Shown here: positions 1 through 64,000 of the stretch, piece after piece
How positions within the stretch are numbered: the stretch's first letter is position 1
Layout: each line of letters begins with the position of its first letter
NCBI RefSeq assembly: GCF_016907495.1
Contig: NZ_JAFBCC010000001.1
Span: 1,860,001 to 1,924,000 of the forward strand
Length of the DNA stretch: 64,000 bases
Direction: 5' to 3'
From: Arthrobacter tumbae
Lineage (GTDB): Bacteria; Actinomycetota; Actinomycetes; Actinomycetales; Micrococcaceae
Notes under the pieces: model-generated
Database searches by the model: none
What the model was told of the DNA's origin: nothing
The model's input: only the letters and a program-made list of their open reading frames with translations
Made by a program: the position numbers and the translations under genes

Positions 1-549
1 TGCTCCACCCCAGCGAAGCGCAGCCTACGGTCGATCGGAGCCCTCCTCGCCCATTTTGGATTCGCAGTAGGAGCAGTTGCGGTGGTTGCCGGGGGTCAGG
101 CCACCACCACGGAGCAGACCGTCCTTATCGGCGAGTCCCTTCAAACGCAGGGCACCAGCGCCACCCTCATCACGGTTGAACGCTTCGACGACGGGCGCCG
201 AAGCATTGCCGAAGCCAGCGTTCTACTGGGGGATGGCGAGAAACCGCTGGGGATAGTCGAACCCCAATTGCGCTGGTATGAACAGCAGGGAACGGTTCTG
301 GCCGGACCGGCAATCAGATCCGAACCTTTCCGGGACGTCTATGTCACCCTGCTCAACGTTGATCCTTCCGAAGGGAGCGCACATCTGCGGCTGACGGTGA
401 ACCCCCTCATCTCCTGGCTTTGGGTTTCGGGGCTGCTGGTGGTGACCGGCTCCGCCGTGGCTGCGCTGCCGGGCAGTCGCAGGAGGCAGAACAGTCCGCC
501 ACCAGAAGTCTCCTTGAAGCCGCACGCTTCCAAGGGAGCGGGATCATGA
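1..549 (+). CDS. ccmF: CcmF/NrfE-family heme lyase, C-terminal part (5' end outside window)
   Basis: The frame is open from base 1, so this is the tail (about 182 residues) of a longer protein. It has a membrane segment near the start (AHFGFAVGAVAVVAGG), then an extracytoplasmic stretch carrying the late-CcmF pattern (PQLRWYEQQGT followed by FRDVYVTLLN), a last membrane segment (SWLWVSGLLVVTGSAVAAL) and a short basic tail. CcmF attaches heme to apocytochrome c in System I maturation. Its stop overlaps the next start (ATGA at 546), and three more Ccm-type genes follow, so the assignment rests on both sequence pattern and context. Confidence 0.85.
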   Translation, partial: CSTPAKRSLRSIGALLAHFGFAVGAVAVVAGGQATTTEQTVLIGESLQTQGTSATLITVERFDDGRRSIAEASVLLGDGEKPLGIVEPQLRWYEQQGTVLAGPAIRSEPFRDVYVTLLNVDPSEGSAHLRLTVNPLISWLWVSGLLVVTGSAVAALPGSRRRQNSPPPEVSLKPHASKGAGS

Positions 550-1046
550 GCCGCAGCAGAATTGTCACCCTGATCCCTCTGTTGCTGATTTCCCTGTGCA
601 CCTCCTGCACAACCGGCGTCCCGGAACAGGATCCATATCCGGCGCCTTCACTGGCCGGCCCTGACCTGACCGGGCGGCAGTGGAACGTTGAGGAGCATCG
701 AGGTGCGGTAGTGCTCGTGTCGGTCTGGGCTTCGTGGTGCGGCCCCTGCCGGGATGAAGTGCCGGTGCTCTCAGCCGTCGATGAGCAGTATGACCCCGAC
801 GAACTCCTCGTACTCGGCTTGATCTTTCGCGACAACCCCGACGCCGCCCACCAGTTCATCGAGGAGGAACGGCCCAGCTTCCCCAGCGTCGTCGACGCTG
901 ATGGCACAATCGCGGTTGACTGGGGAGTGTCAGCGCTGCCGCAATCTTTCGTCATTGACCGGAACGGCACCGTTGTAGCCCGCCACTTCGGTGCGGTGAC
1001 GCAGGAGTGGATTGACGACGTCGTTATTCCGGAGGTAGCGCGATGA
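546..1046 (+). CDS. CcmG/TlpA-like thiol:disulfide redoxin lipoprotein
   Basis: A 166-aa thioredoxin-fold protein. Residues 1-21 form a hydrophobic signal ending in LCTSC, probably a lipobox with lipidation at C21. The redox motif WCGPC lies at residues 64-68, and a cis-Pro region (ALPQSFVID) follows, as in CcmG/DsbE/TlpA proteins. In the Ccm pathway such proteins reduce apocytochrome c or CcmH cysteines outside the membrane. I chose the ATG at 546 because it overlaps the ccmF stop and begins the signal peptide; a longer in-frame extension upstream would only translate ccmF in another frame. The 3' end overlaps ccmH by 4 bases. Confidence 0.85.
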   Translation: MSRSRIVTLIPLLLISLCTSCTTGVPEQDPYPAPSLAGPDLTGRQWNVEEHRGAVVLVSVWASWCGPCRDEVPVLSAVDEQYDPDELLVLGLIFRDNPDAAHQFIEEERPSFPSVVDADGTIAVDWGVSALPQSFVIDRNGTVVARHFGAVTQEWIDDVVIPEVAR

Positions 1047-1948
1047 CACGCCCGTGGTATCGCCTGGCCCTTGGCTGCGTAGGGCTGCTCGCCCTTGCCG
1101 GCCTTGTCTTCGCGGGTTTCACCGCCCCCGAACGATCCCTGGAGGAGCGCACCCGGGAAGTCGCCCAAACCCTCAAATGCCTGACCTGCATCGGCGAGGA
1201 CGTAGCCGATTCGACGGCTCCGGTTGCTGCGGCGATGCGCATGAGTATCTCGGAGCAGATTGAGCTGGGTAAGTCGCCACAGGAGATCCGCCAGTGGTTC
1301 GCGGACCGGTACGGGCCTGGCGTGCTGCTTGAACCACCGATGGCAGGCACGGGGCTGTTGATGTGGCTGCTTCCAGCGTCGCTGATCGGATGTGCGGCAT
1401 GGTGCCTTTTCCGGCAGGCTAGAAATCGGTCAGGATGGATTCCTCTTGCCGCCGTGCTGGCCATTGCCGCAGCGGTACTGGCGTGGCGAATTCCCCAGGG
1501 AGGAAGCGTTCTCCAGGCTGGGTCAGCGGAGCCAACTGACAACACTGAATCTTTGCTGTCCCAGGCTGTTGCCGATGCGCCGGGAGACATAAGCCTTCAT
1601 CTCGCTTACGGACGCGAACTCCAGAGGCAGGATAGGCATAGTGAAGCCGCAGTGCAGTACGCCACGGCAGCGCGGCTTGATCCATACAATGTGGAAATCA
1701 TCTATCTGGAGGCCTCGGCGCTCGTGCGTGCGGGGGCTCCCGAGTCCGCTGTGCCGCACCTCGAGAGGAACCTGCAACAAAAGCCGGACCATTCGCCGTC
1801 GCTGCTGCTGCTCGGGACGCTGCAGGCACGAAGCGGGAATCCGGGCGGGGCGGAACTGCTCGAACGCTTCCTTGTGTTGAATGACGGTCATCCGTCCGCG
1901 GATGATGTCCGGAAACTGATCGAAACCGTCCGGGAGGTGAACCCATGA
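1043..1948 (+). CDS. ccmH: CcmH-type cytochrome c maturation protein fused to a TPR (CcmI-like) domain
   Basis: A 301-aa protein. An N-terminal membrane segment (residues 8-26) precedes the CcmH redox motif LKCLTCIGEDVADS with C46 and C49, matching the family LRCxxCQxxxIxDS pattern. Two more membrane segments follow (about 103-120 and 133-151), then helical TPR-like repeats from about 175 to 295 (LHLAYGRELQRQ, AVQYATAARLDPYN, NLQQKPDHSPSLLLLG). CcmH reduces the apocytochrome CxxCH; the TPR part, CcmI in proteobacteria, chaperones the apocytochrome. The fusion of both in one gene is compact. It overlaps its neighbours by 4 bases on each side, implying translational coupling. Confidence 0.88.
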   Translation: MTRPWYRLALGCVGLLALAGLVFAGFTAPERSLEERTREVAQTLKCLTCIGEDVADSTAPVAAAMRMSISEQIELGKSPQEIRQWFADRYGPGVLLEPPMAGTGLLMWLLPASLIGCAAWCLFRQARNRSGWIPLAAVLAIAAAVLAWRIPQGGSVLQAGSAEPTDNTESLLSQAVADAPGDISLHLAYGRELQRQDRHSEAAVQYATAARLDPYNVEIIYLEASALVRAGAPESAVPHLERNLQQKPDHSPSLLLLGTLQARSGNPGGAELLERFLVLNDGHPSADDVRKLIETVREVNP

Positions 1949-2352
1949 GGCAGTTGCTCAACGTAATCGGCGCGCTTCTGTGCTGCGCGGTGCTTGCAGG
2001 TTGCGCCGCAACGTCCGGCACCGGCGGTGAACTCCAGGAGCCAAGCAGTGAGCTGAGCGTCGGTTTGACTGAGTGGTCGATCGAAACCGGTCCGGTGCAG
2101 GCCGTTGAAGGGACCGTCGTGATCACTGTGACCAACGCCGGGGCAACCAGGCATGACCTTATCGTGATCGGCGAGGGAGGTAAATGGGCTACGCCCGTTC
2201 TTCCTCCCGGTGGTGAGCACCAACTTTCAGTCTCCGCGCGTGCCGGTGAAGAGCTGAAGCTCATCTGCACGCTCACCGGGCACCACGACCAAGGAATGAG
2301 CACGACGATCCCGGTCAGGGAGTCCGTTCAGACCAGCCGAAACAACAGTTGA
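1945..2352 (+). CDS. Cupredoxin-like copper-binding lipoprotein
   Basis: A 135-aa secreted protein with a signal ending in the lipobox LAGC (C20). The mature part is a small beta-rich domain with candidate type-1 copper ligands: H70 in TRHDL, then C108, H113 and M118 in ICTLTGHHDQGM, a C-x4-H-x4-M arrangement. It overlaps the ccmH stop by 4 bases and is the last gene of the operon. It may carry electrons to or from the cytochromes matured here, or deliver copper to an oxidase; the substrate partner is inference. Confidence 0.8.
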   Translation: MRQLLNVIGALLCCAVLAGCAATSGTGGELQEPSSELSVGLTEWSIETGPVQAVEGTVVITVTNAGATRHDLIVIGEGGKWATPVLPPGGEHQLSVSARAGEELKLICTLTGHHDQGMSTTIPVRESVQTSRNNS

Positions 2353-2381
2353 GGTGAGCGAGCAGATCCGCGTCCGCGTCG

Positions 2382-2600
2382 TCAGCTTTCCCCGCCCTGC
2401 CCGTCCTCCTCGTTGGCCGGCCGGTCATCATCCGCGGCCTCAGTTGCAGCACCCGACGGCGTTGCCCCACCCTCGCCGGTCCAGTCGCCCTGGTTGCTGG
2501 CGTCGGCGGCGGGATCGGACTGTACATCCGGATCAACCGGCGGAGCACCCGGCAGGTCCTCGTTGATCTCCTGCGGCTCGTCCGACGTGCTTTCGCTCAT
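2382..2600 (-). CDS. Small acidic, probably disordered protein of unknown function
   Basis: A 72-aa protein beginning MSESTSDEPQEIN, rich in D, E, P, G and A with no hydrophobic core, so probably intrinsically disordered. The ATG at 2598-2600 is preceded on the minus strand by GAGCGATC, a moderate Shine-Dalgarno. A longer in-frame extension to 2774 exists but would run through the hairpin at 2643-2680 and into the ptsI 3' end, so I reject it. It converges with the cupredoxin gene. I do not recognise a family. Confidence 0.5.
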   Translation of the reverse strand: MSESTSDEPQEINEDLPGAPPVDPDVQSDPAADASNQGDWTGEGGATPSGAATEAADDDRPANEEDGQGGES

Positions 2601-2642
2601 GATCGCTCCTCGCGTATGCAATAGGTGACATCTGATTCCTAT

Positions 2643-2680
2643 GCCCCGGCGGCGGTCCCCGTCAAGACCGCCGCCGGGGC
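2643..2680 (-). terminator. Hairpin after ptsI
   Basis: A perfect 15-bp GC-rich stem (2643-2657 with 2666-2680) with an 8-base loop lies 11 bases past the ptsI stop on the minus strand. There is no clear T-run, as is common for high-GC actinobacterial terminators. Confidence 0.7.
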
Positions 2681-2691
2681 AGGGTGGCAGG

Positions 2692-4377
2692 TCAGAGGCC
2701 GAGGTCTTCCAGCACCGGAAGCTTGCCGCGCACGGCACTCCGGGCATCTTCAGCGGTGCGCGCGGAGAGCGCAAGCTGCGCCAGTTCCTGCGCCTGCTCC
2801 AGCGTCACAGTTTTGAGCACGGCCGCCACCGCGGCCAGGGACCGAGCGGTCATGGACAGCGTGGTGACGCCCAGACCCACCAGTACGACGGCGAGGGCAG
2901 GATCCGCTGCCGCCTCACCGCAGACTCCCACCGGTTTCGCGTTGCCTTCAGTGGCAGCGCCTTCCGCTGAGAGGCGGATCAGCCGCAGCACGGCCGGCTG
3001 CCAGGGTGTGTTGAGCGCGGCAAGGGGGCCCAACTGGCGATCCGCCGCCATGGCGTACTGCGTGAGGTCGTTGGTTCCGAGGCTCGCGAAGGACACTTCG
3101 CGGAGGATGGCATCCGCGGTCAGCGCGGCAGACGGCACTTCCACCATCACGCCGGGCGTCTTCAAACCTGCGTCGGCACACATGGAAGCGAACTTCGCCG
3201 CCTCGTCCGCCGTCGAAATCATGGGTGCCATGACCCACACATCCGCTTCCGACCGGTCAGCAGCGCGCGCGATCGACTCAAGCTGGCGCTGCAGCACCCC
3301 TGGCGAGGTGAGGTCCGTGCGGTAGCCGCGGACGCCGAGCGCCGGGTTGGGCTCCGTTGCGTCAGTGAGGAAGGGGAGCGGCTTGTCCGCTCCGGCATCC
3401 AGCGTACGGAGGACCACCTTCTTGCCGGGAAAAGCGTCGAAGACGCCCTGATAGGCTGCGGTCTGCTCGTCGACCGTCGGCTCGCTGTCCCGCTCGAGGA
3501 AACAGAACTCGGTCCGGAACAGGCCGACTCCTTCGGCGCCGAGCGCCGCGGCCGCCACCGCGTCCTTCGCACCTCCCACATTGGCGAGGAGGGGCACCAG
3601 GTGGCCGTCCGCCGTCGTGCCCTGGCCGTCGAAGTCAGCCAGCAGCGAAGCTGTTTCCTCCCACGCGGCAGCAGCGGTGCGTTCCGCATCCCCGGGCTCA
3701 ACGATCAGCGCGCCGGCCGCGCCGTCGACGTAGACTTCCGCGCCGTCGGGCAGGTCGTCGACACCGGGCGCTGCCACTACGGCAGGCAGTCCGAGGGAGC
3801 GGGCGATGATCGCGGTGTGCGACTGGGGGCCGCCGCCCGAGGTGACGAGGGCGAGGACGGTGGCGGGATCCAGCGTGGCGGTGTCGGCCGGCGCAAGGTC
3901 CTCGGCGACGAGGACAAACGGTGTGGCGGAGGCGGGGATGCCGGGCGCTGCCTGGCCGCGGAGCTCGGCGACGATGCGGGCACGGACATCGAGGACGTCC
4001 GTTGCGCGTTCGGCCATGTACCCGCCGAGGTTGTGCAGCATTTCGGAGACCGAGGCGGCGGACTCCCAGACGGCCCGCTGGTTGGAGACTCCCTTGGCGA
4101 TCAGCTTTCCGGCGCCTTTGAGCAGCATCGTGTCCCTGGCCATCAGCGCCGTTGCTTCGAGGACCGCCTTGCCGTCACCTGACGCGCGCTCGGCACGCGC
4201 CTTGAGTTCGTCGTGGACCGCCGTCGCTGCCAATTTCAGCTCCGCCGTTGCCTCCTCGGCGCTGACACCGTCGGGCAGCGGTTCCCCGGCCGGAGGTTCG
4301 CTGACGGGTTTGGGCATCTGGCGGACCGGTCCGATCACTCGACCCGGGCTGACGCCTACTCCTTGAAAGTTCTGCAC
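2692..4377 (-). CDS. ptsI: Phosphoenolpyruvate-protein phosphotransferase (PTS enzyme I)
   Basis: A 561-aa cytoplasmic enzyme that autophosphorylates from PEP and passes the phosphate to HPr. The phosphohistidine motif GGGPQSHTAIIARS places the active His at residue 187. Downstream are the PEP-binding barrel motifs GLFRTEFCFLER, LRTLDAGADKPLPF and SLGTNDLTQYAMAADR. It starts with GTG, with GAGG just upstream. It is divergent from the TetR-type gene and a mannitol EII operon, so it probably energises mannitol uptake. No HPr gene (ptsH) is visible in the window, so HPr must be encoded elsewhere. Confidence 0.96.
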   Translation of the reverse strand: MQNFQGVGVSPGRVIGPVRQMPKPVSEPPAGEPLPDGVSAEEATAELKLAATAVHDELKARAERASGDGKAVLEATALMARDTMLLKGAGKLIAKGVSNQRAVWESAASVSEMLHNLGGYMAERATDVLDVRARIVAELRGQAAPGIPASATPFVLVAEDLAPADTATLDPATVLALVTSGGGPQSHTAIIARSLGLPAVVAAPGVDDLPDGAEVYVDGAAGALIVEPGDAERTAAAAWEETASLLADFDGQGTTADGHLVPLLANVGGAKDAVAAAALGAEGVGLFRTEFCFLERDSEPTVDEQTAAYQGVFDAFPGKKVVLRTLDAGADKPLPFLTDATEPNPALGVRGYRTDLTSPGVLQRQLESIARAADRSEADVWVMAPMISTADEAAKFASMCADAGLKTPGVMVEVPSAALTADAILREVSFASLGTNDLTQYAMAADRQLGPLAALNTPWQPAVLRLIRLSAEGAATEGNAKPVGVCGEAAADPALAVVLVGLGVTTLSMTARSLAAVAAVLKTVTLEQAQELAQLALSARTAEDARSAVRGKLPVLEDLGL

Positions 4378-4410
4378 TGGAGGTCCTCGTTTTCCTTGTG
4401 ACGCAGTTCA

Positions 4411-4425
4411 TATAGCGTTGCTATA
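4411..4425. promoter_or_regulatory. Palindromic operator candidate between ptsI and the TetR gene
   Basis: TATAGC-GTT-GCTATA is a perfect 6-3-6 palindrome in the 66-bp divergent intergenic space. Its position would let one regulator cover both promoters. The adjacent TetR-family protein is the obvious candidate ligand; this is inference from location and symmetry. Confidence 0.55.
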
Positions 4426-4443
4426 GGTGCTAGGCTAGCGGCC

Positions 4444-5172
4444 ATGAGTTTCGAAGGCCAGCCACCGGCGAAGATGAGACTGCTGCGTGCAGCCGCAGAA
4501 CTGCTGGCCAACTCTGCTGGAGCTCCCGTCTCCACCCGCCAGATCACTCAGTTGGCGGGGGTAAGCGCGCCCACCTTGTATCACCACTTCGGTGACAAGG
4601 AGGGCCTGTTCGATGCGGTGGTTTCAGCTGGTTTCGAGGAGTATGTGGCGGGCGAGAGAGATTTCGCCCCGTCCGGGCAGCCGCTGGTGGACATCCGGCG
4701 GATGTGGGACAACCACGTGCAATTCGGGCTCAACCAGCCGGAGCTCTATTTGGTGATGTTCGGCAATATCCGCCCGGAAAGCCGCCCGGCCATCGTTGCA
4801 GATGCCGAGGCGCTCATGGAGGAGATGCTGAATAAGGCCGCTGCTGCCGGCCAGTTGAGCGTTCAGCCGCGGGAGGCGGCCAGGAGCATCCTGGCGGCCA
4901 ACGTGGGAGTAACGCTCATGCTGATCGCAGAAGCTGTCGTTGACCGGAACCTCGATCTGTCCACCATGACCCGGGACGCCATGATCTTCGCGGTGGCCTC
5001 GGATCAGGCGGAGCAGAACGGGAACGAAACCTCCGGAAAGTCGTCGGTCGTGGTGGCTGCGATTGCGTTGAATGCAGCACTGCAGTCGTCGCACTCCGAT
5101 CAGCTGTCCAGTTCCGAACTCAAGCTCTTCCTTGAGTGGCTCCACCGGATCTCAACCAGTTCCACCACATAG
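4444..5172 (+). CDS. TetR/AcrR-family transcriptional regulator
   Basis: A 242-aa regulator. The N-terminal helix-turn-helix is clear (STRQITQLAGVSAPTLYHHFGDKEGLFDAVV, roughly residues 30-60), and a ligand-binding helical domain follows. The ATG at 4444 has no Shine-Dalgarno and lies 7 bases after a TAGGCT -10-like hexamer (4431-4436), so the transcript may be leaderless. It lies between ptsI and the mannitol operon and probably controls one or both through the palindrome at 4411-4425. The inducer is unknown. Confidence 0.88.
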   Translation: MSFEGQPPAKMRLLRAAAELLANSAGAPVSTRQITQLAGVSAPTLYHHFGDKEGLFDAVVSAGFEEYVAGERDFAPSGQPLVDIRRMWDNHVQFGLNQPELYLVMFGNIRPESRPAIVADAEALMEEMLNKAAAAGQLSVQPREAARSILAANVGVTLMLIAEAVVDRNLDLSTMTRDAMIFAVASDQAEQNGNETSGKSSVVVAAIALNAALQSSHSDQLSSSELKLFLEWLHRISTSSTT

Positions 5173-5230
5173 TGCTCCACATCTATCGGACCATCCTGCG
5201 CTGACGCGGGACTCACGGTTAGGAAATCAC

Positions 5231-7348
5231 ATGGCAACAGAGACAGCTGCGAAGCCCAAGGGCAGCATGCGCGTCGGCGTCCAGAAGTTCGGGACGTTCC
5301 TGTCCGGCATGATCATGCCCAATATCGGTGCGTTCATTGCCTGGGGGCTCATTACCGCGCTCTTCATTGAAGCGGGCTGGCTTCCGGTTGCGGAGCTGGG
5401 CGGCTTCGGTACTGATGCGGAGGGCAACCCGAATATCGGCCTGGTCGGGCCTATGATCACCTACCTGTTGCCGCTCCTGATCGCCTACACCGGCGGCCGG
5501 ATGGTCTATGACGTCCGTGGCGGCGTCGTGGGTGCAATCGGCACTATGGGCGTGATTGTCGGCGCAGGCATCCCCATGTTCATCGGCGCCATGATCATGG
5601 GCCCGCTGGGCGGCTGGACCATGAAGAAGATCGACAGAATCTGGGACGGCAAGATCAAGCCCGGCTTCGAAATGCTGGTCAACAACTTCTCCGCCGGCAT
5701 CTGGGGTGCAGCGCTCGCGCTGATCGGCTTCTACGGCATCTCCCCGATGGTCGAGGCGTTCAGCACGGCCGCCGGCAACGTGGTCCAGTTCCTGGTGAAC
5801 AACGGACTCCTGCCGCTGACCAGCATCTTCATCGAGCCTGCCAAGGTTTTGTTCCTCAACAATGCCATCAACCACGGCGTGCTCACCCCGTTGGGTGTCC
5901 AGCAGTCGCTGGAGGATGGCAAGTCCATCCTGTTCCTCCTCGAAGCAAACCCCGGCCCGGGCCTCGGCATCCTGCTGGCGTACATGTTCTTCGGCCGCGG
6001 CATTGCCAAGGCATCCGCTCCCGGAGCTGCAATCATCCACTTCCTCGGAGGCATCCACGAGATCTACTTCCCGTACGTCCTGATGCGCCCGCTGCTGATC
6101 CTGGCCGCCATTGCCGGCGGTATGACCGGAATCGCGACGCTCGCCGTCACCAATTCCGGCCTGGTTGCTCCTGCCGCTCCCGGCTCGATCATCGCTGTAC
6201 TCGCCCAGACCGCCCGAGACAGCTACTTCGGTGTGATTCTCTCGGTGATCCTTGCGACCGCTGTGTCTTTCCTGGTTGCCTCGGTGATCCTGAAGACTTC
6301 AAAGCAGAAGGACGACGACGGCGATGAGGGCGGTCTTGCGGCCGCCATCTCGCGGATGGAATCCATGAAGGGCAAGAAGAGCTCGGTCGCCTCCAACCTG
6401 ACCGGTGGCGGAAACGTTGCCGTGATGGCCGGACCGATCCAGAACATCGTCTTCGCCTGCGACGCCGGAATGGGCTCAAGCGCCATGGGCGCATCGGTGC
6501 TGAGGAACAAGATCAAGGCGGCCGGCTACCCGGACGTCAAGGTCACCAATGCCTCGATTGCCAATCTGCGTGACGACTACGACGTCGTGGTGACGCACCA
6601 GGACCTGACGGAACGGGCCAAGCCCGCTACCTCCAGTGCCGTGCACGTTTCCGTGGACAACTTCATGAACAGTCCGCGGTATGAGGAAATCGTTGATCTG
6701 GTCAAGGAAAGCCGCAGCGACCGGGTGGATGCGGATGATGCGGCGGGTAGCGGTGCCGGCTCGGATGCTGATGCCGGATCGTTCGGCGGCGCGCACGCCG
6801 CCGGAGCGCATGCGGGCGGAAACGCGGCGGAAGAGGCAGTCGGCGGCACGTCCTCCGACTCCCGTGGAGCCGGCGCACACGCTGCCGGAGCGTCGGCGCA
6901 CGGTGAGGAAGCGACGTCGGACATCCTGGTTGCCGAGAGCGTTGTGCTCAGCGGTTCCTCGACCTCCCGCGACGCAGCCATTGACGAGGCAGGGCAGCTG
7001 CTGCTGGCCCGCGACGCAGTGGATGAGGGCTACCTCCGCGCCATGCACGAACGTGAGGAATCCGTGTCCACTTACATGGGCAGCTTCCTGGCGATCCCGC
7101 ACGGCACCAACGCGGCCAAGGGCCACATCCGCAAGTCCGCGGTGTCCTTTATCCGCTACCCGGAGGGAATCGACTGGAACGGCAAGGAGGTCAAGTTCGT
7201 GGTCGGTGTGGCCGGGGTGAACAACGAGCACCTGCACATCCTGTCCTCCATCGCGAAGGTCTTCACGGATAAGGCGCAGGTGGCCCAGCTGGAGGCAGCG
7301 ACCTCGGCTGAGGAGATCCTCGAAATCTTCCGGAAGGTCAACGCATAG
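5231..7348 (+). CDS. mtlA: Mannitol-type PTS permease EIICBA
   Basis: A 705-aa fusion that imports mannitol and phosphorylates it. Residues 1-350 form the EIIC membrane domain (GTFLSGMIMPNIGAFIAWG, INHGVLTPLG, GAAIIHFLGGIHEIYFPYV). EIIB follows with phosphocysteine C410 in FACDAGMGSSAMGAS. The C-terminal EIIA domain carries phosphohistidine H624 in FLAIPHGTNAAKG. Between B and A lies a Gly/Ala/His/Asp-rich linker (about residues 497-566). The ATG at 5231 is chosen because it begins the conserved start; the frame is open further upstream but overlaps the TetR gene. The stop overlaps the mtlD start by one base (TAGTG). Confidence 0.95.
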   Translation: MATETAAKPKGSMRVGVQKFGTFLSGMIMPNIGAFIAWGLITALFIEAGWLPVAELGGFGTDAEGNPNIGLVGPMITYLLPLLIAYTGGRMVYDVRGGVVGAIGTMGVIVGAGIPMFIGAMIMGPLGGWTMKKIDRIWDGKIKPGFEMLVNNFSAGIWGAALALIGFYGISPMVEAFSTAAGNVVQFLVNNGLLPLTSIFIEPAKVLFLNNAINHGVLTPLGVQQSLEDGKSILFLLEANPGPGLGILLAYMFFGRGIAKASAPGAAIIHFLGGIHEIYFPYVLMRPLLILAAIAGGMTGIATLAVTNSGLVAPAAPGSIIAVLAQTARDSYFGVILSVILATAVSFLVASVILKTSKQKDDDGDEGGLAAAISRMESMKGKKSSVASNLTGGGNVAVMAGPIQNIVFACDAGMGSSAMGASVLRNKIKAAGYPDVKVTNASIANLRDDYDVVVTHQDLTERAKPATSSAVHVSVDNFMNSPRYEEIVDLVKESRSDRVDADDAAGSGAGSDADAGSFGGAHAAGAHAGGNAAEEAVGGTSSDSRGAGAHAAGASAHGEEATSDILVAESVVLSGSSTSRDAAIDEAGQLLLARDAVDEGYLRAMHEREESVSTYMGSFLAIPHGTNAAKGHIRKSAVSFIRYPEGIDWNGKEVKFVVGVAGVNNEHLHILSSIAKVFTDKAQVAQLEAATSAEEILEIFRKVNA

Positions 7349-8499
7349 TGAAGGCAGTCCACTTCGGAGCAGGGAACATCGGGCGCGGCTTTGTTGGGCT
7401 GCTCCTCCACCAGGCCGGCTATGAGGTGGTGTTCGCGGATGTCGCGGACGCGCTCATCAGCGAGCTGGCGGGCGCGGACAGTTACCGCGTCCACGAGGTG
7501 GGTGAGCAGCCGGCGGTGCACACGGTTGACAACTTCCGGGCGGTGAACTCCAACACGGAGGAGAGCCGGCTGGTCGAAGAGATCGCGTCTGCGGACATTG
7601 TGACCACGGCGGTGGGGCCGCACGTCTTGAAGTTCGTGGCTCCGGTGATCGCGAAGGGCATAGCCGCACGTGCCGGCGGCTCCGCCCCGTTGCAGGTCAT
7701 GGCCTGTGAGAACGCGATCAATGCGACCGACATCCTTCGTGAGTTCGTTGCGGCGTCCTGGGATGAGGCCGGCGGAAACCTGGCGGACAGCGCGGTCTTC
7801 GCCAACACTGCGGTGGACCGCATTGTCCCAAACCAGGAGCCCGGCCAGGGCCTCGACGTGACGGTGGAGACCTTCTACGAGTGGGTGATCGACCGGACGC
7901 CGTTCGGGAAAAACCCGCCGGTGATTCCGGGGGCGATGTTCGTGGACCGGCTCGGCCCATACATCGAGCGGAAGCTGTTCACCGTAAACACCGGTCACGC
8001 ATCGGCGGCCTACTTCGGGTACCAGGCGGGACTGGAGAAGATCTCCGAGGCCATGGCTGACCCGTCAGTCGCCGCGGACGTTCGCGCCGTGCTCGGGGAA
8101 ACCAAGCAGCTCCTCGTGAACAAGCACGGCTTCGATGAGGGGGAACAGGAAGCCTACGTGCAGAAGATCCTGGGCCGCTTCACCAACCCGCACCTTCCGG
8201 ACACTGTGAACCGGGTGGGGCGCGCGCCCCTGCGTAAGCTCAGCCGGAATGAGCGGTTCATCGGTCCGGCCGCCGAACTCGCCGAGCGGGGCACCCGCCC
8301 CGAGGCGCTACTGAAGACGATCGCATCCGCGCTGCGGTTCGATGATGCCGCTGACACCGAAGCGGTTGAGCTACAGCAGCTCCTTCGGTCCTCAGAGGCA
8401 GCCGAAGTTACTCAACAGATCACCGGGCTCTCATCGGACCATCCGTTGTTCCCGGATGTGCTGAAGCTTGTGGGGGAGCGGCAGAGCGCGCTGGTTTGA
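7348..8499 (+). CDS. mtlD: Mannitol-1-phosphate 5-dehydrogenase
   Basis: A 383-aa NAD-dependent enzyme converting mannitol 1-phosphate, the product of the preceding PTS permease, to fructose 6-phosphate. The N-terminal Rossmann motif is HFGAGNIGRGFVG. The family blocks MACENAINATD, NTAVDRIVPNQ and KLFTVNTGHASAAYFGY are present, the last in the substrate-binding region. The start is a GTG that shares a base with the mtlA stop. A strong hairpin at 8518-8549 ends the operon. Confidence 0.95.
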   Translation: MKAVHFGAGNIGRGFVGLLLHQAGYEVVFADVADALISELAGADSYRVHEVGEQPAVHTVDNFRAVNSNTEESRLVEEIASADIVTTAVGPHVLKFVAPVIAKGIAARAGGSAPLQVMACENAINATDILREFVAASWDEAGGNLADSAVFANTAVDRIVPNQEPGQGLDVTVETFYEWVIDRTPFGKNPPVIPGAMFVDRLGPYIERKLFTVNTGHASAAYFGYQAGLEKISEAMADPSVAADVRAVLGETKQLLVNKHGFDEGEQEAYVQKILGRFTNPHLPDTVNRVGRAPLRKLSRNERFIGPAAELAERGTRPEALLKTIASALRFDDAADTEAVELQQLLRSSEAAEVTQQITGLSSDHPLFPDVLKLVGERQSALV

Positions 8500-8517
8500 G
8501 TCCTGAGCACAGCGAAA

Positions 8518-8549
8518 CGGCGCCGCACCTCATCAGAGGTGCGGCGCCG
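8518..8549. terminator. Bidirectional hairpin between mtlD and cupin gene
   Basis: A perfect 14-bp stem (8518-8531 with 8536-8549) with a 4-base loop sits between two convergent genes. The plus strand continues with CGTCGTTCTTCTT, a loose T-rich tail. Confidence 0.8.
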
Positions 8550-8577
8550 TCGTCGTTCTTCTTGAGGGTGCGCTGAC

Positions 8578-9051
8578 TCAGGCGCTCTCTTCACCCTTGG
8601 TATCGACTTCCTCAACCCAGCTCGGCGGCTCGTCTTTGCCCTGGTCCTCGTCCTTCTCGGCGTCATCCGGCGTGTTCTGCACGATGCCCTGCGCGTGGTG
8701 GGTAGGCGCGTAGATGGTGTACAGGCGGAGCGCTTCATCCCCGGTGTTCTCAACGTCGTGCCAGGTTCCGGCGGGTACCTGAATGCTCCAGCCGTCCCCG
8801 ACATCCTGCTGGTAGGAGAGGTCGTCTTTCGACGGTCCCATCTTCACGCGGCCCTTTCCGGCATCGATACGCAGGAACTGGTCGGTGCCGTGATGCACTT
8901 CGAGGCCGATTGCACCGCCGGGCTCAATTGACATGAGGGTTACCTGCAGGTGCTTGCCCGTCCAGGCGACGCGGCGATAGGCGGCGTTTTCCGTTGTGGC
9001 GTCCTCAATGTTGAACGCGTTGGGGTTCGGTCCGTTGTCAGTGATGTCCAT
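8578..9051 (-). CDS. Cupin-domain protein
   Basis: A 157-aa single-domain cupin. The motif-1 pattern is EPGGAIGLEVHHGTDQFLRI, with H-x-H-like metal ligands and a downstream Glu/Gln position, and motif 2 is VPAGTWHDVENTG. The C-terminal 30 residues are acidic and lysine-rich. Start choice: the ATG at 9051 (MDITDNG) has AAGGATGG six bases upstream; an alternative ATG at 9069 and longer extensions would run into the neighbouring gene. The family resembles small mannose-6-phosphate-isomerase-like cupins, but I cannot name a substrate. Confidence 0.8.
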   Translation of the reverse strand: MDITDNGPNPNAFNIEDATTENAAYRRVAWTGKHLQVTLMSIEPGGAIGLEVHHGTDQFLRIDAGKGRVKMGPSKDDLSYQQDVGDGWSIQVPAGTWHDVENTGDEALRLYTIYAPTHHAQGIVQNTPDDAEKDEDQGKDEPPSWVEEVDTKGEESA

Positions 9052-9131
9052 AAATCCATCCTTGACCATCTCGCCGAGGACCGCCAGAGCGTGGGCGGGC
9101 CACCCACTGCCTGGGAAGGGCGATCTCAGCC

Positions 9132-10244
9132 TCAGGTCCAGTAGAGAAGCCGGGCAGCAGGCAGGCGTCGCTGCAACTCCTCGGTGAACCAATCGCGCAT
9201 TTCGGTCATGGTCTGCTTTGGGTACACGTACTTCACTCCGCCGAACTTGGAACGCTTCTGGCTCCGCGCACTTTCATCCATCTCGAGCCTGGTCCTGGGA
9301 TACCACCCGAGCAGCACTTCCTTGCTCGCCGGAGTGAAGCGGTGTGTAATAATTTCGGCCGTCAGGTCGAGGTCACTGATGCCGTCGACTGCCTCGGAGA
9401 CATCATTCAGCAGCGCGCCATACTGCTCCTTCCAACCGGGTACGGGCATGATGGGGGCGATCGTCAGACCCACCCGGTAGCCGGCCGTCGCGACCGCGCG
9501 CAGGGCGGCGAGCCGCGCAGGCATTCGTGCGGTTCCCCCTTCGAAACGGTTCGCGACCTCTGCAGCGTTGACCGAGAACCGGATCCGGGTGCGTCGTCCG
9601 TGATCCAGTGTCACCAAGTTGCCGACGTCGTCGAACTTTGTCGTGAAGCGCAGCGACACGTCGCTTCCGAGCTCGCCGGAGCCGACGCGGGAGATTGCGG
9701 TAGCGAGCGATCCGGTCACGCTCTCAATTCCGAGTGGATCGGTGTAGCAGGACATCTCGAACGTCGTGCCCTCGCCACCACGCTCGAGGGTGCCGCTGGT
9801 AACGGAGCCTCTGCCGGCGTGGGTGCGTATGCCGTTCAGTACGTCGTCGAGGTTGGCGTACACACGGGTGACCGGCGGACCCTGCAGGGAACCGGCGAGA
9901 TAGCAGTACTGGCAGTGCGCAGGGCAACCCCTGGCAAGGTCAATCCGCCAATCGGCGCTCGGCGGAATCGGCTGGGGCTTGAGGGTGCTCGGAGGGGCGA
10001 CAACCACCGCGAGAGTGTTTTTAGCGGATGCGTAGGTTTCGCGCTCGGTAGCGCCACGCAGGCCCGTGAGGGCGTTGCCGGGCAAGACCCGGATGTCATC
10101 CACTCCGGCAACCTCACACCGCCGGATTATCTCGGCGGTGTGAGGCAGATCGGCTGCGGCCTGCGTGATCAGCACGTGTTTGGGAACCCACAAACGCGTA
10201 GGAGGAACAGTGGTCAGATCCAGTTCCTGGTATGCCGTCGTCAT
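9132..10244 (-). CDS. Spore-photoproduct-lyase-like radical SAM protein
   Basis: A 370-aa protein of the SPL radical SAM family. The iron-sulfur motif is LARGCPAHCQYCYLAGS (C-x3-C-x2-C), followed by SPL-type blocks (SCYTDPLGIESVTG, LRFTTKFDDV, RIRFSVNAAEVANRFEGGT, WYPRTRLEMDE). True SPL repairs thymine spore photoproduct; these organisms do not form spores, so a general UV-lesion or other radical role is possible. The ATG at 10244 is chosen because the frame upstream overlaps the next gene, whose stop is 41 bases away. The two genes share an orientation and probably a transcript. Confidence 0.82.
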   Translation of the reverse strand: MTTAYQELDLTTVPPTRLWVPKHVLITQAAADLPHTAEIIRRCEVAGVDDIRVLPGNALTGLRGATERETYASAKNTLAVVVAPPSTLKPQPIPPSADWRIDLARGCPAHCQYCYLAGSLQGPPVTRVYANLDDVLNGIRTHAGRGSVTSGTLERGGEGTTFEMSCYTDPLGIESVTGSLATAISRVGSGELGSDVSLRFTTKFDDVGNLVTLDHGRRTRIRFSVNAAEVANRFEGGTARMPARLAALRAVATAGYRVGLTIAPIMPVPGWKEQYGALLNDVSEAVDGISDLDLTAEIITHRFTPASKEVLLGWYPRTRLEMDESARSQKRSKFGGVKYVYPKQTMTEMRDWFTEELQRRLPAARLLYWT

Positions 10245-10285
10245 CACTCTGTACAACAACGCGGAGGGCTGGTGTGTTCCGTCCT

Positions 10286-11470
10286 CTAGACAGACAGTGG
10301 GAGGTGTGGGTAGTCCGGTTCCCGCTGCTGGAACTGCAGTACGTCCGGGTTCAGGACCACGCCTTCGCGGATTTCGATCGCGCGGCTGATGGTCTCGTTC
10401 TGTGACCAGGCCGCTGGGCCGGTGATCACGGTTTCCAGGAAGGGCAGCAGGGCCTCGCTGATCTCCCAACTGGCGGAATTCCAGAGGTAGGAGGGGCTGT
10501 GATCCACCGCGTAGTAGTCAATGTGGTCGCCCACCGTGAACATCGGCTCGGCGAAGGTCGTGGGCTTCGCCCAACTGAAGCCCATACCCTCATCGCAGGA
10601 AACGTCGACGATCAGGCTGCCAGGCCGGAAAGCGTCCAGGTCCTCGGTGCGCAGGTAGGTCAACGGTGCGTTGGGGTCCTGCAGCGTGCAGTTGACCACG
10701 ATGTCTCTTTCGGCGAGGAACGGCGCCAGCGGCACCCTCCCGCGTTCGGTGATGACCTCGCTGAGGAACGGTGCCTCATGATTGTGGTCGAACTGGGCAA
10801 TCCGTACCGAATGAATGGGTGACCCCACGGCGGCCACTCCCCGGTTGGTCAGGACCTGGACGTCATGGATCCCGTGGGCATTGAGGGCGGTGACGGCCCC
10901 GCGTGCCGTCGCGCCGAAGCCGATGACGACGGCGCTCAGCCTCCGGCCGTAGTCCCCGGTGGCGCCGGTCAGCGCGAGGGAGTGCAGTACGGAGCAGTAG
11001 CCGGCCAGTTCGTTGTTCTTGTGGAACACGTGCAGGCCGAAGCCGCCGTCGCCGGCCCAGTGGTTCATGGCCTCGAAGGCGATCAGCGTGAGTTTCTTGT
11101 CGATAGCCAGCTGCGTGATGGCTCGATCCTGGACGCAGTGCGGCCACCCCCAGAGGATCTGCCCATCGCGGAGGTCGGTAAGGTCCTCGGGCTGTGGTTT
11201 GGGTAGGAGCACGACGTCGGCTGCCGCCAGCAGTTGCTCCCGTGGCGCGATGCGGCCGACGAGGGGTGCCAGATGGGAGTCCGAAACACCGAAGCGCTCC
11301 CCGTACCCTTCCTCCAGGATCATGTGCTGCCGGAGTTCGGGGGCAATGCGATTCAGATGCAGGGGGTGTATCGGCAGGCGCCGCTCATCAGGTTTTCGGG
11401 TGTTGGAAAGGACGCCGAGGGTGAGGCGATCGGTCTTGGATGCTGCTTGGCGGGGGGACTTATCGGCCAT
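10286..11470 (-). CDS. Alanine dehydrogenase/PNT-family oxidoreductase, N5-(carboxyethyl)ornithine-synthase-like
   Basis: A 394-aa NAD(P)-dependent enzyme. The N-terminal PNT half contains KPDERRLPIHPLHL and LRDGQILWGWPHCVQD. The nucleotide-binding half has VVIGFGATARGAVTALNAHG, followed by PGSLIVDVSCDEGMGFSWA and DHIDYYAVDHSPSYLWNSAS. The last two blocks and the GW-H block recall lactococcal N5-(1-carboxyethyl)ornithine synthase more than alanine dehydrogenase; that comparison is from memory. The ATG at 11470 has AGGAG seven bases upstream. Substrate unproven. Confidence 0.75.
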   Translation of the reverse strand: MADKSPRQAASKTDRLTLGVLSNTRKPDERRLPIHPLHLNRIAPELRQHMILEEGYGERFGVSDSHLAPLVGRIAPREQLLAAADVVLLPKPQPEDLTDLRDGQILWGWPHCVQDRAITQLAIDKKLTLIAFEAMNHWAGDGGFGLHVFHKNNELAGYCSVLHSLALTGATGDYGRRLSAVVIGFGATARGAVTALNAHGIHDVQVLTNRGVAAVGSPIHSVRIAQFDHNHEAPFLSEVITERGRVPLAPFLAERDIVVNCTLQDPNAPLTYLRTEDLDAFRPGSLIVDVSCDEGMGFSWAKPTTFAEPMFTVGDHIDYYAVDHSPSYLWNSASWEISEALLPFLETVITGPAAWSQNETISRAIEIREGVVLNPDVLQFQQREPDYPHLPLSV

Positions 11471-11833
11471 GATCGCTCCTGTAGCGGAACCGAAGGGGTT
11501 CCTGACTTTGAACGTTACAGGCAGGGGCCTAATGCAACTGCGGGAGCCCACCTGGCGCGATCAACCTCGCCGATGACGCGGACCCCGTTGACGCGAAGAC
11601 GGTGCACACCTCTCTGCTCACCCTGGTGAACTCGAACTGGGCATGCGTCGGCACCACCGACGCGTGGACCGCCCTGACTCCGGCATGAGCCCGCCAGGCA
11701 AGGGAAACCTTTTTGCTAGCTTGCCTAACTGGTTCGAATCCGCTTACACTTTTTCTGGTTCAGAAGTGGGCCGCAGAGTTCATTCTCTGGTCCAGCAGCG
11801 GGCCACAGGATCGTCATCTTGTGGAGTCTTCTC
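11471..11833. other. Intergenic stretch of 363 bases with a gene remnant
   Basis: It holds the leader of the PNT-type gene at 11470, a 52-codon coding-like remnant (11533-11688, listed separately), and about 100 bases of lower GC before the STAS-like gene (11700-11830) where the promoter for that operon should lie. No confident -35/-10 pair is apparent. There is a TTCGAATCC string at 11733-11741 but no tRNA fold around it. Confidence 0.5.
11533..11688 (+). pseudogene. Gene remnant: C-terminal-looking coding fragment
   Basis: A 51-residue reading frame is closed upstream by TAA (11530-11532) and ends with TGA at 11686-11688. From about 11560 nearly every third codon position is G or C, as in real genes here, and the peptide is protein-like (INLADDADPVDAKTVH, then NSNWACVGTTDAWTAL). 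There is no plausible start or Shine-Dalgarno, so it looks like the preserved 3' end of a lost gene. I do not recognise the parent family. Confidence 0.4.
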
Positions 11834-12166
11834 ATGGATCACAAACTGCGTGTTCTTGTCCGCCTCGATGTTGACCGCACGGCTGCGGTTCTCGCCGTCA
11901 ACGGATGCCTCACGGAAACCAACTACTTCGCGTTGTTGCCCATCGCCCGGCGTGCTCATTCACTGATCCGCGGCTTGTCAGTCACCGTAGATCTCACCGG
12001 CGCCAGGCACATCGATGCCAATTCGATCGACCTGCTGGAACGAGCGCTCACCGCGGTGCCAGCTCACACGGCGCCTTCCGATGCATTCAGGGTGCAGATT
12101 CCAGCCGCCCTTCCTGAGTGCCCGGCACTGTTCTACAGTTCACAGGTAGAGGAGGTGGCAGCATGA
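11834..12166 (+). CDS. STAS-like small protein
   Basis: A 110-aa cytoplasmic protein with the alternating beta/alpha pattern of STAS anti-sigma antagonists: AAVLAVNGCLTETNYFALLP, then VTVDLTGARHIDANSIDLLERAL. The family's phosphorylatable DSSG motif reads DANS here, so phospho-switching is uncertain. The ATG at 11834 follows GTGGAG at a spacing of 7; an alternative upstream ATG at 11819 is in frame. Its TGA overlaps the next ATG. No anti-sigma kinase gene is nearby. Confidence 0.6.
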   Translation: MDHKLRVLVRLDVDRTAAVLAVNGCLTETNYFALLPIARRAHSLIRGLSVTVDLTGARHIDANSIDLLERALTAVPAHTAPSDAFRVQIPAALPECPALFYSSQVEEVAA

Positions 12167-12432
12167 GCCAGCCGCCGATCGGTGCCACCGTCGAAGGGCC
12201 CGGCATGCTCACAATCGACAGCGCTTCCCATTTCGGTGAATTCGATCTGAGAGGTTTCGACGAAGAAGAGCTCGCGTTCCTCTCCGCTGATCTTTGCGGG
12301 CTGGACACGGCCGACATCATCCGGTTGTGCGATGAAGCTTTCGTGGAACTTGATCAGCCCGTACCAGCCCGTGCCGCGAGGATGAATTATGAGGCGTTGA
12401 GTGAGGAACTGGATCGGCGTCAGGCGGAATGA
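12163..12432 (+). CDS. Small acidic protein of unknown function between STAS-like and GAF-ANTAR genes
   Basis: An 89-aa acidic protein with a helical C-terminal half (FDEEELAFLSADLCGLDTAD, then RMNYEALSEELDRRQ). It overlaps both neighbours by 4 bases (ATGA at 12163 and at 12429), which argues that it is translated and made in fixed proportion to them. I do not recognise a family. A role as adaptor between the STAS-like and the GAF-ANTAR protein is only a guess from position. Confidence 0.65.
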   Translation: MSQPPIGATVEGPGMLTIDSASHFGEFDLRGFDEEELAFLSADLCGLDTADIIRLCDEAFVELDQPVPARAARMNYEALSEELDRRQAE

Positions 12433-13211
12433 GCAGCGATCCGACCACTTCGCGCACCATCGATCACCTTCAAGATGCCGTCCTTGACTCTACGGACGTG
12501 AGCCAGTTCCTGGACCAGCTCTGTCGGCATGCGGTGACCTCTCTTACCGACGGCGCACAGGTGCTCTGTGGAATCACACTGTTACGTAACCGGAAAGCGG
12601 CGACCGTGGCCAGCAGCAGTGAATACGCCCGCAACATGGACGAAATTCAGTACAGCTTCAACGACGGGCCCTGTATGAGCGCCGCACGTGAGCAGAGCAT
12701 CGTGGAAGTCCGGGACGTACGCCTGGAACAACGCTGGCCCGAATACATGCACGCAATCAGCGGTCACGGGATGCGTTCCATCCTCGCCGTCTCCTTCGAT
12801 CTTGCAGGTGAGGCTAACGCCGCACTGAATCTTTACTCGGACAAGGCGAACAAATTTACAGATGACGCAATAGGACGAGCGAAATCCTATGCCAGCGAAG
12901 CGTCCCGATCGCTACGCCTGGCGGTGCGGATCGCGCAACACAGTGAACATGCTGAAGACCTGATCACGGCGATGGAATCACGCACCGCCATCGACATCGC
13001 AATAGGAATCATCATGACCCAGAACCGCTGCACCCAGACAGAGGCTTTCGCGGTCCTCCGGAAAGCTTCCTCACACCGCAACGTCAAACTACGGGACCTC
13101 GCCGGTCAAATCGTCGCTGGCCACAACGCAAACTCGACACCGGCGACGCACTTCGAACACCACAACATTCCAACGCAGATATCCGGAGGCAGTTTCCCGC
13201 CCCTGAAATAG
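12429..13211 (+). CDS. GAF-ANTAR RNA-binding antiterminator-type regulator
   Basis: A 260-aa regulator. Residues about 20-155 form a GAF sensor domain (FNDGPCMSAAREQSIVEVRD, MRSILAVSFDLAGEANAALN). A C-terminal ANTAR domain follows (SRTAIDIAIGIIMTQNRCTQ, then AFAVLRKASSHRNVKLRDLA, roughly 182-232). ANTAR proteins bind paired hexaloop hairpins in RNA to prevent termination. It is the last gene of a three-gene overlapping operon; a GAAA-loop hairpin lies 47 bases downstream. Confidence 0.9.
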   Translation: MSSDPTTSRTIDHLQDAVLDSTDVSQFLDQLCRHAVTSLTDGAQVLCGITLLRNRKAATVASSSEYARNMDEIQYSFNDGPCMSAAREQSIVEVRDVRLEQRWPEYMHAISGHGMRSILAVSFDLAGEANAALNLYSDKANKFTDDAIGRAKSYASEASRSLRLAVRIAQHSEHAEDLITAMESRTAIDIAIGIIMTQNRCTQTEAFAVLRKASSHRNVKLRDLAGQIVAGHNANSTPATHFEHHNIPTQISGGSFPPLK

Positions 13212-13258
13212 GCCGCACAGGCCGCCAGCCGCAGGGTTAAGCAGTCAGCCCTGAGTGG

Positions 13259-13292
13259 AACTGGTCACAGGGCGAAAGCCTTGTGGCCAGTT
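13259..13292 (+). terminator. Hairpin after the GAF-ANTAR operon
   Basis: A 15-bp stem (13259-13273 with 13278-13292, two G-T pairs) is capped by a GAAA tetraloop and followed by CTTCG rather than a T-run. It sits between convergent genes and is the likely operon end. Confidence 0.6.
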
Positions 13293-13360
13293 CTTCGTGA
13301 GGGAGTGAGGCCGGATGCTCACGAGTCGATCGTCGAGCAGACGCCGTCGTCGTTCTGGGG

Positions 13361-14212
13361 TTAGCTCTTGCCCAGCCGCTCAGCGAGACCCATCGCGTTG
13401 AACGGGGCGTGCACCTTCACATCATTGTCGAAATACACGTAAACGTCACGGCCGCGCTCGTCAGCAGAGGTGCGCCCTGACAGCCAGCCCTCACACAGCT
13501 CGGCCCACTCGTCCAGCTCCGCGTCCGTGTAGCCGCTGGTGTAGAGCTCGGTGCTGCCATGCAGCCTCACATAGACGACGTCGCCGGTCACCTCCCGGAA
13601 TTGAGGCCACTTTTCGGCGGAGTCCGCCACCACCAGCCCGACGCCGTGACGTCGCAGAATCTCGTAGCATTCCTCGCTGCCGAAACTCTCGTGCCGAGGC
13701 TCGAGCACATGATGAATCGGCCGGTCCGCGTCGGTCGTGACCCAGTCGCGGTCCGTGAGCCGCTCATCGTGGCCGCGGGCGAGGGAGGCGGCCGCCGTCG
13801 TCGTTCTAGGGAGTTGGGAGAAGAAGGTATCCAGGAGTTCCGGATCGAAGCGGCGGGTGGCGGGCAACTGCCAGAGAACCGGTCCGAGTTTCTCACCGAG
13901 GGCAAGGACTCCGGAGGCAAAGAAGTTGGCCAGTGCCGTCTCGGCGTTTCGCAGTCCGAGCATGTGCGTGATGTAGCGCGGGCCCTTGACAGAGAACCGG
14001 AAACCGCCCGGCACGGTGTCGCGCCAGCGGACAAAGCTGTCGCGATGCTGAAGCGAGTAGAAGGTCCCGTTGATCTCGATGGTGCTGAGTTGGGACGAGG
14101 CATATTCAAGCTCGAGGCGCTGCGCAAGACCGGCCGGGTAGAAGGACTTGCGCCAGGGCGCATACCGCCAGCCGGAGATGCCGCAGCGGGCTCGGGCCTG
14201 TGAATCCGACAT
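13361..14212 (-). CDS. DUF72 family protein
   Basis: A 283-aa TIM-barrel-type DUF72 (YecE-like) protein. Recognisable blocks: CGISGWRYAPWRKSFYPAGL near the N-terminus, TIEINGTFYSLQHRDSFVRW, GFRFSVKGPRYITHML, LGPVLWQLPATRRFDPELLD and YVRLHGSTELYTSGYTDAEL. The family's biochemical role is not established. The ATG at 14212 (MSDSQARARCG) begins just before the conserved block; upstream in-frame codons reach the neighbouring divergent gene. Single gene, convergent with the GAF-ANTAR operon. Confidence 0.88.
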   Translation of the reverse strand: MSDSQARARCGISGWRYAPWRKSFYPAGLAQRLELEYASSQLSTIEINGTFYSLQHRDSFVRWRDTVPGGFRFSVKGPRYITHMLGLRNAETALANFFASGVLALGEKLGPVLWQLPATRRFDPELLDTFFSQLPRTTTAAASLARGHDERLTDRDWVTTDADRPIHHVLEPRHESFGSEECYEILRRHGVGLVVADSAEKWPQFREVTGDVVYVRLHGSTELYTSGYTDAELDEWAELCEGWLSGRTSADERGRDVYVYFDNDVKVHAPFNAMGLAERLGKS

Positions 14213-14415
14213 GGGGCGAACGCTACCCCGCGCGGCGCTTGCGGCACCAGTGGTGCGGACAGTTGGCAGAGGCAATTGTCCTTGTTGGGGCAGTTGCGGC
14301 GGGCGTAAGATGCAGTCCTCAGTTCACTGTTGGGGGCCGACGTGAAAGGAGTCGGAGACACCAGTTCCCTTACCTCCGCCGCGACCCGCGTCGCACCCAC
14401 AAGAAGCTGAAGATC

Positions 14416-14985
14416 ATGGATTCCGCCCTGCCAAGCGTTGCCCTGCGTACTACGTATTCGCCCCCGCACATCGCGCTCTTTGCCCTCAGCGCCACGGCAG
14501 CCTGGATTTTGTCCGTCACGATCGGCGCCCTGCTCGAGGTTGATTCCGGAGTCGCGAAGGTTGCTCTGGTTGCGCACACCATCTCCCTGGTCGCGGCGTT
14601 CGGTGCTGTCCTGCTGGTCGACTGGGTGGGTTTCCTTTGGCTGATCTCCCGGCGGAAACTGGTTGAAACCAGCCGGATAGAGTCCGCGGCCATGCCCATC
14701 ATCTGGGGTGGGCTCGCCGGCCTGCTGGTCACCGGCGCCCTGATCAACCCGGCCATGGATAATCCACTGACCATCATCAAGGTCTCCGCGGTGCTGGTGC
14801 TGATGCTCAACGGGATCCTCCTCATCCCGTGCATGCGCCGGCTCAATTCCATGCCGGCAGGGACCCGGTTCGGTGACGTTCCCGGAGGGATGCGGGTACA
14901 CCTGCTGATCTGCCTTGGTATTTCGCAAACGTGCTGGTGGACGGCGATGATCGTCGGGTTCATCAACAGCTCTGACCTCTTCTAG
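14416..14985 (+). CDS. Four- to five-pass membrane protein of unknown function
   Basis: A 189-aa protein with hydrophobic segments at about residues 17-36, 46-67, 88-106, 115-132 and 158-178. The two halves look loosely alike. It resembles the DUF2269/predicted-integral-membrane class, but I cannot assign a family firmly. The ATG at 14416 is the first that gives a sensible topology; the frame is open further upstream but that part is basic and non-conserved in composition. It stands alone before purA. Confidence 0.65.
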   Translation: MDSALPSVALRTTYSPPHIALFALSATAAWILSVTIGALLEVDSGVAKVALVAHTISLVAAFGAVLLVDWVGFLWLISRRKLVETSRIESAAMPIIWGGLAGLLVTGALINPAMDNPLTIIKVSAVLVLMLNGILLIPCMRRLNSMPAGTRFGDVPGGMRVHLLICLGISQTCWWTAMIVGFINSSDLF

Positions 14986-15139
14986 CGTTCCCGTTTATGT
15001 TGTCCGCTAAACTTGGGTGGTAAGAGCCCCGGACTTCTTGCGTGATTCACTGCGAGTCTTGGGGCATTCTCATGCACGGCGGCATATTTCGCGCGGCACG
15101 CGGCGCGCACTTCGCCGCCAAATGATGGGGGAGGATCCC

Positions 15140-16429
15140 ATGCCAGCAATCGTGATCGTCGGAGCCCAATGGGGCGATGAAGGCAAAGGCAAGGCCACAG
15201 ACCTGCTCGGCGGGCGCGTGGACTACGTCGTGAAGCCAAACGGCGGCAACAACGCCGGGCACACCGTCGTCGTCGGCGGTGAGAAGTACGAGCTCAAGCT
15301 CCTTCCGGCCGGCATTCTCAGCCCCAACGCCATCCCGATCATCGGCAACGGCTGCGTCATCAACCTCGAGGCGCTGTTCCAGGAGATCGACGGACTGGAG
15401 GCACGCGGTGCTGACACGTCGAAGCTGCGCGTTTCCGCCAACGCACACCTCGTTGCCCCCTACCACCAGGTCCTCGACAAGGTCACCGAACGCTTCCTCG
15501 GCAAGCGGGCCATCGGAACCACTGGGCGCGGCATCGGCCCGGCCTATATGGACAAGGTGGCGCGCCTCGGTATCCGCGTGCAGGACGTCTTTGACGAGTC
15601 GATTCTGCGCCAGAAGGTCGAGGGGTCACTGAAGCAGAAGAACGAACTCCTGCTGAAGGTGTACAACCGGCGCGATGTCGAGGTCGAGGAGATCGTCCAG
15701 TACTTCGTCTCCTTCGCCGACCGGCTGCGCCCGCTGGTCATCGATTCCACCTACGTGCTCAACGAAGCGCTCGACGCCGGCAAGGTGGTCCTCATGGAAG
15801 GCGGCCAGGCCACGTTCCTCGACGTGGACCACGGCACCTACCCGTTCGTGACGTCATCCAACCCGACCGCGGGTGGAGCATCGGTGGGATCGGGCATCGG
15901 GCCCACCCGTATCAGCCGCGCCGTCGGCATCATCAAGGCGTACACCACGCGGGTCGGCGCTGGGCCCTTCCCCACCGAACTGTTCGATGACATGGGCATC
16001 TACCTGCAGAAGACCGGCGGCGAGTTCGGTGTGAACACCGGCCGGCCGCGCCGCTGCGGCTGGTATGACGCCGTGCTGGCCCGCCACGCTGCGCGCGTCA
16101 ACGGGTTCACGGACTACTTCGTGACCAAGCTTGATGTTCTGACCGGGATCGAGCAGATTCCCGTGTGCGTGGCCTACGACGTGGACGGCGTCCGCCACGA
16201 TGAGATGCCCATGACGCAGACCGAGTTCCACCACGCCAAACCGATCTTCGAGTACTTCGCCGGCTGGACCGAGGACATCACGGGTGCGCGGACTCTCGAG
16301 GACCTGCCGGAGAACGCACAGGCGTACGTGCGGGCGCTCGAGAAGATATCCGGTGCCCGGTTCTCTGCCATCGGCGTTGGCCCGGACCGCGACCAGACGA
16401 TTGTGATCAACGACCTCATCGGCGGCTAG
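15140..16429 (+). CDS. purA: Adenylosuccinate synthetase
   Basis: A 429-aa enzyme joining IMP and aspartate, with GTP, to adenylosuccinate in AMP synthesis. The N-terminal GTP-binding loop is [16 protein letters not shown], followed by the catalytic-His region [20 protein letters not shown], the IMP site [16 protein letters not shown], and [20 protein letters not shown]. The ATG at 15140 has GGGGGAGGAT upstream. The 154-base leader between 14986 and 15139 shows no obvious riboswitch fold. A hairpin follows the stop. Confidence 0.97.
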
Positions 16430-16448
16430 CTCCACCTACAAAAAAATG

Positions 16449-16475
16449 GCCAGGTCCCCCTTGTGGGGACCTGGC
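16449..16475. terminator. Bidirectional terminator between purA and the SurA-like gene
   Basis: An 11-bp perfect stem (16449-16459 with 16465-16475) and a 5-base loop. On the minus strand it is followed by seven consecutive T (from 16440-16446), a classic intrinsic terminator for the convergent gene; on the plus strand the tail is TATTCTCT. Confidence 0.85.
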
Positions 16476-16540
16476 TATTCTCTGTTGCGGCTGCTCTGCA
16501 GCGCCCGGCCGGCTCCGGCGCTCAGAAGCAGGCGTGAACT

Positions 16541-17278
16541 CTAAAGATTACTGACGACGTCGGCCTCGCCACGAAGCTTCTCCACCAGCGCAAGTGCCGC
16601 TTCGGACTTCTTCTGGTCCGTGACCTGCTGCTCCAGCTGGGGCTTTACTTCCTCGTATGGTGGAATCTCCGCGCCCTGCGCGGCTGCACCGGACGCCTTG
16701 GCCTCCTCGTAGGCGGCCTTCAGCTCCTCCTCGGTGGGCGCGGTGTCTCCGGTTTCCTCCGCGAGCAGCGCGTCGAGGCGGACCTGCGACTCGATCTGCG
16801 AGGTGGCGTCCTCCTTGGTGATGCCCTGCTCTTCTTCAAGCGCCGCGAAGAGCTCGTCAGCAGAGGCAAACTGGTTTGACGCAACCAGCTCATCCGTTGT
16901 CGCGGTGACCGCTTCCTCGCTGGCCTCGATTCCCCGGGTGTCAGCTTCCTGGATGAGGAGCTTGTTGCCGATGAGGTTGTCGAGCGTCTGCGTCCTCAGC
17001 TGTTCCTGGTCGACTTCCTGACCAGTCACCTGAGACTGCATGGACATGCTCCGGAAGGCACCCTCATACGAGGTGGTGAACTCTTCCTTGGTGATATCGG
17101 TGCCGTTGACGGTGGCGACGACGTCGGGAATCCCTTCAAGGTCAGGGGTGGGGGCTTCGGCCGGGGCGCTCGCTGCACTTTCGCTCGGTGCAGGCTCTGC
17201 CTCGGTGTTACCGGCGCAGCCAGTCGCGAAGGCGAGCGAGCCCGCCAGGACAACGCTCAAAAGCAACTTCTTCTTCAC
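16541..17278 (-). CDS. SurA/PpiC-type N-domain lipoprotein (secretion chaperone-like)
   Basis: A 245-aa lipoprotein. The signal MKKKLLLSVVLAGSLAFATGC ends in a lipobox with Cys 21. After an Ala/Pro/Glu-rich linker comes the SurA N-terminal pattern (VATVNGTDITKEEFTTSYEG, TLDNLIGNKLLIQEADTRGI, VTATTDELVASNQFASADEL). The parvulin catalytic domain itself appears absent, so it is likely a chaperone rather than an isomerase. Strongly acidic. Divergent from the D-threonine-aldolase-type gene. Confidence 0.82.
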   Translation of the reverse strand: MKKKLLLSVVLAGSLAFATGCAGNTEAEPAPSESAASAPAEAPTPDLEGIPDVVATVNGTDITKEEFTTSYEGAFRSMSMQSQVTGQEVDQEQLRTQTLDNLIGNKLLIQEADTRGIEASEEAVTATTDELVASNQFASADELFAALEEEQGITKEDATSQIESQVRLDALLAEETGDTAPTEEELKAAYEEAKASGAAAQGAEIPPYEEVKPQLEQQVTDQKKSEAALALVEKLRGEADVVSNL

Positions 17279-17370
17279 GGACTCTCCTCATGTTGATTAC
17301 CGACGTAAGACTCTAGCAACCGTCGATGTGTGTGGGCTCGGCATCGGCTGAGTGGATGCTGGACGGTAGG

Positions 17371-18492
17371 ATGCGCAAGATGCCGACCTTCAGCGCCGAC
17401 CTGCACCTGACCAGCCTCCCGCAACTGCTGCTTGATGTGAATGCCATTAACGCCAACATTGCACTCAAGGAGCAGTGGGCGGCCGAGCATTCCATGGTGC
17501 TGGCTCCACACATCAAAACAACGATGACCCGCGAAATAGTCCAGCGGCAGCTCCCGGGATCCTGGGGGGTAACGGTCGCGACGCCGGCGCAGGCAGCCCA
17601 CGCCGTTGGCTGGGGTGCCCGGCGGATCCTTATTGCCAACGAGGTGGTTTTCCCGCCGCTCGTCCATGAGCTGCGCCGGCTGCTGGAAGTCAATCCGTCC
17701 CTCGAGGTGTATTGCCTGGTTGACTCTTCGGCTGCCGTTTCAGCCCTCGCCGGCGGATTCGAGGACACAGACCGGCAGCTGTTCGTGCTGCTCGACGTCG
17801 GTATCCCGGGCGGACGCACCGGCATCCGGGCCGCCGCCGAAGCTGCCGCTCTGGCTGCTGCGGTGATGAACGCCCGCGGCCTCCGCCTCGCGGGCATTAG
17901 CGCCTACGAGGGGATCGCCCCGAATGTGAGGACCCCGGAGAACCTGGTGGTGATCGACGCGCATTGCCGGACGGCAATGGAGGTCTTCAATTCGCTGCGT
18001 GACCAGTTCGAGGTTGAGCGGCCGCTGTTCTCGGTGGGCGGATCGGCCTTCCAGGACCGGGCGGCACAATTCCTTCCGGAAGGAGCGCTGAGCGTGCTGC
18101 GCTCCGGCTGCTATGTCATTCATGACCACGGCACCTACGCGGATGTCTCCCCGCTGCCGGGTCTGCGGGCCGCGGCGGTGGTGCGCGCCGTCGTACTCTC
18201 CGTGCCGGAAGAGGGGCGGGCGATCCTGGGCGCGGGGAAGCGGGAGTTGGCGTACGACGCCGGCCTGCCCACCCTCGTGGCACACCACCGGGACGGCATT
18301 GCGCTGGCTGAGCCGACCGGCGTCGTCGTTCGGCTTTTTGACCACCATGCGGGGGTGGATAGCGCCGGATCGCTGCAGGTCGGCGACACCGTTGACCTCG
18401 GGATTTCCCACCCGTGCTCGGTGTTTGACCGGTGGCGGACGGCGCTTGCGGTGCACGGCAACTCGACGGAGCTGTGGCACCCGCAGTTCTGA
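17371..18492 (+). CDS. PLP-dependent D-threonine aldolase / D-serine dehydratase-type enzyme
   Basis: About 373 aa. An alanine-racemase-like barrel with PLP lysine in LAPHIKTTMTREIVQRQL, followed by a C-terminal domain with the metal-binding ending DLGISHPCSVFDRWR (H and C), as in fold-type III D-threonine aldolases and D-serine dehydratases. The GGSAFQDR block fits phosphate binding. Start choice is uncertain: ATGs at 17371 and 17380 are both possible, with TAGGA better placed for 17380. The true substrate cannot be told from sequence. Confidence 0.8.
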   Translation: MRKMPTFSADLHLTSLPQLLLDVNAINANIALKEQWAAEHSMVLAPHIKTTMTREIVQRQLPGSWGVTVATPAQAAHAVGWGARRILIANEVVFPPLVHELRRLLEVNPSLEVYCLVDSSAAVSALAGGFEDTDRQLFVLLDVGIPGGRTGIRAAAEAAALAAAVMNARGLRLAGISAYEGIAPNVRTPENLVVIDAHCRTAMEVFNSLRDQFEVERPLFSVGGSAFQDRAAQFLPEGALSVLRSGCYVIHDHGTYADVSPLPGLRAAAVVRAVVLSVPEEGRAILGAGKRELAYDAGLPTLVAHHRDGIALAEPTGVVVRLFDHHAGVDSAGSLQVGDTVDLGISHPCSVFDRWRTALAVHGNSTELWHPQF

Positions 18493-18495
18493 GCG

Positions 18496-18990
18496 CTACC
18501 AGCCCCAGGTGCCCGGTGCGCCCTTGAAGGGACCGACCACCTTCGAGGTGATCCAGCCGCCGTAGAAGTCTCCGGGCTGGGCCTGGACCTCCTCATTGTC
18601 GACGAGGCAACGGTCCATCCGCCCCGGATACACGGCAATGGTTCCGGCCAGCTGCTCAAAGCCGGCCGTGGGTTGAAGGTACGTCCAGGCGGACTGTTCC
18701 GCGCGTGCTGAGCCGGCAACGACGTCGTAATAGGTGGCCGCACCCTTGAACTCACACCAGGTGGTTCCCTCCACCTGGTGCAGCGTGCCGGCAGCGAAAT
18801 CCGCTTCCGGCACGTAGAAGACGGGCGGATGGCTCGTCTCCAGCACGCGCAGGGCTCGGTTGGTCCGTGCGATCTCCTGACCGCCGAACTCAAGAACGAC
18901 GACGCCCGGATGGTTCTCCACGCGGGGTGGGCGCGGGTAGTCCCACACAGACTCCTGGCCCGGCCCCGGCTTCTCTCTGTTGATACCCAT
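18496..18990 (-). CDS. DUF427 domain protein
   Basis: A 164-aa protein with the DUF427 pattern: RVENHPGVVVLEFGGQEIAR, PPVFYVPEADFAAGTLHQVE, TTWCEFKGAATYYDVVAG and GTIAVYPGRMDRCLVDNEEV. The domain is a small beta-barrel of unknown function. Its stop is 3 bases from the convergent stop of the previous gene. No catalytic assignment can be made. Confidence 0.85.
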   Translation of the reverse strand: MGINREKPGPGQESVWDYPRPPRVENHPGVVVLEFGGQEIARTNRALRVLETSHPPVFYVPEADFAAGTLHQVEGTTWCEFKGAATYYDVVAGSARAEQSAWTYLQPTAGFEQLAGTIAVYPGRMDRCLVDNEEVQAQPGDFYGGWITSKVVGPFKGAPGTWGW

Positions 18991-19051
18991 AGCGCCACGC
19001 TACTCTTCGGTACCCTTGAAACAGTTCCACTTCCTACCCGAAAGGGCCGCG

Positions 19052-19858
19052 ATGAAGATCAGTGTTGGACAATTCAGGCCGGGCGGGGACGTCTCCGCAA
19101 ACGTCGCGACCATGCGGGAGCTCGCGCGCCAGGCTGTGGAGGACGGGTCGGAGCTGATCGTCTTCCCCGAGGAGTCGATGTTCTCGATCGGCAAGGTCGA
19201 GGGCGCGCTCGCTGCTGCTGTGGACGCGGGTTGGTCCGTCTTCGTGCAGCAACTCTCTTTCCTGGCAGCGGAACTGGGGATCGCCGTCGTTGCCGGCGGG
19301 TATGAGTCCAGCGGCGAGGAACGCCCCTACAACACGCTGGTGCTGATCGACGCCACCGGGCGGATTGTGGATACCTACCGCAAACTGCACCTCTACGACG
19401 CGTTCAGCTACTCCGAGTCGCAGCGCATCAAACCGGGCGACGGCGGAATCACCGTGGTGCCGGTCGGTGCGCTGAATGTGGGGCTGATGACCTGCTACGA
19501 CCTCCGTTTCCCGGAGCAGGCGAGGGCGCTCGCGGACCGTGGGGCCGACGTCGTGCTGGTTCCTGCCGCGTGGTTCAAGGGGGACCACAAGATCGAGCAC
19601 TGGGAGACGCTGCTGCGCGCGCGGGCCATCGAGAATACGGTGTGGATCGCGGCGGCGGGGACGTCGTCGGCGCACACCATCGGGCACTCGGCAATCCTTG
19701 ACCCGATGGGGGTTCCGCAGGTCTTCCTGAATGACGAGGAGCAGGGCGTGGTCACGGCCGACGTGAACCGGAAGCGCATCGAGGAGGTGCGCGAGTTCCT
19801 GCCGGTGTTGCGGAACCGCCGGTTTGCGCGGAACGAGGAAATCGTCGAGGGGCACTAG
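19052..19858 (+). CDS. Carbon-nitrogen hydrolase (nitrilase superfamily amidase)
   Basis: A 268-aa single-domain enzyme with the Glu-Lys-Cys triad: Glu in LIVFPEESMFSIG, Lys in TYRKLHLYDAFSYSES and Cys in VGLMTCYDLRFPEQARAL. It hydrolyses an amide or nitrile; the subfamily resembles NIT2/omega-amidase-like deaminating amidases, but that is inference. The ATG at 19052 gives a start that matches the family (MKISVGQF). It stands just upstream of the aldarate block but is separated from it by an operator-like palindrome. Confidence 0.85.
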   Translation: MKISVGQFRPGGDVSANVATMRELARQAVEDGSELIVFPEESMFSIGKVEGALAAAVDAGWSVFVQQLSFLAAELGIAVVAGGYESSGEERPYNTLVLIDATGRIVDTYRKLHLYDAFSYSESQRIKPGDGGITVVPVGALNVGLMTCYDLRFPEQARALADRGADVVLVPAAWFKGDHKIEHWETLLRARAIENTVWIAAAGTSSAHTIGHSAILDPMGVPQVFLNDEEQGVVTADVNRKRIEEVREFLPVLRNRRFARNEEIVEGH

Positions 19859-19871
19859 CTTGTAGGACAAG
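19859..19871. promoter_or_regulatory. GntR/FadR-type operator candidate before the galactarate dehydratase gene
   Basis: CTTGT-AGG-ACAAG is a perfect palindrome and contains TTGTAGGACAA, which fits the FadR-family consensus TnGTnnnACnA. A second imperfect copy (TTGTACTATAA) lies at 19880-19890. The FadR-type regulator encoded immediately downstream of the dehydratase gene is the likely binder. Confidence 0.5.
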
Positions 19872-19920
19872 TTGACGGGTTGTACTATAAGTTATCCGAT
19901 CCGCTCTTCCGAAGGTCCCC

Positions 19921-21057
19921 GTGATGACTTACACGCCCGACGCGATCCGCCACGTCAAACTCTCCACCGCCACGCTGCCGCTGGCCACGCCAATCTCCGA
20001 TGCCAAGGTTTTCACCGGCAGACAGAAGCCCATGACCGAGGTGGTCTTCCTCTTCGCGGAGATCCTCACGGAGCAGGGCGTGTCCGGCCTCGGGTTCTCC
20101 TACTCGAAGCGGGCGGGCGGCCCGGCGCAGTATGCGCATGCACGGGAAGTTGCCGAGATTCTGATCGGCGAGGATCCCAACGACATCGCCAAGCTGTATA
20201 ACAAGTTGCTCTGGGCCGGCGCTTCCGTGGGCCGCTCCGGTGTTGCCACCCAGGCGCTCGCAGCGCTGGACATCGCGCTGTATGACCTGAAGGCGAAGCG
20301 CGCCGGGCTCCCGCTCGCAAAGCTGCTCGGTGCCCACCGGGACTCGGTGCGCACCTACAACACCTCCGGCGGCTTCCTCAACGCCTCGATCGATGAGGTG
20401 AAGGAGCGCGCCACCCAGTCGCTCGCGGAGGGCATCGGCGGCATCAAGATCAAGGTGGGCCTGCCGGACTCCTCCGAAGACCTGCGCCGCGTTGCAGCCG
20501 TCCGCGAGCACATCGGCCCCGACGTGCCGCTGATGGTGGATGCGAATCAGCAGTGGGACCGCGCGACCGCCCTGCGCATGGGCCGCAAGCTTGAGCAGTT
20601 CGATCTGGTCTGGATTGAAGAACCCCTGGACGCGTACGACGCCGAAGGGCACGCAGCGCTGGCACTGGCACTTGATACTCCGATCGCCACGGGCGAGATG
20701 CTCGCGTCCGTCGCGGAGCATGAGCGGCTCATTGCCACCCGCGCCTGCGACATCATCCAGCCTGACGCGCCGCGCGTCGGCGGCATTACCCAGTTCCTCC
20801 GGCTCGCCACGCTGGCGGACCAGGCGGGCCTCGACCTCGCGCCGCATTTCGCCATGGAGATCCACCTGCACCTCGCCGCCGCGTATCCGCGCGAACCGTG
20901 GGTTGAGCACTTCGACTGGCTGGACCCGCTGTTCAACGAGCGGCTCGAGACCAGTGAAGGTCGCATGATCGTCCCCGACCGTCCAGGCTTGGGCGTGACC
21001 CTCAGCGACCAGGCGCGGGCGTGGACCACGGACAGCGTCGAGTTCGGTGCGCGCTGA
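19921..21057 (+). CDS. L-talarate/galactarate dehydratase (enolase superfamily)
   Basis: A 378-aa mandelate-racemase-subgroup enzyme that dehydrates galactarate (and L-talarate) to 5-dehydro-4-deoxyglucarate. It matches my memory of the Salmonella TalrD/GalrD enzyme over long stretches: LLWAGASVGRSG, GLPLAKLLGAHRDSV, FPLMVDANQQWDR-type metal site, WIEEPLDAYDAEGHA, IQPDAPRVGG and LAPHFAMEIHLHL. The catalytic KxK (GIKIKVG), metal ligands D, E, E and the His base are present. Start is GTG 19921 or ATG 19924. A GntR gene follows 46 bases later. Confidence 0.9.
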   Translation: MMTYTPDAIRHVKLSTATLPLATPISDAKVFTGRQKPMTEVVFLFAEILTEQGVSGLGFSYSKRAGGPAQYAHAREVAEILIGEDPNDIAKLYNKLLWAGASVGRSGVATQALAALDIALYDLKAKRAGLPLAKLLGAHRDSVRTYNTSGGFLNASIDEVKERATQSLAEGIGGIKIKVGLPDSSEDLRRVAAVREHIGPDVPLMVDANQQWDRATALRMGRKLEQFDLVWIEEPLDAYDAEGHAALALALDTPIATGEMLASVAEHERLIATRACDIIQPDAPRVGGITQFLRLATLADQAGLDLAPHFAMEIHLHLAAAYPREPWVEHFDWLDPLFNERLETSEGRMIVPDRPGLGVTLSDQARAWTTDSVEFGAR

Positions 21058-21103
21058 CGCCCGCCGTGCCTGGCAGCCGTAACGGCGTGTCAGCATTAAC
21101 GTC

Positions 21104-21805
21104 ATGAAGCAAACGTTGGCCGTCTCGCTCGTCGACAGCCTCCGCCGTCGGATCGTGGACGGCACTATCCCCTCCGGCGAGAAGCTGCCGAGCGAAAGCG
21201 CGCTCATCGGCGAGTTCGGTGTCAGCCGCACGGTGGTGCGGGAGGCGGTATCCCGGCTCCAGGCCGAGGGACTTGTGTATACCCGGCGGGGGAGCGGCAG
21301 TTTCGCGCTGACCCCGCCGTCCCCGGACGAAGACTCGACGGGCGGCATGCGGCGGCCCCGTACCCTGGAGGAGCGGCGCGCGCTGCTGGCGTTTCGCGGG
21401 GGCATCGAGAGCGAAGCCGCTGCGCTCGCCGCCGGTAACGCCACTCCGGCGATGGTCACTGCGCTGGATAACGCCCTCGCGGCATTCGACGCCGCCGGCA
21501 ACCACGCCGCGACGGCCGTCTCCTGCGACTTCGCTTTCCACCGGGCCGTGGCCGAGGCCAGCGGAAACTTCTACTTCGTTGACGCGCTGCTGTCGCTGGG
21601 GCCGGCCATGATTGCGATGCCGCCGGAGCGTCTCGAACCAGCCGACGACGGCGGCCAGTCAGAGCGGTTGCAGCGCGTCGCTCTCGAGCATGCCGCGGTG
21701 CGCAACGCGATAGCTGCAGGGGATCCTCTGACCGCCGCCGCTGCCATGCGCCTCCACCTGGCGAACTCGCGGTCCCGGCTGGGCGGAGAATCCGGGCAGG
21801 GGTAG
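21104..21805 (+). CDS. GntR-family (FadR/FCD subfamily) regulator
   Basis: A 233-aa regulator. Winged helix at residues about 8-70 (SLVDSLRRRIVDGTIPSGEK, SESALIGEFGVSRTVVREAV, LQAEGLVYTRRGSGSF) and a C-terminal FCD ligand domain with the expected Asp and His metal-site candidates (CDFAFHRAVAEASGN; EHAAVRNAI; AMRLHLANSRSRL). It sits immediately downstream of the galactarate dehydratase gene and probably represses it through 19859-19871 until an aldarate or its product binds. Confidence 0.9.
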   Translation: MKQTLAVSLVDSLRRRIVDGTIPSGEKLPSESALIGEFGVSRTVVREAVSRLQAEGLVYTRRGSGSFALTPPSPDEDSTGGMRRPRTLEERRALLAFRGGIESEAAALAAGNATPAMVTALDNALAAFDAAGNHAATAVSCDFAFHRAVAEASGNFYFVDALLSLGPAMIAMPPERLEPADDGGQSERLQRVALEHAAVRNAIAAGDPLTAAAAMRLHLANSRSRLGGESGQG

Positions 21806-21820
21806 ACGTAGCGGGATTGC

Positions 21821-21912
21821 GTGCCATTTCTCGCAGGTTTGAATCCGTCGACGGCGTGTCCCTCCCGACACGCCGTGCTTCCGGGGCTCCCGCTCGTCAA
21901 ACCTGCGCGGAA
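21821..21912. repeat. Structured ~92-bp repeat, copy 1
   Basis: Occupies the space between the GntR and glutaredoxin genes. An 11-bp perfect outer stem (21832-21842 with 21897-21907) encloses a 10-bp perfect inner hairpin (21851-21860 with 21867-21876). A homologous copy lies on the other side of the glutaredoxin gene at 22263-22355. Both carry GCAGGTT near the left end, GACAyGCCGTGC in the middle and CAAACCTGCrCG near the right end. Confidence 0.65.
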
Positions 21913-21982
21913 CAGATCGGTGATGGGCACTGACCGACCGCAATGCCGAAGCGCAGGATGGCCTCGGACGTACGATTGTTCA

Positions 21983-22246
21983 ATGACCACAAACCCAGAA
22001 ACCATCCGGATGTACGGGGCCGACTGGTGCCGGGACTGCATCCGTACCAAGCGGCAGCTGGACGAGCTCGGCATCAGCTACGAGTACATCAACCTCGTTG
22101 AAACGCCGGATGCTGCTGAGGAAGCGAAGAGCATCTCGGGCCGGACCAACATTCCAGTTGTGGTGTACCCGGACGGCGCGCACCAGGTCGAACCGAGCAA
22201 CCCTGACGTTGAGGCGAAGCTCCGCGAGCTGAACCTGCTCGGCTAG
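21983..22246 (+). CDS. Mycoredoxin/glutaredoxin-like protein
   Basis: An 87-aa single-domain glutaredoxin-fold protein with the redox motif WCRDC near residue 15 and the cis-Pro block TNIPVVVYPDG. Actinobacterial mycoredoxins of this size use mycothiol to reduce mixed disulfides. The ATG at 21983 gives the family's usual length. It is flanked on both sides by copies of the same 92-bp structured repeat, and its last codons (AACCTGCTCGGCTAGCTA, 22232-22249) recur nearly exactly at 22399-22416. Confidence 0.85.
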   Translation: MTTNPETIRMYGADWCRDCIRTKRQLDELGISYEYINLVETPDAAEEAKSISGRTNIPVVVYPDGAHQVEPSNPDVEAKLRELNLLG

Positions 22247-22262
22247 CTAATTTCGAGCCCGC

Positions 22263-22355
22263 GTACGATTCCGTGCAGGTTCGGGAGCAGCTACCGGCGC
22301 GTCTCCGGCGACATGCCGTGCATTCGGGTTACCGATCCGGCAAACCTGCACGAAA
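22263..22355. repeat. Structured ~92-bp repeat, copy 2
   Basis: Homologous to 21821-21912 with one single-base indel. The outer 10-bp stem is kept (22272-22281 with 22343-22352), and the inner hairpin is retained with a G-T pair and one mismatch. It occupies the interval between the glutaredoxin gene and the convergent UspA gene. Confidence 0.65.
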
Positions 22356-22413
22356 TGGGCGGCGAGCCGGCCTGAACCTCGTCGGCAGCTGGCTCGGCAA
22401 CCTGCTCGACTAG

Positions 22414-22815
22414 CTAGTCCCGGCCGTCCGGCTTAACCGCGAGCACCGGGCGGTCCGCCTGCAGGAGGATCCGCTGCGCGTGCGAACCCATGATGAACTT
22501 CCCCACCTGCGTGCGCTGGCGAAGCCCGATCACGATAAGCGAGACGTCGTGTTCGACCGCGAGCTCGAGAATTTCATCCGCAAGGTCATCCCTGTGGGAG
22601 GGGCGAAGGACGCGTGCGGTGATCCCGGCGTCGTCGGCTGATTTTTGAAGCCGGATGAGATCCTCGTCACTGGCAACCGACTTGTCCACGCGGGAGCCCT
22701 CGCGCACGGAATTGACGATCAGCAACTCCTCGTCGCGGAGCTTCGCCTCGGTGATTGCTGCGGCAACTGCGGCTTCGCCGACAGGGGTGGGCACGTAGCC
22801 GACCATGATGCTCAT
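22414..22815 (-). CDS. Universal stress protein (UspA family)
   Basis: A 133-aa single UspA domain: MSIMVGYVPTPVGEAAVAAA at the N-terminus and the ATP-binding signature in GLRQRTQVGKFIMGSHAQRI (G-x2-G-x9-G-S-like). It is the last gene of the tctC-tctB-tctA unit with a 36-base gap. Small UspA domains often accompany TctCBA and TRAP transporters; a regulatory role for the transporter is plausible but unproven. Confidence 0.88.
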   Translation of the reverse strand: MSIMVGYVPTPVGEAAVAAAITEAKLRDEELLIVNSVREGSRVDKSVASDEDLIRLQKSADDAGITARVLRPSHRDDLADEILELAVEHDVSLIVIGLRQRTQVGKFIMGSHAQRILLQADRPVLAVKPDGRD

Positions 22816-22851
22816 AAGTTCTCCTAGAAATGTGCGATCAAGAATCTGGGA

Positions 22852-24366
22852 TTAGGAATCTGCGCTGACGCGGGTGGTGTCGCGCTGGCGGCGAGCCAGA
22901 GCGGACTTGATCATGGGGCCTACTGCTACCAGGACAAAGATCACCAGCAGGGTGGCTGAGATGGGTCGGGTGAGGAAGCCCGAAACGTCGCCTTCGAGCA
23001 CCAACAGTGAGCGGCGGAGGTTCGACTCGAGGAGCTCACCGAGCACGAACGCCAGAACCAGCGGCCCTGGCTCGAAGCCGAACTTCTTCATCAGGTAGCC
23101 GAGTGCGCCGAAGAGCACCACGAGCAGGACATCGAACATCGAGTTGCGGATGGTGTACGCGCCGAGGATGGTGATCAGCGCCGTGATAGGCGCGAGGATG
23201 GCGGCCCGTACCCGGAGGATCTTCACGAACAGCCCCACCAGCGGGATGGACAGGATCAGGAGCAGGATGTTCCCGATGTACATCGAGTTCACCACGCCCC
23301 AGAACAGCTCCGGGTCTTCGGAAATAAGTTGAGGCCCCGGCGTGATGCCGTGGATCAGCAGTGCTCCGAAGATGATGGCCATGGTGGCGTTCGCCGGGAT
23401 GCCGAGCGTGAGCAGCGGGATGAAGGAGCTGGTGGCGGCTGCGTTGTTGGCGGTCTCCGGGCCTGCCACGCCCTCGACGGCGCCCTTGCCGAAACGGGAG
23501 GGGTCCTTGGCCCGCTTCTTCTCGACCGCGTAGGAAACCATGGAGGAGATCGTTGCGCCGCCGCCGGGAAGGATGCCGAGGAAGAAGCCCAGGACGGAGC
23601 CGCGGCCGATCGCGCCGGAGGACTTGCGGAGGTCAGCGCGGGAGGGCCACACGTTGGCGACCTTCGCCGGCGCGCTGACCGCGCGGTGGCGTTCCTCAAG
23701 GTTGTAGAGGATCTCGCCGATGCCGAACAGGCCCATGGCGATGGGCACGAAGTCGATGCCGTCTGCGAGGCTCAGGTTGCTGAACGTGAAGCGCTCGGCG
23801 CCGGTGAAGACGTCGCGGCCCACGGTCGCCAGCAACAGGCCGACTGCGGCGGCAATGAGCGCCTTGATCTTGGTTCCGCCGCTGATGGTTGCGACCAGCA
23901 GGATGCCGACGAGGGCGAGGGCGGTGTACTCCGGCGGGCCGAAGTCGAGCGCGAAGCTGGCTACCAGTGGAGCCAGGAAGGTGAGGCCGATGATGGCGAC
24001 CGTTCCACCGATGAACGACCCGATGGCGGCGATGCCCAGGGCGGTTCCGGCTTTGCCTTGCTTCGCGAGGACGTAACCGTCAAACACGGTCACCACGGAG
24101 CTCGCCTCGCCGGGAAGCCGCAGGAGAACGGAGGTGATGGTTCCGCCGTACTGGGCACCGTAGAAGATGCCGGCGAGCATGATGATCGCGGTGACGGGGT
24201 CGATGCCGTAGGTCAGGGGCAGCAGGATGGCGATGGTTGCTGCGGGACCGAGGCCGGGCAGCACGCCGATGAGCATGCCGATCACCACGCCCATCAGGCA
24301 GTAGAGAAGGTTCTGCGGGTCCAGAACGACGCCGAAGCCGTTGAGAACCGGGTTGAAGAAGTCCAT
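22852..24366 (-). CDS. tctA: Tripartite tricarboxylate transporter, large membrane subunit TctA
   Basis: A 504-aa integral membrane protein with about 11-12 hydrophobic segments. The family signatures are GVLPGLGPAATIAILLPLTY near the N-terminus and the second-half copy GILPGGGATISSMVSYAVEK, plus GPETANNAAATSSFIPLLTL. It forms the sodium- or proton-coupled channel of a TctCBA importer. Gene order and the flanking aldarate enzymes suggest galactarate/glucarate as substrate rather than tricarboxylates. Confidence 0.93.
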   Translation of the reverse strand: MDFFNPVLNGFGVVLDPQNLLYCLMGVVIGMLIGVLPGLGPAATIAILLPLTYGIDPVTAIIMLAGIFYGAQYGGTITSVLLRLPGEASSVVTVFDGYVLAKQGKAGTALGIAAIGSFIGGTVAIIGLTFLAPLVASFALDFGPPEYTALALVGILLVATISGGTKIKALIAAAVGLLLATVGRDVFTGAERFTFSNLSLADGIDFVPIAMGLFGIGEILYNLEERHRAVSAPAKVANVWPSRADLRKSSGAIGRGSVLGFFLGILPGGGATISSMVSYAVEKKRAKDPSRFGKGAVEGVAGPETANNAAATSSFIPLLTLGIPANATMAIIFGALLIHGITPGPQLISEDPELFWGVVNSMYIGNILLLILSIPLVGLFVKILRVRAAILAPITALITILGAYTIRNSMFDVLLVVLFGALGYLMKKFGFEPGPLVLAFVLGELLESNLRRSLLVLEGDVSGFLTRPISATLLVIFVLVAVGPMIKSALARRQRDTTRVSADS

Positions 24367-24390
24367 GGCGAATCCTTTGGCTCTCGGTGC

Positions 24391-24954
24391 TTAGAACAGG
24401 TGGGGGATCGACGTCCCCAGTCCGAGGATGAAGATGGCGTAGAAGGCTGCCACAACGAGCACTGAATAGAGAGTGGCTGAACGCCAGGTCTCGCCGCCGA
24501 GGAACTTCATCCACACGAAGCACAGCAGCAGTGCCGGAATCTCGAATCCGATGACCGGCATCAGCCACACCATGCCCAACAGCGTGACGAAACCGAAGGC
24601 CGCCATCCGGGACAGCGGGGAGAACTTCTCGCCATCTACACCCCCGCGCCGGCCGATGATCAGCTGCGCGAGGGCGAGGACGGTGATGATGAGACTGATG
24701 ATGAACGGCCACGTGCCGGGACGTGGCTCCCCCGGTGTGCCCAGGCCGAGACCTACGGCAATGACCATGCCTGCGATGCCGACGCCGGCCGCCACCAGTG
24801 AGGCGGCAAGGTTGGCGATCGAGCCCGACGGCGGCGCGGAGTCTGCCGCCCATTCGGCGGCGAGTTCCTCCGGCGTCAGGTCCGGTGCGCCGAGGACGTC
24901 CGTGGAGTCACTCTCGGCTTCGTAGTCGCGCTTCCGGTTCATGGCAATGCTCAT
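24391..24954 (-). CDS. tctB: Tripartite tricarboxylate transporter, small membrane subunit TctB
   Basis: A 187-aa protein with a charged N-terminal tail (about 45 residues) and four membrane segments (SIANLAASLVAAGVGIAGMV; PFIISLIITVLALAQLIIG; FGFVTLLGMVWLMPVIGF; ATLYSVLVVAAFYAIFILG), the usual TctB topology. It lies between tctC and tctA with short gaps (36 and 24 bases). A second ATG four codons downstream (MNRKRDYEA) is an alternative start. Confidence 0.88.
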   Translation of the reverse strand: MSIAMNRKRDYEAESDSTDVLGAPDLTPEELAAEWAADSAPPSGSIANLAASLVAAGVGIAGMVIAVGLGLGTPGEPRPGTWPFIISLIITVLALAQLIIGRRGGVDGEKFSPLSRMAAFGFVTLLGMVWLMPVIGFEIPALLLCFVWMKFLGGETWRSATLYSVLVVAAFYAIFILGLGTSIPHLF

Positions 24955-24990
24955 TTCAGCTGATGGTCTCGGCCTGGGTAGGTGAGGCTA

Positions 24991-25995
24991 TTACTCGCCG
25001 GAGAGCGAGATGTCGTATTCCTCAATCAGCGCCTTGTACTGCTCTGCGAGTGCGTTCCACTCTTCGACGACCTCTTCCCCGGTTACTTCCCACGGGGCAA
25101 GGATGTTTTCCTGGTTGAACTCCTGGTACGACTCGGTGGCCTGGGTGGCTTCGACGGACTCAACCAGCCGCGCCTTCGCATCCTCGGAAAGGCCCTTCGG
25201 TGCAGCGAGCGCACGGTACTGCGAAACCGGAACCTCGTAGCCTTCCTCGATGGCGGTCGGAGTGTCAGGCAGGAACTCGTTGCGCTCCTTCGCGAACGTA
25301 ACGATCGGAGTCACGGTGCCCGCCTCGATCTGCGGAAGGGCTTCGCCGAGCTGAATGGTGGAGACGGCAACCTGGTCACCCATGACGGCGGTGAGTGCCG
25401 GTGAACCTGAATCGAACGGTACAGCGGTTCCGTCAATCTCGGCCTGTGCGAACAGGACTGCCTGGGCCAGCTGCGAACCGGTGCCGACGCCGGTGGTGCC
25501 GAAGTTCAGCGGATCGCTGCTCTCCTGGATGTCGGCCAGGGTCTCAAAGCCTGACTCCTTGCTTGCGACCAATACGTAGTCGTCCTGGGAGAGGCCCTTG
25601 ATGACGTCGAGGTCATCGAGGGTGACGGCTTCACCTTCAGGAACGGTGAGGGATGTGATGGTGATCAACGATGCGTTGAGGAGGATGAGGTTCTGGCCAT
25701 CGGGCTCCATGGCGGCGACCTCCTTGGTGGCCAGCGCGCCGTTGGCTCCGGCCTTGTTCACTACGGGCACGGCTATGCCGAGGTCCTCCGCCATGCCATC
25801 GGCAATCGCACGTGCGATGCGGTCGGTCGAGCCGCCGGCGTCCTGGCCAACAGTGAGGGTGATGGGGCCGCTTGGAAACGCTTCGCCGGATTCGGCGCTG
25901 CCCCCGGCCACGTTTCCGCCGCAGGCTGACAGGGCGAGAACGCCGGCAGCTGCGGTGGTTGTGATCAGGGTGCGGCGGGTAAGTGATGCTTTCAC
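24991..25995 (-). CDS. tctC: Tripartite tricarboxylate transporter, substrate-binding protein TctC
   Basis: A 334-aa lipoprotein: RR-containing signal (KASLTRRTLITTTAAAGVLA) with lipobox LSAC. The mature part has the TctC pattern PSGPITLTVGQDAGGSTDRI, VVNKAGANGALATKEVAAME and LNFGTTGVGTGSQLAQAVLF. I chose GTG at 25995 because GAGGAG lies 8 bases upstream and the signal peptide follows at once; longer in-frame extensions reach into the divergent lysR gene. First gene of the tctC-tctB-tctA-uspA unit. Confidence 0.9.
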   Translation of the reverse strand: MKASLTRRTLITTTAAAGVLALSACGGNVAGGSAESGEAFPSGPITLTVGQDAGGSTDRIARAIADGMAEDLGIAVPVVNKAGANGALATKEVAAMEPDGQNLILLNASLITITSLTVPEGEAVTLDDLDVIKGLSQDDYVLVASKESGFETLADIQESSDPLNFGTTGVGTGSQLAQAVLFAQAEIDGTAVPFDSGSPALTAVMGDQVAVSTIQLGEALPQIEAGTVTPIVTFAKERNEFLPDTPTAIEEGYEVPVSQYRALAAPKGLSEDAKARLVESVEATQATESYQEFNQENILAPWEVTGEEVVEEWNALAEQYKALIEEYDISLSGE

Positions 25996-26084
25996 GAGTT
26001 GGTACTCCTCATTCAGGAACGGCGTTGTTCGGCTACAGGCCTGGAGCAAAGATGTGATGGCACTCACGGCTCGGCCCTGAGAAG

Positions 26085-26151
26085 ACTGTACGGAGCGGCT
26101 ATGATGCATGTCCAAGCCAACATATGCATGAAGTGATACCCGGAAGGCATC
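26085..26151 (-). promoter_or_regulatory. tctC promoter with LysR-type operator module
   Basis: Read on the minus strand: the imperfect palindrome GATGCC-n5-GGTATC (26151-26135, containing a T-N11-A core), a 16-base spacer, then GGCTTGGACATGCATC (26118-26103), which includes a -35-like TTGGAC (26115-26110). A -10-like TACAGT follows at 26090-26085 after 19 bases. The same architecture with the same 16-base spacer precedes kdgD (27035-27100). It also covers the lysR start region. Confidence 0.6.
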
Positions 26152-27036
26152 ATGTTTACTCTCGATCAGGCACACAGTTTCGTCATCGTTGCCGAAGAGC
26201 TGCACTTCGGGCGGGCAGCCGAACGCCTTAACATGACCCAGCCCCCGCTAAGCCGCCAGATCCAGAAACTGGAGCGCAGCGTCGGCGTAGAACTGCTGTT
26301 GCGCGATAACCGGAAAGTGTCCCTTACTGCTGCCGGCCGCGCCTTCCTCGTCGAAGCCCGGAAGTTGGTTGTCGCCGCTGAACGCGCACCAAGGACGGCG
26401 CAGCGGATCGCGGCCGGCAAGTCCGGACAGTTGCGGGTCGGGTTCACGGCCGCCTCCGGCTTCAGTTTGCTTGGACCGCTGCTGACCGAGATCGCAACGG
26501 AACTGCCCGACGTCGATGTGGAGCTTCAGGAGCTCGTCACCGGTGAGCAGCTGGCAGCGATTATCGACGGCGACCTGGACCTTGGCCTCGCACGGCCGGC
26601 TTTCGACGCCGACCTCTTCGAGTCCCATCTGATGTTCACCGAAGATCTCCTGCTGGCTGTCCCCTCCGGGCACGAGCTTGATCAGCTGAACCGCTCGTTG
26701 ACGGTGGCGGACCTCAAGGGTGTGCCCCTGATCATGCATTCTCCGACGAAAGCCCGGTACTTCTACGACCTGGTGGTTCGCTCCATCCCCGTGGAGCACG
26801 GCAACGTAGTTCATACGGTGAGCCAGGTCCTCACGATGGTGGCGCTGGTAGCTGCCGGACGGGGAGTGGCCTTCGTGCCGGAGTCGACGAGCCTGCTCGG
26901 CGTGGAGGGCGTCTCCTACCTGAGGCTGGCGGATATTGAACCGGACGCCGTCGAACTGTATGCCATTTGGAGCAGGGAGCTGCGTAATCCGGCCCTGGGC
27001 AGACTTCTTGAGGTCATCCGCACCAAGGACCTCTGA
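26152..27036 (+). CDS. LysR-family regulator of aldarate genes
   Basis: A 294-aa LysR-type regulator. N-terminal winged helix: ELHFGRAAERLNMTQPPLSR (residues about 14-33) and QIQKLERSVGVELLLRDNRK; the rest is a periplasmic-binding-like effector domain (LRVGFTAASGFSLLGPLLTE). It is divergent from tctC and reads toward kdgD. Both those promoters carry one duplicated operator-like module, so this protein most likely controls uptake and catabolism together and its own expression. The effector is presumably an aldarate or pathway intermediate. Confidence 0.92.
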   Translation: MFTLDQAHSFVIVAEELHFGRAAERLNMTQPPLSRQIQKLERSVGVELLLRDNRKVSLTAAGRAFLVEARKLVVAAERAPRTAQRIAAGKSGQLRVGFTAASGFSLLGPLLTEIATELPDVDVELQELVTGEQLAAIIDGDLDLGLARPAFDADLFESHLMFTEDLLLAVPSGHELDQLNRSLTVADLKGVPLIMHSPTKARYFYDLVVRSIPVEHGNVVHTVSQVLTMVALVAAGRGVAFVPESTSLLGVEGVSYLRLADIEPDAVELYAIWSRELRNPALGRLLEVIRTKDL

Positions 27037-27100
27037 TACCCGCAGGGCATCAATCCATACAAAAGTGGGCTTGGACAGGCATCACCTGACTTCCTACGGT
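27035..27100 (+). promoter_or_regulatory. kdgD promoter with LysR-type operator module
   Basis: GATACC-n5-GGCATC (27035-27051, T-N11-A core), a 16-base spacer, then GGCTTGGACAGGCATC (27068-27083), identical to the tctC copy at 15 of 16 bases. It contains -35-like TTGGAC (27071-27076) and, 18 bases on, TACGGT (27095-27100). With a start near 27107 the palindrome centre lies near -64, where LysR recognition sites usually sit. Confidence 0.6.
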
Positions 27101-27168
27101 TGAGGTAATCCACCAAGAAAGCACCACCCCTCGCCGTTCGCGGCGATCTGCCCTAAGGAAGATGCATC

Positions 27169-28116
27169 GTGGCCCAGTACGCGCCCCATGAACTCGCCCA
27201 GAAGCTGAAGGACGGCCTGCTGTCCTTCCCGGTCACCGCCTTCACGCCCGAGCTGGCCGTGGACGAGGACGCCTACCGGCAGCACCTGTCCTGGCAGGCG
27301 AGCTTCGACGTCGCCGGTCTCTTCGCGGCCGGCGGTACCGGTGAGGGTTTCAGCCTGACGCCGGCAGAAGCAGCGCAGGTCATCCGCGCGGCCGTTGAGG
27401 AGGTCGGCACCAAGGTGCCTGTCCTCGCCTCCGCAGGTGGTTCCACTGCCCAGGCTATCCAGAACGCTCAGGACGCCGAAGCTGCCGGCGCCGAGGGCCT
27501 GCTGCTGCTCCCGCCGTACCTCACCGAGTGCGACCAGGAGGGGCTGCTGGCCCACGTCAGCGCCGTCTGCTCCGCGACCTCGATCGGCGTCATCGTCTAC
27601 AACCGCGCCAACGCCATCTACTCGGCGGACACCGTTGCCCGCCTCGCTGAGCGCCACCCGAACTTCATTGGTTTCAAGGACGCCGTCGGTGATATCGAGC
27701 ACCTCACGAAGGTCTACGCCAGGAACGGGGACCGGCTCTTCTACCTGGGTGGCCTGCCCACCGCCGAGACCTTCGCCCTCCCGCTGCTGCAGCTGGGAAT
27801 GAGCACCTACTCTTCGGCGCTGTACAACTTCGTTCCCGAGTTCGCGCTTGAGTTCTATGGCGACGTCCGGAGGCAGGACCACGCAGCGGTCACCGAGAAG
27901 CTGCAGCGCTTTGTGCTGCCCTACCTCGACATCCGCGACCGGGTGCGAGGTTACGGCGTCTCGATCGTCAAGGGTGGGCTGAAGGTCGTCGGCCGCGATG
28001 TCGGCGGCGTCCGCCCGCCGCTGCAGAACCTGACGGAGGCTGATCTTACTGACCTAGGGGCGCTCATCGACGCCGCCGGTATCCGTCCTGCACCCGCCGC
28101 GCTCACCAACGCCTGA
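27169..28116 (+). CDS. kdgD: 5-dehydro-4-deoxyglucarate dehydratase (decarboxylating)
   Basis: A 315-aa DHDPS-fold class I enzyme converting 5-dehydro-4-deoxy-D-glucarate to 2,5-dioxovalerate with loss of CO2 and water. Key blocks: FAAGGTGEGFSLTPAEAAQV (substrate/GT(G/T)GE loop), Tyr in GVIVYNRANAIYSAD, and the Schiff-base Lys in NFIGFKDAVGDIEHL. GTG at 27169 has AAGGAA eight bases upstream. It takes the product of both dehydratases in the region; the next gene encodes the following step. Confidence 0.93.
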   Translation: MAQYAPHELAQKLKDGLLSFPVTAFTPELAVDEDAYRQHLSWQASFDVAGLFAAGGTGEGFSLTPAEAAQVIRAAVEEVGTKVPVLASAGGSTAQAIQNAQDAEAAGAEGLLLLPPYLTECDQEGLLAHVSAVCSATSIGVIVYNRANAIYSADTVARLAERHPNFIGFKDAVGDIEHLTKVYARNGDRLFYLGGLPTAETFALPLLQLGMSTYSSALYNFVPEFALEFYGDVRRQDHAAVTEKLQRFVLPYLDIRDRVRGYGVSIVKGGLKVVGRDVGGVRPPLQNLTEADLTDLGALIDAAGIRPAPAALTNA

Positions 28117-28166
28117 ACGCACTATCCGTAGAACAACCCACCGGACACCATCCGTAAGGAGCTTTC

Positions 28167-29813
28167 ATGCCTACGCAGCACGCCACACTTCAGGGTCACT
28201 CCATCATCGCAGGGCAGGGAATTGCCGGTAGCGGCAAGACCGTCAACGGTTTCAATCCGGCGACCAATGAGACGCTGGAGCCCGGCTACTCCCTGATCGA
28301 CGAGACACAGCTCAGGGAAGCGACCTCCGCCGCGGAGGAAGCGTTCGGCTCCTTCAGCAACCTCGACCCCGAAACCCATGCGTCCTTCCTGGCGAGCATC
28401 GCAGACCGCATCGAAGCATCGGGTGAGGAGATCGTTGCCCGCGCCATGCTCGAGACGGGCCTGCCGGAACCGCGCATGCGCGGTGAGCTGGCCCGCACCA
28501 CCGGCCAGCTGCGCCTCTTCGCCTCGGTGGTTCGCCAGGGCGATCACCGCGGCGTCCGGATCGATCCTGCGCAGCCCGACCGCGCGCCGATGCCGCGCGC
28601 GGACATCCGGCAGCGAAAGGTGCCCCTCGGTCCCGTCGCCGTCTTCGGTGCGAGTAACTTTCCGCTGGCCTTCTCCACTGCCGGCGGTGACACTGCGTCG
28701 GCGCTCGCCGCCGGCTGCCCGGTGATCTTCAAGGCGCATAACGCCCACCCCGGCACCAGCGAGCTGGTTGGCCGCGCCATCACGGAGGCAGTGAACGACG
28801 CCGGTCTCCACCCGGGCGTCTTTTCCCTCATCTACGGTCCCGGTGCCAGTATCGGCCAGGCCCTCGTCTCGGATCCGGTCATCCAGGCGGTCGGCTTCAC
28901 AGGCTCCCGTTCCGGCGGCACAGCGTTGATGGCAACAGCTGCCGCACGCACCCAGCCCATTCCGGTGTACGCGGAGATGAGCTCCATCAACCCGGTGATC
29001 TTTTTCGAGGGTGCGCTGCAGGACGATCTCGACGGGCTTGCCACCGCGTATGTCACCTCTGTCACCGGGTCCAGCGGACAGCTGTGCACCTCGCCGGGCC
29101 TGGTCTTCGTGCCAACCGGCGACGCCGGCGACAACTTCCTTGCCGCAGTCACCCGTGCGCTCGCACCGTCGGCAGGACAAACCATGCTCACCCGCGGAAT
29201 CGCGGACTCCTGGACCGCAGGCGTTGAAGCGCTCGGCTCGCAGGACGGCGTCGAGCTGGTCGCCCAGGGGACAAACGGGGCTACCGAGAACGCGCCCGCA
29301 CCGGTTGTCTACGGCACCCAGGCGGAAACGTTCCTGAACAACCCCGTGCTGCACGAAGAGATCTTCGGCGCCGCGTCCCTCGTGGTGCGCTACTCCTCTC
29401 CAGAGGAGCTGGTTGCGGCCGCGAAGCGCCTCGAAGGGCAGCTGACCGCCACCCTCCACCTCACCGGGTCCGACTACGACACCGCGGCCGGCGTCCTGCC
29501 CGTCCTGGAGCGCAAGGTTGGCCGCATCCTCGCCAACGGCTGGCCCACCGGCGTCGAGGTTGGCCACGCGATGGTTCACGGCGGCCCGTTCCCCGCGACC
29601 TCGGATACTCGGACGACGTCGGTCGGTACCCTCGCGATCGAGCGTTTCCTGCGGCCGGTCGCCTATCAGAACATCCCTGAGCTGCTCCGCCCCGCTGCCG
29701 TCCGGGACGGCAATCCCTGGAAGCTGAACCGCCGGATTGACGGCACGGTAGTGCCGGCAACGGAGGGCGAGGGCAGCGGTTCAACCGTCAAGGCCACCGG
29801 GGAGGACGCGTGA
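28167..29813 (+). CDS. 2-oxoglutarate semialdehyde (2,5-dioxovalerate) dehydrogenase
   Basis: A 548-aa aldehyde dehydrogenase superfamily enzyme oxidising 2,5-dioxovalerate to 2-oxoglutarate. Motifs: [20 protein letters not shown] (cofactor region), [12 protein letters not shown] (Rossmann loop), catalytic Glu in [13 protein letters not shown] and catalytic Cys in [14 protein letters not shown]. The length and the short AEMSSINP block fit the KGSADH class used in aldarate pathways. It lies 50 bases after kdgD; its stop overlaps the gudD GTG start by 4 bases. Confidence 0.9.
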
Positions 29814-31138
29814 CCGCCCAGCCAACCATCGCCGTCGTCGAGGTTGTCCCGGTTGCCGGGCACGATTCGATGCTGCTCAATCTCTCGGGAGCGCACGGGC
29901 CGTTCTTCACCCGCAACGTCGTCATCATTACCGATTCCGATGGACGGACCGGGCTCGGTGAGGTTCCCGGCGGGGAGGCGATCCGCTCCACCATCGTGGA
30001 AGCAGGACGGCTGCTGACGGGCAAGCCGGTAGCGCGTTTCCGCAGCCTCCTGCGCGTCGTCGCCGCTGCGTTCGCTGATCGTGACGCCGGCGGCCGCGGA
30101 CTCCAGACGTTCGACCTGCGCACAGCGGTCCATGCGGTCACCGCGATTGAGTCGGCGTTGCTGGACCTGCACGGCCAGTTCCTCGGCGTTCCTGTTGCCG
30201 AGCTCCTCGGCGACGGCCAGCAGCGCGACGCGGTGCCGATGCTGGGGTACCTCTTCTACGTGGGAAGCCCGGACTCCACGGGCCTGCCGTACTTGCGCGA
30301 GCAGGGTTCCTCTGACGAATGGGAGCGTGTCCGGCGGGAAGAAGCGATGACGCCTGCCGCCGTCGTCCGCCTGGCCGAAGCAGCGCAGGCACGCTACGGT
30401 TTCGCGGACTTCAAGCTCAAGGGCGGAGTGCATGCAGGCGATGACGAGGTGGACGCCGTCGCCGCGCTCAAGGAACGCTTCCCGGACGCGAGGATCACGC
30501 TCGATCCGAACGGGGGCTGGCTGCTGGAGGATGCCATCCGGCTGGGGAAGCGGATGCAGGGAGTCGTGGCCTACGCCGAGGACCCCTGCGGCGCCGAAGG
30601 GCGGTTCTCCGGCCGTGAGGTCATGGCGGAGTTTCGCCGCGCAACCGGGCTGAAGACAGCGACCAACATGATCGCGACCGACTGGCGGGAGATGGCTCAC
30701 GCCGTTCGCACCAACGCCGTGGACATCCCGCTCGCTGATCCGCATTTCTGGACCATGGCCGGCTCGGTCCGGGTGGCGCAGCTGTGCAACGAGTTCGGGT
30801 TGACCTGGGGATCGCACTCCAACAACCACTTCGACATCTCGCTGGCCATGTTCACCCACGTGGGAGCTGCCGCACCGGGCGAGATCACGGCGATGGACAC
30901 GCACTGGATCTGGCAGGACGGGCAGGGGCTCACCACCGATCCGCTGCAGATCCGTGGCGGCGAGATCAGGGTGCCGGACGCGCCCGGACTCGGCATCGAG
31001 CTGGACCGCAGCCGCCTCGAGGAAGCGCACGCGCTCTACCTTGAGCACGGTCTGGGCGCCCGCGATGACGCTGCGTCCATGCAGTACCTGATCTCCGAGT
31101 GGACGTTCGACCCGAAGAGGCCCTGCCTGGTCCGGTAG
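29810..31138 (+). CDS. gudD: Glucarate dehydratase
   Basis: A 442-aa enolase-superfamily enzyme dehydrating D-glucarate to 5-dehydro-4-deoxyglucarate, the KdgD substrate. Family features: [40 protein letters not shown], catalytic KxK in [20 protein letters not shown], metal ligands in [18 protein letters not shown] and [23 protein letters not shown], and the His base in [19 protein letters not shown]. The GTG start overlaps the preceding stop, so it is coupled to the dehydrogenase gene. Confidence 0.95.
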
Positions 31139-31178
31139 TGCAGGGTCCGTAGGAATCGACATGTGAACAGGAGGGTTC

Positions 31179-32165
31179 GTGGAGGGGGTTCTCCTCGGGT
31201 TCGGCATTGTCCTGGCGCTGGTTGGCGTTGGCATTGCCGCCTCAATCCTCCTCCCAACCCGCACCCGGGCCATGCAGGAGGGCCTCACGCCGGTGATTTA
31301 CTACATCACCAACCCGGCGCTCATGTTCATCCTGCTCGCCGAGACCGAGCTGGCTGAAGTCCTGAGCATCTACACGCCGATTGCGCTGATTGTTGCCGCC
31401 GGAACCGCCGCTGTCTATGCGCTGTTCAGCCGCTTCATCCTCAAGCGCGCGGCCGCACAGACCGCGGTGGGTGCGATGGCGTCCTGCTACGTCAATGCCG
31501 GCAACATCGGCATCCCGATTGCACTCTATGCGGTGGGCAGTTCAGCCCCCGTGGTGTCGGTGCTGCTGGCCCAATTGCTGGTGATCGCGCCGGTTTTCCT
31601 CACGATCTTCGCCTGGTGCGGCAGGAAGACAAGCTCCGCCGGTTCATCGCTGTCGCCCGGCTCGGCCGGTGGTTCCACGTCTCCGCGCAGCTCACCGACG
31701 CTTGCGCGGACGGTCTTGCGCTCGGTGGCCAATCCCGTCACTCTCGGGACAGCCGCAGGGGCGCTGTTCGCCGCCACCTCGCTCACGCTGCCGCCGATCA
31801 TCTGGACTCCGCTGGAGATGCTTGGCCAGGCGTCGATCCCGCTGCTGCTGATGGTTTTCGGTATGAGTCTCCGGGGACAGAAGCCGCTGGCACAGCGGAG
31901 CCTCCGTGCCGACGTCGTGCTCGGGAGCGTAGTGAAGCTCGCGCTGATGCCGGTCATCGCGTGGGCGGTTGCGTACTATCTCTTCCGCGTTGAGGGCACA
32001 GCGCTGCTCGGCGTGGTGGCGATGGCGGCTCTGCCGACCGCGCAGAACGTGTTCCTGTTCTCCGCCCAGTTCGGGTTGAAGGTCACGCTGGTCCGCGACA
32101 TCATTCTGATGAGTTCGCTGCTGGCGCTGCCGGCGTCACTGCTGGTGGCGGTGTTGCTGGGCTGA
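31179..32165 (+). CDS. AEC-family (auxin efflux carrier-like) membrane transporter
   Basis: A 328-aa protein with about 10 membrane segments. Typical AEC features: TPVIYYITNPALMFILLAET, SCYVNAGNIGIPIALYAVGS (the conserved N-x-GN-x-G-x-P region) and AALPTAQNVFLFSAQFGLKV near the C-terminus. GTG at 31179 with CAGGAGGG upstream. It follows gudD by 40 bases in the same direction and may be in the aldarate transcript; the family moves organic acids, so an aldarate-linked role is possible. Confidence 0.85.
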   Translation: MEGVLLGFGIVLALVGVGIAASILLPTRTRAMQEGLTPVIYYITNPALMFILLAETELAEVLSIYTPIALIVAAGTAAVYALFSRFILKRAAAQTAVGAMASCYVNAGNIGIPIALYAVGSSAPVVSVLLAQLLVIAPVFLTIFAWCGRKTSSAGSSLSPGSAGGSTSPRSSPTLARTVLRSVANPVTLGTAAGALFAATSLTLPPIIWTPLEMLGQASIPLLLMVFGMSLRGQKPLAQRSLRADVVLGSVVKLALMPVIAWAVAYYLFRVEGTALLGVVAMAALPTAQNVFLFSAQFGLKVTLVRDIILMSSLLALPASLLVAVLLG

Positions 32166-32559
32166 GCGCGCGCCGTTGCCGGGAGTGCTGCCCCGGGGCG
32201 CAGAGGGGTTCTTTTTCTGCCGCTGCGTGCAATACGGACTCATCCGGCAGCGTGATGCCGGGCCACACAACCTTTGACCGGCCGCGTGCGCGCTTCATTG
32301 CGGCAGGCACGAGGGACAGGTCGGCGCCGGCTTCAAAGCAGATCTGCGCTACCAGGGGATGCGACCAGCTGCTGGTCGGTTTGCCCTCGATCGATCCCAG
32401 ATACATTCCGGCGACCTCCGCGAGGACCTGCGGGCTGACACCGTGAATAGTCCTGATTTCACTGACGGCGCTGCCCAGGTCGAAGGGCCGTGTGGTTGCG
32501 TGACGAATGGCGGTCCCGGCCACCCACGAGGCGACGATGTGAGGATCCTTCGCAAGCAT
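32101..32559 (-). CDS. Conserved-looking protein of unknown function
   Basis: A 152-aa protein. The first 100 residues look folded (DPHIVASWVAGTAIRHATTR, IRTIHGVSPQVLAEVAGMYL, HPLVAQICFEAGADLSLVPA); the last 40 are Ala/Pro-rich and low-complexity. Its 3' end overlaps the convergent AEC gene by 65 bases, so the true end of the conserved part lies before the overlap. I do not recognise a family. Divergent from the cyclodeaminase-like gene with about 75 bases between starts. Confidence 0.5.
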   Translation of the reverse strand: MLAKDPHIVASWVAGTAIRHATTRPFDLGSAVSEIRTIHGVSPQVLAEVAGMYLGSIEGKPTSSWSHPLVAQICFEAGADLSLVPAAMKRARGRSKVVWPGITLPDESVLHAAAEKEPLCAPGQHSRQRRALSPATPPPAVTPAAPAANSSE

Positions 32560-32634
32560 GACGTCAGCATAGAAGCCGGCTCTGACATCGTGGTTTCCGT
32601 TCCACGCGTACGTGCTGTGCGACAGACTTGCTTC

Positions 32635-33291
32635 ATGGCTGATTCAGAAATCACAACCCACGGCTCCACAGTCGAGGAATGGACGCGAGCCCTGGGGAAG
32701 TCCGTCGGCTCGCCGGGCGGCGGCGCTGGAGCGGGCGTCATGCTTGCCATTGCAGCATCGCTGACCTCCATGGTTGCGGGGTATACCGACGCCGGGGCTG
32801 AGCAGCGGGACCAGCTTGAGGACCTGCACGCTCGAGCCCAGGAACTTCGTCGAACTGCCCTGCAGTTGGCCGATGATGACGCGTCAGCTTCGCGGGCCTT
32901 CGGCGCAGCCTTCCGGTTGGAAAAGGGCGACGAACGCGACCAGGCCATCCGCGAGGCATCACTGGGTGCCGCGAGGTCCTCAGCAACGCTGGGCGATCAC
33001 GCCGTTGCTGCGATCGCTGACCTGTCCTGGTTGGCGGAGAACGGCAATAGGGCGCTGATAGCCGACGTCGTTGTGGCTTTCGGCGCACTGCGGGCGGCCG
33101 TGACGGGAGCCCGAACGAATGTCAGCTTCGATCTGGCCACGCTGAGATCTTCCGGCCTCACGCTCGAGCAGGTCCGCGAGCAGCAACCCCGTCTCTGGGC
33201 GGCCGTCGAGAAACTTGATGCCGCAATTGTGCGGATCGATCAGGCGACGGCTGCCGTGGACCACCGTGCCGCGCCTACCGACACTGCCTAA
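32635..33291 (+). CDS. Cyclodeaminase/cyclohydrolase-family protein (FTCD-like)
   Basis: A 218-aa all-helical protein with the formimidoyltetrahydrofolate-cyclodeaminase N-terminal pattern: WTRALGKSVGSPGGGAGAGV, then MLAIAASLTSMVAG, and later GDHAVAAIADLSWLAENGNR with VADVVVAFGALRAAVTGART-type ending (NV in GARTNVSFD). FTCD domains act on formimino- or methenyl-tetrahydrofolate; the small stand-alone bacterial versions have no settled substrate. ATG at 32635. Confidence 0.85.
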   Translation: MADSEITTHGSTVEEWTRALGKSVGSPGGGAGAGVMLAIAASLTSMVAGYTDAGAEQRDQLEDLHARAQELRRTALQLADDDASASRAFGAAFRLEKGDERDQAIREASLGAARSSATLGDHAVAAIADLSWLAENGNRALIADVVVAFGALRAAVTGARTNVSFDLATLRSSGLTLEQVREQQPRLWAAVEKLDAAIVRIDQATAAVDHRAAPTDTA

Positions 33292-33737
33292 CGCTGGCCG
33301 CCTGCCTGGCCAGGTCCCGTGTATGGAGTGGCAGCGATGATCGAGATGGAGACCTGCCGCTTGTTGGGAGCGGTGTAGGAGGTGACATCTCCGGGCCGCA
33401 AACCGCGGATGGCTACACCCAAAGGGCTCTGTTCACTGAAAACGTTCAGCTCCTCTGTTCCCTCGATGACGCGGCTTCCCATCAGGAACACCTCGGGTTG
33501 CCCGTCGATGCAGGCCTCGATCAGCATGCCGGGCTCCACGATCCCGTCATCTGCGGGCGAATGAATGTTCACGTTCTTGAGCAGGGCTGTCAGTTGCCTG
33601 ATCCGCGATTCCGTGGCCATCCGCTGGCTGGATTCTTCCTGCCGTACCCGTGCATTGAGCAAGCTGTCCAGTTCCCTCTTCAGGCGGGCGTAGGCATCCT
33701 GCGTGAGCCAGGTAGCGGGGGCAACTGAATGCAGCAT
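33288..33737 (-). CDS. GreA/GreB-family C-domain protein without the canonical tip
   Basis: A 149-aa protein. The N-terminal half is a helical hairpin (YARLKRELDSLLNARVRQEE, then SRIRQLTALLKNVNI), and the C-terminal half is the GreA-type globular domain (VFLMGSRVIEGTEELNVFSE, SPLGVAIRGLRPGDVTSYTA, KRQVSISIIAATPY). The acidic coiled-coil tip motif of GreA (DLSENAEY-like) is missing; QEESSQRMATES occupies that place. It probably binds RNA polymerase but may not stimulate transcript cleavage. Convergent overlap of 4 bases with the FTCD-like gene. Confidence 0.8.
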   Translation of the reverse strand: MLHSVAPATWLTQDAYARLKRELDSLLNARVRQEESSQRMATESRIRQLTALLKNVNIHSPADDGIVEPGMLIEACIDGQPEVFLMGSRVIEGTEELNVFSEQSPLGVAIRGLRPGDVTSYTAPNKRQVSISIIAATPYTGPGQAGGQR

Positions 33738-33944
33738 TTCACTCCTCGAATACGTGCGGGCACCACCGGAAGAACCGAGTGAACAGGGCCCGGGACGGTG
33801 ATGAATGTTTGAGCATAGCTCATTCCTGTTTTATAGCAATTCCGGCCATCGTGAGGGCTGCGGATTTCTTCTACAGCGTCAGGACTGGCTTTAAAAATAT
33901 AAGTGGGTATGGTTCTGGGTATTGATGAGGAAGGCGGTGATCCC

Positions 33945-34079
33945 GTGTCAGGAAAGTCTCCCAGGAGTGTCGGCGCAAAGAAACAAGGAAAGTCCATCCT
34001 TGAAAAGCGAGCGCAGAAGAGGGCAAAGGCAGAGTCCAGTGAATCGCTGTTTGCCAAGCCCCGTAAGAACCAGCGGTAG
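33945..34079 (+). CDS. Small basic protein (about 44 aa)
   Basis: A lysine/arginine-rich short frame: VGAKKQGKSILEKRAQKRAK then LFAKPRKNQR at the C-terminus. GTG at 33945 has AGGAAGG (33928-33934) about 10 bases upstream; an ATG at 33909 is an alternative. Small proteins with this GAKKQGKS-LEKRA-KRA pattern are, as I recall, common in actinobacteria and have no known function. Base composition is lower in GC than neighbours. Confidence 0.55.
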   Translation: MSGKSPRSVGAKKQGKSILEKRAQKRAKAESSESLFAKPRKNQR

Positions 34080-34399
34080 TTGAAGCTTCAGAGGCGTCCT
34101 GCTCACGCCTTCCACCTACCGACGTTCCTCCCACGGGTTGGTGAAGATAGTGCGTAAGCGGGGTGCCTCTGATTTGCCTTGTAAATAGTTCGGTGGTTTT
34201 CCTGAGCCGGATTTTCTGCGTCGGAAAACCGAGCTTCGCGGAATGTACTTATATTTTTGGAAATTGTCGTGAAATTTCCTTTTCACCGCCCGGTGTATGG
34301 ATGCAGAACTTTTGTAGGCGTGATGCGGGCGGACGGATTCGCGCGGATTGACTGACTTATTTCCGGGGAGGGTTTCCCTGATCAAGTACCGTTTCCTGT
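34080..34399. other. AT-rich intergenic region upstream of the LacI-type gene
   Basis: 320 bases without a credible gene, distinctly richer in A/T than its surroundings. It contains two inverted repeats: GGTTTTCC/GGAAAACC (34195-34202 with 34223-34230) and GGAAATT/AATTTCC (34259-34265 with 34273-34279). The first may terminate the small basic gene; the second is a plausible protein site. The promoter of the LacI-type gene must lie in its right part. Confidence 0.5.
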
Positions 34400-34412
34400 G
34401 TGACCGTGAACA
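34399..34412. promoter_or_regulatory. Operator-like sequence overlapping the LacI-type start codon
   Basis: TGTGACCGTGAACA matches the reverse complement of the araB-araD palindrome (TGTGACCGTTCACA) at 12 of 14 positions and covers the GTG start. This suggests autoregulation by the encoded repressor. Confidence 0.45.
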
Positions 34413-35449
34413 GTGAACCGACGCCGTCGTCTGCCGGGCAGCCGCCCGCGCGCAGCCGCTCCGCGAATATCCGCGACGTCGCGAAGGCGGCCGGGGTCTC
34501 CCACCAGACAGTCTCGCGGGTGATCAATGGGCACCCGAGCCTGCGCGAGAGCACGCGGCAGCGGGTTCTTGACGCGATGGAAGCACTCCAGTTCCGCCCC
34601 AACCGCGCGGCGCGGTCCCTGGTGACCAGCCGCTCCGGCATGATCGGCGTGTTGGTGACAGACGGCACCTACTTCGGTCCGGCGTCGACAAGGGCTGCAA
34701 TCGAATCTGCAGCCTCCAGTGCCGGGTACCTTGTCGATACGGCGACGCTCACCTCCCTTGAAGAGACCGCTTTCAAAGAAGCCCTGGGGCGGCTTGTCGA
34801 TCACGCAGTTGAGGGACTCATCGTCCTGGCGCCGCAGGAAGCTACCCTTCGCCAGCTTGCTCACCTGCCCGTCAAGCTGCCCATGGTCACGGTGCATTCG
34901 ACATCAGCAGCGGACGATCACGGACTCTCGGTGGATCAGGTGGCCGGCGCCCGGCTTGCAACCCGACATCTGCTGGAGTTGGGTCACCGGAGCATCGCGC
35001 ATGTTGCGGGACCCGATGGCTGGGTGGAGTCGAAGGAGCGGATCCGGGGATTTCGCACTGAAATGGCGGGCTGGGGTTTGGATTCGTCATGGATTGTCGC
35101 CGGTGACTGGACATCCGACAGCGGTTTCCGGATAGGCCGGGAGCTCCTTGCGGCTGACCCGCCTACCGCAGTCTTCTCCTCCAATGACCAGATGGCGCTA
35201 GGGGTCACGCATGCCTGCAGCGACCGCGGTCTCCGGGTACCTGAGGACATCAGCATCGTAGGGTTCGACGACGTGCCTGATGCCCGGCATTTCGCCCCAC
35301 CCCTCACGACGGTTCGCCAGGACTTCGCCGAACTGGGGAGGCGCTGCGTGGCACACCTGCTCACCCAACTGGGAGTGCCCGCCCAGAACGCACCGCGGAC
35401 CGTTGTGCCCGAACTGATAGTTCGGCGGTCGACCGCAGCGCCCAGCTAG
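34400..35449 (+). CDS. LacI-family repressor, probable arabinose regulator
   Basis: A 349-aa LacI/GalR regulator. Residues about 24-70 are the helix-turn-helix and hinge (NIRDVAKAAGVSHQTVSRVI, RPNRAARSLVTSRSGMIGVL); the rest is the sugar-binding core (PPTAVFSSNDQMALGVTHAC, EDISIVGFDDVPDARHFAPP). GTG at 34400 or 34406. It is convergent with araB and lies beside the araB-araD-araA genes, whose shared control region carries a LacI-type palindrome, so arabinose control is likely (inference). Confidence 0.9.
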   Translation: MTVNSEPTPSSAGQPPARSRSANIRDVAKAAGVSHQTVSRVINGHPSLRESTRQRVLDAMEALQFRPNRAARSLVTSRSGMIGVLVTDGTYFGPASTRAAIESAASSAGYLVDTATLTSLEETAFKEALGRLVDHAVEGLIVLAPQEATLRQLAHLPVKLPMVTVHSTSAADDHGLSVDQVAGARLATRHLLELGHRSIAHVAGPDGWVESKERIRGFRTEMAGWGLDSSWIVAGDWTSDSGFRIGRELLAADPPTAVFSSNDQMALGVTHACSDRGLRVPEDISIVGFDDVPDARHFAPPLTTVRQDFAELGRRCVAHLLTQLGVPAQNAPRTVVPELIVRRSTAAPS

Positions 35450-35478
35450 CACTTTTCACGAAAGCACACCGCGATTAC

Positions 35479-37113
35479 TTATGCGGGAGCATTCGCCGGC
35501 AGGGCTTCAATAGCGGCGCGCTCCACGCGGAGACCCCTGTGGTAGCGGTCGAGGTACGTTGCGAAGCCGGCGACGTCGGCGGCGTCGGGTTCGGTTGTTT
35601 CGAATTCCGCGCTGGCGAAGACGTGTTTACGGAGGTAGGCGTCCAGGTTGAGCTCATTGCCTGCGGCGTTGGCCGATGCGTAGGAAGCGAGCACCGCCAT
35701 GCCCCAGGGGCCGCCCTCGGACGCGGTCGCCGCGACGGAGACCGGCGCGTTGAGAGCGCCCGAGAGAAAGCGCTGCGCCACGCCTGCCGTGCGGAACATA
35801 CCTCCGTGCGCAAACATTCGGTCCAGTTCAACGCCCTCACCGGCGAGGACGCGCATGCCCAGGGCGAGGGTGCCGAACACTCCGTAAAGTTGGGCGCGCA
35901 TGAAGTTGGCCAGTGTGAATTCGCTGTCGGGCGTCCGAAGGAACAACGGCCGACCCTCACTGATTTCCGCGATTGGTTCGCCGGCAAGGTGATTGTAGGC
36001 GAGCAGGCCGCCGGCGTCGGGTGCGCCGTCGAGCGCTTCACGGAAAAGCGCGTCGAAGACCTGATCCGGTTCAAGCGAAGCGCCGGACGCCGACACAGCT
36101 CCGGAGGCCGCCGCGAAGCGGGAGAAGAGCCCTACCCACTCGGCGAGCTCGCTGGCGCCGTTATTGCAATGCACCATGGCTACCGGGTTGCCGGAGGGAG
36201 TTGTCACCAGATCCAGTTCATGGTGTACGCGCTCAAGCGGACGTTCGAGTACCACCATCGCGAAGATGCTGGTGCCGGCGCTGACGTTGCCGGTGCGGGG
36301 GGCAACCGAGCACGTTGCCACCATTCCGGTGCCGGCGTCACCCTCAGGCGGGCACAGGAGGGCGCCGGGTTGGAGACCGCCTGTTGGATCAAGGAGGGCG
36401 GCGCCGGCGGTTGTCAGCTCGCCTGCCGGCTGGCCAGCCACCAGTACGTCGGGCAGGATCTCAGAAAGCTTCAGGCCGGGCGCAGTCTTGGCTGCCAGGG
36501 TGTCATAGCGGGACAGCAGCTGGGCGTCGTAATTACTGGTACGGGAGTCGATGGGGAACATTCCGGACGCATCGCCGACGCCAAGGACGTTGCGCCCGGT
36601 CAGCTCACGATGCACATAGCCGGCGAGGGTGGTGATGGAGCGAACCTGAGCCACGTGCGGCTCACCACCGAGCGCGGCCTGATGCAGGTGTGCAACCGAC
36701 CACCGCAGCGGGATATTGACGCCGAAGAGTTCGGTGAGCTCCGCCGCCGCCGGTCCCGTGTTGGTGTTGCGCCAGGTGCGGAAGGGAACGAGGAGTCGGT
36801 CGGCGTCGTCAAAGGCGAGATAACCGTGCATCATCGCTGAGACACCGATGGCGCCCAGTCTCTCCAGCCGTGTGCCGAAACGGCGTTCGACGTCGGCGCC
36901 CAGGTCCGCGTACGCGGCCTGGATGCCCGTCCAGACCGCTTCCAAAGAGTAGGTCCACAGTCCGTCGACGAGCTTGTTCTCCCAGTCCTGACTGCCTACA
37001 GCCAGAACCACTGAAGGGTCCTCTCCAATCAGGCACGCCTTGATCCGCGTTGATCCGAGCTCGATCCCGAGGCTGGCCCGGCCGCCGGCAATAACGTCCT
37101 TGGGGTCGGTCAT
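35479..37113 (-). CDS. araB: Ribulokinase
   Basis: A 544-aa FGGY-family carbohydrate kinase phosphorylating L-ribulose at O-5. Blocks: SLGIELGSTRIKACLIGEDP (phosphate-binding loop), GVSAMMHGYLAF, SGMFPIDSRTSNYDAQLLSR, NVSAGTSIFAMVVLERPLER and the nucleotide-site region MFAHGGMFRTAGVAQRFLSG. It is divergent from araD-araA across a 176-base control region. The size and the arabinose neighbours distinguish it from xylulokinase. Confidence 0.92.
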   Translation of the reverse strand: MTDPKDVIAGGRASLGIELGSTRIKACLIGEDPSVVLAVGSQDWENKLVDGLWTYSLEAVWTGIQAAYADLGADVERRFGTRLERLGAIGVSAMMHGYLAFDDADRLLVPFRTWRNTNTGPAAAELTELFGVNIPLRWSVAHLHQAALGGEPHVAQVRSITTLAGYVHRELTGRNVLGVGDASGMFPIDSRTSNYDAQLLSRYDTLAAKTAPGLKLSEILPDVLVAGQPAGELTTAGAALLDPTGGLQPGALLCPPEGDAGTGMVATCSVAPRTGNVSAGTSIFAMVVLERPLERVHHELDLVTTPSGNPVAMVHCNNGASELAEWVGLFSRFAAASGAVSASGASLEPDQVFDALFREALDGAPDAGGLLAYNHLAGEPIAEISEGRPLFLRTPDSEFTLANFMRAQLYGVFGTLALGMRVLAGEGVELDRMFAHGGMFRTAGVAQRFLSGALNAPVSVAATASEGGPWGMAVLASYASANAAGNELNLDAYLRKHVFASAEFETTEPDAADVAGFATYLDRYHRGLRVERAAIEALPANAPA

Positions 37114-37191
37114 GAACAGATCTCCTTCGGATAGGGCGTCATTGATCCGCGCGCTTTTCTTCGCTGACGAAGTGTTCGGATGCGGTGATGC

Positions 37192-37222
37192 TTGACAGTG
37201 AACGTGACGTCGAGCATATAGT
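37192..37222 (+). promoter_or_regulatory. araD-araA promoter candidate
   Basis: TTGACA at 37192-37197 with CATATA (37215-37220, spacer 17) or TATAGT (37217-37222, spacer 19) as -10. The palindromic operator at 37222-37235 directly follows and would block the transcription start. Confidence 0.55.
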
Positions 37223-37235
37223 GTGAACGGTCACA
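37222..37235. promoter_or_regulatory. LacI-type operator between araB and araD
   Basis: TGTGA-ACGG-TCACA has perfect 5-bp arms around a central CG-containing core, typical of LacI-family sites. A related half-site GTGAACGTGAC lies at 37198-37208. A partly matching sequence overlaps the LacI gene start (34399-34412). Confidence 0.6.
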
Positions 37236-37289
37236 TTGGTAGTTCAATACACTCCACCGGGCCGCCTACTTGAAAGCGATGGTCACCGC

Positions 37290-38021
37290 ATGGCTAGCAC
37301 CGCCGGGTCCTTTTCAGATCGTGAATTGGACGCCATCAACGCCGTCCGCCGGGAGGTGGCCAAGCTGCACGCAGAGCTGGTCCGCTACAACCTGGTGGTC
37401 TGGACGGGCGGGAATGTCTCCGGACGTGTCCCGGGAATGGACCTCTTCGTCATCAAGCCGAGCGGCGTTGACTACGACGAACTGACGCCCGAAAACCAGA
37501 TCCTGTGCGACCTCGAGGGCAACGTTATTGAAGGAACGCCGGGCTCCGAGCGCTCGCCCTCCAGCGACACCGCCGCCCACGCGTACGTCTACCGGAACAT
37601 GCCGCGCGTCGGGGGAGTGGTGCACACCCACTCCACCTATGCGACGGCGTGGGCTGCCCGCGGCGAGTCCATCCCGTGCGTGATCACCGCCATGGCTGAC
37701 GAGTTCGGCGGAGAGATCCCCGTGGGCCCGTTCGCTGTGATCGGCGACGATTCGATCGGCCGCGGCGTCGTCGAAACCCTGACGGGACACCGCTCCCGCG
37801 CCGTCCTGATGCAGAACCACGGGCCGTTCACCATCGGCAAGGATGCGCGCGACGCCGTCAAGGCCGCCGTCATGCTCGAAGACGTTGCCCGCACCATTCA
37901 CATCTCCCGTCAGCTCGGGGATCCGCTGCCGATCGAGCAGCACCACATTGAATCCCTTTTTGACCGCTATCAAAACGTGTACGGGCAGTCCACGCCCGCA
38001 GGAACCGGAGCCGCACTGTGA
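37290..38021 (+). CDS. araD: L-ribulose-5-phosphate 4-epimerase
   Basis: A 243-aa class II aldolase/adducin-family enzyme converting L-ribulose 5-phosphate to D-xylulose 5-phosphate. Metal His pair in [20 protein letters not shown]; phosphate loop region [20 protein letters not shown]; third ligand in [19 protein letters not shown] at 37290 is used since it begins the conserved fold; the frame stays open upstream over the operator. The TGA overlaps the araA GTG by 4 bases. Confidence 0.93.
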
Positions 38022-39532
38022 CAACCCTCAATACCTCCCTGGATGAATACGAGATCTGGTTCCTCACCGGAAGCCAGGACCTCTACGGCGAAGACACTCT
38101 CCGCCAGGTGGCTGAGCAATCCCAGCAGATCGTGAAGATGATCGACGCCTCCGACGTACCGGTCAAGGTGGTCTGGAAGCCGACGTTGAAGGACTCGTCC
38201 TCGATCCGCCGGATGGCACTGGAGGCAAATGCGAGCGACAAGACCATCGGCGTCATCGCCTGGATGCACACGTTCAGTCCCGCCAAGATGTGGATCGCCG
38301 GCCTCGACACCCTGCGCAAGCCGCTGCTGCACCTCCATACCCAGATCAATGTCGAGCTGCCCTGGGCGGACATCGACTTCGACTTCATGAACCTGAACCA
38401 GGCCGCGCACGGCGACCGCGAGTTCGGGTACATCCAGACGCGCCTGTCCGTGGCGCGGAAGACCGTCGTCGGGCACGTGTCGAATCCCGCCGTGACCGCG
38501 CAGATCGCCACCTGGTCACGGGCAGCCGCGGGCTGGGCCGCCGTGCACGAGCTCAAGGTCGCCCGCTTCGGCGACAACATGCGCAACGTCGCAGTCACGG
38601 AGGGGGACAAGACGGAAGCGGAGCTGCGCTTCGGTGTCTCCATCAACACCTGGGGCGTCAACGAACTGGTCGAGGTGGTGGACGCGCAGTCGGACGCGGA
38701 CATCGACGCGCTGGTCGCCGAGTATGAGGAGACCTACGACGTCGTTCCTGAGCTGAGGCGCGGAGGTGACCGCCATGAATCACTCCGGTACGGCGCGCGG
38801 CAGGAGTTGGCCCTGAAGTCGTTCCTGGAAGCCGGCTCCTTCGGCGCCTTCACGACGACATTCGAGGACCTTGGCGGGTTGCGTCAGCTTCCGGGGCTCG
38901 CTGTTCAGCGGCTCATGGCCGCCGGCTACGGTTTCGGCGCCGAGGGCGACTGGAAGACCGCGGTATTGGTCCGCGCAGCCAAGGTGATGGGCGCCGGCCT
39001 GCCCGGCGGCGCGTCGCTGATGGAGGACTACACCTACCACCTGGTCCCTGGGGAGGAGAAGATCCTCGGCGCGCACATGCTGGAAATCTGCCCCACGCTC
39101 ACCACGTCGAAGCCCACCCTTGAGGTGCACCCCTTGGGGATCGGCGGCAAGGAGGACCCCGTTCGGCTGGTGTTCGATACGGACTCAGGGGACGCCGTCG
39201 TCATCGCCATGTCCGACATGCGCGACCGCTTCCGCCTCACTGCCAACGCCGTCGAGGTCGTTCCGCCGGACGCGCCGCTGCCCAACCTGCCGGTGGCGCG
39301 CGCCGTCTGGAAGCCGCAGCCGGATCTGGCGACGTCCGCAGCGGCCTGGTTGAGCGCGGGTGCTGCGCACCATACGGTGATGAGCACCGCCGTCGGGCTG
39401 GATGTGTTCGAGGACTTTGCCGACATCGCCGGAACCGAACTCCTGCGGATCGACAGCACGACGACGCTGCGGGAGTTCCAGCGCGAGCTACGGTGGAACG
39501 CGGCCTATTACCGGCTGGCGCAGAAGCTTTAG
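38018..39532 (+). CDS. araA: L-arabinose isomerase
   Basis: A 504-aa enzyme interconverting L-arabinose and L-ribulose. Signatures: [90 protein letters not shown] and the late His in [17 protein letters not shown] start overlaps the araD stop. A large hairpin lies 13 bases after the stop, in front of the alditol oxidase gene. Confidence 0.96.
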
Positions 39533-39545
39533 CCCGTTCAATTCG

Positions 39546-39587
39546 CAGGACACGCCCCTTATGGGTCTCCATTAGGGGCGTGTCCTG
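39546..39587 (+). terminator. Strong hairpin between araA and the alditol oxidase gene
   Basis: A 14-bp perfect stem (39546-39559 with 39574-39587) continues after one mismatch into ATGG/CCAT closing a GTCT loop. No T-run follows. Only 23 bases separate it from the next start codon, so it may be a partial terminator or an mRNA-processing/stability element rather than an operon end. Confidence 0.6.
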
Positions 39588-39610
39588 CCAACTCACGCGA
39601 GGAGAACCTG

Positions 39611-40870
39611 ATGGCGAACGACGCCGGCACCAACTGGGCGGGGAACCTCGCCTATGGAGCTTCCATCCTGCATGAGCCGACGTCGGTGGACGAGGTGCGC
39701 CGGATCATCGCCGGTGCGTCATCCATCCGTGCACTGGGTTCACGGCACTCCTTCAATGGCATCGCCGACGGGACGGCTGAGCTGCTGTCGACGGCGGCTC
39801 TGACCGGTCCGGTGACGGTCGACCGGGACCGCTCGACCGTGACTGTCGGTGCGGGGATCCGCTACGGAGAGCTGGCGCGGGAACTGGAACGGGAAGGCTT
39901 TGCGCTGGCGAATCTTGCGTCCTTGCCGCACATCTCGGTGGGAGGGGCTGTGGCTACGGGGACCCACGGGTCAGGCAAGCGGAACCGCAGTCTGGCTGCC
40001 GCCGTCGTCGGGCTGGAGCTGGTGAGCGGCAGCGGCGAGGTGGCGCGCTTCTCCGCTGGAGATCCGGACTTCGAGGGTGCGGTGATCAACCTCGGGGCGC
40101 TGGGTATTGTGACCAGTCTGGAGCTGACAATCGAGCCGGCTTTCGAGGTTGAGCAGACGGTTTACGAGCGGCTTCCGCTGGAGAACCTGCTGCAGGATTT
40201 CGACGGCGTGACCGGCGCCGCATACAGCGTCAGCGTCTTCACCACCTGGCGGGATCCGGACGTGGCCGACTCGGTATGGGTGAAGCGCCGCCCCGGTCGG
40301 GATGCGCCCCTTGAGGAGACTCTGTTCGGCGCGGCGGCTGCGGATGATGAGCGCCACCCGCTGCCCGGGCTGCCGGCCATTGGCTGCACTCCGCAGTTGG
40401 GTGTGGCCGGTCCCTGGTACAACCGGCTGCCTCACTTCAAGCTGGACTTCACACCGAGCAACGGCGTGGAGCTTCAGTCCGAATACCTGGTTCCCCGCGA
40501 GCACGCCGTTGACGCCATTCGTGCCGTCCGGGAGCTCAGCGCGGAAATTGTGCCGCTCCTGCAGGTGAATGAGATTCGGACCGTTGCCGCGGACGACCTG
40601 TGGCTCAGCTCAAGCTACGGGACCGATGCCGTGGGGCTGCACTTCACCTGGGTCCAGGACCAGCCTGCCGTCGAGGCACTGTTGCCCACCCTCGAGGCCG
40701 CACTGGAACCGTTCTCGGCGAGGCCCCACTGGGGAAAAGTGTTTACTGCCGAAGCGCACGACTTCGACCGCCTGTATCCACGGCTCGAGGACTTCCGGAT
40801 CCTGGCTAAACGGTTGGACCCCGAAGGGATATTCGCTAACCCGTTCACCGCAAGCGTTATGGGCCGCTGA
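39611..40870 (+). CDS. aldO: Alditol oxidase (FAD-dependent)
   Basis: A 419-aa VAO-family flavoprotein. It matches my memory of Streptomyces coelicolor AldO throughout: NWAGNLAYGASILHEPTSVD, the flavinylation site ALGSRHSFNGIADG (His), LASLPHISVGGAVATGTHGS, VNEIRTVAADDLWLSSSYG and HWGKVFTAEAHDFDRLYPRL. It oxidises C1 of polyols such as xylitol or sorbitol, producing H2O2. GAGGAG sits 7 bases before ATG 39611. Its position right behind araA suggests co-transcription through the hairpin at 39546-39587. Confidence 0.93.
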   Translation: MANDAGTNWAGNLAYGASILHEPTSVDEVRRIIAGASSIRALGSRHSFNGIADGTAELLSTAALTGPVTVDRDRSTVTVGAGIRYGELARELEREGFALANLASLPHISVGGAVATGTHGSGKRNRSLAAAVVGLELVSGSGEVARFSAGDPDFEGAVINLGALGIVTSLELTIEPAFEVEQTVYERLPLENLLQDFDGVTGAAYSVSVFTTWRDPDVADSVWVKRRPGRDAPLEETLFGAAAADDERHPLPGLPAIGCTPQLGVAGPWYNRLPHFKLDFTPSNGVELQSEYLVPREHAVDAIRAVRELSAEIVPLLQVNEIRTVAADDLWLSSSYGTDAVGLHFTWVQDQPAVEALLPTLEAALEPFSARPHWGKVFTAEAHDFDRLYPRLEDFRILAKRLDPEGIFANPFTASVMGR

Positions 40871-41711
40871 CCCCCTTCGGTCCGCGGGAGCGTCTTCCGA
40901 GCACAACCAGGCCGGCGGCCAAAAGGATCATCAGTGCAGCGCTGATGCCCACCACCGGCGGGGAGCTTGCTGCAGCCACCACCGGCGACTCGCTTTCGGC
41001 AGCCGGTGTGGCCGGAGCGGGTGACTCTGTCGGTTCCACGTACATGGGCGCCCAGGCATAGGGCGGCATGGCGAATGGGGCGATTTCGGGTTCTGCCTCT
41101 TCCGTTTCCTTTGGCGCTGGCTGCTCGGCCGGGACGATCTGCATCGGCACGGTCAGCACTGGCGCGGGCGGTGCGGGAGGTATGAACTGCTGAGGGATCT
41201 GGACGGGTGCTGGTGCTGGTGCTAGCGGGGGCGGTGGAGGTGCCGGTGCTGGCGGGGGCGGCGGAGCCGGAGCGGGATCTGGATCTGGATCTGGCTCGGG
41301 CTCGGGGGCTGGAGCAGGCGGGGCGGGTGGCGCTGGAGTCGGTTTGGCGGGCGGCGCGGGAGCGGGGTGGGGGTCGGGGGCTGGAGCCGGCGGTTCTGGA
41401 GTTGGTTTGGCTGGCGGAGCGGGTTCGGGTATCGGCGAAGGCTCATTAATCGGTGGCGCGGTTGTCGGTGGCGCGGTCGGCTGTGGCGACGGCGTTGGCG
41501 CATCACGATCACCGTCATCATCGCCACCACGATTCCGCCGAGGCTCCGTGTCAGACGGCGGCCCGATGTCGGACCCCGTGGCCTGAGCGGACGGGGAGGG
41601 ATCAGAATCCGAGGTGTGATCCGCGCTGGCGGGCGGAGCGGCGGTAAGCGTTGCACCGATGATCAGTGCAACCCCTGCGGTATATCTGAACCAGTCTTTA
41701 GTGCTATGCAC
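40857..41711 (-). CDS. Proline-rich cell-surface protein with C-terminal membrane anchor
   Basis: A 284-aa secreted protein: signal peptide to about residue 30 (GVALIIGATLTAAPPASA), an acidic segment, then about 120 residues of Pro/Ala/Glu repeats (units such as PAPAPPAKPTP and a PEPEPDPDPDP run), and a C-terminal hydrophobic helix followed by RRSRG (ISAALMILLAAGLVVLGRRS), an LPxTG-like anchor layout without a clear LPxTG. Probably spans the cell wall. The repeat DNA is internally similar and prone to length change. It converges with aldO (14-base overlap). Confidence 0.75.
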   Translation of the reverse strand: MHSTKDWFRYTAGVALIIGATLTAAPPASADHTSDSDPSPSAQATGSDIGPPSDTEPRRNRGGDDDGDRDAPTPSPQPTAPPTTAPPINEPSPIPEPAPPAKPTPEPPAPAPDPHPAPAPPAKPTPAPPAPPAPAPEPEPDPDPDPAPAPPPPPAPAPPPPPLAPAPAPVQIPQQFIPPAPPAPVLTVPMQIVPAEQPAPKETEEAEPEIAPFAMPPYAWAPMYVEPTESPAPATPAAESESPVVAAASSPPVVGISAALMILLAAGLVVLGRRSRGPKGVSGP

Positions 41712-41899
41712 GTTATTCTCCCAACGCTGCCGGTCGAATACGCGGTACAGCTCTACGCGGGCTAGCGCCCGCTTGATGATGAAGGGCCGATTGCTTGACC
41801 GTCAGTGTGCTGATAACTTTCCAGTATTGATCAGAATGTCGGGTTACACAATCAGTAATGGACCTGTGCGGAGGTGAATCCGCGTTTCAAAGGATGGTG

Positions 41900-42298
41900 T
41901 CAACCCAAAAGCGCCCGCGACAGTAGGTGGAGCACGACCGCAGCGAAATAAGGGAGGGCGAAGACTCCCGGAATGAGCAGGACGGCCGCAAAGATGCCGT
42001 TCAACCTCGCGGATAGTTTTCCGAGCTTCGAGGCGGGATTTCCTCGGGTGGATGCTGCGCATGCCCAGCCGGCCGCCGCCACAAGAAATGCCGGCACGAT
42101 GAGCAGGGCAGAGTAGAGCGCTGCTACATCCATCGCGCCGCCCTCCTCCGGAAACCTGGAGAAGAAATAATGCAGCATCCCTGCGAGGGTCAGGACAAGC
42201 AGGGGCGCACAGTAGCCAAAGATCCGCCGTGCTATCCATGTGCGCGATGGCGGCGAGAAATCTTCTACCCGCGGAGGGTGAGGACTGTCGGTACTCAT
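41900..42298 (-). CDS. Three-pass membrane protein of unknown function
   Basis: A 132-aa protein with hydrophobic segments at about residues 30-47, 57-80 and 99-124, and a polar N-terminus (MSTDSPHPPRVEDFSPPS). No recognised family. Weak upstream Shine-Dalgarno; coding bias and a clear membrane pattern support it as a gene. Confidence 0.6.
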   Translation of the reverse strand: MSTDSPHPPRVEDFSPPSRTWIARRIFGYCAPLLVLTLAGMLHYFFSRFPEEGGAMDVAALYSALLIVPAFLVAAAGWACAASTRGNPASKLGKLSARLNGIFAAVLLIPGVFALPYFAAVVLHLLSRALLG

Positions 42299-42396
42299 GC
42301 TGGATCCGTTCTCGATGTGCCTGAGAATCGACAGTATCGAGCAACGGTCCGTGGTGACATTGGTTATCCACAGGGAGGCAAAACGCTAACCGAACC

Positions 42397-43167
42397 TCAG
42401 CGCTGCTTCCGCTGGCCGTTCCGGATCTCGCGGATGGAAAGGGCTCCGGTGACGTCTTCGGCGGCCGATCGGCCGAGTACCACCACACGGTCGGCGAGCC
42501 GGAGCGCCTCTTCCATGCTGTTGGTCGCCAGGAGGACGGTGGTCGGAAGGGCGCGGTGAAGGGTCTGCAGCACGTTGTGCAGCACGGTGCGGGCAGCGCC
42601 CTCGACGGCGGCGAACGGGTTGTCCAGCAGCATGACGCCCGGTCCGCTGGCCAAAGCGCGCGCCAGTGCCGCCCGGCGGACTATCTCAGCGGTGACCTCG
42701 GTCGGCAGCAGCTTCGCGAAGCGATGCAGGCCCGCGAGGTCGAGAAGTTCAGCGATCTTCGCCTTGCCCTCACTGGCGCTGGAACTCTTGCGGAGCCCGA
42801 GCGCGAGGTTCGCCTGCAGCGAGTGGGCCGGCTGCAGAGCGGCGTCCCTGGGGGTCCAGGAACAGCGGTCGTCGGTCCGGCGAACAGGTTCCCCGCCGAC
42901 CAGAACCGATCCTGACTGGGGATGATCAAGACCGGCGACTGCACGCAGCAGGCGGGAGGCGCCGTCGTTCTCTGTCCCCACAAGGTTCTCCGTGCCGGGC
43001 GAGGGTGTTTCGGGCGAGGCGCCCACAAAGGCAAGCACCTCACCCGCACGAATCTCCAGATTGACATCCCGCAAGCCCTCGGCGTGAAGGCTCACAAAGG
43101 AGACGGGCAACGGCATGGAAGCGCGCTTCACTGCGGCATGAGGGGGTGGAACCGTGCTGGGACTCAT
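42397..43167 (-). CDS. Degenerate ABC ATPase (catalytic motifs lost)
   Basis: A 256-aa protein that is clearly an ABC nucleotide-binding domain by its overall plan, close to the SsuB-type gene at 51521-52345. The P-loop, GASGCGKST in that relative, is broken here by an insertion (GASPETPSPGTEN...NDGASRLLRAVAGL) with no Lys. The Q-loop Gln is gone (CSWTPRDAALQP), the signature is lost (EVTAEIVRRAALARALA for EVSGGMAQRASLARALA), Walker B Glu is Asn (LLDNPF) and the H-loop His is Asn (LLATNSMEEAL). The frame is intact. ATG 43167 has GGAG six bases upstream; an ATG at 43179 is also in frame. Confidence 0.75.
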   Translation of the reverse strand: MSPSTVPPPHAAVKRASMPLPVSFVSLHAEGLRDVNLEIRAGEVLAFVGASPETPSPGTENLVGTENDGASRLLRAVAGLDHPQSGSVLVGGEPVRRTDDRCSWTPRDAALQPAHSLQANLALGLRKSSSASEGKAKIAELLDLAGLHRFAKLLPTEVTAEIVRRAALARALASGPGVMLLDNPFAAVEGAARTVLHNVLQTLHRALPTTVLLATNSMEEALRLADRVVVLGRSAAEDVTGALSIREIRNGQRKQR

Positions 43168-43295
43168 CGGTTTCTCCATAGCATCCAGGTGGCGGGGCAG
43201 CCCCGTCTGCCCGCCAGTGATACCCCTAACCTAGCGGGGCCTGGACCGCTCGTAGCCACCGCGGGGATATGTCTCGAAACATTACGGACGGCATG

Positions 43296-43499
43296 TCACG
43301 GGCGCGGGCGGAACGTCTCTTCCATGGTGCGGTCCAATGGAGTCTGCGCCGCGCACACGATCAGGCCGAGCCAGGCGTTCCGGGCGACGTCGGAAATGCG
43401 CCAGGACGAGAGCGGCAGGCGCTCCGACGCCGGCATCGAAGTCCGCCCGATGTACGCGAACACGGCAACGGTCGCACCGAGGATCAGGAGCAGTTCCAT
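43296..43499 (-). CDS. Small membrane protein, second of a tandem pair
   Basis: A 67-aa protein: N-terminal membrane helix (MELLLILGATVAVFAYIGRT) and a second partly hydrophobic stretch (NAWLGLIVCAAQ). The ATG at 43499 lies 4 bases after the stop of the preceding small gene with GGAAGG about 10 bases upstream, so the two are probably co-translated. Function unknown. Confidence 0.5.
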   Translation of the reverse strand: MELLLILGATVAVFAYIGRTSMPASERLPLSSWRISDVARNAWLGLIVCAAQTPLDRTMEETFRPRP

Positions 43500-43502
43500 G
43501 AC

Positions 43503-43679
43503 TCACACACCTTCCGGCGTGGAGTTGGAGGTGGAGTAGGACCGGCTTGGCAGAGCAGAATCTCCCCAGCCCGTGTGTGAGCGGACTGTCGGAGTGTGCC
43601 CCCTGCCGTCAGCAATAACGACGCGGAGGACCGCCGCGGTGAGTGCGGCCAGCAGAACCAGTACGACGACGATTTCCAT
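43503..43679 (-). CDS. Small membrane protein, first of a tandem pair
   Basis: A 58-aa protein with one N-terminal helix (MEIVVVLVLLAALTAAVLRV) followed by a polar Ser/Thr/Gly-rich tail. It has the same layout as the next gene (MELLLILG start), so they may be diverged duplicates. A candidate promoter lies at 43730-43757. Function unknown. Confidence 0.45.
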   Translation of the reverse strand: MEIVVVLVLLAALTAAVLRVVIADGRGHTPTVRSHTGWGDSALPSRSYSTSNSTPEGV

Positions 43680-43729
43680 ACCTTGATCGTCCTCCGGACC
43701 ACCGCAGCACAACAGTGGCAGAAAAGACC

Positions 43730-43757
43730 ACTATCGATAACTTACTGCCACGTTCAA
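43730..43757 (-). promoter_or_regulatory. Promoter candidate for the small membrane protein pair
   Basis: On the minus strand TTGAAC (43757-43752), a 16-base spacer and GATAGT (43735-43730), about 50 bases before the start at 43679. Confidence 0.4.
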
Positions 43758-43779
43758 GCGAGTCCCACTCGCCGTGGTG

Positions 43780-44274
43780 CTAGGCGGTCACCTGACGCTT
43801 CGAGGAGATAACGCCCGTGTTGAAGCCGGCCAGGTTGAGGCCGCCATGGAAGCGCGCGTGCTCGATCTTCACGCAGCGATCCATGACCACGTTCATGCCG
43901 GCAGCCTCGGCGTTCCGCGCCACTTCCTCGTGCCAGGAACCCAGCTGAAGCCACAGCGTTTTTGCGCCGGCAGCTTTGGATTCCTCGAGAACCGAGGGGA
44001 GGTCATCATGCTTACGGAACACGTCGACGATATCGGGCTGTTCCGGCAGGTCCGCCAGAGACTTGTACACCGGCTGCCCGAGAATTTCGGTGGCGGTCGG
44101 GTTCACGAAGTACAGCCGGTACGGCGAGGACGACTGCAGGTACGTCGCCACGAAGTACGACGCCCGTGACGGCTTGTCCGAGGCACCGACAATGGCGATC
44201 GACTTGGCGTTGCGAAGGATGTTCAGGCGTTCGGGAGCCGAAGGGCCTTCCCAGGTGCGGTCCTGCGTGCTCAT
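43780..44274 (-). CDS. CoA-binding (Rossmann) domain protein
   Basis: A 164-aa stand-alone CoA-binding protein, YccU-type: AKSIAIVGASDKPSRASYFV, then YRLYFVNPTATEILGQPVY, IVDVFRKHDDLPSVLEESKA and GAKTLWLQLGSWHEEVARNA with MNVVMDRCVKIEHARF. These proteins resemble the first domain of succinyl-CoA synthetase but have no assigned reaction. The ATG overlaps the metY stop (ATGA), so it is translated together with the sulfhydrylase. A second CoA-binding gene is at 61580. Confidence 0.85.
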   Translation of the reverse strand: MSTQDRTWEGPSAPERLNILRNAKSIAIVGASDKPSRASYFVATYLQSSSPYRLYFVNPTATEILGQPVYKSLADLPEQPDIVDVFRKHDDLPSVLEESKAAGAKTLWLQLGSWHEEVARNAEAAGMNVVMDRCVKIEHARFHGGLNLAGFNTGVISSKRQVTA

Positions 44275-45632
44275 GCTTTTACTCCCTCTGCAGCGATTTC
44301 CTCTTCGCTGACGTCCAGCGCTTGTTCGAGGTGCTCGGATGTTCCGGCAACAGCGGTCTCGAGTGCCTGGTCGAGGTCCCACAGGATGTCGTCCAGATCC
44401 TCAAGGCCGATGGAGATGCGGATGAGATCCTCCGGGATGCCCGCCGCTGCGAGTTGTTCGGCGGAGAGCTGCTGATGCGTGGTGGACCCGGGGTGGATCA
44501 CCAGGGTACGGGCATCGCCGACGTTGGCGAGGTGGGACGCCAACTGGAGGGCCTCGATGAACTTCTGCCCGGCCTCCCGGCCGCCCTTGACGCCGAAGCT
44601 GAAGACTGAGCCGGGGCCCTGCGGCAGGTACTGCTTCGCCCGCTCATGGTGCACGTGCGAGGGGAGCCCCGCGTAGTTCACGTACTCGACGCGCGGATCC
44701 TTCTCGAGCCATTCGGCAACGGCCTGTGCGTTCGCCACGTGCTCGTCGACGCGTTGCGCCAGCGTCTCGACACCCTGCAGCAATTGGAAGGCCGACGACG
44801 GCGACAGTGACGGTCCGATGTCCCGTAACTGTTCCGTACGCAGCTTGGTGAGGAAACCGTACTCGCCGAAGTTGGCCCACCACTGGATGTTCCCGTACGA
44901 CGCCACCGGCTCGGTCATGGTGGGGAACTTGCCGTTGCCCCAGTTGAACCGCCCGCTTTCGACAATGACCCCGCCCAGTGTGGTGCCGTGCCCGCCAATG
45001 AATTTGGTGGCCGAGTGGATCACGATGTCAGCGCCGTGCTCGAGCGGGCGGATGAGGTAGGGCGTGCTCAGGGTGGAGTCGACGATCAGGGGGACTCCGG
45101 CGTCGTGCGCTACCTTCGCCAACCCCGCGATGTCCGCAATTTCACCGCTTGGGTTCGCGATGATCTCCGTGAAGACCGCCTTGGTGTTGTCCTGGATGGC
45201 TGCGGCGTAGTCGGCCGGATCGGTGCCCGGAACAAACGTTGTTTCGATGCCGAACCGGCGGAGCGTCACGTCGAGCTGGGTGACCGTGCCGCCGTAGAGC
45301 TGGGCTGCCGCGACGATGTGGTCCCCGGCCTGGCAGAGCGCGGCGAAGGTGATGAACTCGGCGCTCATGCCGGACGCCGTTGCTACCGCACCGATGCCGC
45401 CCTCAAGCGAGGCGATGCGCTCCTCGAAGGCCGCTACCGTGGGGTTGCCGATGCGCGAGTAGATATTGCCGTACTTCTGCAGCGCGAAGAGGTTGGCGGC
45501 GTCGTTGGTGTCCTTGAACACGAACGACGTGGTCTGGTAGATCGGGACAGCCCGGGCACCATGTGTGGCGTCCGGGGTTCCGCCGGCGTGCAGCGCGCGG
45601 GTGCGGAAGCCGAAGGTGCGGTCAGTGCCCAT
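44271..45632 (-). CDS. metY: O-acetylhomoserine sulfhydrylase (Cys/Met metabolism PLP enzyme)
   Basis: A 453-aa enzyme making homocysteine from O-acetylhomoserine and sulfide. Family blocks: GFRTRALHAGGTPDATHGAR, VPIYQTTSFVFKDTNDAANL, YSRIGNPTVAAFEERIASLE, the PLP lysine in IVIHSATKFIGGHGTTLGGV, and RTLVIHPGSTTHQQLSAEQL. ATG 45632 has GGAGGAA upstream, and part of that Shine-Dalgarno belongs to the closing stem of a SAM-I riboswitch. A much longer open frame upstream only translates the riboswitch and repeat DNA. Confidence 0.95.
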   Translation of the reverse strand: MGTDRTFGFRTRALHAGGTPDATHGARAVPIYQTTSFVFKDTNDAANLFALQKYGNIYSRIGNPTVAAFEERIASLEGGIGAVATASGMSAEFITFAALCQAGDHIVAAAQLYGGTVTQLDVTLRRFGIETTFVPGTDPADYAAAIQDNTKAVFTEIIANPSGEIADIAGLAKVAHDAGVPLIVDSTLSTPYLIRPLEHGADIVIHSATKFIGGHGTTLGGVIVESGRFNWGNGKFPTMTEPVASYGNIQWWANFGEYGFLTKLRTEQLRDIGPSLSPSSAFQLLQGVETLAQRVDEHVANAQAVAEWLEKDPRVEYVNYAGLPSHVHHERAKQYLPQGPGSVFSFGVKGGREAGQKFIEALQLASHLANVGDARTLVIHPGSTTHQQLSAEQLAAAGIPEDLIRISIGLEDLDDILWDLDQALETAVAGTSEHLEQALDVSEEEIAAEGVKA

Positions 45633-45639
45633 GATTCCT

Positions 45640-45737
45640 CCATCGTTTCTGGCAGTAGCACCCTTGAGTTCTCGAAGAACGAGCGAGGGTTGCTGCGGCG
45701 TCAATGAGCCAGATCTCTCGTGCCGCTCGGGATGGTC
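45640..45737 (-). ncRNA. SAM-I (S-box) riboswitch upstream of metY
   Basis: Minus-strand order of S-box landmarks: closing stem CCATC (45735-45731), CGAGCGG, GAGAGATCTGGCTC, TGACGCCGCAGCAACCC, a variable hairpin, GGGTGCTACTGCCAG, and closing GATGG (45644-45640). The closing GATGG runs into the metY Shine-Dalgarno (GGAGGA), leaving no space for a terminator. SAM binding should stabilise the closing stem and hide the ribosome site, so control is probably translational. Confidence 0.85.
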
Positions 45738-45802
45738 ACCTTCGATCATCCCAGCTGTATGGGCTGCGCTCCAAGATTGTTGCCGGCGGTTACCACCGCG
45801 AT

Positions 45803-45868
45803 GGAAGTTCTGCGCAGGTCCGGTGGGTTCAACTGCGGTTGAACCCACCGGACCTGCGCAGAACTTCC
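45803..45868. repeat. 31-bp perfect inverted repeat, copy 1
   Basis: Arms 45803-45833 and 45838-45868 are exact reverse complements around a 4-base loop TGCG. It lies between the stop of the membrane protein gene at 45894 and the metY riboswitch. A diverged copy is at 47462-47527. It can act as a terminator for the upstream minus-strand gene but is much longer than other hairpins here. Confidence 0.85.
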
Positions 45869-45893
45869 GTTAGTAGGGCCGGGCCGTCCCTGA

Positions 45894-46463
45894 CTAGCCG
45901 GTGATCACGGTGAGCAGGCCCGTTGCGGCGGCGGCCACCAGGCCGGTCCAGATTACGATCGCGATGATCTGCCACAGGATCACCCAGCCTTTCCGCACTC
46001 CCGAGGCGACGAAGGTTGCAGCCGTCAACTGGGTGGGCAGGGCTAGGGGCGCAAGGAGACTGGCCCCGGGCACACCGAAGCGGACCAGCCACCGTCCCAA
46101 CCGGCGCCGGCCCTTGGACTGAGGCTCCGGCGTCGTCTGCTCCTCAGTAAGAATGGTCGCGGTCCCGGTCCCGGTCCCGGTCCCGGCCCCGGCCCCGGCC
46201 CCGGTGGCGTTGCGGGTTCGGCGGGCGACGGCAGCCTCGCGGACCCGGGAGCTGAGCAGCACCACCAGCACCACGCAGATGATGTTGCCGGCCGCGCCCG
46301 CGACCGCAGCAACGAAGGGATTGACGCCGGCGATGATGCCAAGTGCCGCCGATCCCTCACCTTCGATGTAGGGCACGGCCGCAGCGGCGGCGATGATGAG
46401 CGGCTGAATCAGTTCCGGCACGGTGGCCACGAAATCCTGCAGGCCTTCGTAGGGGTTGGACAT
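45894..46463 (-). CDS. Small multidrug-export-type membrane protein
   Basis: A 189-aa protein with membrane segments at about residues 18-33, 40-71 and 130-187, in the arrangement of the small multidrug export (Sm_multidrug_ex) family (VAAAAAVPYIEGEGSAALGI; FGVPGASLLAPLALPTQLTA). The cytoplasmic loop contains (GA)3(GT)4 encoded by a seven-unit hexanucleotide repeat at 46161-46202. Substrate unknown. Located between the two copies of the 31-bp inverted repeat. Confidence 0.75.
   Translation of the reverse strand: MSNPYEGLQDFVATVPELIQPLIIAAAAAVPYIEGEGSAALGIIAGVNPFVAAVAGAAGNIICVVLVVLLSSRVREAAVARRTRNATGAGAGAGTGTGTGTATILTEEQTTPEPQSKGRRRLGRWLVRFGVPGASLLAPLALPTQLTAATFVASGVRKGWVILWQIIAIVIWTGLVAAAATGLLTVITG
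46161..46202. repeat. Hexanucleotide tandem repeat inside a coding region
   Basis: Seven consecutive 6-bp units, four GGTCCC and three GGCCCC, within the membrane protein gene at 45894-46463. Unit changes keep the frame and would only lengthen or shorten the Gly-Thr/Gly-Ala linker. Confidence 0.9.
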
Positions 46464-46598
46464 TGTTCTTCCTTGTCTTCATAGGGTTGTTGGCCGCCAA
46501 AGGGCATAGCGGTATGGACCGGCGTCGGGCACGACGACGGACGGCAAAAGCGGGATCGGCAGAAGGGGTGTGAGGTTGAAAGGGAATATTAGGAGAGG

Positions 46599-47357
46599 TC
46601 AGTCACCGTGGGAGTCGAGGGCGTCGAAACGGTCATCCGTGGCATCCCGGGCAATAAGGTCGGCCCGGTAGATCACCTCCAGCTGGGCTGGGTTGTAGAG
46701 CTCCTGCAGGGCGAGGGTCACGGCACTCTCCGCTGTTTCAGCTCCACGTGAGGTGTGGGATTGAAGATCAGTCAGGGCGGGGTAGATCTCATACTGTCGA
46801 CGGATGGCCTCCGCCAATTGCTCGGCCAGGCGCCGGCGGGTCGCCCGGTCCGCGTCAGCGGGCAACGCGTCAAACTCCGCATCCACGCTGGTGCGCGGCT
46901 CATTCAGCATCAGGTTCCGGAGCTCGTCCAGCCAGGTCTTGTCGAACACCCGCGAGTAGATCATCAGCATCGACCGGTCCTGAGACGAGAGTCCTTCTGC
47001 CACCGTGCTGAAAGCTGCGGGGAGATCGATGGGTGCCCGGTGGCGCAGAATAACGGCGAGTTCTGCACGCACCCGCTGCAGCCGTTCGACGGTTGCAGCC
47101 AGCTCCGCGTCGATCACGCGCAGGGCTTCATCGGGCTGCTCGTCGGCCCGGCCCACCGAGGCGACCTGCGCCAGCGGCACCCCGAGGTCCACCAGCCGCT
47201 TGATCTGCAGCAGCCGCACCAGTTCCGCAACGCCGTACTGCTTGTAGCCGTTGGACTTCCGCGGCGGCTCATCAAGAAGACCGAGCTCGTGGTAATGGCG
47301 AACGGCCTTGACCGTGGTTCCCGCAAGTTCCGCCAGTTGGCGGGTGCTCCAAGCCAC
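46599..47357 (-). CDS. MerR-family transcriptional regulator
   Basis: A 252-aa regulator. N-terminal MerR winged helix: STRQLAELAGTTVKAVRHYH, ELGLLDEPPRKSNGYKQYGV and LLQIKRLVDLGVPLAQVASV, then a long dimerisation helix and a C-terminal effector-like domain (LSSQDRSMLMIYSRVFDKTW). GTG at 47357 has GAGGAG seven bases upstream; a longer in-frame reading would start inside the 31-bp repeat and is rejected. It probably regulates the adjacent membrane protein gene. Confidence 0.88.
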   Translation of the reverse strand: MAWSTRQLAELAGTTVKAVRHYHELGLLDEPPRKSNGYKQYGVAELVRLLQIKRLVDLGVPLAQVASVGRADEQPDEALRVIDAELAATVERLQRVRAELAVILRHRAPIDLPAAFSTVAEGLSSQDRSMLMIYSRVFDKTWLDELRNLMLNEPRTSVDAEFDALPADADRATRRRLAEQLAEAIRRQYEIYPALTDLQSHTSRGAETAESAVTLALQELYNPAQLEVIYRADLIARDATDDRFDALDSHGD

Positions 47358-47461
47358 GCTCTGCTCCTCTCGTCCAGCCGGCGGAATTGCCGACTGATAC
47401 CAGTGGAAACCATGACCTCGGGGCACAGTCAAGCAGATTTCTGAATGGTCTTTTAAACCCG

Positions 47462-47527
47462 CGAAATTTTTTGCAGGTCCGGTGGATTCAACCACCGTCG
47501 AACCCACCGGACGCGCGCAAAAGTTCC
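47462..47527. repeat. 31-bp inverted repeat, diverged copy 2
   Basis: Arms 47462-47492 and 47497-47527 pair at 23 of 31 positions around the loop CACC. Its central part (GCAGGTCCGGTGG and CGAACCCACCGGAC) and its right end (AGTTCCGTTAGT) are shared with copy 1 at 45803-45868. It ends one base before the stop codon of the acetyl-CoA-synthetase-like gene. Confidence 0.75.
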
Positions 47528-47528
47528 G

Positions 47529-49463
47529 TTAGTTTCGGGCGGCGAGGACGTCCGCGATCCGCGGCACGCACCCTTCATTCTGCAGCGAGGTGGTGTCACC
47601 GAGCGGCGTGCCCTCGTACAGCTGGGTCAGCAGCCGCCGCATGATCTTGCCTGAGCGCGTCTTGGGCACGTCACTTACGACGACGACGGCGCGCGGCTTG
47701 GCAATCGGCCCGATTGCCTTGGCTACGTGGTTCCTCAATTCCTGCTCGAACGCCGGAGTGCCGACACCGCCATGCACGACGACGAACGCAGCGATCGCAT
47801 GCCCCGTCACCGCATCAGCCACCGGGCAAACGCCCGCCTCGACTACCCGCGGATGCGACACCAGCGCCGATTCAATCTCGATCGTGGAGAGCCGATGGCC
47901 CGAGACATTGATGACGTCGTCCACACGGCCGAGGATCCAGGTGTCGCCGCCGTCGTCGTATCTGGCGCCGTCACCGGCAAGGAACCAGCCCTGCGCAGCG
48001 AACTTGCGCCAGTAGGAATCGAGGTAGCGCTGCGGGTTACCCCACACCGTCCGGGCCATCGCCGGACCGTGGCGGTCCACCACGATCAGGCCCTGCTCGC
48101 CGGGACTGACTGGCCCGCCGTCGTCGTTCACGATGCGCGTGCTCACACCGGGCAGGGCGCGAGAGGCGCAGCCCGGCTTGAAGGAGGCGTCGGTTGGGCG
48201 TGGACTGAGGACGGTCGCGCCGGTTTCCGACTGCCACCAGGTATCCACGACGGGCGCGGTGCCGGAGCCGACGTTCTCGCGGAACCAGCGCCACGCCTCA
48301 GGATTAGTGGCCTCGCCGACCGTGCCGAGGACCTTGATGGACGAGCGGTCGTAGGAGGAGGGAACGCCGTCGGGAAACCAGCCCATCAGCGAGCGGATCA
48401 GCGTGGGCGCCGTGTAGTAACTGGTCACGCCGTAACGCTCGATGATTTCGAAGTGCCGCCCGGGATGCGGGGTGTTCGGTGTGCCCTCGAAGATCACCTG
48501 GGTGGCGCCGTTCGATAGCGGACCGTAGATCTCGTAGGTGTGGGCGGTGACCCAGGCGAGGTCCGCGGTGCACCAGTGGACGTCGTCGCCTCGTTTGGCC
48601 GGATCCGGGTCACTGAAGAGAAACTCGTAACTCCACGACGCCTGCGTCAGGTAGCCGCCAGTGGTGTGCACCAGGCCCTTGGGCTTCCCCGTGGTGCCGG
48701 AGGTGTACATGATGAACAGCGGCGTCTCGGCGTCGAACGCCTGTGCCTCGTGCACGGAGGAGGCGGCGGCGACGGCGTCGTGCCACCACACGTCGCGGCC
48801 CTCGTGCCATTCAATCTCGCTGCCCGTCCGTCGGATCACCAGCACATGCTCGATCGCGTTGTCACCATCGACGGCGACGTCAACGGTGTCCTTCACCGGC
48901 ACCGCAGTGCCGCGCCGGTACTGCCCGTCGGTGGTCACCAGCAGCTTGGCACCCGTGTCCTCGACCCGGAACCGCAGCGCCTCGGCGGAGAACCCGCCGA
49001 AGACGAGCGAGTGGACAGCGCCGATCCGCGCGCAGGCCAGGGTCACGACGACGGTCTCCACCAGCACGGGCAGGTAGATGACCACGCGGTCGCCCTTGCC
49101 GATTCCCAGGGCGGTCAGTGCGTTAGCGGCCCGGCAGACCTCGTCCTGGAGCTCGGCGTAGGTGACCGTGCGCCGGTCTCCGGGCTCGCCCTCGAAGAAC
49201 AGGGCGGGTTTGTTGCCCAACCCTGCAGCGACGTGCCGGTCCACGCAGTTGTACGCGGCATTCAGCGTGCCGCCCGCGAACCACTCAATGCGCGGCACCG
49301 ACAGCTCGCCGTCGGGTTGAGGCCGTGCCGGTTCAAACGTGTGCGCCGTATGCCACTCTGAGGACCAGCTGAGCCTGCGAGCCTGTTCTTCCCAGAAAGC
49401 GATTCGCTCTTCCTCGGTGCGAAGATCCGCTTGAGGTGGGCGTTCTACGGCACTTATGCCCAT
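47529..49463 (-). CDS. Acetyl-CoA synthetase-like AMP-forming ligase
   Basis: A 644-aa adenylate-forming enzyme close to Acs: IEWFAGGTLNAAYNCVDRHV, the ATP loop in FIMYTSGTTGKPKGLVHTTG, VDTWWQSETGATVLSPRP, WFLAGDGARYDDGGDTWILG, VDDVINVSGHRLSTIEIESA, and the acetylatable-Lys tail KTRSGKIMRRLL. It activates acetate or a similar short acid. It overlaps the permease stop and is the last gene of an operon that begins with a SAM riboswitch, an unusual setting for Acs. Start uncertain (ATG 49463 or GTG 49478). Confidence 0.88.
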   Translation of the reverse strand: MGISAVERPPQADLRTEEERIAFWEEQARRLSWSSEWHTAHTFEPARPQPDGELSVPRIEWFAGGTLNAAYNCVDRHVAAGLGNKPALFFEGEPGDRRTVTYAELQDEVCRAANALTALGIGKGDRVVIYLPVLVETVVVTLACARIGAVHSLVFGGFSAEALRFRVEDTGAKLLVTTDGQYRRGTAVPVKDTVDVAVDGDNAIEHVLVIRRTGSEIEWHEGRDVWWHDAVAAASSVHEAQAFDAETPLFIMYTSGTTGKPKGLVHTTGGYLTQASWSYEFLFSDPDPAKRGDDVHWCTADLAWVTAHTYEIYGPLSNGATQVIFEGTPNTPHPGRHFEIIERYGVTSYYTAPTLIRSLMGWFPDGVPSSYDRSSIKVLGTVGEATNPEAWRWFRENVGSGTAPVVDTWWQSETGATVLSPRPTDASFKPGCASRALPGVSTRIVNDDGGPVSPGEQGLIVVDRHGPAMARTVWGNPQRYLDSYWRKFAAQGWFLAGDGARYDDGGDTWILGRVDDVINVSGHRLSTIEIESALVSHPRVVEAGVCPVADAVTGHAIAAFVVVHGGVGTPAFEQELRNHVAKAIGPIAKPRAVVVVSDVPKTRSGKIMRRLLTQLYEGTPLGDTTSLQNEGCVPRIADVLAARN

Positions 49464-50365
49464 TTCCGGATAGCCCACTTCTCGAAAACACCCAAAATCG
49501 CGTCCGTGAGCTTGCCGAGGATTGCCAGCAGCACGATTGCCAGGAGCAGCCGGTCCACCCGTCCGTTGTTCTGGGAATCGGTCAGCAGGAAGCCGAGGCC
49601 CATCGAGGACGCCAGGAGCTCAGCCGCCACCAGGAACAGCCACGCCTGCGCGAGCGCCAGCCGCAGACCGGAAATCACCGAGGGGACCACCGCAGGCAGC
49701 TGCACCGTAGTGAACAGCCTCAGGCCGTTCAGGCCGAACGCCCTTCCTGCCTCGACCAGGTTTTTGTCCACGTGCTGCAACGCCATGGCAACGGTGGTGA
49801 ACACCGGGAAGAAAGCGCCGATGGAGATGAGGATGACTTTCGAATCCTCACCGATCCCCACCCAGAGCATCAACAGCGGAACCCATGCCAGCGACGGGAC
49901 GGCGCGGATGGCGCCGATGGTCGGCGAGAACAGGGTGTCCACCCACCGGGACAGGCCGACAAACGCTCCGACAGCGAGGCCGGCGATCGCGCCGATCAGG
50001 AAGCCGATGACCACGCGTTGCGTCGAAATGGCGATGTGGATGCGCAGTTCCCCGCGCTGGATCAGGTCCACGGCAGCCTCGAAGACAGCGGTAGGGGCAG
50101 GCAGGGTGACCGGACTGATCAAACCGACGACGGCGGCCAGTTGCCAGGCAGCCAACAGCGCCAGCGGGACAATGAGTCCCAGTCCGAGCTTGGCGACTGC
50201 CTTGCCTCGCGGCTTGCGGCGGGGAAGTGCGCTGCCCTGGCCGTCGTCGTCGTTCTGGTTTGTCCCGTTCGGGGAGTTCGTCCCCTTCGGCGAGAGAACC
50301 GAAGCGGGGCCGGTGCCGACGCCGCCCGGCACGGTGCTGTTACCGGTGAGGTAGGGATTGCTCAT
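49454..50365 (-). CDS. ABC transporter permease, sulfonate/taurine (SsuC/TauC) type
   Basis: A 303-aa permease with a disordered cytoplasmic N-terminus (about 55 residues) and six membrane segments. The SsuC-type coupling loop is LAWVPLLMLWVGIGEDSKVI, with AFGLNGLRLFTTVQLPAVVP downstream. Its start overlaps the stop of the binding-protein gene. It imports a small sulfur- or nitrogen-containing organic; the SAM riboswitch upstream of the operon favours a sulfur source. Confidence 0.88.
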   Translation of the reverse strand: MSNPYLTGNSTVPGGVGTGPASVLSPKGTNSPNGTNQNDDDGQGSALPRRKPRGKAVAKLGLGLIVPLALLAAWQLAAVVGLISPVTLPAPTAVFEAAVDLIQRGELRIHIAISTQRVVIGFLIGAIAGLAVGAFVGLSRWVDTLFSPTIGAIRAVPSLAWVPLLMLWVGIGEDSKVILISIGAFFPVFTTVAMALQHVDKNLVEAGRAFGLNGLRLFTTVQLPAVVPSVISGLRLALAQAWLFLVAAELLASSMGLGFLLTDSQNNGRVDRLLLAIVLLAILGKLTDAILGVFEKWAIRKWA

Positions 50366-51393
50366 TACTCTCCAATAGCGGACGGATCGGCGTTGGTTGC
50401 GTAGGTGTCATCGAGAAGCGTGGAGAGGGCTTCGTCGATGTTTTCCTGGCTGGCGACGTCACCGGACTCGACGAACATGGGGCCGACCACCTCGAGCACG
50501 TCCAACTGGGCCTGGCCGGGTGTTCCGTTGACGTCGAGGTTGGACCGTTCGGTGATGACCTTGGTTGCGACGGACTCTTCGATGCCCGCAACTTCGGCGA
50601 GGATCGCCGCGGTCTCCTCAGGGTTTTCCTGAGCCCACTGGCGTGCCTTCTCATAGGCGTTGACCACTGCCTGTGCCAGTTCCGGGCTTTCCTCGAGGAA
50701 GGACTCGGTGGCGTTCAGGAAGCCGTACGTGTTGAAGTCCACGTTGCGGTAGAACAGCTCGGCGCCGTCCTCTTCGGCTGCGGCCATGATGGGGTCCAGG
50801 CCGGACCAGGCGTCCACCGAGCCGGTGTTGAGCGCGGCCCAGCCATCGGCATGCTGGATGTTCTGGATGGTCACTTCGCTCGGGTCAACGTTGTGCTCGG
50901 CCAGTGACTGGAGCAGGAAGAAGTAGGGGTCGGTGCCCTTGGTGGCGGCGATGGACTTGCCGCGAAGGTCCTCGGCCGATTCGATGCCGGTGTCCGCCGT
51001 TGTGACCAGTGCGGACCATTCGGGCTGGGAGTAGATGTCGATTGTTTTGATGGGTGAGCCGTTGGCGCGGGCCATCAGCGCTGCCGAACCGGCCGTTGAG
51101 GCAACATCAGCTTCACCGGCGCGGAGCAGTTCGTTGGCCTTGTTCGAACCGGCGGACTGGACCCAGGTGACGGTGACGCCCTCGTCCTCCAACTCGGCCT
51201 CGAGCCAGCCCTGGTCCTTGATGATGAGGCTGAGCGGGTTGTAGGTGGCGAAGTCGACCGTCAGTTCTCCGCCGGTCTGGGCTGCTGCTTCGCCGACGGA
51301 CCCGTCGGCGTTCTCGCCGGCAACGCAGCCGCTGAGGGTCAGGGCCGCGATGGCGGCTGTGGCGGCGATCTGGATACGGGCTGTGCTCTTCAT
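50365..51393 (-). CDS. ABC transporter substrate-binding lipoprotein, SsuA/TauA type
   Basis: A 342-aa lipoprotein: signal to the lipobox LSGC, then the NMT1/SsuA-like fold (VDFATYNPLSLIIKDQGWLE, QSAGSNKANELLRAGEADVA, GKSIAATKGTDPYFFLLQSL, QNIQHADGWAALNTGSVDAW). ATG 51393 has AAGGAT nine bases upstream. It lies between the ATPase and permease genes of the same operon. Ligand unknown. Confidence 0.88.
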   Translation of the reverse strand: MKSTARIQIAATAAIAALTLSGCVAGENADGSVGEAAAQTGGELTVDFATYNPLSLIIKDQGWLEAELEDEGVTVTWVQSAGSNKANELLRAGEADVASTAGSAALMARANGSPIKTIDIYSQPEWSALVTTADTGIESAEDLRGKSIAATKGTDPYFFLLQSLAEHNVDPSEVTIQNIQHADGWAALNTGSVDAWSGLDPIMAAAEEDGAELFYRNVDFNTYGFLNATESFLEESPELAQAVVNAYEKARQWAQENPEETAAILAEVAGIEESVATKVITERSNLDVNGTPGQAQLDVLEVVGPMFVESGDVASQENIDEALSTLLDDTYATNADPSAIGE

Positions 51394-51520
51394 GGTGATC
51401 CTTTTCGGAGAATGCGTGGGGACGGTATGCGTTGTGTTCTGGGGTATCGGCGCGGTGGCGGCACGTTTGGGCGCCACACGCGCCGGGATGCGGCTCTGCG
51501 GACTAACCGCAGGTGCGCGG

Positions 51521-52345
51521 TTAGTGCTGGTGGCTGTCGACGCCGAGGCTGCTCAGCAGCGAACTGCGTAGCGCGGCAAGTTCGGCTGAGCCGCGGTCCC
51601 GCGGACGGTCACCCGGAACCTCCAGCACGCGGCTGATGGTTGCACCCTGGAGGTCCGGTTCCTTGGCGAGGACGATCACCCGGTCGGCGAGTTGTAGCGC
51701 TTCGTCGACATCGTGGGTGACCAGCAGGACCGTGGTCGGAGTGGTTTGGTGGATACGCAGCAGGAGGTCCTGCATCTTCAGCCGCGTCAGGGCATCGAGA
51801 GCGCCGAAGGGTTCGTCGAGGAGCAGGACACCCGGGTTGCGTGCCAGTGCACGCGCCAGCGATGCCCGCTGGGCCATGCCTCCGGACACTTCGCGGGGCC
51901 GGTGACCGGCGAAGCCGCCCAGTTCCACGAGGCCAAGGAGCTCTTCCACCTTGGCCTTGCCTGCCGCCGAGCTGGTTCCTTTCGGCAGACCGATTGCGAT
52001 GTTGTCCCGCAGCGAGAGCCAGGGGAGGAGACGGGGTTCCTGGAAGGCGACGGCACAGCGGGGGTCGATCCCGTCGACCGCAGTGCCGTCGATGAGTACT
52101 GCGCCGCTGGTGGGTGCGTCCAACCCTGCCGCGGCTCGCAGGAGGGTCGATTTCCCGCAACCGCTGGCGCCCACAATGGCGAGAACCTCACCTGCTGCAA
52201 CCTCGAGGTCGATGTCGCGAAGCACCACGTGCTGCTCGCTACCGCTCCCGAAACTTCGGGTCAGCGAAGAGAAAGTCAGCGGCAGTGTCTGGTTGCCCTC
52301 GGTGGAAGTGGCCTGGGTACGGTGCGCTCGAAGAACGGTGCTCAT
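51521..52345 (-). CDS. ABC transporter ATPase, SsuB/TauB type
   Basis: A 274-aa ATPase with all motifs intact: Walker A GASGCGKSTLLRAAAGL, Q-loop VAFQEPRLLPWLSL, signature EVSGGMAQRASLARALA, Walker B GVLLLDEPFGALDAL and H-loop LLVTHDVDEALQLADRV. First gene of the riboswitch-controlled operon. ATG 52345 has GGAG six bases upstream, and that GGAG is part of the closing stem of the SAM riboswitch. The upstream in-frame ATG at 52357 lies inside the aptamer and is rejected. Confidence 0.93.
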   Translation of the reverse strand: MSTVLRAHRTQATSTEGNQTLPLTFSSLTRSFGSGSEQHVVLRDIDLEVAAGEVLAIVGASGCGKSTLLRAAAGLDAPTSGAVLIDGTAVDGIDPRCAVAFQEPRLLPWLSLRDNIAIGLPKGTSSAAGKAKVEELLGLVELGGFAGHRPREVSGGMAQRASLARALARNPGVLLLDEPFGALDALTRLKMQDLLLRIHQTTPTTVLLVTHDVDEALQLADRVIVLAKEPDLQGATISRVLEVPGDRPRDRGSAELAALRSSLLSSLGVDSHQH

Positions 52346-52353
52346 GTATGACT

Positions 52354-52446
52354 CCATCGCTCCTGGCAGTAGCACCCGTTCTCCTGCAAGCAGGTAAGGG
52401 TTGCTGCGGCGTCAACGATCCAGGTCTCTCGGCCGCTCGGGATGGT
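52354..52446 (-). ncRNA. SAM-I (S-box) riboswitch upstream of the sulfonate-type ABC operon
   Basis: Minus strand: closing CCATC (52445-52441), CGAGCGGCCGAGAGACCTGG, TTGACGCCGCAGCAACCC, a variable hairpin (CCTGCTTGCAGG), GGGTGCTACTGCCAGG and closing GATGG (52358-52354). It is nearly identical in core to the metY copy at 45640-45737. The closing strand includes the GGAG used by the ATPase gene, 8 bases before its ATG, so control is likely translational. Confidence 0.85.
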
Positions 52447-52544
52447 GGAATTCCACTAAACGCCTTTACCTGGGGCCGGCGCAATATGTGTCGTAACAAA
52501 GCAGTGGTCCATCCGGACATCGGCTGCGTGAGAGGGTCATCTAC

Positions 52545-53321
52545 ATGATTGAAATTCTGAATCCGAGCGAGTTGGCCAGGGCGAAGGAAGCGGGCGCGTT
52601 GGTCGCCAACATCCTGCAGACGGTGAAGAGCCGCAGCACGGTCGGGACAAACCTGTTGGACATCAACCAGTGGACCAAAGCGATGATCGCTGAGGCAGGC
52701 GGGGTGTCCTGCTACGTCGACTATGAGCCGCCGTTCGGGCGCGGGCCGTTCGGCGCTTATATCTGCACGTCCGTCAATGATGCCGTGCTCCACGGCCTGC
52801 CCCATGACTACTCGCTTGCCGACGGCGACCTGCTCTCCCTGGACCTCGCCGTCTCCCAGCGCGGAATCGTCGCAGACTCGGCTATCAGCTTCATCGTTGG
52901 CGAGTCAGAGCCGGCGGAGAGCGTTGCGATGATCGATGCCACCGAACGTGCACTGGCTGCAGGGATTGCCGCCGCCAGACCGGGCGCGCGTATCGGCGAC
53001 ATCTCCTCTGCCATCGGTTCAGTCCTCAGTGCAGCGGGATATCCGATCAATACGGAATTCGGGGGTCATGGCGTCGGGTCGACAATGCACCAGGACCCAC
53101 ACGTGGCAAACACTGGACGGCCCGGCAGGGGATACGTCCTGCGCCCGGGGCTTCTGCTGGCGCTGGAGCCGTGGGTCATGGCGGACACTGCAACGTTGGC
53201 TATGGACGCCGACGGGTGGACGCTCCGTAGCGCTACAGGCTGCCGGACCGCGCACAGTGAGCACACCATCGCGATCACCGACGACGGCGCGGAAATCCTC
53301 ACCCTGCCGAAAGGAACCTAG
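52545..53321 (+). CDS. map: Methionine aminopeptidase, type I
   Basis: A 258-aa enzyme removing N-terminal Met. Five metal ligands are visible: the two Asp in LLSLDLAVSQRGIVADSAIS, His in FGGHGVGSTMHQDPHV, Glu in LLALEPWVMAD and Glu in TAHSEHTIAITDDG; the substrate His is in DAVLHGLPHDY. It is divergent from the riboswitch-controlled operon. Probably an accessory paralog, since the housekeeping map usually sits near ribosomal genes. Confidence 0.92.
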   Translation: MIEILNPSELARAKEAGALVANILQTVKSRSTVGTNLLDINQWTKAMIAEAGGVSCYVDYEPPFGRGPFGAYICTSVNDAVLHGLPHDYSLADGDLLSLDLAVSQRGIVADSAISFIVGESEPAESVAMIDATERALAAGIAAARPGARIGDISSAIGSVLSAAGYPINTEFGGHGVGSTMHQDPHVANTGRPGRGYVLRPGLLLALEPWVMADTATLAMDADGWTLRSATGCRTAHSEHTIAITDDGAEILTLPKGT

Positions 53322-53986
53322 CCAAGCAGCCAGTCAACCGCGCGCTTCAACAGTTCGCGGTGCTCCGGTGAAGAGTACGACGCCGCGTCGTGGCCGAGTG
53401 CGTCATAGAAGCTTCGTGCCGATCCGGTTGCAACCTGTCGCTCCAGCGACCACATCAATGGGTGCAGGTGCCCTTCGTGTTCGTGGCGGGCGTGAACGAC
53501 GACGTCCGGTGAGGTGCGCAGCCAACTGTAGCGTTCGTCGTCGACAGTGAAGTCCGGAATACCGACGGGGAAGGAGCCCTCGAGCAGTATGTTTGCTGTG
53601 CCGTACTTCGGGTGCATGGAAACGTCGCGTACCCATCGTCCGCCGAGCGCTTCCTCCCAGGACGCGGAATCGACAAAGCTCGTGGCGCTCGAGTGCAGGG
53701 CGAGCAGCGGACGGCCACCGGCCACCCAGGCGTCCAAGCCGGCACTGGCGGCATCCGTACCGGGGGAGGTTCCGCCGTCCCGCGGGAGGCCGACATTCAC
53801 TACCAGCAAATCCGGCCAGGCAGCGGAGTCCCCGAAGCCCTCAAGGGTGGTGTCGACGTCGTCGGCTGTTTCCGTAGTGAGTCCTTGACCGCGGAGCAGG
53901 TCCGCGACTGCGCCGGAAGTCTCCGCGAACGGGTGCCAGGGATCCGCGTACCGGCCGGTACCGCTCAGGATGAGTGCAGTTGTCAT
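53318..53986 (-). CDS. ThuA-like domain protein
   Basis: A 222-aa class-I-glutamine-amidotransferase-like fold protein of the ThuA family: MTTALILSGTGRYADPWHPF, LLVVNVGLPRDGG, RPLLALHSSATSFVDSASWE, LGGRWVRDVSMHPKYGTANI and HARHEHEGHLHPLMWSLERQ. ThuA relatives work in trehalose or other sugar metabolism; the reaction is not fixed. Start ATG at 53986 or 53995. It converges with map by 4 bases. Confidence 0.82.
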   Translation of the reverse strand: MTTALILSGTGRYADPWHPFAETSGAVADLLRGQGLTTETADDVDTTLEGFGDSAAWPDLLVVNVGLPRDGGTSPGTDAASAGLDAWVAGGRPLLALHSSATSFVDSASWEEALGGRWVRDVSMHPKYGTANILLEGSFPVGIPDFTVDDERYSWLRTSPDVVVHARHEHEGHLHPLMWSLERQVATGSARSFYDALGHDAASYSSPEHRELLKRAVDWLLG

Positions 53987-54045
53987 GGATACCATTCTGC
54001 CCATGAACGGCGCTCTCGGCCCGGGCACCGTGTCAGGATGGCACG

Positions 54046-54684
54046 GTGACCCTGCCGGAACTGGTTGATCGAATAGAGCGGATGTCGGCGCGGCAGTCCG
54101 TCGTTGTTATTGGAATTGTCGGCGCACCGGGAGTCGGCAAGACGACCTTGGCGGAGCAGTTGAAGGCTTCGCTGAACCGGGACGAATCTGACCCGGAGCA
54201 GCAGCGCTTTGCACATATTCCGCTTGACGGGTTCCATCTGTCCGACCAGGAGCTGACGCGCCTGGGTCTTCTGGAGCGCAAGGGAGCGCCCGGGACTTTC
54301 GACGCGTACGGCTACGCTGCTCTCTTGAAGCGACTGAGGGAACCGCGGGATTCTGCGGTGTATGCCCCGGGTTTCGAGCGCACCATTGAGCAGCCGATGG
54401 CCGGCGTCATCCCCGTGTATCCGTCGGTGCGCACCGTCATCACGGAGGGCAACTACCTGCTGCTTGACCGTCCCGGCTGGCGCGAAGTTCGGGCTCAGTG
54501 CACCGAGGTCTGGTACTGCGAGCAGGACGAAGAGCGACGGCTGGAACGACTGACCCAGCGGCACATCCTGTTCGGAAAGAGTCACGCCGCGGCGGCGGAG
54601 TGGGTCGAGCGGGTTGATGAGTCGAACGCCCGATTGATCGAGGCGACGAAGAGCAGGGCGGACCTGGTGGTTCGGGTTGAGTAG
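54046..54684 (+). CDS. P-loop kinase of the phosphoribulokinase/uridine kinase/PanK-like family
   Basis: A 212-aa kinase. Walker A VIGIVGAPGVGKTTLAEQL; substrate/Walker B region FAHIPLDGFHLSDQELTRLG; RKGAPGTFDAYGYAALLKRL and VITEGNYLLLDRPGWREV. This is the nucleoside/sugar kinase-like group often annotated as fructose-transport kinase FrcK; substrate unproven. GTG start at 54046, divergent from the ThuA-like gene. Confidence 0.85.
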   Translation: MTLPELVDRIERMSARQSVVVIGIVGAPGVGKTTLAEQLKASLNRDESDPEQQRFAHIPLDGFHLSDQELTRLGLLERKGAPGTFDAYGYAALLKRLREPRDSAVYAPGFERTIEQPMAGVIPVYPSVRTVITEGNYLLLDRPGWREVRAQCTEVWYCEQDEERRLERLTQRHILFGKSHAAAAEWVERVDESNARLIEATKSRADLVVRVE

Positions 54685-54789
54685 GCGGCCCCTGTCCAAC
54701 AAAGGTGCCGGGGATTGGCAGGATCGTGGGGATGTCACCACGATCCTGCACATCACCGGCACTTCTGGTGCGTCAGGGCAGCGACGAGC

Positions 54790-54817
54790 TTGACCACCTA
54801 TTGTTTATCGATATATT
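54790..54817 (+). promoter_or_regulatory. Promoter with TATCGATA operator for the DUF2975/Xre pair
   Basis: TTGACC (54790-54795), a 16-base spacer and TATATT (54812-54817). The 8-bp palindrome TATCGATA (54806-54813) overlaps the -10 and is a candidate site for the Xre-type protein encoded second in the operon. Confidence 0.55.
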
Positions 54818-54847
54818 CTCCTCGTAAATCAATCGAAGGAGAACCAC

Positions 54848-55339
54848 ATGGGAAAGTTCGCCGTCCTCGCGTTGCAGGCCGTCATCGCGCTGGTCATTGC
54901 GGGCTCGTTGTTCATCCAGCTCTGGATGGTGCCGTTGCTCTCCACGGACCTTGAGGAGTCGGGCGTGCCTACCGGGTTGCGCATCACTTTCAACGCGATC
55001 GTCGTGTTCGGTATCCTGACGGTTCAGGTGAGCGCCGTCTGCCTCTGGAAGTTGCTCGCCATGGTGCGCAGCGGCACAGTCTTCTCCAACGGAGCGTTCC
55101 GGTATGTCGACATCATCTTCGGCGCTATTGCCGCCGCGTCGGTCCTGGTGTTCGGTCTTGCGGTTCTGCTGGCCCCGGGCGAAATTGCTCCGGGGGTCAT
55201 CCTGCTCACCTGCGGTGCGTCGCTCCTGATCGGTGGTGTCGCGCTGATCGTGCTGGTCCTGCGGATGCTGCTGGCACAGGCAGTAGCGCGGGACGCAGAA
55301 GCGAAACACCTGCGCGACGAACTCGACGAGGTCATCTGA
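54848..55339 (+). CDS. DUF2975 membrane protein
   Basis: A 163-aa protein with four membrane helices (about 5-27, 48-70, 90-113, 120-143) and a charged C-terminal tail; the DUF2975 pattern is seen in SGTVFSNGAFRYVDIIFGAI. ATG 54848 with GAAGGAG eight bases upstream. Its TGA overlaps the next ATG region (one shared base), and the pairing with a small Xre protein is typical of this family. Confidence 0.85.
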   Translation: MGKFAVLALQAVIALVIAGSLFIQLWMVPLLSTDLEESGVPTGLRITFNAIVVFGILTVQVSAVCLWKLLAMVRSGTVFSNGAFRYVDIIFGAIAAASVLVFGLAVLLAPGEIAPGVILLTCGASLLIGGVALIVLVLRMLLAQAVARDAEAKHLRDELDEVI

Positions 55340-55611
55340 TGCCCATCATCGTGGACATCGACGTGATGCTGGCCAGACGCAAAATGCCCGTCGGTGTGCT
55401 GGCTGAACGCATCGGCATCACCCCGGCCAATCTGGCTGTCCTAAAGAACGGCCGCGCCAAAGCCGTCCGCTTCACCACCCTGGAGGCAATCTGCGAGATT
55501 CTGGACTGCCAGCCCGGAGACGTGTTGCGCTGGGAGCGGGGAAGCTCCGCGGACAGCAACGACGACGGCAAAGACGGCAACAACGACGACGGCGGAAACG
55601 GCTCACGCTGA
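55339..55611 (+). CDS. Small Xre-family (YozG-like) regulator
   Basis: A 90-aa protein. Residues 1-68 form a Cro/C1 helix-turn-helix (VDIDVMLARRKMPVGVLAER, IGITPANLAVLKNGRAKAVR, FTTLEAICEILDCQPGDVLR) and the rest is a disordered Asp/Asn/Gly tail. Co-transcribed with the DUF2975 gene; likely represses the shared promoter. Confidence 0.88.
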   Translation: MPIIVDIDVMLARRKMPVGVLAERIGITPANLAVLKNGRAKAVRFTTLEAICEILDCQPGDVLRWERGSSADSNDDGKDGNNDDGGNGSR

Positions 55612-55725
55612 CCGCAACCGCCGGATCGGGGCGGGGTGCCGCAGCGGCCAGCGATGCTGTGAGAAACTCGCCTAAGCCCCGTTTCCGACGGACGGAGTGC
55701 GGCGGACAAGAGTAAGGACGGCACG

Positions 55726-56742
55726 GTGGCCATCGTTGACAACGGCGTGTATGTGGACGGCCAACGGACCGCCAACCCGGAGAATCTGGACCAGACGTTT
55801 GAACTCAAGCGTGATCACGGCGGAATGGCCTGGATTGGGTTGTACCGGCCGGATGATGCTGAAATTCAGAGGGTGGCGGAGGAGTTCGCGCTGCATGAAC
55901 TCGCCGTCGAGGATGCGATGCACGGCCATCAGCGATCCAAGCTCGAACGCTACGGGGAAACCCTCTTCGCGGTCCTCCGGCCAGCCAGGTATCTCGATGC
56001 CGAGGAAATGGTGGAGTTCGGGGAACTGCACGTCTTCGTCGGGCCCGATTTCATTGTCACGATCCGCCAGGCTGAATCGCCCAACCTCGCGAAGGTCAGA
56101 ACGCGACTCGAAGCACGGCCCGAATTACTCGCACTCGGACCCCAGGCAGTGCTCTACGCAATCCTTGACGAGGTCGTCGACCAGTACGCGCCCGTCGTCG
56201 CGGGTCTCGAGAACGACATCGACGAGATCGAGGACGAGCTGTTCAGCTCCGCTCCTGACGTAGCACGCCGCATCTATGACCTCTCCCGCGAAGTGATCGG
56301 CTTTCAGCGCGCCACGCATCCGCTGCGGCCGATGCTCGATGCGCTCCTGGCGGACTCCGAAAAGCACGACATGCACTCGGAACTGCAGCCCCGCCTGCGG
56401 GACGTGCAGGATCACGTGCTGCGCATCATCGAGCGGATCGACTCCTTCCGGATCTTGCTGCAGAACGCGCTCTCGGTCCATGCGAGCCTCGTGACGCAAC
56501 GGCAGAACGAGGAAATGCGGCACCTCTCCGAAGCGAGCCTGGCGCAGAGCGAGGAGGTCAAGGCGATTTCTTCCTGGGCAGCTATCCTCTTCGCGCCCAC
56601 GCTGGTCGGCACGGTGTACGGGATGAACTTCGACTTCATGCCTGAGCTGGACTGGCCGCTGGGCTACCCCTTCGCGCTTGCGCTGATGCTGCTGATGGGT
56701 GTCGGTCTGTATCTGACGTTCAAACGAAAGAAATGGCTGTAG
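55726..56742 (+). CDS. corA: CorA-family magnesium/cobalt transporter
   Basis: A 338-aa protein: large cytoplasmic N-domain, long stalk helix with acidic repeats, and two C-terminal membrane helices. The selectivity motif is VYGMNFDFMPEL (GMN), and a basic KRKKWL tail follows. Forms a pentameric Mg2+ channel. GTG at 55726 with ACGGTGG context; weak Shine-Dalgarno AAGGACG seven bases upstream. Confidence 0.93.
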   Translation: MAIVDNGVYVDGQRTANPENLDQTFELKRDHGGMAWIGLYRPDDAEIQRVAEEFALHELAVEDAMHGHQRSKLERYGETLFAVLRPARYLDAEEMVEFGELHVFVGPDFIVTIRQAESPNLAKVRTRLEARPELLALGPQAVLYAILDEVVDQYAPVVAGLENDIDEIEDELFSSAPDVARRIYDLSREVIGFQRATHPLRPMLDALLADSEKHDMHSELQPRLRDVQDHVLRIIERIDSFRILLQNALSVHASLVTQRQNEEMRHLSEASLAQSEEVKAISSWAAILFAPTLVGTVYGMNFDFMPELDWPLGYPFALALMLLMGVGLYLTFKRKKWL

Positions 56743-56766
56743 GACCCCGCAGGGCCAGACTCCCGC

Positions 56767-57813
56767 CTAGTAGAACTCCACAGTGTCAACAACATTGAGG
56801 AGCGGTTCGCCGTCGAGGAGCCGCCGGGCATTCTCCGCAAAGAGCTCGGCGATCTTCCGTTCCTCTTCCTCGTACGTTCCTGCATTGTGGGGGCTTACCA
56901 AGACGTTCGGAAGTCCCCACAGCGGGCTGTCAGCCGGCAGCGGCTCCTGTTCGAAAACGTCGAGCGCGGCAAAACCGACCCGCCCGTCCCTGAGCGCCCC
57001 GATGAGCGCTTCCTCATCCACGGTGACACCTCGGCCGACGTTGACCACGGTGATGCCCTCCTTCACCTGTTCCAACAGCTCGCGGCTGAGCATGTGGCGG
57101 GTCGATTCGGTGGCGGGCAGGCACAACACCACGGCGTCAACGTCCGGAAGAAGAGCGCCAAGGCGCTCCGGCGGGACGATTCCCGAGACACCATCTGCGT
57201 CGACGTCGCGTCGATGCACACCCACGACGTCGGCTCCCAGCGCACCCAGTTTGCGCGCCACCGCGCGTCCAATTCCGCCCAGCCCGACGACGGCGACACG
57301 CTGGTTTGCCACCAGCGGCACCGGGCGCCGTGCTCCCCAGACGCGGTTGCGCTGATCCTCCAGTAACTGGGGCACGCCCTGCGCGCCGGCAAGGACGCCG
57401 AACACTGCGAACTCGGCCAGCGGTTCGGCGTGCACGCCGCCTGAGGTGGTGAACGTGATGCGCTCAAGCTCGTCGGGAGTGAGCTGCGCCGCCTTCACCT
57501 GGCTGCCGCCACCTGCGGGAGTGGTGTGGACCCACCGAAGGTGCGGGTTGGCGCGGGCAGTGCGGCGCAACTCCTGCCCCGATTGGCCGGGCACGCCATA
57601 GAGGGCCTCCGCGCTGTCAATGAGGCGCTCGTATTTTGCCTGTTGCGATAGCGTCCGCCGGAAGTCCCTGGCGCCCTGATGGTCGCCCGCGTAGAGCTGA
57701 GGAGGCAGCAGCGACTGGTCCCGGACCAACTCGATGCGCGGCTCCAGCTCTTCGATCAGTTCGCAGAGCGGTTCGGGTAGGGGAGTGGGTACAAAGACGC
57801 GAAGCTCGGCCAC
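56767..57813 (-). CDS. D-isomer-specific 2-hydroxyacid dehydrogenase
   Basis: A 348-aa NAD(P)-dependent enzyme. Rossmann loop VVGLGGIGRAVARKLGALGA, catalytic Arg in NVGRGVTVDEEALIGALRDG, Glu in DVFEQEPLPADSPLWGLP and His in VLVSPHNAGTYEEEERK. The family reduces 2-oxoacids to D-hydroxyacids; substrate not evident. It converges with corA. Confidence 0.9.
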   Translation of the reverse strand: MAELRVFVPTPLPEPLCELIEELEPRIELVRDQSLLPPQLYAGDHQGARDFRRTLSQQAKYERLIDSAEALYGVPGQSGQELRRTARANPHLRWVHTTPAGGGSQVKAAQLTPDELERITFTTSGGVHAEPLAEFAVFGVLAGAQGVPQLLEDQRNRVWGARRPVPLVANQRVAVVGLGGIGRAVARKLGALGADVVGVHRRDVDADGVSGIVPPERLGALLPDVDAVVLCLPATESTRHMLSRELLEQVKEGITVVNVGRGVTVDEEALIGALRDGRVGFAALDVFEQEPLPADSPLWGLPNVLVSPHNAGTYEEEERKIAELFAENARRLLDGEPLLNVVDTVEFY

Positions 57814-57932
57814 GGTTCTCCAGTCGACGGGGTTCTTACGGAAGCATATGTGACCTCACCGACAAAGATTCTTCACCCGGGTCCTTGTCGTTTGACGAGT
57901 TCCACGAAATAGATGGGCTCGGCTCCTATGCG

Positions 57933-57964
57933 ATGGCCATTGTTTTTCCCCCAAGAATGGCCAT
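57933..57964. terminator. Inverted repeat in the low-GC gap
   Basis: ATGGCCATT (57933-57941) pairs with AATGGCCAT (57956-57964); the loop contains a T-run. It lies between two minus-strand genes and may end the lipoprotein transcript. Confidence 0.4.
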
Positions 57965-58080
57965 ATCGATTTTGCGCCCGCCGAGCGCGAGCACAATTCG
58001 AATCTAAGAGCGGCCGCGATCTAACGGAACCCCCGAGTTGCTTAGTCCAGGCCATAGTTATTCCATCGTGATGACTAATG

Positions 58081-58581
58081 CTAGCGACGCACCAAGACAT
58101 TCTGCGACGGCCGATCCCGCTCATCCGCGGCTTGTGGGTAGCCGTCAGGGACTAACCAGATCTCTAGGTGATTGCCGTCTAGAGTGGCGGCTTGTTTGAT
58201 GCCGCCCAACTCAAAGCTTGCTTTTGAGGAGCAACTCTGAGCAGACACAAATCCTCCGCCCGGACCATAACCCCGTGCCAAAAACAGGCACACCTCTTCC
58301 TTACCCTGGAGCGCCCATAGACCGAACCCGTCAATGGAACCCAATGCTCGGGCTCCATCCCACTGGTACTGCGGCATAGCTTCGCGGAGGATGTCTGGCG
58401 CGTCGATGGACTGCGGCGATTTACTAAAAACGGCTTCGAGGCTGGACGGATTATCCTCACTTACTGCCTCGAGTGCGGGGAGCGCGTCCCCCTCCGGCGC
58501 TCCCGTACTTGAAGTACATCCTGACAGCCCCATCGCCAAAGCCACCACGCACGCGGCTACTGTCCTCCGAAATCGATTCAT
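58081..58581 (-). CDS. Lipoprotein of unknown function
   Basis: A 166-aa secreted lipoprotein: signal RRTVAACVVALAMGLSGC with lipobox LSGC; mature part with few landmarks (DGFGLWALQGKEEVCLFLAR, SAQSCSSKASFELGGIKQAA). Two mature Cys may form a disulfide. ATG 58581 has GGGGAGG seven bases upstream. Its base composition and the 267-base gap behind it are lower in GC than neighbours, suggesting recent arrival. No family recognised. Confidence 0.65.
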   Translation of the reverse strand: MNRFRRTVAACVVALAMGLSGCTSSTGAPEGDALPALEAVSEDNPSSLEAVFSKSPQSIDAPDILREAMPQYQWDGARALGSIDGFGLWALQGKEEVCLFLARGYGPGGGFVSAQSCSSKASFELGGIKQAATLDGNHLEIWLVPDGYPQAADERDRPSQNVLVRR

Positions 58582-58775
58582 CGTCCTCCCCATACGTCCT
58601 CGACCTTTTCAACCTAGCAGGCGACGAAAGGTGGGTTTGTCAATCCCGATAAGTAGCACGCGAATGGTGTGTGCATACGAGCTCGCGCTGCTGGGCGAAC
58701 CACTTGGACCGAACTCGCGGTAAGTTCCTAAGCAGAGTCCCAGCCAAACACCTCGACCCGTGAAACGGAGACACT

Positions 58776-59729
58776 GTGCCTGAACAGATCCAACACCCCG
58801 TCGATCCCCGGCCGCTGGGCGGTACCGGCCTCGTGACGAGTCCCATCACGCTCGGCACCTCATCACTTGGCGCCGGAACCAGTTCCGGGGACCGTGATGA
58901 GGCGGCCGCCGTCGAACTTGCCCAGGGAATGCTGCACGGTCCCTACGCACTCATCGACACCTCCAACAACTACGCAAAGGGCCGAAGTGAGGCAGTTCTG
59001 GGCCTGGCGCTGGCCAACGGCGGCGCGGCCGAGGGCCGGTTTGTTGTGACCAAGGCTGACCAGGACCCCGAAACCGGCTCCTTTGACCGCGACCGCGTCC
59101 GGCAGTCCTTCGAGGAGAGCTGCGAGCGGCTAGGCGTGGACCGGCTTCAACTGCTGCACCTGCATGACCCCTACTCCATCACCTTCGAAGAGGCGGCAGC
59201 ACCGGGCGGTGCAATCGCCGGAATGCTCGAACTCAAGGAAGAGGGGCTGGTCGATGCCATTGGCATCGCCGCAGGAACAGTCAGCCTGATGCGGCAGTAC
59301 GTCGCCACCGGAGCCTTCGACGTCCTCCTCACCCACAACCGGTTCACGCTGGTTGACCGAAGCGCACTTCCGCTCATCGAAGAGGCAGTGGAGCGGGGAA
59401 TGGGTGTGTTCAACGCTGCCCCCTTCGGCGGTGGACTCCTCGCCCGCGGGTCAGCCAGCGGTGCCACCTACGCCTACACCGATTCGCCGCCGGAACTACT
59501 CGAATGGGTTGCCCGGGTCGAGAATCTCTGTACCGAACACGGAATCGACCTCCCGACGGCGGCACTCCACTTCTCCCTGCGCTCACCTCTGGTTGACTCC
59601 ACCATCGTCGGCATCTCATCAGCGAAGCGCATCGACCAGCTCGAACAAGCGCGGCAAACGGAAGTGCCGCCGTCGTTCTGGGAGGATTTGGACAACCTGG
59701 GCACACCGCCGTCGAACATCACCGACTGA
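58776..59729 (+). CDS. Aldo/keto reductase
   Basis: A 317-aa TIM-barrel oxidoreductase. Catalytic Asp and Tyr in LIDTSNNYAKGRSEAVLGLA, Lys in GRFVVTKADQDPETGSFDRD, His in LQLLHLHDPYSITFEEA; C-terminal cofactor loop TIVGISSAKRIDQLEQAR. Resembles the L-fucose/D-threo-aldose dehydrogenase-type subgroup. GTG 58776 with CGGAG upstream. The hydrolase gene follows 11 bases later. Confidence 0.88.
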   Translation: MPEQIQHPVDPRPLGGTGLVTSPITLGTSSLGAGTSSGDRDEAAAVELAQGMLHGPYALIDTSNNYAKGRSEAVLGLALANGGAAEGRFVVTKADQDPETGSFDRDRVRQSFEESCERLGVDRLQLLHLHDPYSITFEEAAAPGGAIAGMLELKEEGLVDAIGIAAGTVSLMRQYVATGAFDVLLTHNRFTLVDRSALPLIEEAVERGMGVFNAAPFGGGLLARGSASGATYAYTDSPPELLEWVARVENLCTEHGIDLPTAALHFSLRSPLVDSTIVGISSAKRIDQLEQARQTEVPPSFWEDLDNLGTPPSNITD

Positions 59730-59740
59730 CCTGTCGGCCC

Positions 59741-60520
59741 GTGAACTTCGCGGCTACAGCGGATGGCACCCGTCTGGCTTGGCGGTCGGACGGCTCCGGA
59801 AGTCCGCTGCTGCTCATTGCCGGCCAGGCCACGGCGCTGACAGGCTGGGAACCGATCGTTCCCAGCCTGGCCGAGACATTCCAGGTCATCCGCTTTGACC
59901 ATCGAGGGGTCGGCACAAGCGACGACGGCCCCACCGGACACCTCAGAACCAGGGACTTCGCCGCCGATGCCCTGGCCATCCTCGACGCCGCCGGTGTGGA
60001 ACGGGCACACATTTATGGGCACTCGATGGGCGGCCGCGTTGCGCAGTGGCTCGCGATCGACCATCCGGACCGGGTGGGCGCCCTCATTCTCGCAGCCACC
60101 TCCGCGGGCGGATTCCTTGGGAAGAACCGTGATCCCGATGCCACCCGGGCGCTCACCAGCGGAGACCCAGCCCAGCTTGAACCGCTCTTCTTCGACGCGG
60201 ACTGGGCAGCCGCGCACAGCTCGGCCGTGCGGACCTTCTTCACGTCACGCGCATCGAAGCAGGCCAAACGCCGGCACTTCCGTGCAAGCACAGAGCACGA
60301 CGCGCGGAACCTCCTGGGCTCCGTTCAGGCGCCGACGCTCATCCTTCATGGCACGAACGATCCGCTCACCCCGCTGGACAACGCGCTGGCCCTTCGTGAA
60401 CTCATTCCGCACTCCATGCTGGTCAAGATCGTGAATGGACGGCACGGCTTCCACCTCGACCACCCCGAAACGGTCGATTGGATCCGACGGTTCGTCGCCC
60501 GCAAGGCACCGCATCTCTAG
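59741..60520 (+). CDS. Alpha/beta hydrolase
   Basis: A 259-aa hydrolase. Nucleophile elbow GHSMGGRVAQWLA (Ser), acid in LHGTNDPLTPLDNAL and His in NGRHGFHLDHPE; oxyanion region LLLIAGQATALTGW. GTG start, close behind the aldo/keto reductase gene and probably co-transcribed. Substrate unknown. Confidence 0.87.
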   Translation: MNFAATADGTRLAWRSDGSGSPLLLIAGQATALTGWEPIVPSLAETFQVIRFDHRGVGTSDDGPTGHLRTRDFAADALAILDAAGVERAHIYGHSMGGRVAQWLAIDHPDRVGALILAATSAGGFLGKNRDPDATRALTSGDPAQLEPLFFDADWAAAHSSAVRTFFTSRASKQAKRRHFRASTEHDARNLLGSVQAPTLILHGTNDPLTPLDNALALRELIPHSMLVKIVNGRHGFHLDHPETVDWIRRFVARKAPHL

Positions 60521-60567
60521 CGTGGCTGGATCTTAACTATCGGCCGTAAACCTGCCACACTGGGTGC

Positions 60568-61566
60568 ATGCTGAAGAAAGTCGTCGTCGTCGCGCTTCCG
60601 GGAGTGACGCCCTTCGAGTTCGGGGTCGCGTGCGAGGTGTTCGGTGTTGACCGCTCCACGCGCGGCGTGGGCATACCGGCCTTCGACTTCTCGATCTGCA
60701 CGCCCTCACCTGGCCTCGTTCCCACGGGCCTGGGTTTCTCCATTTCCGTGGAGCAGGACCTCGCAGCTCTCGAAACAGCGGATCTGGTGATCATGCCGCC
60801 GTTCGGAATCGATGCACCGGGACAACAGGAAGTGCACGCGGCCCTTCAGGCGGCCCACCAGCGCGGAGCCTGGGTCCTGTCGGTCTGCAGCGGAGCCTTC
60901 GCGTTGGCGGAAGCGGGACTCCTCAACGGCCGCCGGGCAACCACGCACTGGCTCCACGCCCATCGGCTGGCCGAGCAATACCCGGAGATCCACGTTGACG
61001 AAAATGTGCTCTACGTCCAGGACGGCACCATCATCACCAGCGCCGGAACAGCCGCGGGAATCGACGCCTGCCTACACCTGGTGCGCACCGAACTGGGAGC
61101 CGCCGCGGCCACGAGCATCGCCCGTTCCATGGTGGTCCCGCCCCACCGCGCCGGCGGGCAGGCCCAGTACATCGACCGTCCCATCTCCGTGGCACAGTGC
61201 GACACCCTCGAGGACATCCTCGTCTGGATGGACGAACACCTCGACGAGGAACACTCCGTCAGCGCCCTCGCGGCCCGCGCCCACATGTCGGAACGAACCT
61301 TCGCACGACGCTTCAAGGCGGAAACGGGCACGACGCCGGCGGCCTGGCTCACAGCGCAACGGATCCTTCGCGCGCAGACCCTGCTGGAGGAATCCGACCT
61401 CGGGATCGAAACCATCGCCCGCGAGACCGGCTTCGGGCAGGCGGTACTCCTGCGCCATCACTTCCAGCGTGCACTTGGCACGTCACCGGCCGCTTATCGG
61501 AGAACATTCCGCGGGCATCCGGCGCCTGCGCAGAATCCTGACGCCCGTAACCTGCAGCCCGCCTGA
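60568..61566 (+). CDS. GlxA-type AraC-family regulator with DJ-1/PfpI domain
   Basis: A 332-aa regulator. Residues 1-190 are a DJ-1/PfpI-like domain with the elbow Cys in VLSVCSGAFALAEAGLLNGR and ATTHWLHAHRLAEQYPE. Two AraC helix-turn-helix motifs follow at about 220-315 (SVSALAARAHMSERTFARRF; GIETIARETGFGQAVLLRHH). Members often control amino-acid or quaternary-amine catabolism; the target here is unknown. It precedes a CoA-binding gene by 13 bases. Confidence 0.9.
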   Translation: MLKKVVVVALPGVTPFEFGVACEVFGVDRSTRGVGIPAFDFSICTPSPGLVPTGLGFSISVEQDLAALETADLVIMPPFGIDAPGQQEVHAALQAAHQRGAWVLSVCSGAFALAEAGLLNGRRATTHWLHAHRLAEQYPEIHVDENVLYVQDGTIITSAGTAAGIDACLHLVRTELGAAAATSIARSMVVPPHRAGGQAQYIDRPISVAQCDTLEDILVWMDEHLDEEHSVSALAARAHMSERTFARRFKAETGTTPAAWLTAQRILRAQTLLEESDLGIETIARETGFGQAVLLRHHFQRALGTSPAAYRRTFRGHPAPAQNPDARNLQPA

Positions 61567-61579
61567 GAAGGAGCCCCTC

Positions 61580-61996
61580 ATGCCACACTCCAATGATCCA
61601 GCCACCATCAAGCGGCTCCTGACCACCCCTGCGCGCTGGGCCGTCGTCGGGCTTTCGAACAATCCGCGGCGGGCCGCAATGGGGGTTTCGCGCTTTTTGA
61701 TCGACCAACTCGGAATGGACGTTGTTCCGGTCAGCCTGAAAGGCGACGACGTCTATGGCCGCACCGGCTACAAGCGGTTGGCCGACGTGCCGGGGGAGAT
61801 CGACGTCGTCGACTGCTTCGTGAACAGCCAACGGGTGGGCGCAGTAGTCGATGATGCGATCGCAGTGGGCGCCAAGGCGGTCTGGTTGCAGCTCGGAGTG
61901 ATCGACGAGGCGGCAGCCCAGCGTGCGGCGGATGCCGGACTGGAGGTTGTCATGAACACCTGCCCCGCCATCGAGGCGCCGAAGCTGGGGCTGTAA
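61580..61996 (+). CDS. CoA-binding domain protein
   Basis: A 138-aa stand-alone CoA-binding protein: RWAVVGLSNNPRRAAMGVSR, DVVPVSLKGDDVYGRTGYKR, VDCFVNSQRVGAVVDDAIAV, GAKAVWLQLGVIDEAAAQRA and VVMNTCPAIEAPKLGL. Same family as 43780-44274. ATG 61580 has GAAGGAG eight bases upstream. Cotranscribed with the GlxA-type regulator. Confidence 0.87.
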   Translation: MPHSNDPATIKRLLTTPARWAVVGLSNNPRRAAMGVSRFLIDQLGMDVVPVSLKGDDVYGRTGYKRLADVPGEIDVVDCFVNSQRVGAVVDDAIAVGAKAVWLQLGVIDEAAAQRAADAGLEVVMNTCPAIEAPKLGL

Positions 61997-62012
61997 GCAG
62001 GAAGACCCAGCG

Positions 62013-62837
62013 TCACATGCGCTGGTAGCGGGACCGCACAATCATGAAGACGCCATAGGCAATCAGCCCCAGCGCAACGGCACCGAGGATCCACACCCCG
62101 AAGGGCTGCTCCTGAAGTGATTTCAGTGCGCCGTCCAGCCCCGTGGACTCCTCCGGATTGTTCCGCACCGTTGCGATGACCAGAAGGATACCCAGCACTC
62201 CCAGGGCGATCCCCTTGGCCACGTAACCTACGGTGCCCAGTATGGTGACGGCCTTGCCAGCCGAACCGGAGGGCTTGCCCGACAGATTCTCCTCGAACTT
62301 CTGCGTGACGCCGCTGTAGACGAAGTACCCGCCAACCGCGAGGATACCGACGCCGGTTGCAAGGAGCAGTGCCGCTCCAACCGGGTTTGCCATCAGGGCG
62401 GCGCTGGTGGACTGGGTGGATGAACCGCCGCCTCCTCCGCCCATTGCGTATTGTGCAAACGCGACACCGATCGCAGCGTAGACGACGGCCTTGCCGCCGT
62501 TCTTCAGGCGGTAGGTGATCTTGTCCTTGCTGTTGAGACGCTTCGGCGGAAAGAGCACTTCGCTGAGCAGGAACAGCGCCAGAGCAGCGCAGCCGATGAA
62601 ACACACCCACAACAGGATCCCACCGCCTGGAGTGCCGGCAAGGGAGGCCATCGCGCCGTTCTGGTCCGCGCTGCCTGACCCTCCCCGCGCGACTCCGAGG
62701 GCGATGACGCCGATGAGGATGTGCAGCAGGCCTGCCGCGATATAACCTGCACGGGCAGCGATGATGAACGGCTTGGAATCGGAGGCGTCTTCGGCTCCGT
62801 CTGCAGCCTTCCGCGCCTGTCGGCTCACTTCTCCCAT
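62013..62837 (-). CDS. DUF1206 membrane protein
   Basis: A 274-aa protein with six hydrophobic segments in three similar pairs, the DUF1206 design (ARAGYIAAGLLHILIGVIAL; GGKAVVYAAIGVAFAQYAMG; GTVGYVAKGIALGVLGILLV), each pair with a conserved GY/K-A-x-G pattern. A Gly-rich loop (GGGGGGSS) follows the second pair. ATG 62837 with AAGGAG five bases upstream. Function unknown. Confidence 0.88.
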   Translation of the reverse strand: MGEVSRQARKAADGAEDASDSKPFIIAARAGYIAAGLLHILIGVIALGVARGGSGSADQNGAMASLAGTPGGGILLWVCFIGCAALALFLLSEVLFPPKRLNSKDKITYRLKNGGKAVVYAAIGVAFAQYAMGGGGGGSSTQSTSAALMANPVGAALLLATGVGILAVGGYFVYSGVTQKFEENLSGKPSGSAGKAVTILGTVGYVAKGIALGVLGILLVIATVRNNPEESTGLDGALKSLQEQPFGVWILGAVALGLIAYGVFMIVRSRYQRM

Positions 62838-62895
62838 GTGCACTCCTTGATCGTGGTCCCTCTAGTGTGTCACCGCTTCGCTGTACGCTCACTAC

Positions 62896-63291
62896 GTGGA
62901 TGCAGAACAGCTTCGGGCGGCGTGTCTGGCCTTTCCCGGCACGTTCGAGGACTTCCCGTTCGGCCCGGACGCCTCCGTTTTCAAGGTGCACGCTCCGGGC
63001 GGTCCGGCGAAGATGTTCGCACTCTCGGACTTCGGATCACCGGCCCTGTCCATCAGCCTCAAGTGCGAGCCTGACCTCGCCGAACAGCTGCGCGCTGCAC
63101 ACCCCGAGATCACCGGAGCCTGGCACATGAACAAGACCCATTGGAACGGCGTGGACTGCACCGGATCCCTTCCCGATGACATGCTCCGCGACATGATTGA
63201 GGACTCCTACGACCTCGTGGTGGCAGCACTCCCGAAGAAGGACCGCGACTCACTCGGCTGGTCCCGGCTGACACGGGGCAGCGATGCCTGA
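62896..63291 (+). CDS. YjbR/MmcQ-family protein
   Basis: A 131-aa YjbR-fold protein: CLAFPGTFEDFPFGPDASVF, KMFALSDFGSPALSISLKCE, HMNKTHWNGVDCTGSLPDDM and EDSYDLVVAALPKKDRDSL. The fold is double-wing DNA-binding-like but function is not known. GTG 62896. It overlaps the DUF1990 gene by 8 bases. Confidence 0.88.
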   Translation: MDAEQLRAACLAFPGTFEDFPFGPDASVFKVHAPGGPAKMFALSDFGSPALSISLKCEPDLAEQLRAAHPEITGAWHMNKTHWNGVDCTGSLPDDMLRDMIEDSYDLVVAALPKKDRDSLGWSRLTRGSDA

Positions 63292-63874
63292 CATCACCCA
63301 CACAGCAATCGGCTGGACGCAGTCTGGCGCGTGGCCGGCAGGCTTCCGGCCTATGCGTCACCGTATCCGTGTGGGCACCGGGGAAGCGGCGTACCGCCGG
63401 TTGGCCGAGGGAATCCTCACCTTCGAACTCCACCGCCGCTCCAAACTGCGCATCACGGCGGAGCCGCGTGCCGCCGTCGGAGGCACCGTGGTGGTGGGGT
63501 TCGGAGCGGGCAACCTTCGCCTCCATGCGCCGTGCGAAGTGGTGTGGGTGGAGGAAGTGAACGCAACCAACGACGACGACGGCGCCCGCCTGAGCGGCGG
63601 CGCCCGTCGGGCCGGCTTTGCCTACGCCACCCTGCCGGGTCATCCGGAGACCGGCGAAGAGAGTTTTGTTGCCGTGCTGGATGCGGACGGCTCGGTGTTC
63701 TTTGAACTGCACGCCTACAGCCGGCATGCGAACTGGTTCTACCGTCTCGGTGCTCCCGTTGCACGCTTCTGTCAGGAACTCGCTACCCGCTGGTACCTCA
63801 ATGCTGCCCGCCAGCTGGCAGCGGAACCAGGGGAAGCAGCTTCAGGCCTGCTGCACCATCGGCAGGGTCAGTAG
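63284..63874 (+). CDS. DUF1990 protein
   Basis: A 196-aa protein with the DUF1990 pattern: HRIRVGTGEAAYRRLAEGIL, CEVVWVEEVNATNDDD, RRAGFAYATLPGHPETGEES and FELHAYSRHANWFYRLGAPV with QELATRWYLNAAR. Related to START-like oxidative-stress proteins; function unknown. Translationally coupled to the YjbR gene. Confidence 0.85.
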   Translation: MPDITHTAIGWTQSGAWPAGFRPMRHRIRVGTGEAAYRRLAEGILTFELHRRSKLRITAEPRAAVGGTVVVGFGAGNLRLHAPCEVVWVEEVNATNDDDGARLSGGARRAGFAYATLPGHPETGEESFVAVLDADGSVFFELHAYSRHANWFYRLGAPVARFCQELATRWYLNAARQLAAEPGEAASGLLHHRQGQ

Positions 63875-64000
63875 CGCGATCAGGGGAGGGGCACCCTGCA
63901 CCAGCGCGGCAATCCACAGCGTCCGGTTGGTCACCACAAGCACCACGGCCGCGAGCACCATCACTGCCAGCGCGAGAACGATCATGCCGTACCCGACCAG
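63842..64000 (-). CDS. C-terminal end of a membrane protein (5' end outside window)
   Basis: The last 52 residues of a protein are read from the window edge on the minus strand: a hydrophobic helix (MIVLALAVMVLAAVVLVVT), NRTLWIAALVQG and a second hydrophobic stretch (PPLIALLTLPMVQQA) before TGA at 63842. Third codon positions are almost all G or C. It overlaps the DUF1990 3' end by 33 bases in convergent orientation. Family not identifiable. Confidence 0.65.
   Translation of the reverse strand: MVGYGMIVLALAVMVLAAVVLVVTNRTLWIAALVQGAPPLIALLTLPMVQQA

Follow-up and report, generated by a model that had tools for sequence, protein, structure and literature searches.

The 64,000-nucleotide stretch of Arthrobacter tumbae DNA analysed here (the window) carries a gene for a LysR-type regulator between genes for aldarate uptake and genes for aldarate breakdown, with similar 49-base modules upstream of tctC on one side and of kdgD on the other. 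The question raised by this locus is whether the two modules are operator-promoters of the regulator encoded between them.

The gene cluster

The genes of the cluster were assigned as follows:

22852-24366, minus strand: tctA, downstream of tctB
24391-24954, minus strand: tctB, downstream of tctC
24991-25995, minus strand: tctC, receptor of a tripartite tricarboxylate transporter
26152-27036, plus strand: lysR, LysR-type regulator of 294 aa (profile models)
27169-28116, plus strand: kdgD, 5-dehydro-4-deoxyglucarate dehydratase (TIGR03249, above cut-off)
28167-29813, plus strand: aldehyde dehydrogenase, below the cut-off of every listed model and presumed to act on alpha-ketoglutarate semialdehyde
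29810-31138, plus strand: glucarate dehydratase-like (TIGR03247, 788.6 bits against a cut-off of 828.7)
31179-32165, plus strand: permease of the Mem_trans family, following in the probable kdgD operon

lysR lies between the two modules, as described in the first-pass annotation; it is flanked by tctCBA on the minus strand and the kdgD genes on the plus strand and is divergent from tctC. For the D-glucarate/galactarate pathway, KdgD and a talarate/galactarate dehydratase scored above their cut-offs and the glucarate dehydratase fell just below. The genes of the talarate/galactarate dehydratase (19921) and of a GntR/FCD regulator (21104) adjoin the cluster at 19921-21805. A universal stress protein gene (22414-22815) lies on the same strand as tctA, 36 bases after its end, and may be a member of the tct operon.

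Two 49-base modules in the window

Direct recounting bore out the coordinates, strands and counts given earlier. The tctC-side module, 26151-26103 on the minus strand, reads GATGCCTTCCGGGTATC-N16-GGCTTGGACATGCATC, and the kdgD-side module, 27035-27083 on the plus strand, reads GATACCCGCAGGGCATC-N16-GGCTTGGACAGGCATC. They are identical at 37 of 49 positions and at 15 of the 16 positions of the second box, both with a fixed 16-base gap, and their flanks are unlike. The lysR frame is tightly bracketed, the tctC-side palindrome stopping one base short of the ATG and the kdgD-side palindrome starting within the stop codon.

The probability of at least 37 matches in 49 is approximately 3e-13 per placement, with about 18,000 placements between the two upstream regions. 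When all 49-mers of the window were compared on both strands, 10 diagonals with at least 37 matches were obtained, mostly nearby repeats or hairpins. One unrelated pair, at 24239 and 49965, also agreed at 37 of 49 positions, so that identity alone is not decisive without the matching promoter positions. The string GATNCC-N5-GGNATC with zero mismatches occurred in the window at just the two module sites; with up to two mismatches, the palindrome pattern was not enriched there (42 matches against 36.5 expected). A module matrix run over the window gave +68 and +70 bits for the two copies and -15 bits for the next best site. Across the whole genome, the full pattern (gap of 14-18 allowed) matched exactly twice, at the two modules. 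The second box with up to two mismatches had five other matches in the genome, compared with eight for a reversed control pattern, and none of the five had a module site above 20 bits. No third site was found in the genome with the exact full pattern and the second box at up to two mismatches, or in the window with the matrix.

Conservation across actinobacteria

Related loci were collected by LysR protein search. At the genus level, 12 of 38 genomes matched at E <= 1e-40, two of them via a 41-42% identical paralogue only; at the family level, 113 of 395 genomes matched at E <= 1e-60; and the genome-contig collection gave 65 loci. The resulting 102 LysR loci comprised 85 with distinct lysR DNA. 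A weight matrix was seeded with the two window modules, then iterated, being trained on the loci that it scored, and yielded 140 sites in 73 of the 85 distinct loci: 64 before kdgD, 55 before tctC, seven before enolase-family dehydratase genes and 14 unassigned. Five of the last group were assigned by Pfam to two GntP permeases, a KDPG aldolase, an HpcH/HpaI aldolase and a 2-hydroxyacid dehydrogenase; their scores were lower (29-48 bits), and as predicted targets they fit a sugar-acid signal. The loci include Glutamicibacter, Paeniglutamicibacter, Kocuria, Promicromonospora, Geodermatophilus, Modestobacter, Saccharothrix, Pseudonocardia, Nocardioides and Brevibacterium. Comparison of these upstream regions, by which the proposed module was to be judged, showed it to be conserved at both tctC and kdgD across actinobacteria, and other genera retain the two as separate copies at LysR identities as low as approximately 58-60% (e.g. 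L076-L078, L095).

Because the matrix was trained on the scored loci, two checks were made outside the training set, on 20 loci of another genus and on 16 of 20 regulator loci without the box (L165-L184). The 20 other-genus loci were picked by the tctC-side box, and their kdgD-side copies scored 46-60 bits in 20 of 20. L165-L184 represent 20 of the 48 family genomes that have the regulator without the exact box, and four of them lie on training-set contigs. A module above 20 bits was present in 18 of the 20, or in 15 of 16 leaving out those four; the exceptions were L165, with 7 bits, and L167, with nothing. The exact box itself occurred in 65 of the 113 family genomes with the regulator (absent from the other 48) versus 9 of the 282 without it, with a Fisher p of ~2e-33 that is uncorrected for relatedness and, the genomes being related, is not a true probability. 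None of these nine box-bearing genomes without the regulator has a module site above 20 bits, and the same holds for five further box-only places in regulator genomes.

The spacing was assessed with the palindrome and CTTRGAC as independent exact strings in 58 tctC and 69 kdgD regions. All regions holding both strings had them at the same distance (28/28 for tctC and 60/60 for kdgD). CTTRGAC without the strict palindrome was present in a further 16 tctC and 8 kdgD regions, and exact CTTRGAC was absent from 13 of the 58 and 1 of the 69, respectively. Strict regular expressions for the palindrome were dropped in favour of matrix scores and relaxed half-sites, since they under-count where several genera carry GGAAT in the right half.

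Anatomy of the module

The anatomy was derived from 113 distinct modules of actinobacterial LysR loci, 50 of them tctC-side and 63 kdgD-side. The corresponding predicted elements in the window are listed below, with their frequencies among these modules:

26135-26151, minus strand: tctC-side recognition site GATGCC-N5-GGTATC (ATGC-N7-GTAT, T-N11-A), ending one base before the lysR ATG
26126-26129, minus strand: tctC-side first activation-site half-site ATGC, module positions 23-26 (ATRC in 46/50)
26109-26114, minus strand: tctC -35 TGGACA, by promoter scan (TRGACA in 50/50)
26104-26107, minus strand: tctC-side downstream half-site GCAT, module positions 45-48 (GYAT in 50/50)
26085-26090, minus strand: tctC -10 TACAGT, spacer 18, by promoter scan
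26100-26105, plus strand: candidate lysR -10 TATGAT nested in the tctC module, by promoter scan, with CTGAGA at 26077-26082 and spacer 17
27035-27051, plus strand: kdgD-side recognition site GATACC-N5-GGCATC, its first two bases being the last two of the lysR stop codon
27057-27060, plus strand: kdgD-side first activation-site half-site ATAC (ATRC in 45/63, ATNC in 55/63)
27072-27077, plus strand: kdgD -35 TGGACA (TRGACA in 62/63)
27079-27082, plus strand: kdgD-side downstream half-site GCAT (GYAT in 53/63)
27095-27100, plus strand: kdgD -10 TACGGT, spacer 17, from the spacing in relatives

The invariant or near-invariant columns were A2 T3, A15 T16, A23 T24, T37 T38 R39 G40 A41 C42 A43, A47 T48 and T58, followed by C5, G13, C26, G45 and the TANNNT at 62-67. 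Mean information was 1.77 bits in the half-site columns and 0.12 in the flanks; the remaining columns of the 49, leaving out the -35, averaged 0.75. Based on this column conservation, the recognition site was taken to be ATRC-N7-GYAT. On the tctC side, its half-sites were present as ATRC in 47/50, GNAT in 50/50 and GYAT in 34/50 modules, and on the kdgD side as ATRC in 59/63 and GYAT in 62/63. Position 6 was a pyrimidine in 94/113 modules and position 12 a purine in 103/113.

The 16-base spacer was not blank: it contains ATRC exactly 21 bases past the first recognition half-site. A weak right half-site, GGCT, follows at N7 from ATRC (28/50 tctC-side, 40/63 kdgD-side), and GCAT makes a right half-site 11 bases beyond GGCT. 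ATRC, GGCT and GCAT therefore stand at 21, 32 and 43 bases from the first half-site (approximately two, three and four helical turns), and the half-site centres, at 3.5, 14.5, 24.5, 35.5 and 46.5, fall on one helix face. The columns of ATRC (23-26) carry 2.4, 2.5, 0.6 and 1.3 bits and those of GCAT (45-48) carry 1.5, 1.1, 2.2 and 2.3 bits, and it is this conservation that marks a putative activation site between the palindrome and the -35/-10. The second box did not hold as one motif, the -35 being flanked by these half-sites. Differences between the two promoters were also seen, with G at position 25 in 0.88 of tctC copies, A at that position in 0.56 of kdgD copies, and positions 28-30 A-rich at kdgD.

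The claim of a -35-like element in the second box stood with a change of hexamer: TTGGAC, as first proposed, matches TTGACA at 3/6 positions and was dropped in favour of TGGACA, one base on, which matches at 5/6. The promoter scan independently reported TGGACA-18-TACAGT for tctC; in the scan of the kdgD upstream region the kdgD promoter was not reported, its -10 TACGGT matching at 3/6. TANNNT lies 17 or 18 bases past the -35 in 87 of the 88 regions having CTTRGAC and the strict palindrome. The -35 is TRGACA in 112/113 modules and TTGACA in 0/113, a conserved defect such as would be expected of an activator-dependent promoter. Assuming a start 7 bases past the predicted -10, the imperfect T-N11-A palindrome is centred at about -64 to -65, in agreement with the -64 of the first-pass annotation.

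Loci with and without a divergent tctC

Relatives with and without a divergent tctC were compared over 72 orthologue loci, one without it being dropped for an adjoining N stretch. With divergent tctC present (53 loci), the palindrome was kept in 53/53 (matrix part >8 bits) and the GACA of the -35 was in register in 51/53; with divergent tctC absent (18 loci), the palindrome was found in 10/18 and GACA in 1/18 (L084). Eight Brevibacterium loci of the latter kind had neither a palindrome before lysR nor GACA. For seven of nine genomes without divergent tctC, no tctC relative was found anywhere at E <= 1e-40. L041, from Arthrobacter subterraneus, has a LysR that is 93% identical and the same palindrome as the window; the GACA of its -35 has become TACA and the module scores 48 bits.

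Two genomes have tctC apart from lysR: in one the distance is about 12 kb, and in the other tctC is on a different contig, beside a 42% LysR paralogue. In both, the relocated tctC has a full module (58 and 63 bits), and the lysR-side copy is decayed or gone. In Brevibacterium L092 and L093, too, the displaced tctC is preceded by the module. Two Saccharothrix loci (L081, L083) were exceptions, having kept divergent tctC and lost the second box. In Brevibacterium L087, the stretch that separates kdgD from a GntP permease gene, at 4 kb from lysR, has two modules facing apart (1753-1890).

A candidate lysR promoter within the tctC module

The candidate lysR promoter, CTGAGA-17-TATGAT, has its -10 overlapping the downstream half-site of the tctC module. 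TANNNT in this register was present in 28/50 tctC-side versus 1/63 kdgD-side modules (p ~7e-12, uncorrected for relatedness), being missing in exact register from 22/50 tctC-side copies, and in 0/4 modules before relocated tctC. Among 22 loci without divergent tctC, 16 had a strict palindrome near the lysR start. In those 16, the lysR -10 was in exact register in seven and within two bases in 10, ATRC was present in one and TRGACA in none; 14 of the 22 loci were drawn from genomes chosen for having no exact box, so the 0/16 for TRGACA arises partly by selection. The eight loci not so chosen gave 0/8 for GACA and 7/8 for the strict palindrome. GCATC, kept in tctC-less loci, was considered as a regulator half-site; this was weakened by its coincidence with the lysR -10.

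According to PMC8407307, LysR proteins in general might regulate their own genes by binding the recognition sites there. The nested lysR -10 and the retained palindrome fit such predicted autoregulation. One regulator had been proposed to couple aldarate uptake, catabolism and itself. The predicted self-control emerged better supported than claimed, via the candidate lysR -10 nested in the tctC copy, and the coupling of uptake and catabolism stood as a prediction for tctC and kdgD. It did not extend to the whole aldarate cluster, which is covered only in part, as the module matrix found no module in the window upstream of the talarate/galactarate dehydratase gene (19921) or gntR (21104). These two genes may form a separately controlled galactarate branch.

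The regulator protein and known systems

Both LysR domains were identified in the regulator, the helix-turn-helix domain PF00126 (77.5 bits) and the substrate-binding domain PF03466 (126.9 bits), which places it in the family. The nearest named models were AlsR, HcaR, BenM and CatM, every one below its cut-off; the NCBIfam scores against cut-offs were 218/430 bits for AlsR, 128/600 for BenM and 125/580 for CatM. The regulator is not a member of the BenM, CatM or AlsR equivalogs. AlsR, compared by protein model alone, was the best full-length NCBIfam match, covering residues 7-290. The recognition helix QPPLSRQIQK is that of CatM and differs by one residue from that of BenM; all 72 of 72 orthologues have QPPLSRQIQK or QPPLSRQVQK, in which the position of CatM K38 is a lysine. 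The nearest named relative of the protein, where very close records may have been left out, is from Arthrobacter sp. Soil782 (99% identity).

As reported in PMC6628147, the recognition site of BenM and CatM is ATAC-N7-GTAT, the form ATAC-pyrimidine-N5-purine-GTAT favours CatM, which has K38, and in the model Sites 1+3 repress and Sites 1+2 activate. By analogy, Sites 1+3 would correspond here to the recognition site plus GGCT-N7-GCAT, over the -35, and Sites 1+2 to the recognition site plus ATRC-N7-GGCT, beside the -35. The likeness to the benA and catB systems extends to the T-N11-A form of the recognition site, the flanking pyrimidine and purine, the lysine at CatM position 38, a second site adjoining or over the -35 and catabolic target genes (PMC6628147). 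The pathway, however, is another one, and here one full module stands at two target promoters flanking the regulator gene. VirR-icgA of Rhodococcus equi likewise involves an actinobacterial LysR-type activator, with a partial T-N11-A dyad at -74 to -58 and a second protected region at -51 to -35 that was read as an activation site; its genes and signal differ, and no palindrome was found in its downstream region (PMC11724031). Closest by function is Halomonas, where TctABC is predicted for aldarates and co-regulated with aldarate breakdown; there, GguR belongs to the GntR family, unlike the LysR-family regulator of the window (PMC5507952). Neither a description of this regulon nor a LysR protein for aldarate use in these actinobacteria was found in the open-access papers searched.

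Judged by the features that can be tested from sequence, each module has the make-up of a putative LysR-type promoter, and the recurrence of the layout in many actinobacteria makes it a well-kept instance of a familiar type of gene switch.

Related genera (L015, L016, L145-L150, L152, L160) also carry a LysR paralogue (38-42%) whose gene diverges from that of a second enolase-family dehydratase; a search of the window genome at E 1e-40 did not find it. These loci have the same layout with a near-identical second box and a changed palindrome (ATTC-N7-GAAT in 6/10), which suggests two regulators sharing an activation half. In the paralogue, residue 39 (leucine or isoleucine in place of lysine, assigned to loci by elimination) covaries with positions 6/12 of the operator (A/T in place of C/G) in L015 and L016 but not in L013 and L014, and this stays a lead. 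In L096 (~5950-6000), a Pseudomonas LysR relative (41%) is accompanied by GGGTTTGGACATGCAT and a palindrome-like site, below the matrix threshold, before a divergent enolase-family dehydratase and a DHDPS-family gene; the layout may therefore extend beyond actinobacteria.

Interpretation and alternatives

The two copies are predicted, with a probability of roughly 0.8, to be operator-promoters of the LysR-type regulator encoded between them, and the earlier interpretation of a LysR-regulated module at tctC and kdgD is supported by the comparative data. In the proposed mechanism, one dimer of a LysR tetramer would hold the recognition site. Without inducer, the other dimer would sit on GGCT-N7-GCAT over the -35 and block it. 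An inducer from the aldarate pathway (judging by the targets, one would first guess an aldarate or an intermediate of the pathway) would let the second dimer shift one turn upstream to ATRC-N7-GGCT and activate. Uptake (tctCBA) and breakdown (kdgD, aldehyde dehydrogenase, glucarate dehydratase and permease) would thereby be switched on jointly. At the tctC copy the sites overlie the candidate lysR -10 and reach up to the start codon, and the regulator would in this way limit its own synthesis. As GGCT is weak, the sliding register is the least secure step of this explanation.

That weakness, together with the -35 providing the strongest columns of the second box, would suit a simpler arrangement in which the palindrome is the regulator's only site and the second box a conserved core promoter, served by simple recruitment without an activation-site shift. 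A core promoter has no need, however, of ATRC at 23-26 and GCAT at 45-48, which are well conserved and keep helical phase with the palindrome; the overlapping lysR -10 may contribute part of the GCAT signal at tctC, but the kdgD side has no such overlap. We regard simple recruitment as unlikely. Binding of the module by another regulator of the cluster is very improbable, even for the foremost candidate, the GntR/FCD protein at 21104. Its gene lies inside the same cluster, and the GntR-family GguR of Halomonas is predicted to act over TctABC and aldarate genes (PMC5507952).

GntR operators are palindromes too. Yet of 49 loci with a module above 40 bits, 45 exceed 11 kb, and 19 of these 45 contain no gntR relative within the locus; the gntR and dehydratase upstream regions of the window are without the module; and the T-N11-A/ATRC-N7-GYAT form, the location near -65 and a recognition helix resembling that of CatM all suit the LysR protein. 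Recent duplication of one upstream region with no shared regulation, to which 37/49 identity inside one 1-kb stretch might point, is scarcely credible given copies kept separately in other genera, lasting promoter-specific differences and unlike flanks.

Returning to the LysR-type operator-promoters, a broader reading, for which we would give even odds, is that the LysR sliding dimer has left in the module a record frozen by evolution. It would hold a recognition site and two activation registers that overlap at a middle half-site and span an unchanging poor -35; the -10 of the regulator gene would lie inside just one of the copies, and gene gain and loss in relatives would have separated the parts. 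In those relatives, the palindrome is often kept, the -35 and ATRC go with tctC, and the lysR -10 is found in about half. Within this reading, and at the same even odds, palindrome retention in tctC-less relatives would serve autoregulation. If it is true, the LysR register model could be tested over many natural promoters rather than one mutated one.

For a large actinobacterial group, the analysis defines a predicted regulator of aldarate use together with its operator and targets. The natural alignment is large enough to separate the recognition and activation sites from each other, from the -35 and from the promoter of the regulator gene, and the module is a ready search pattern that in relatives also stands before further genes of sugar-acid type (GntP permease, two aldolases).
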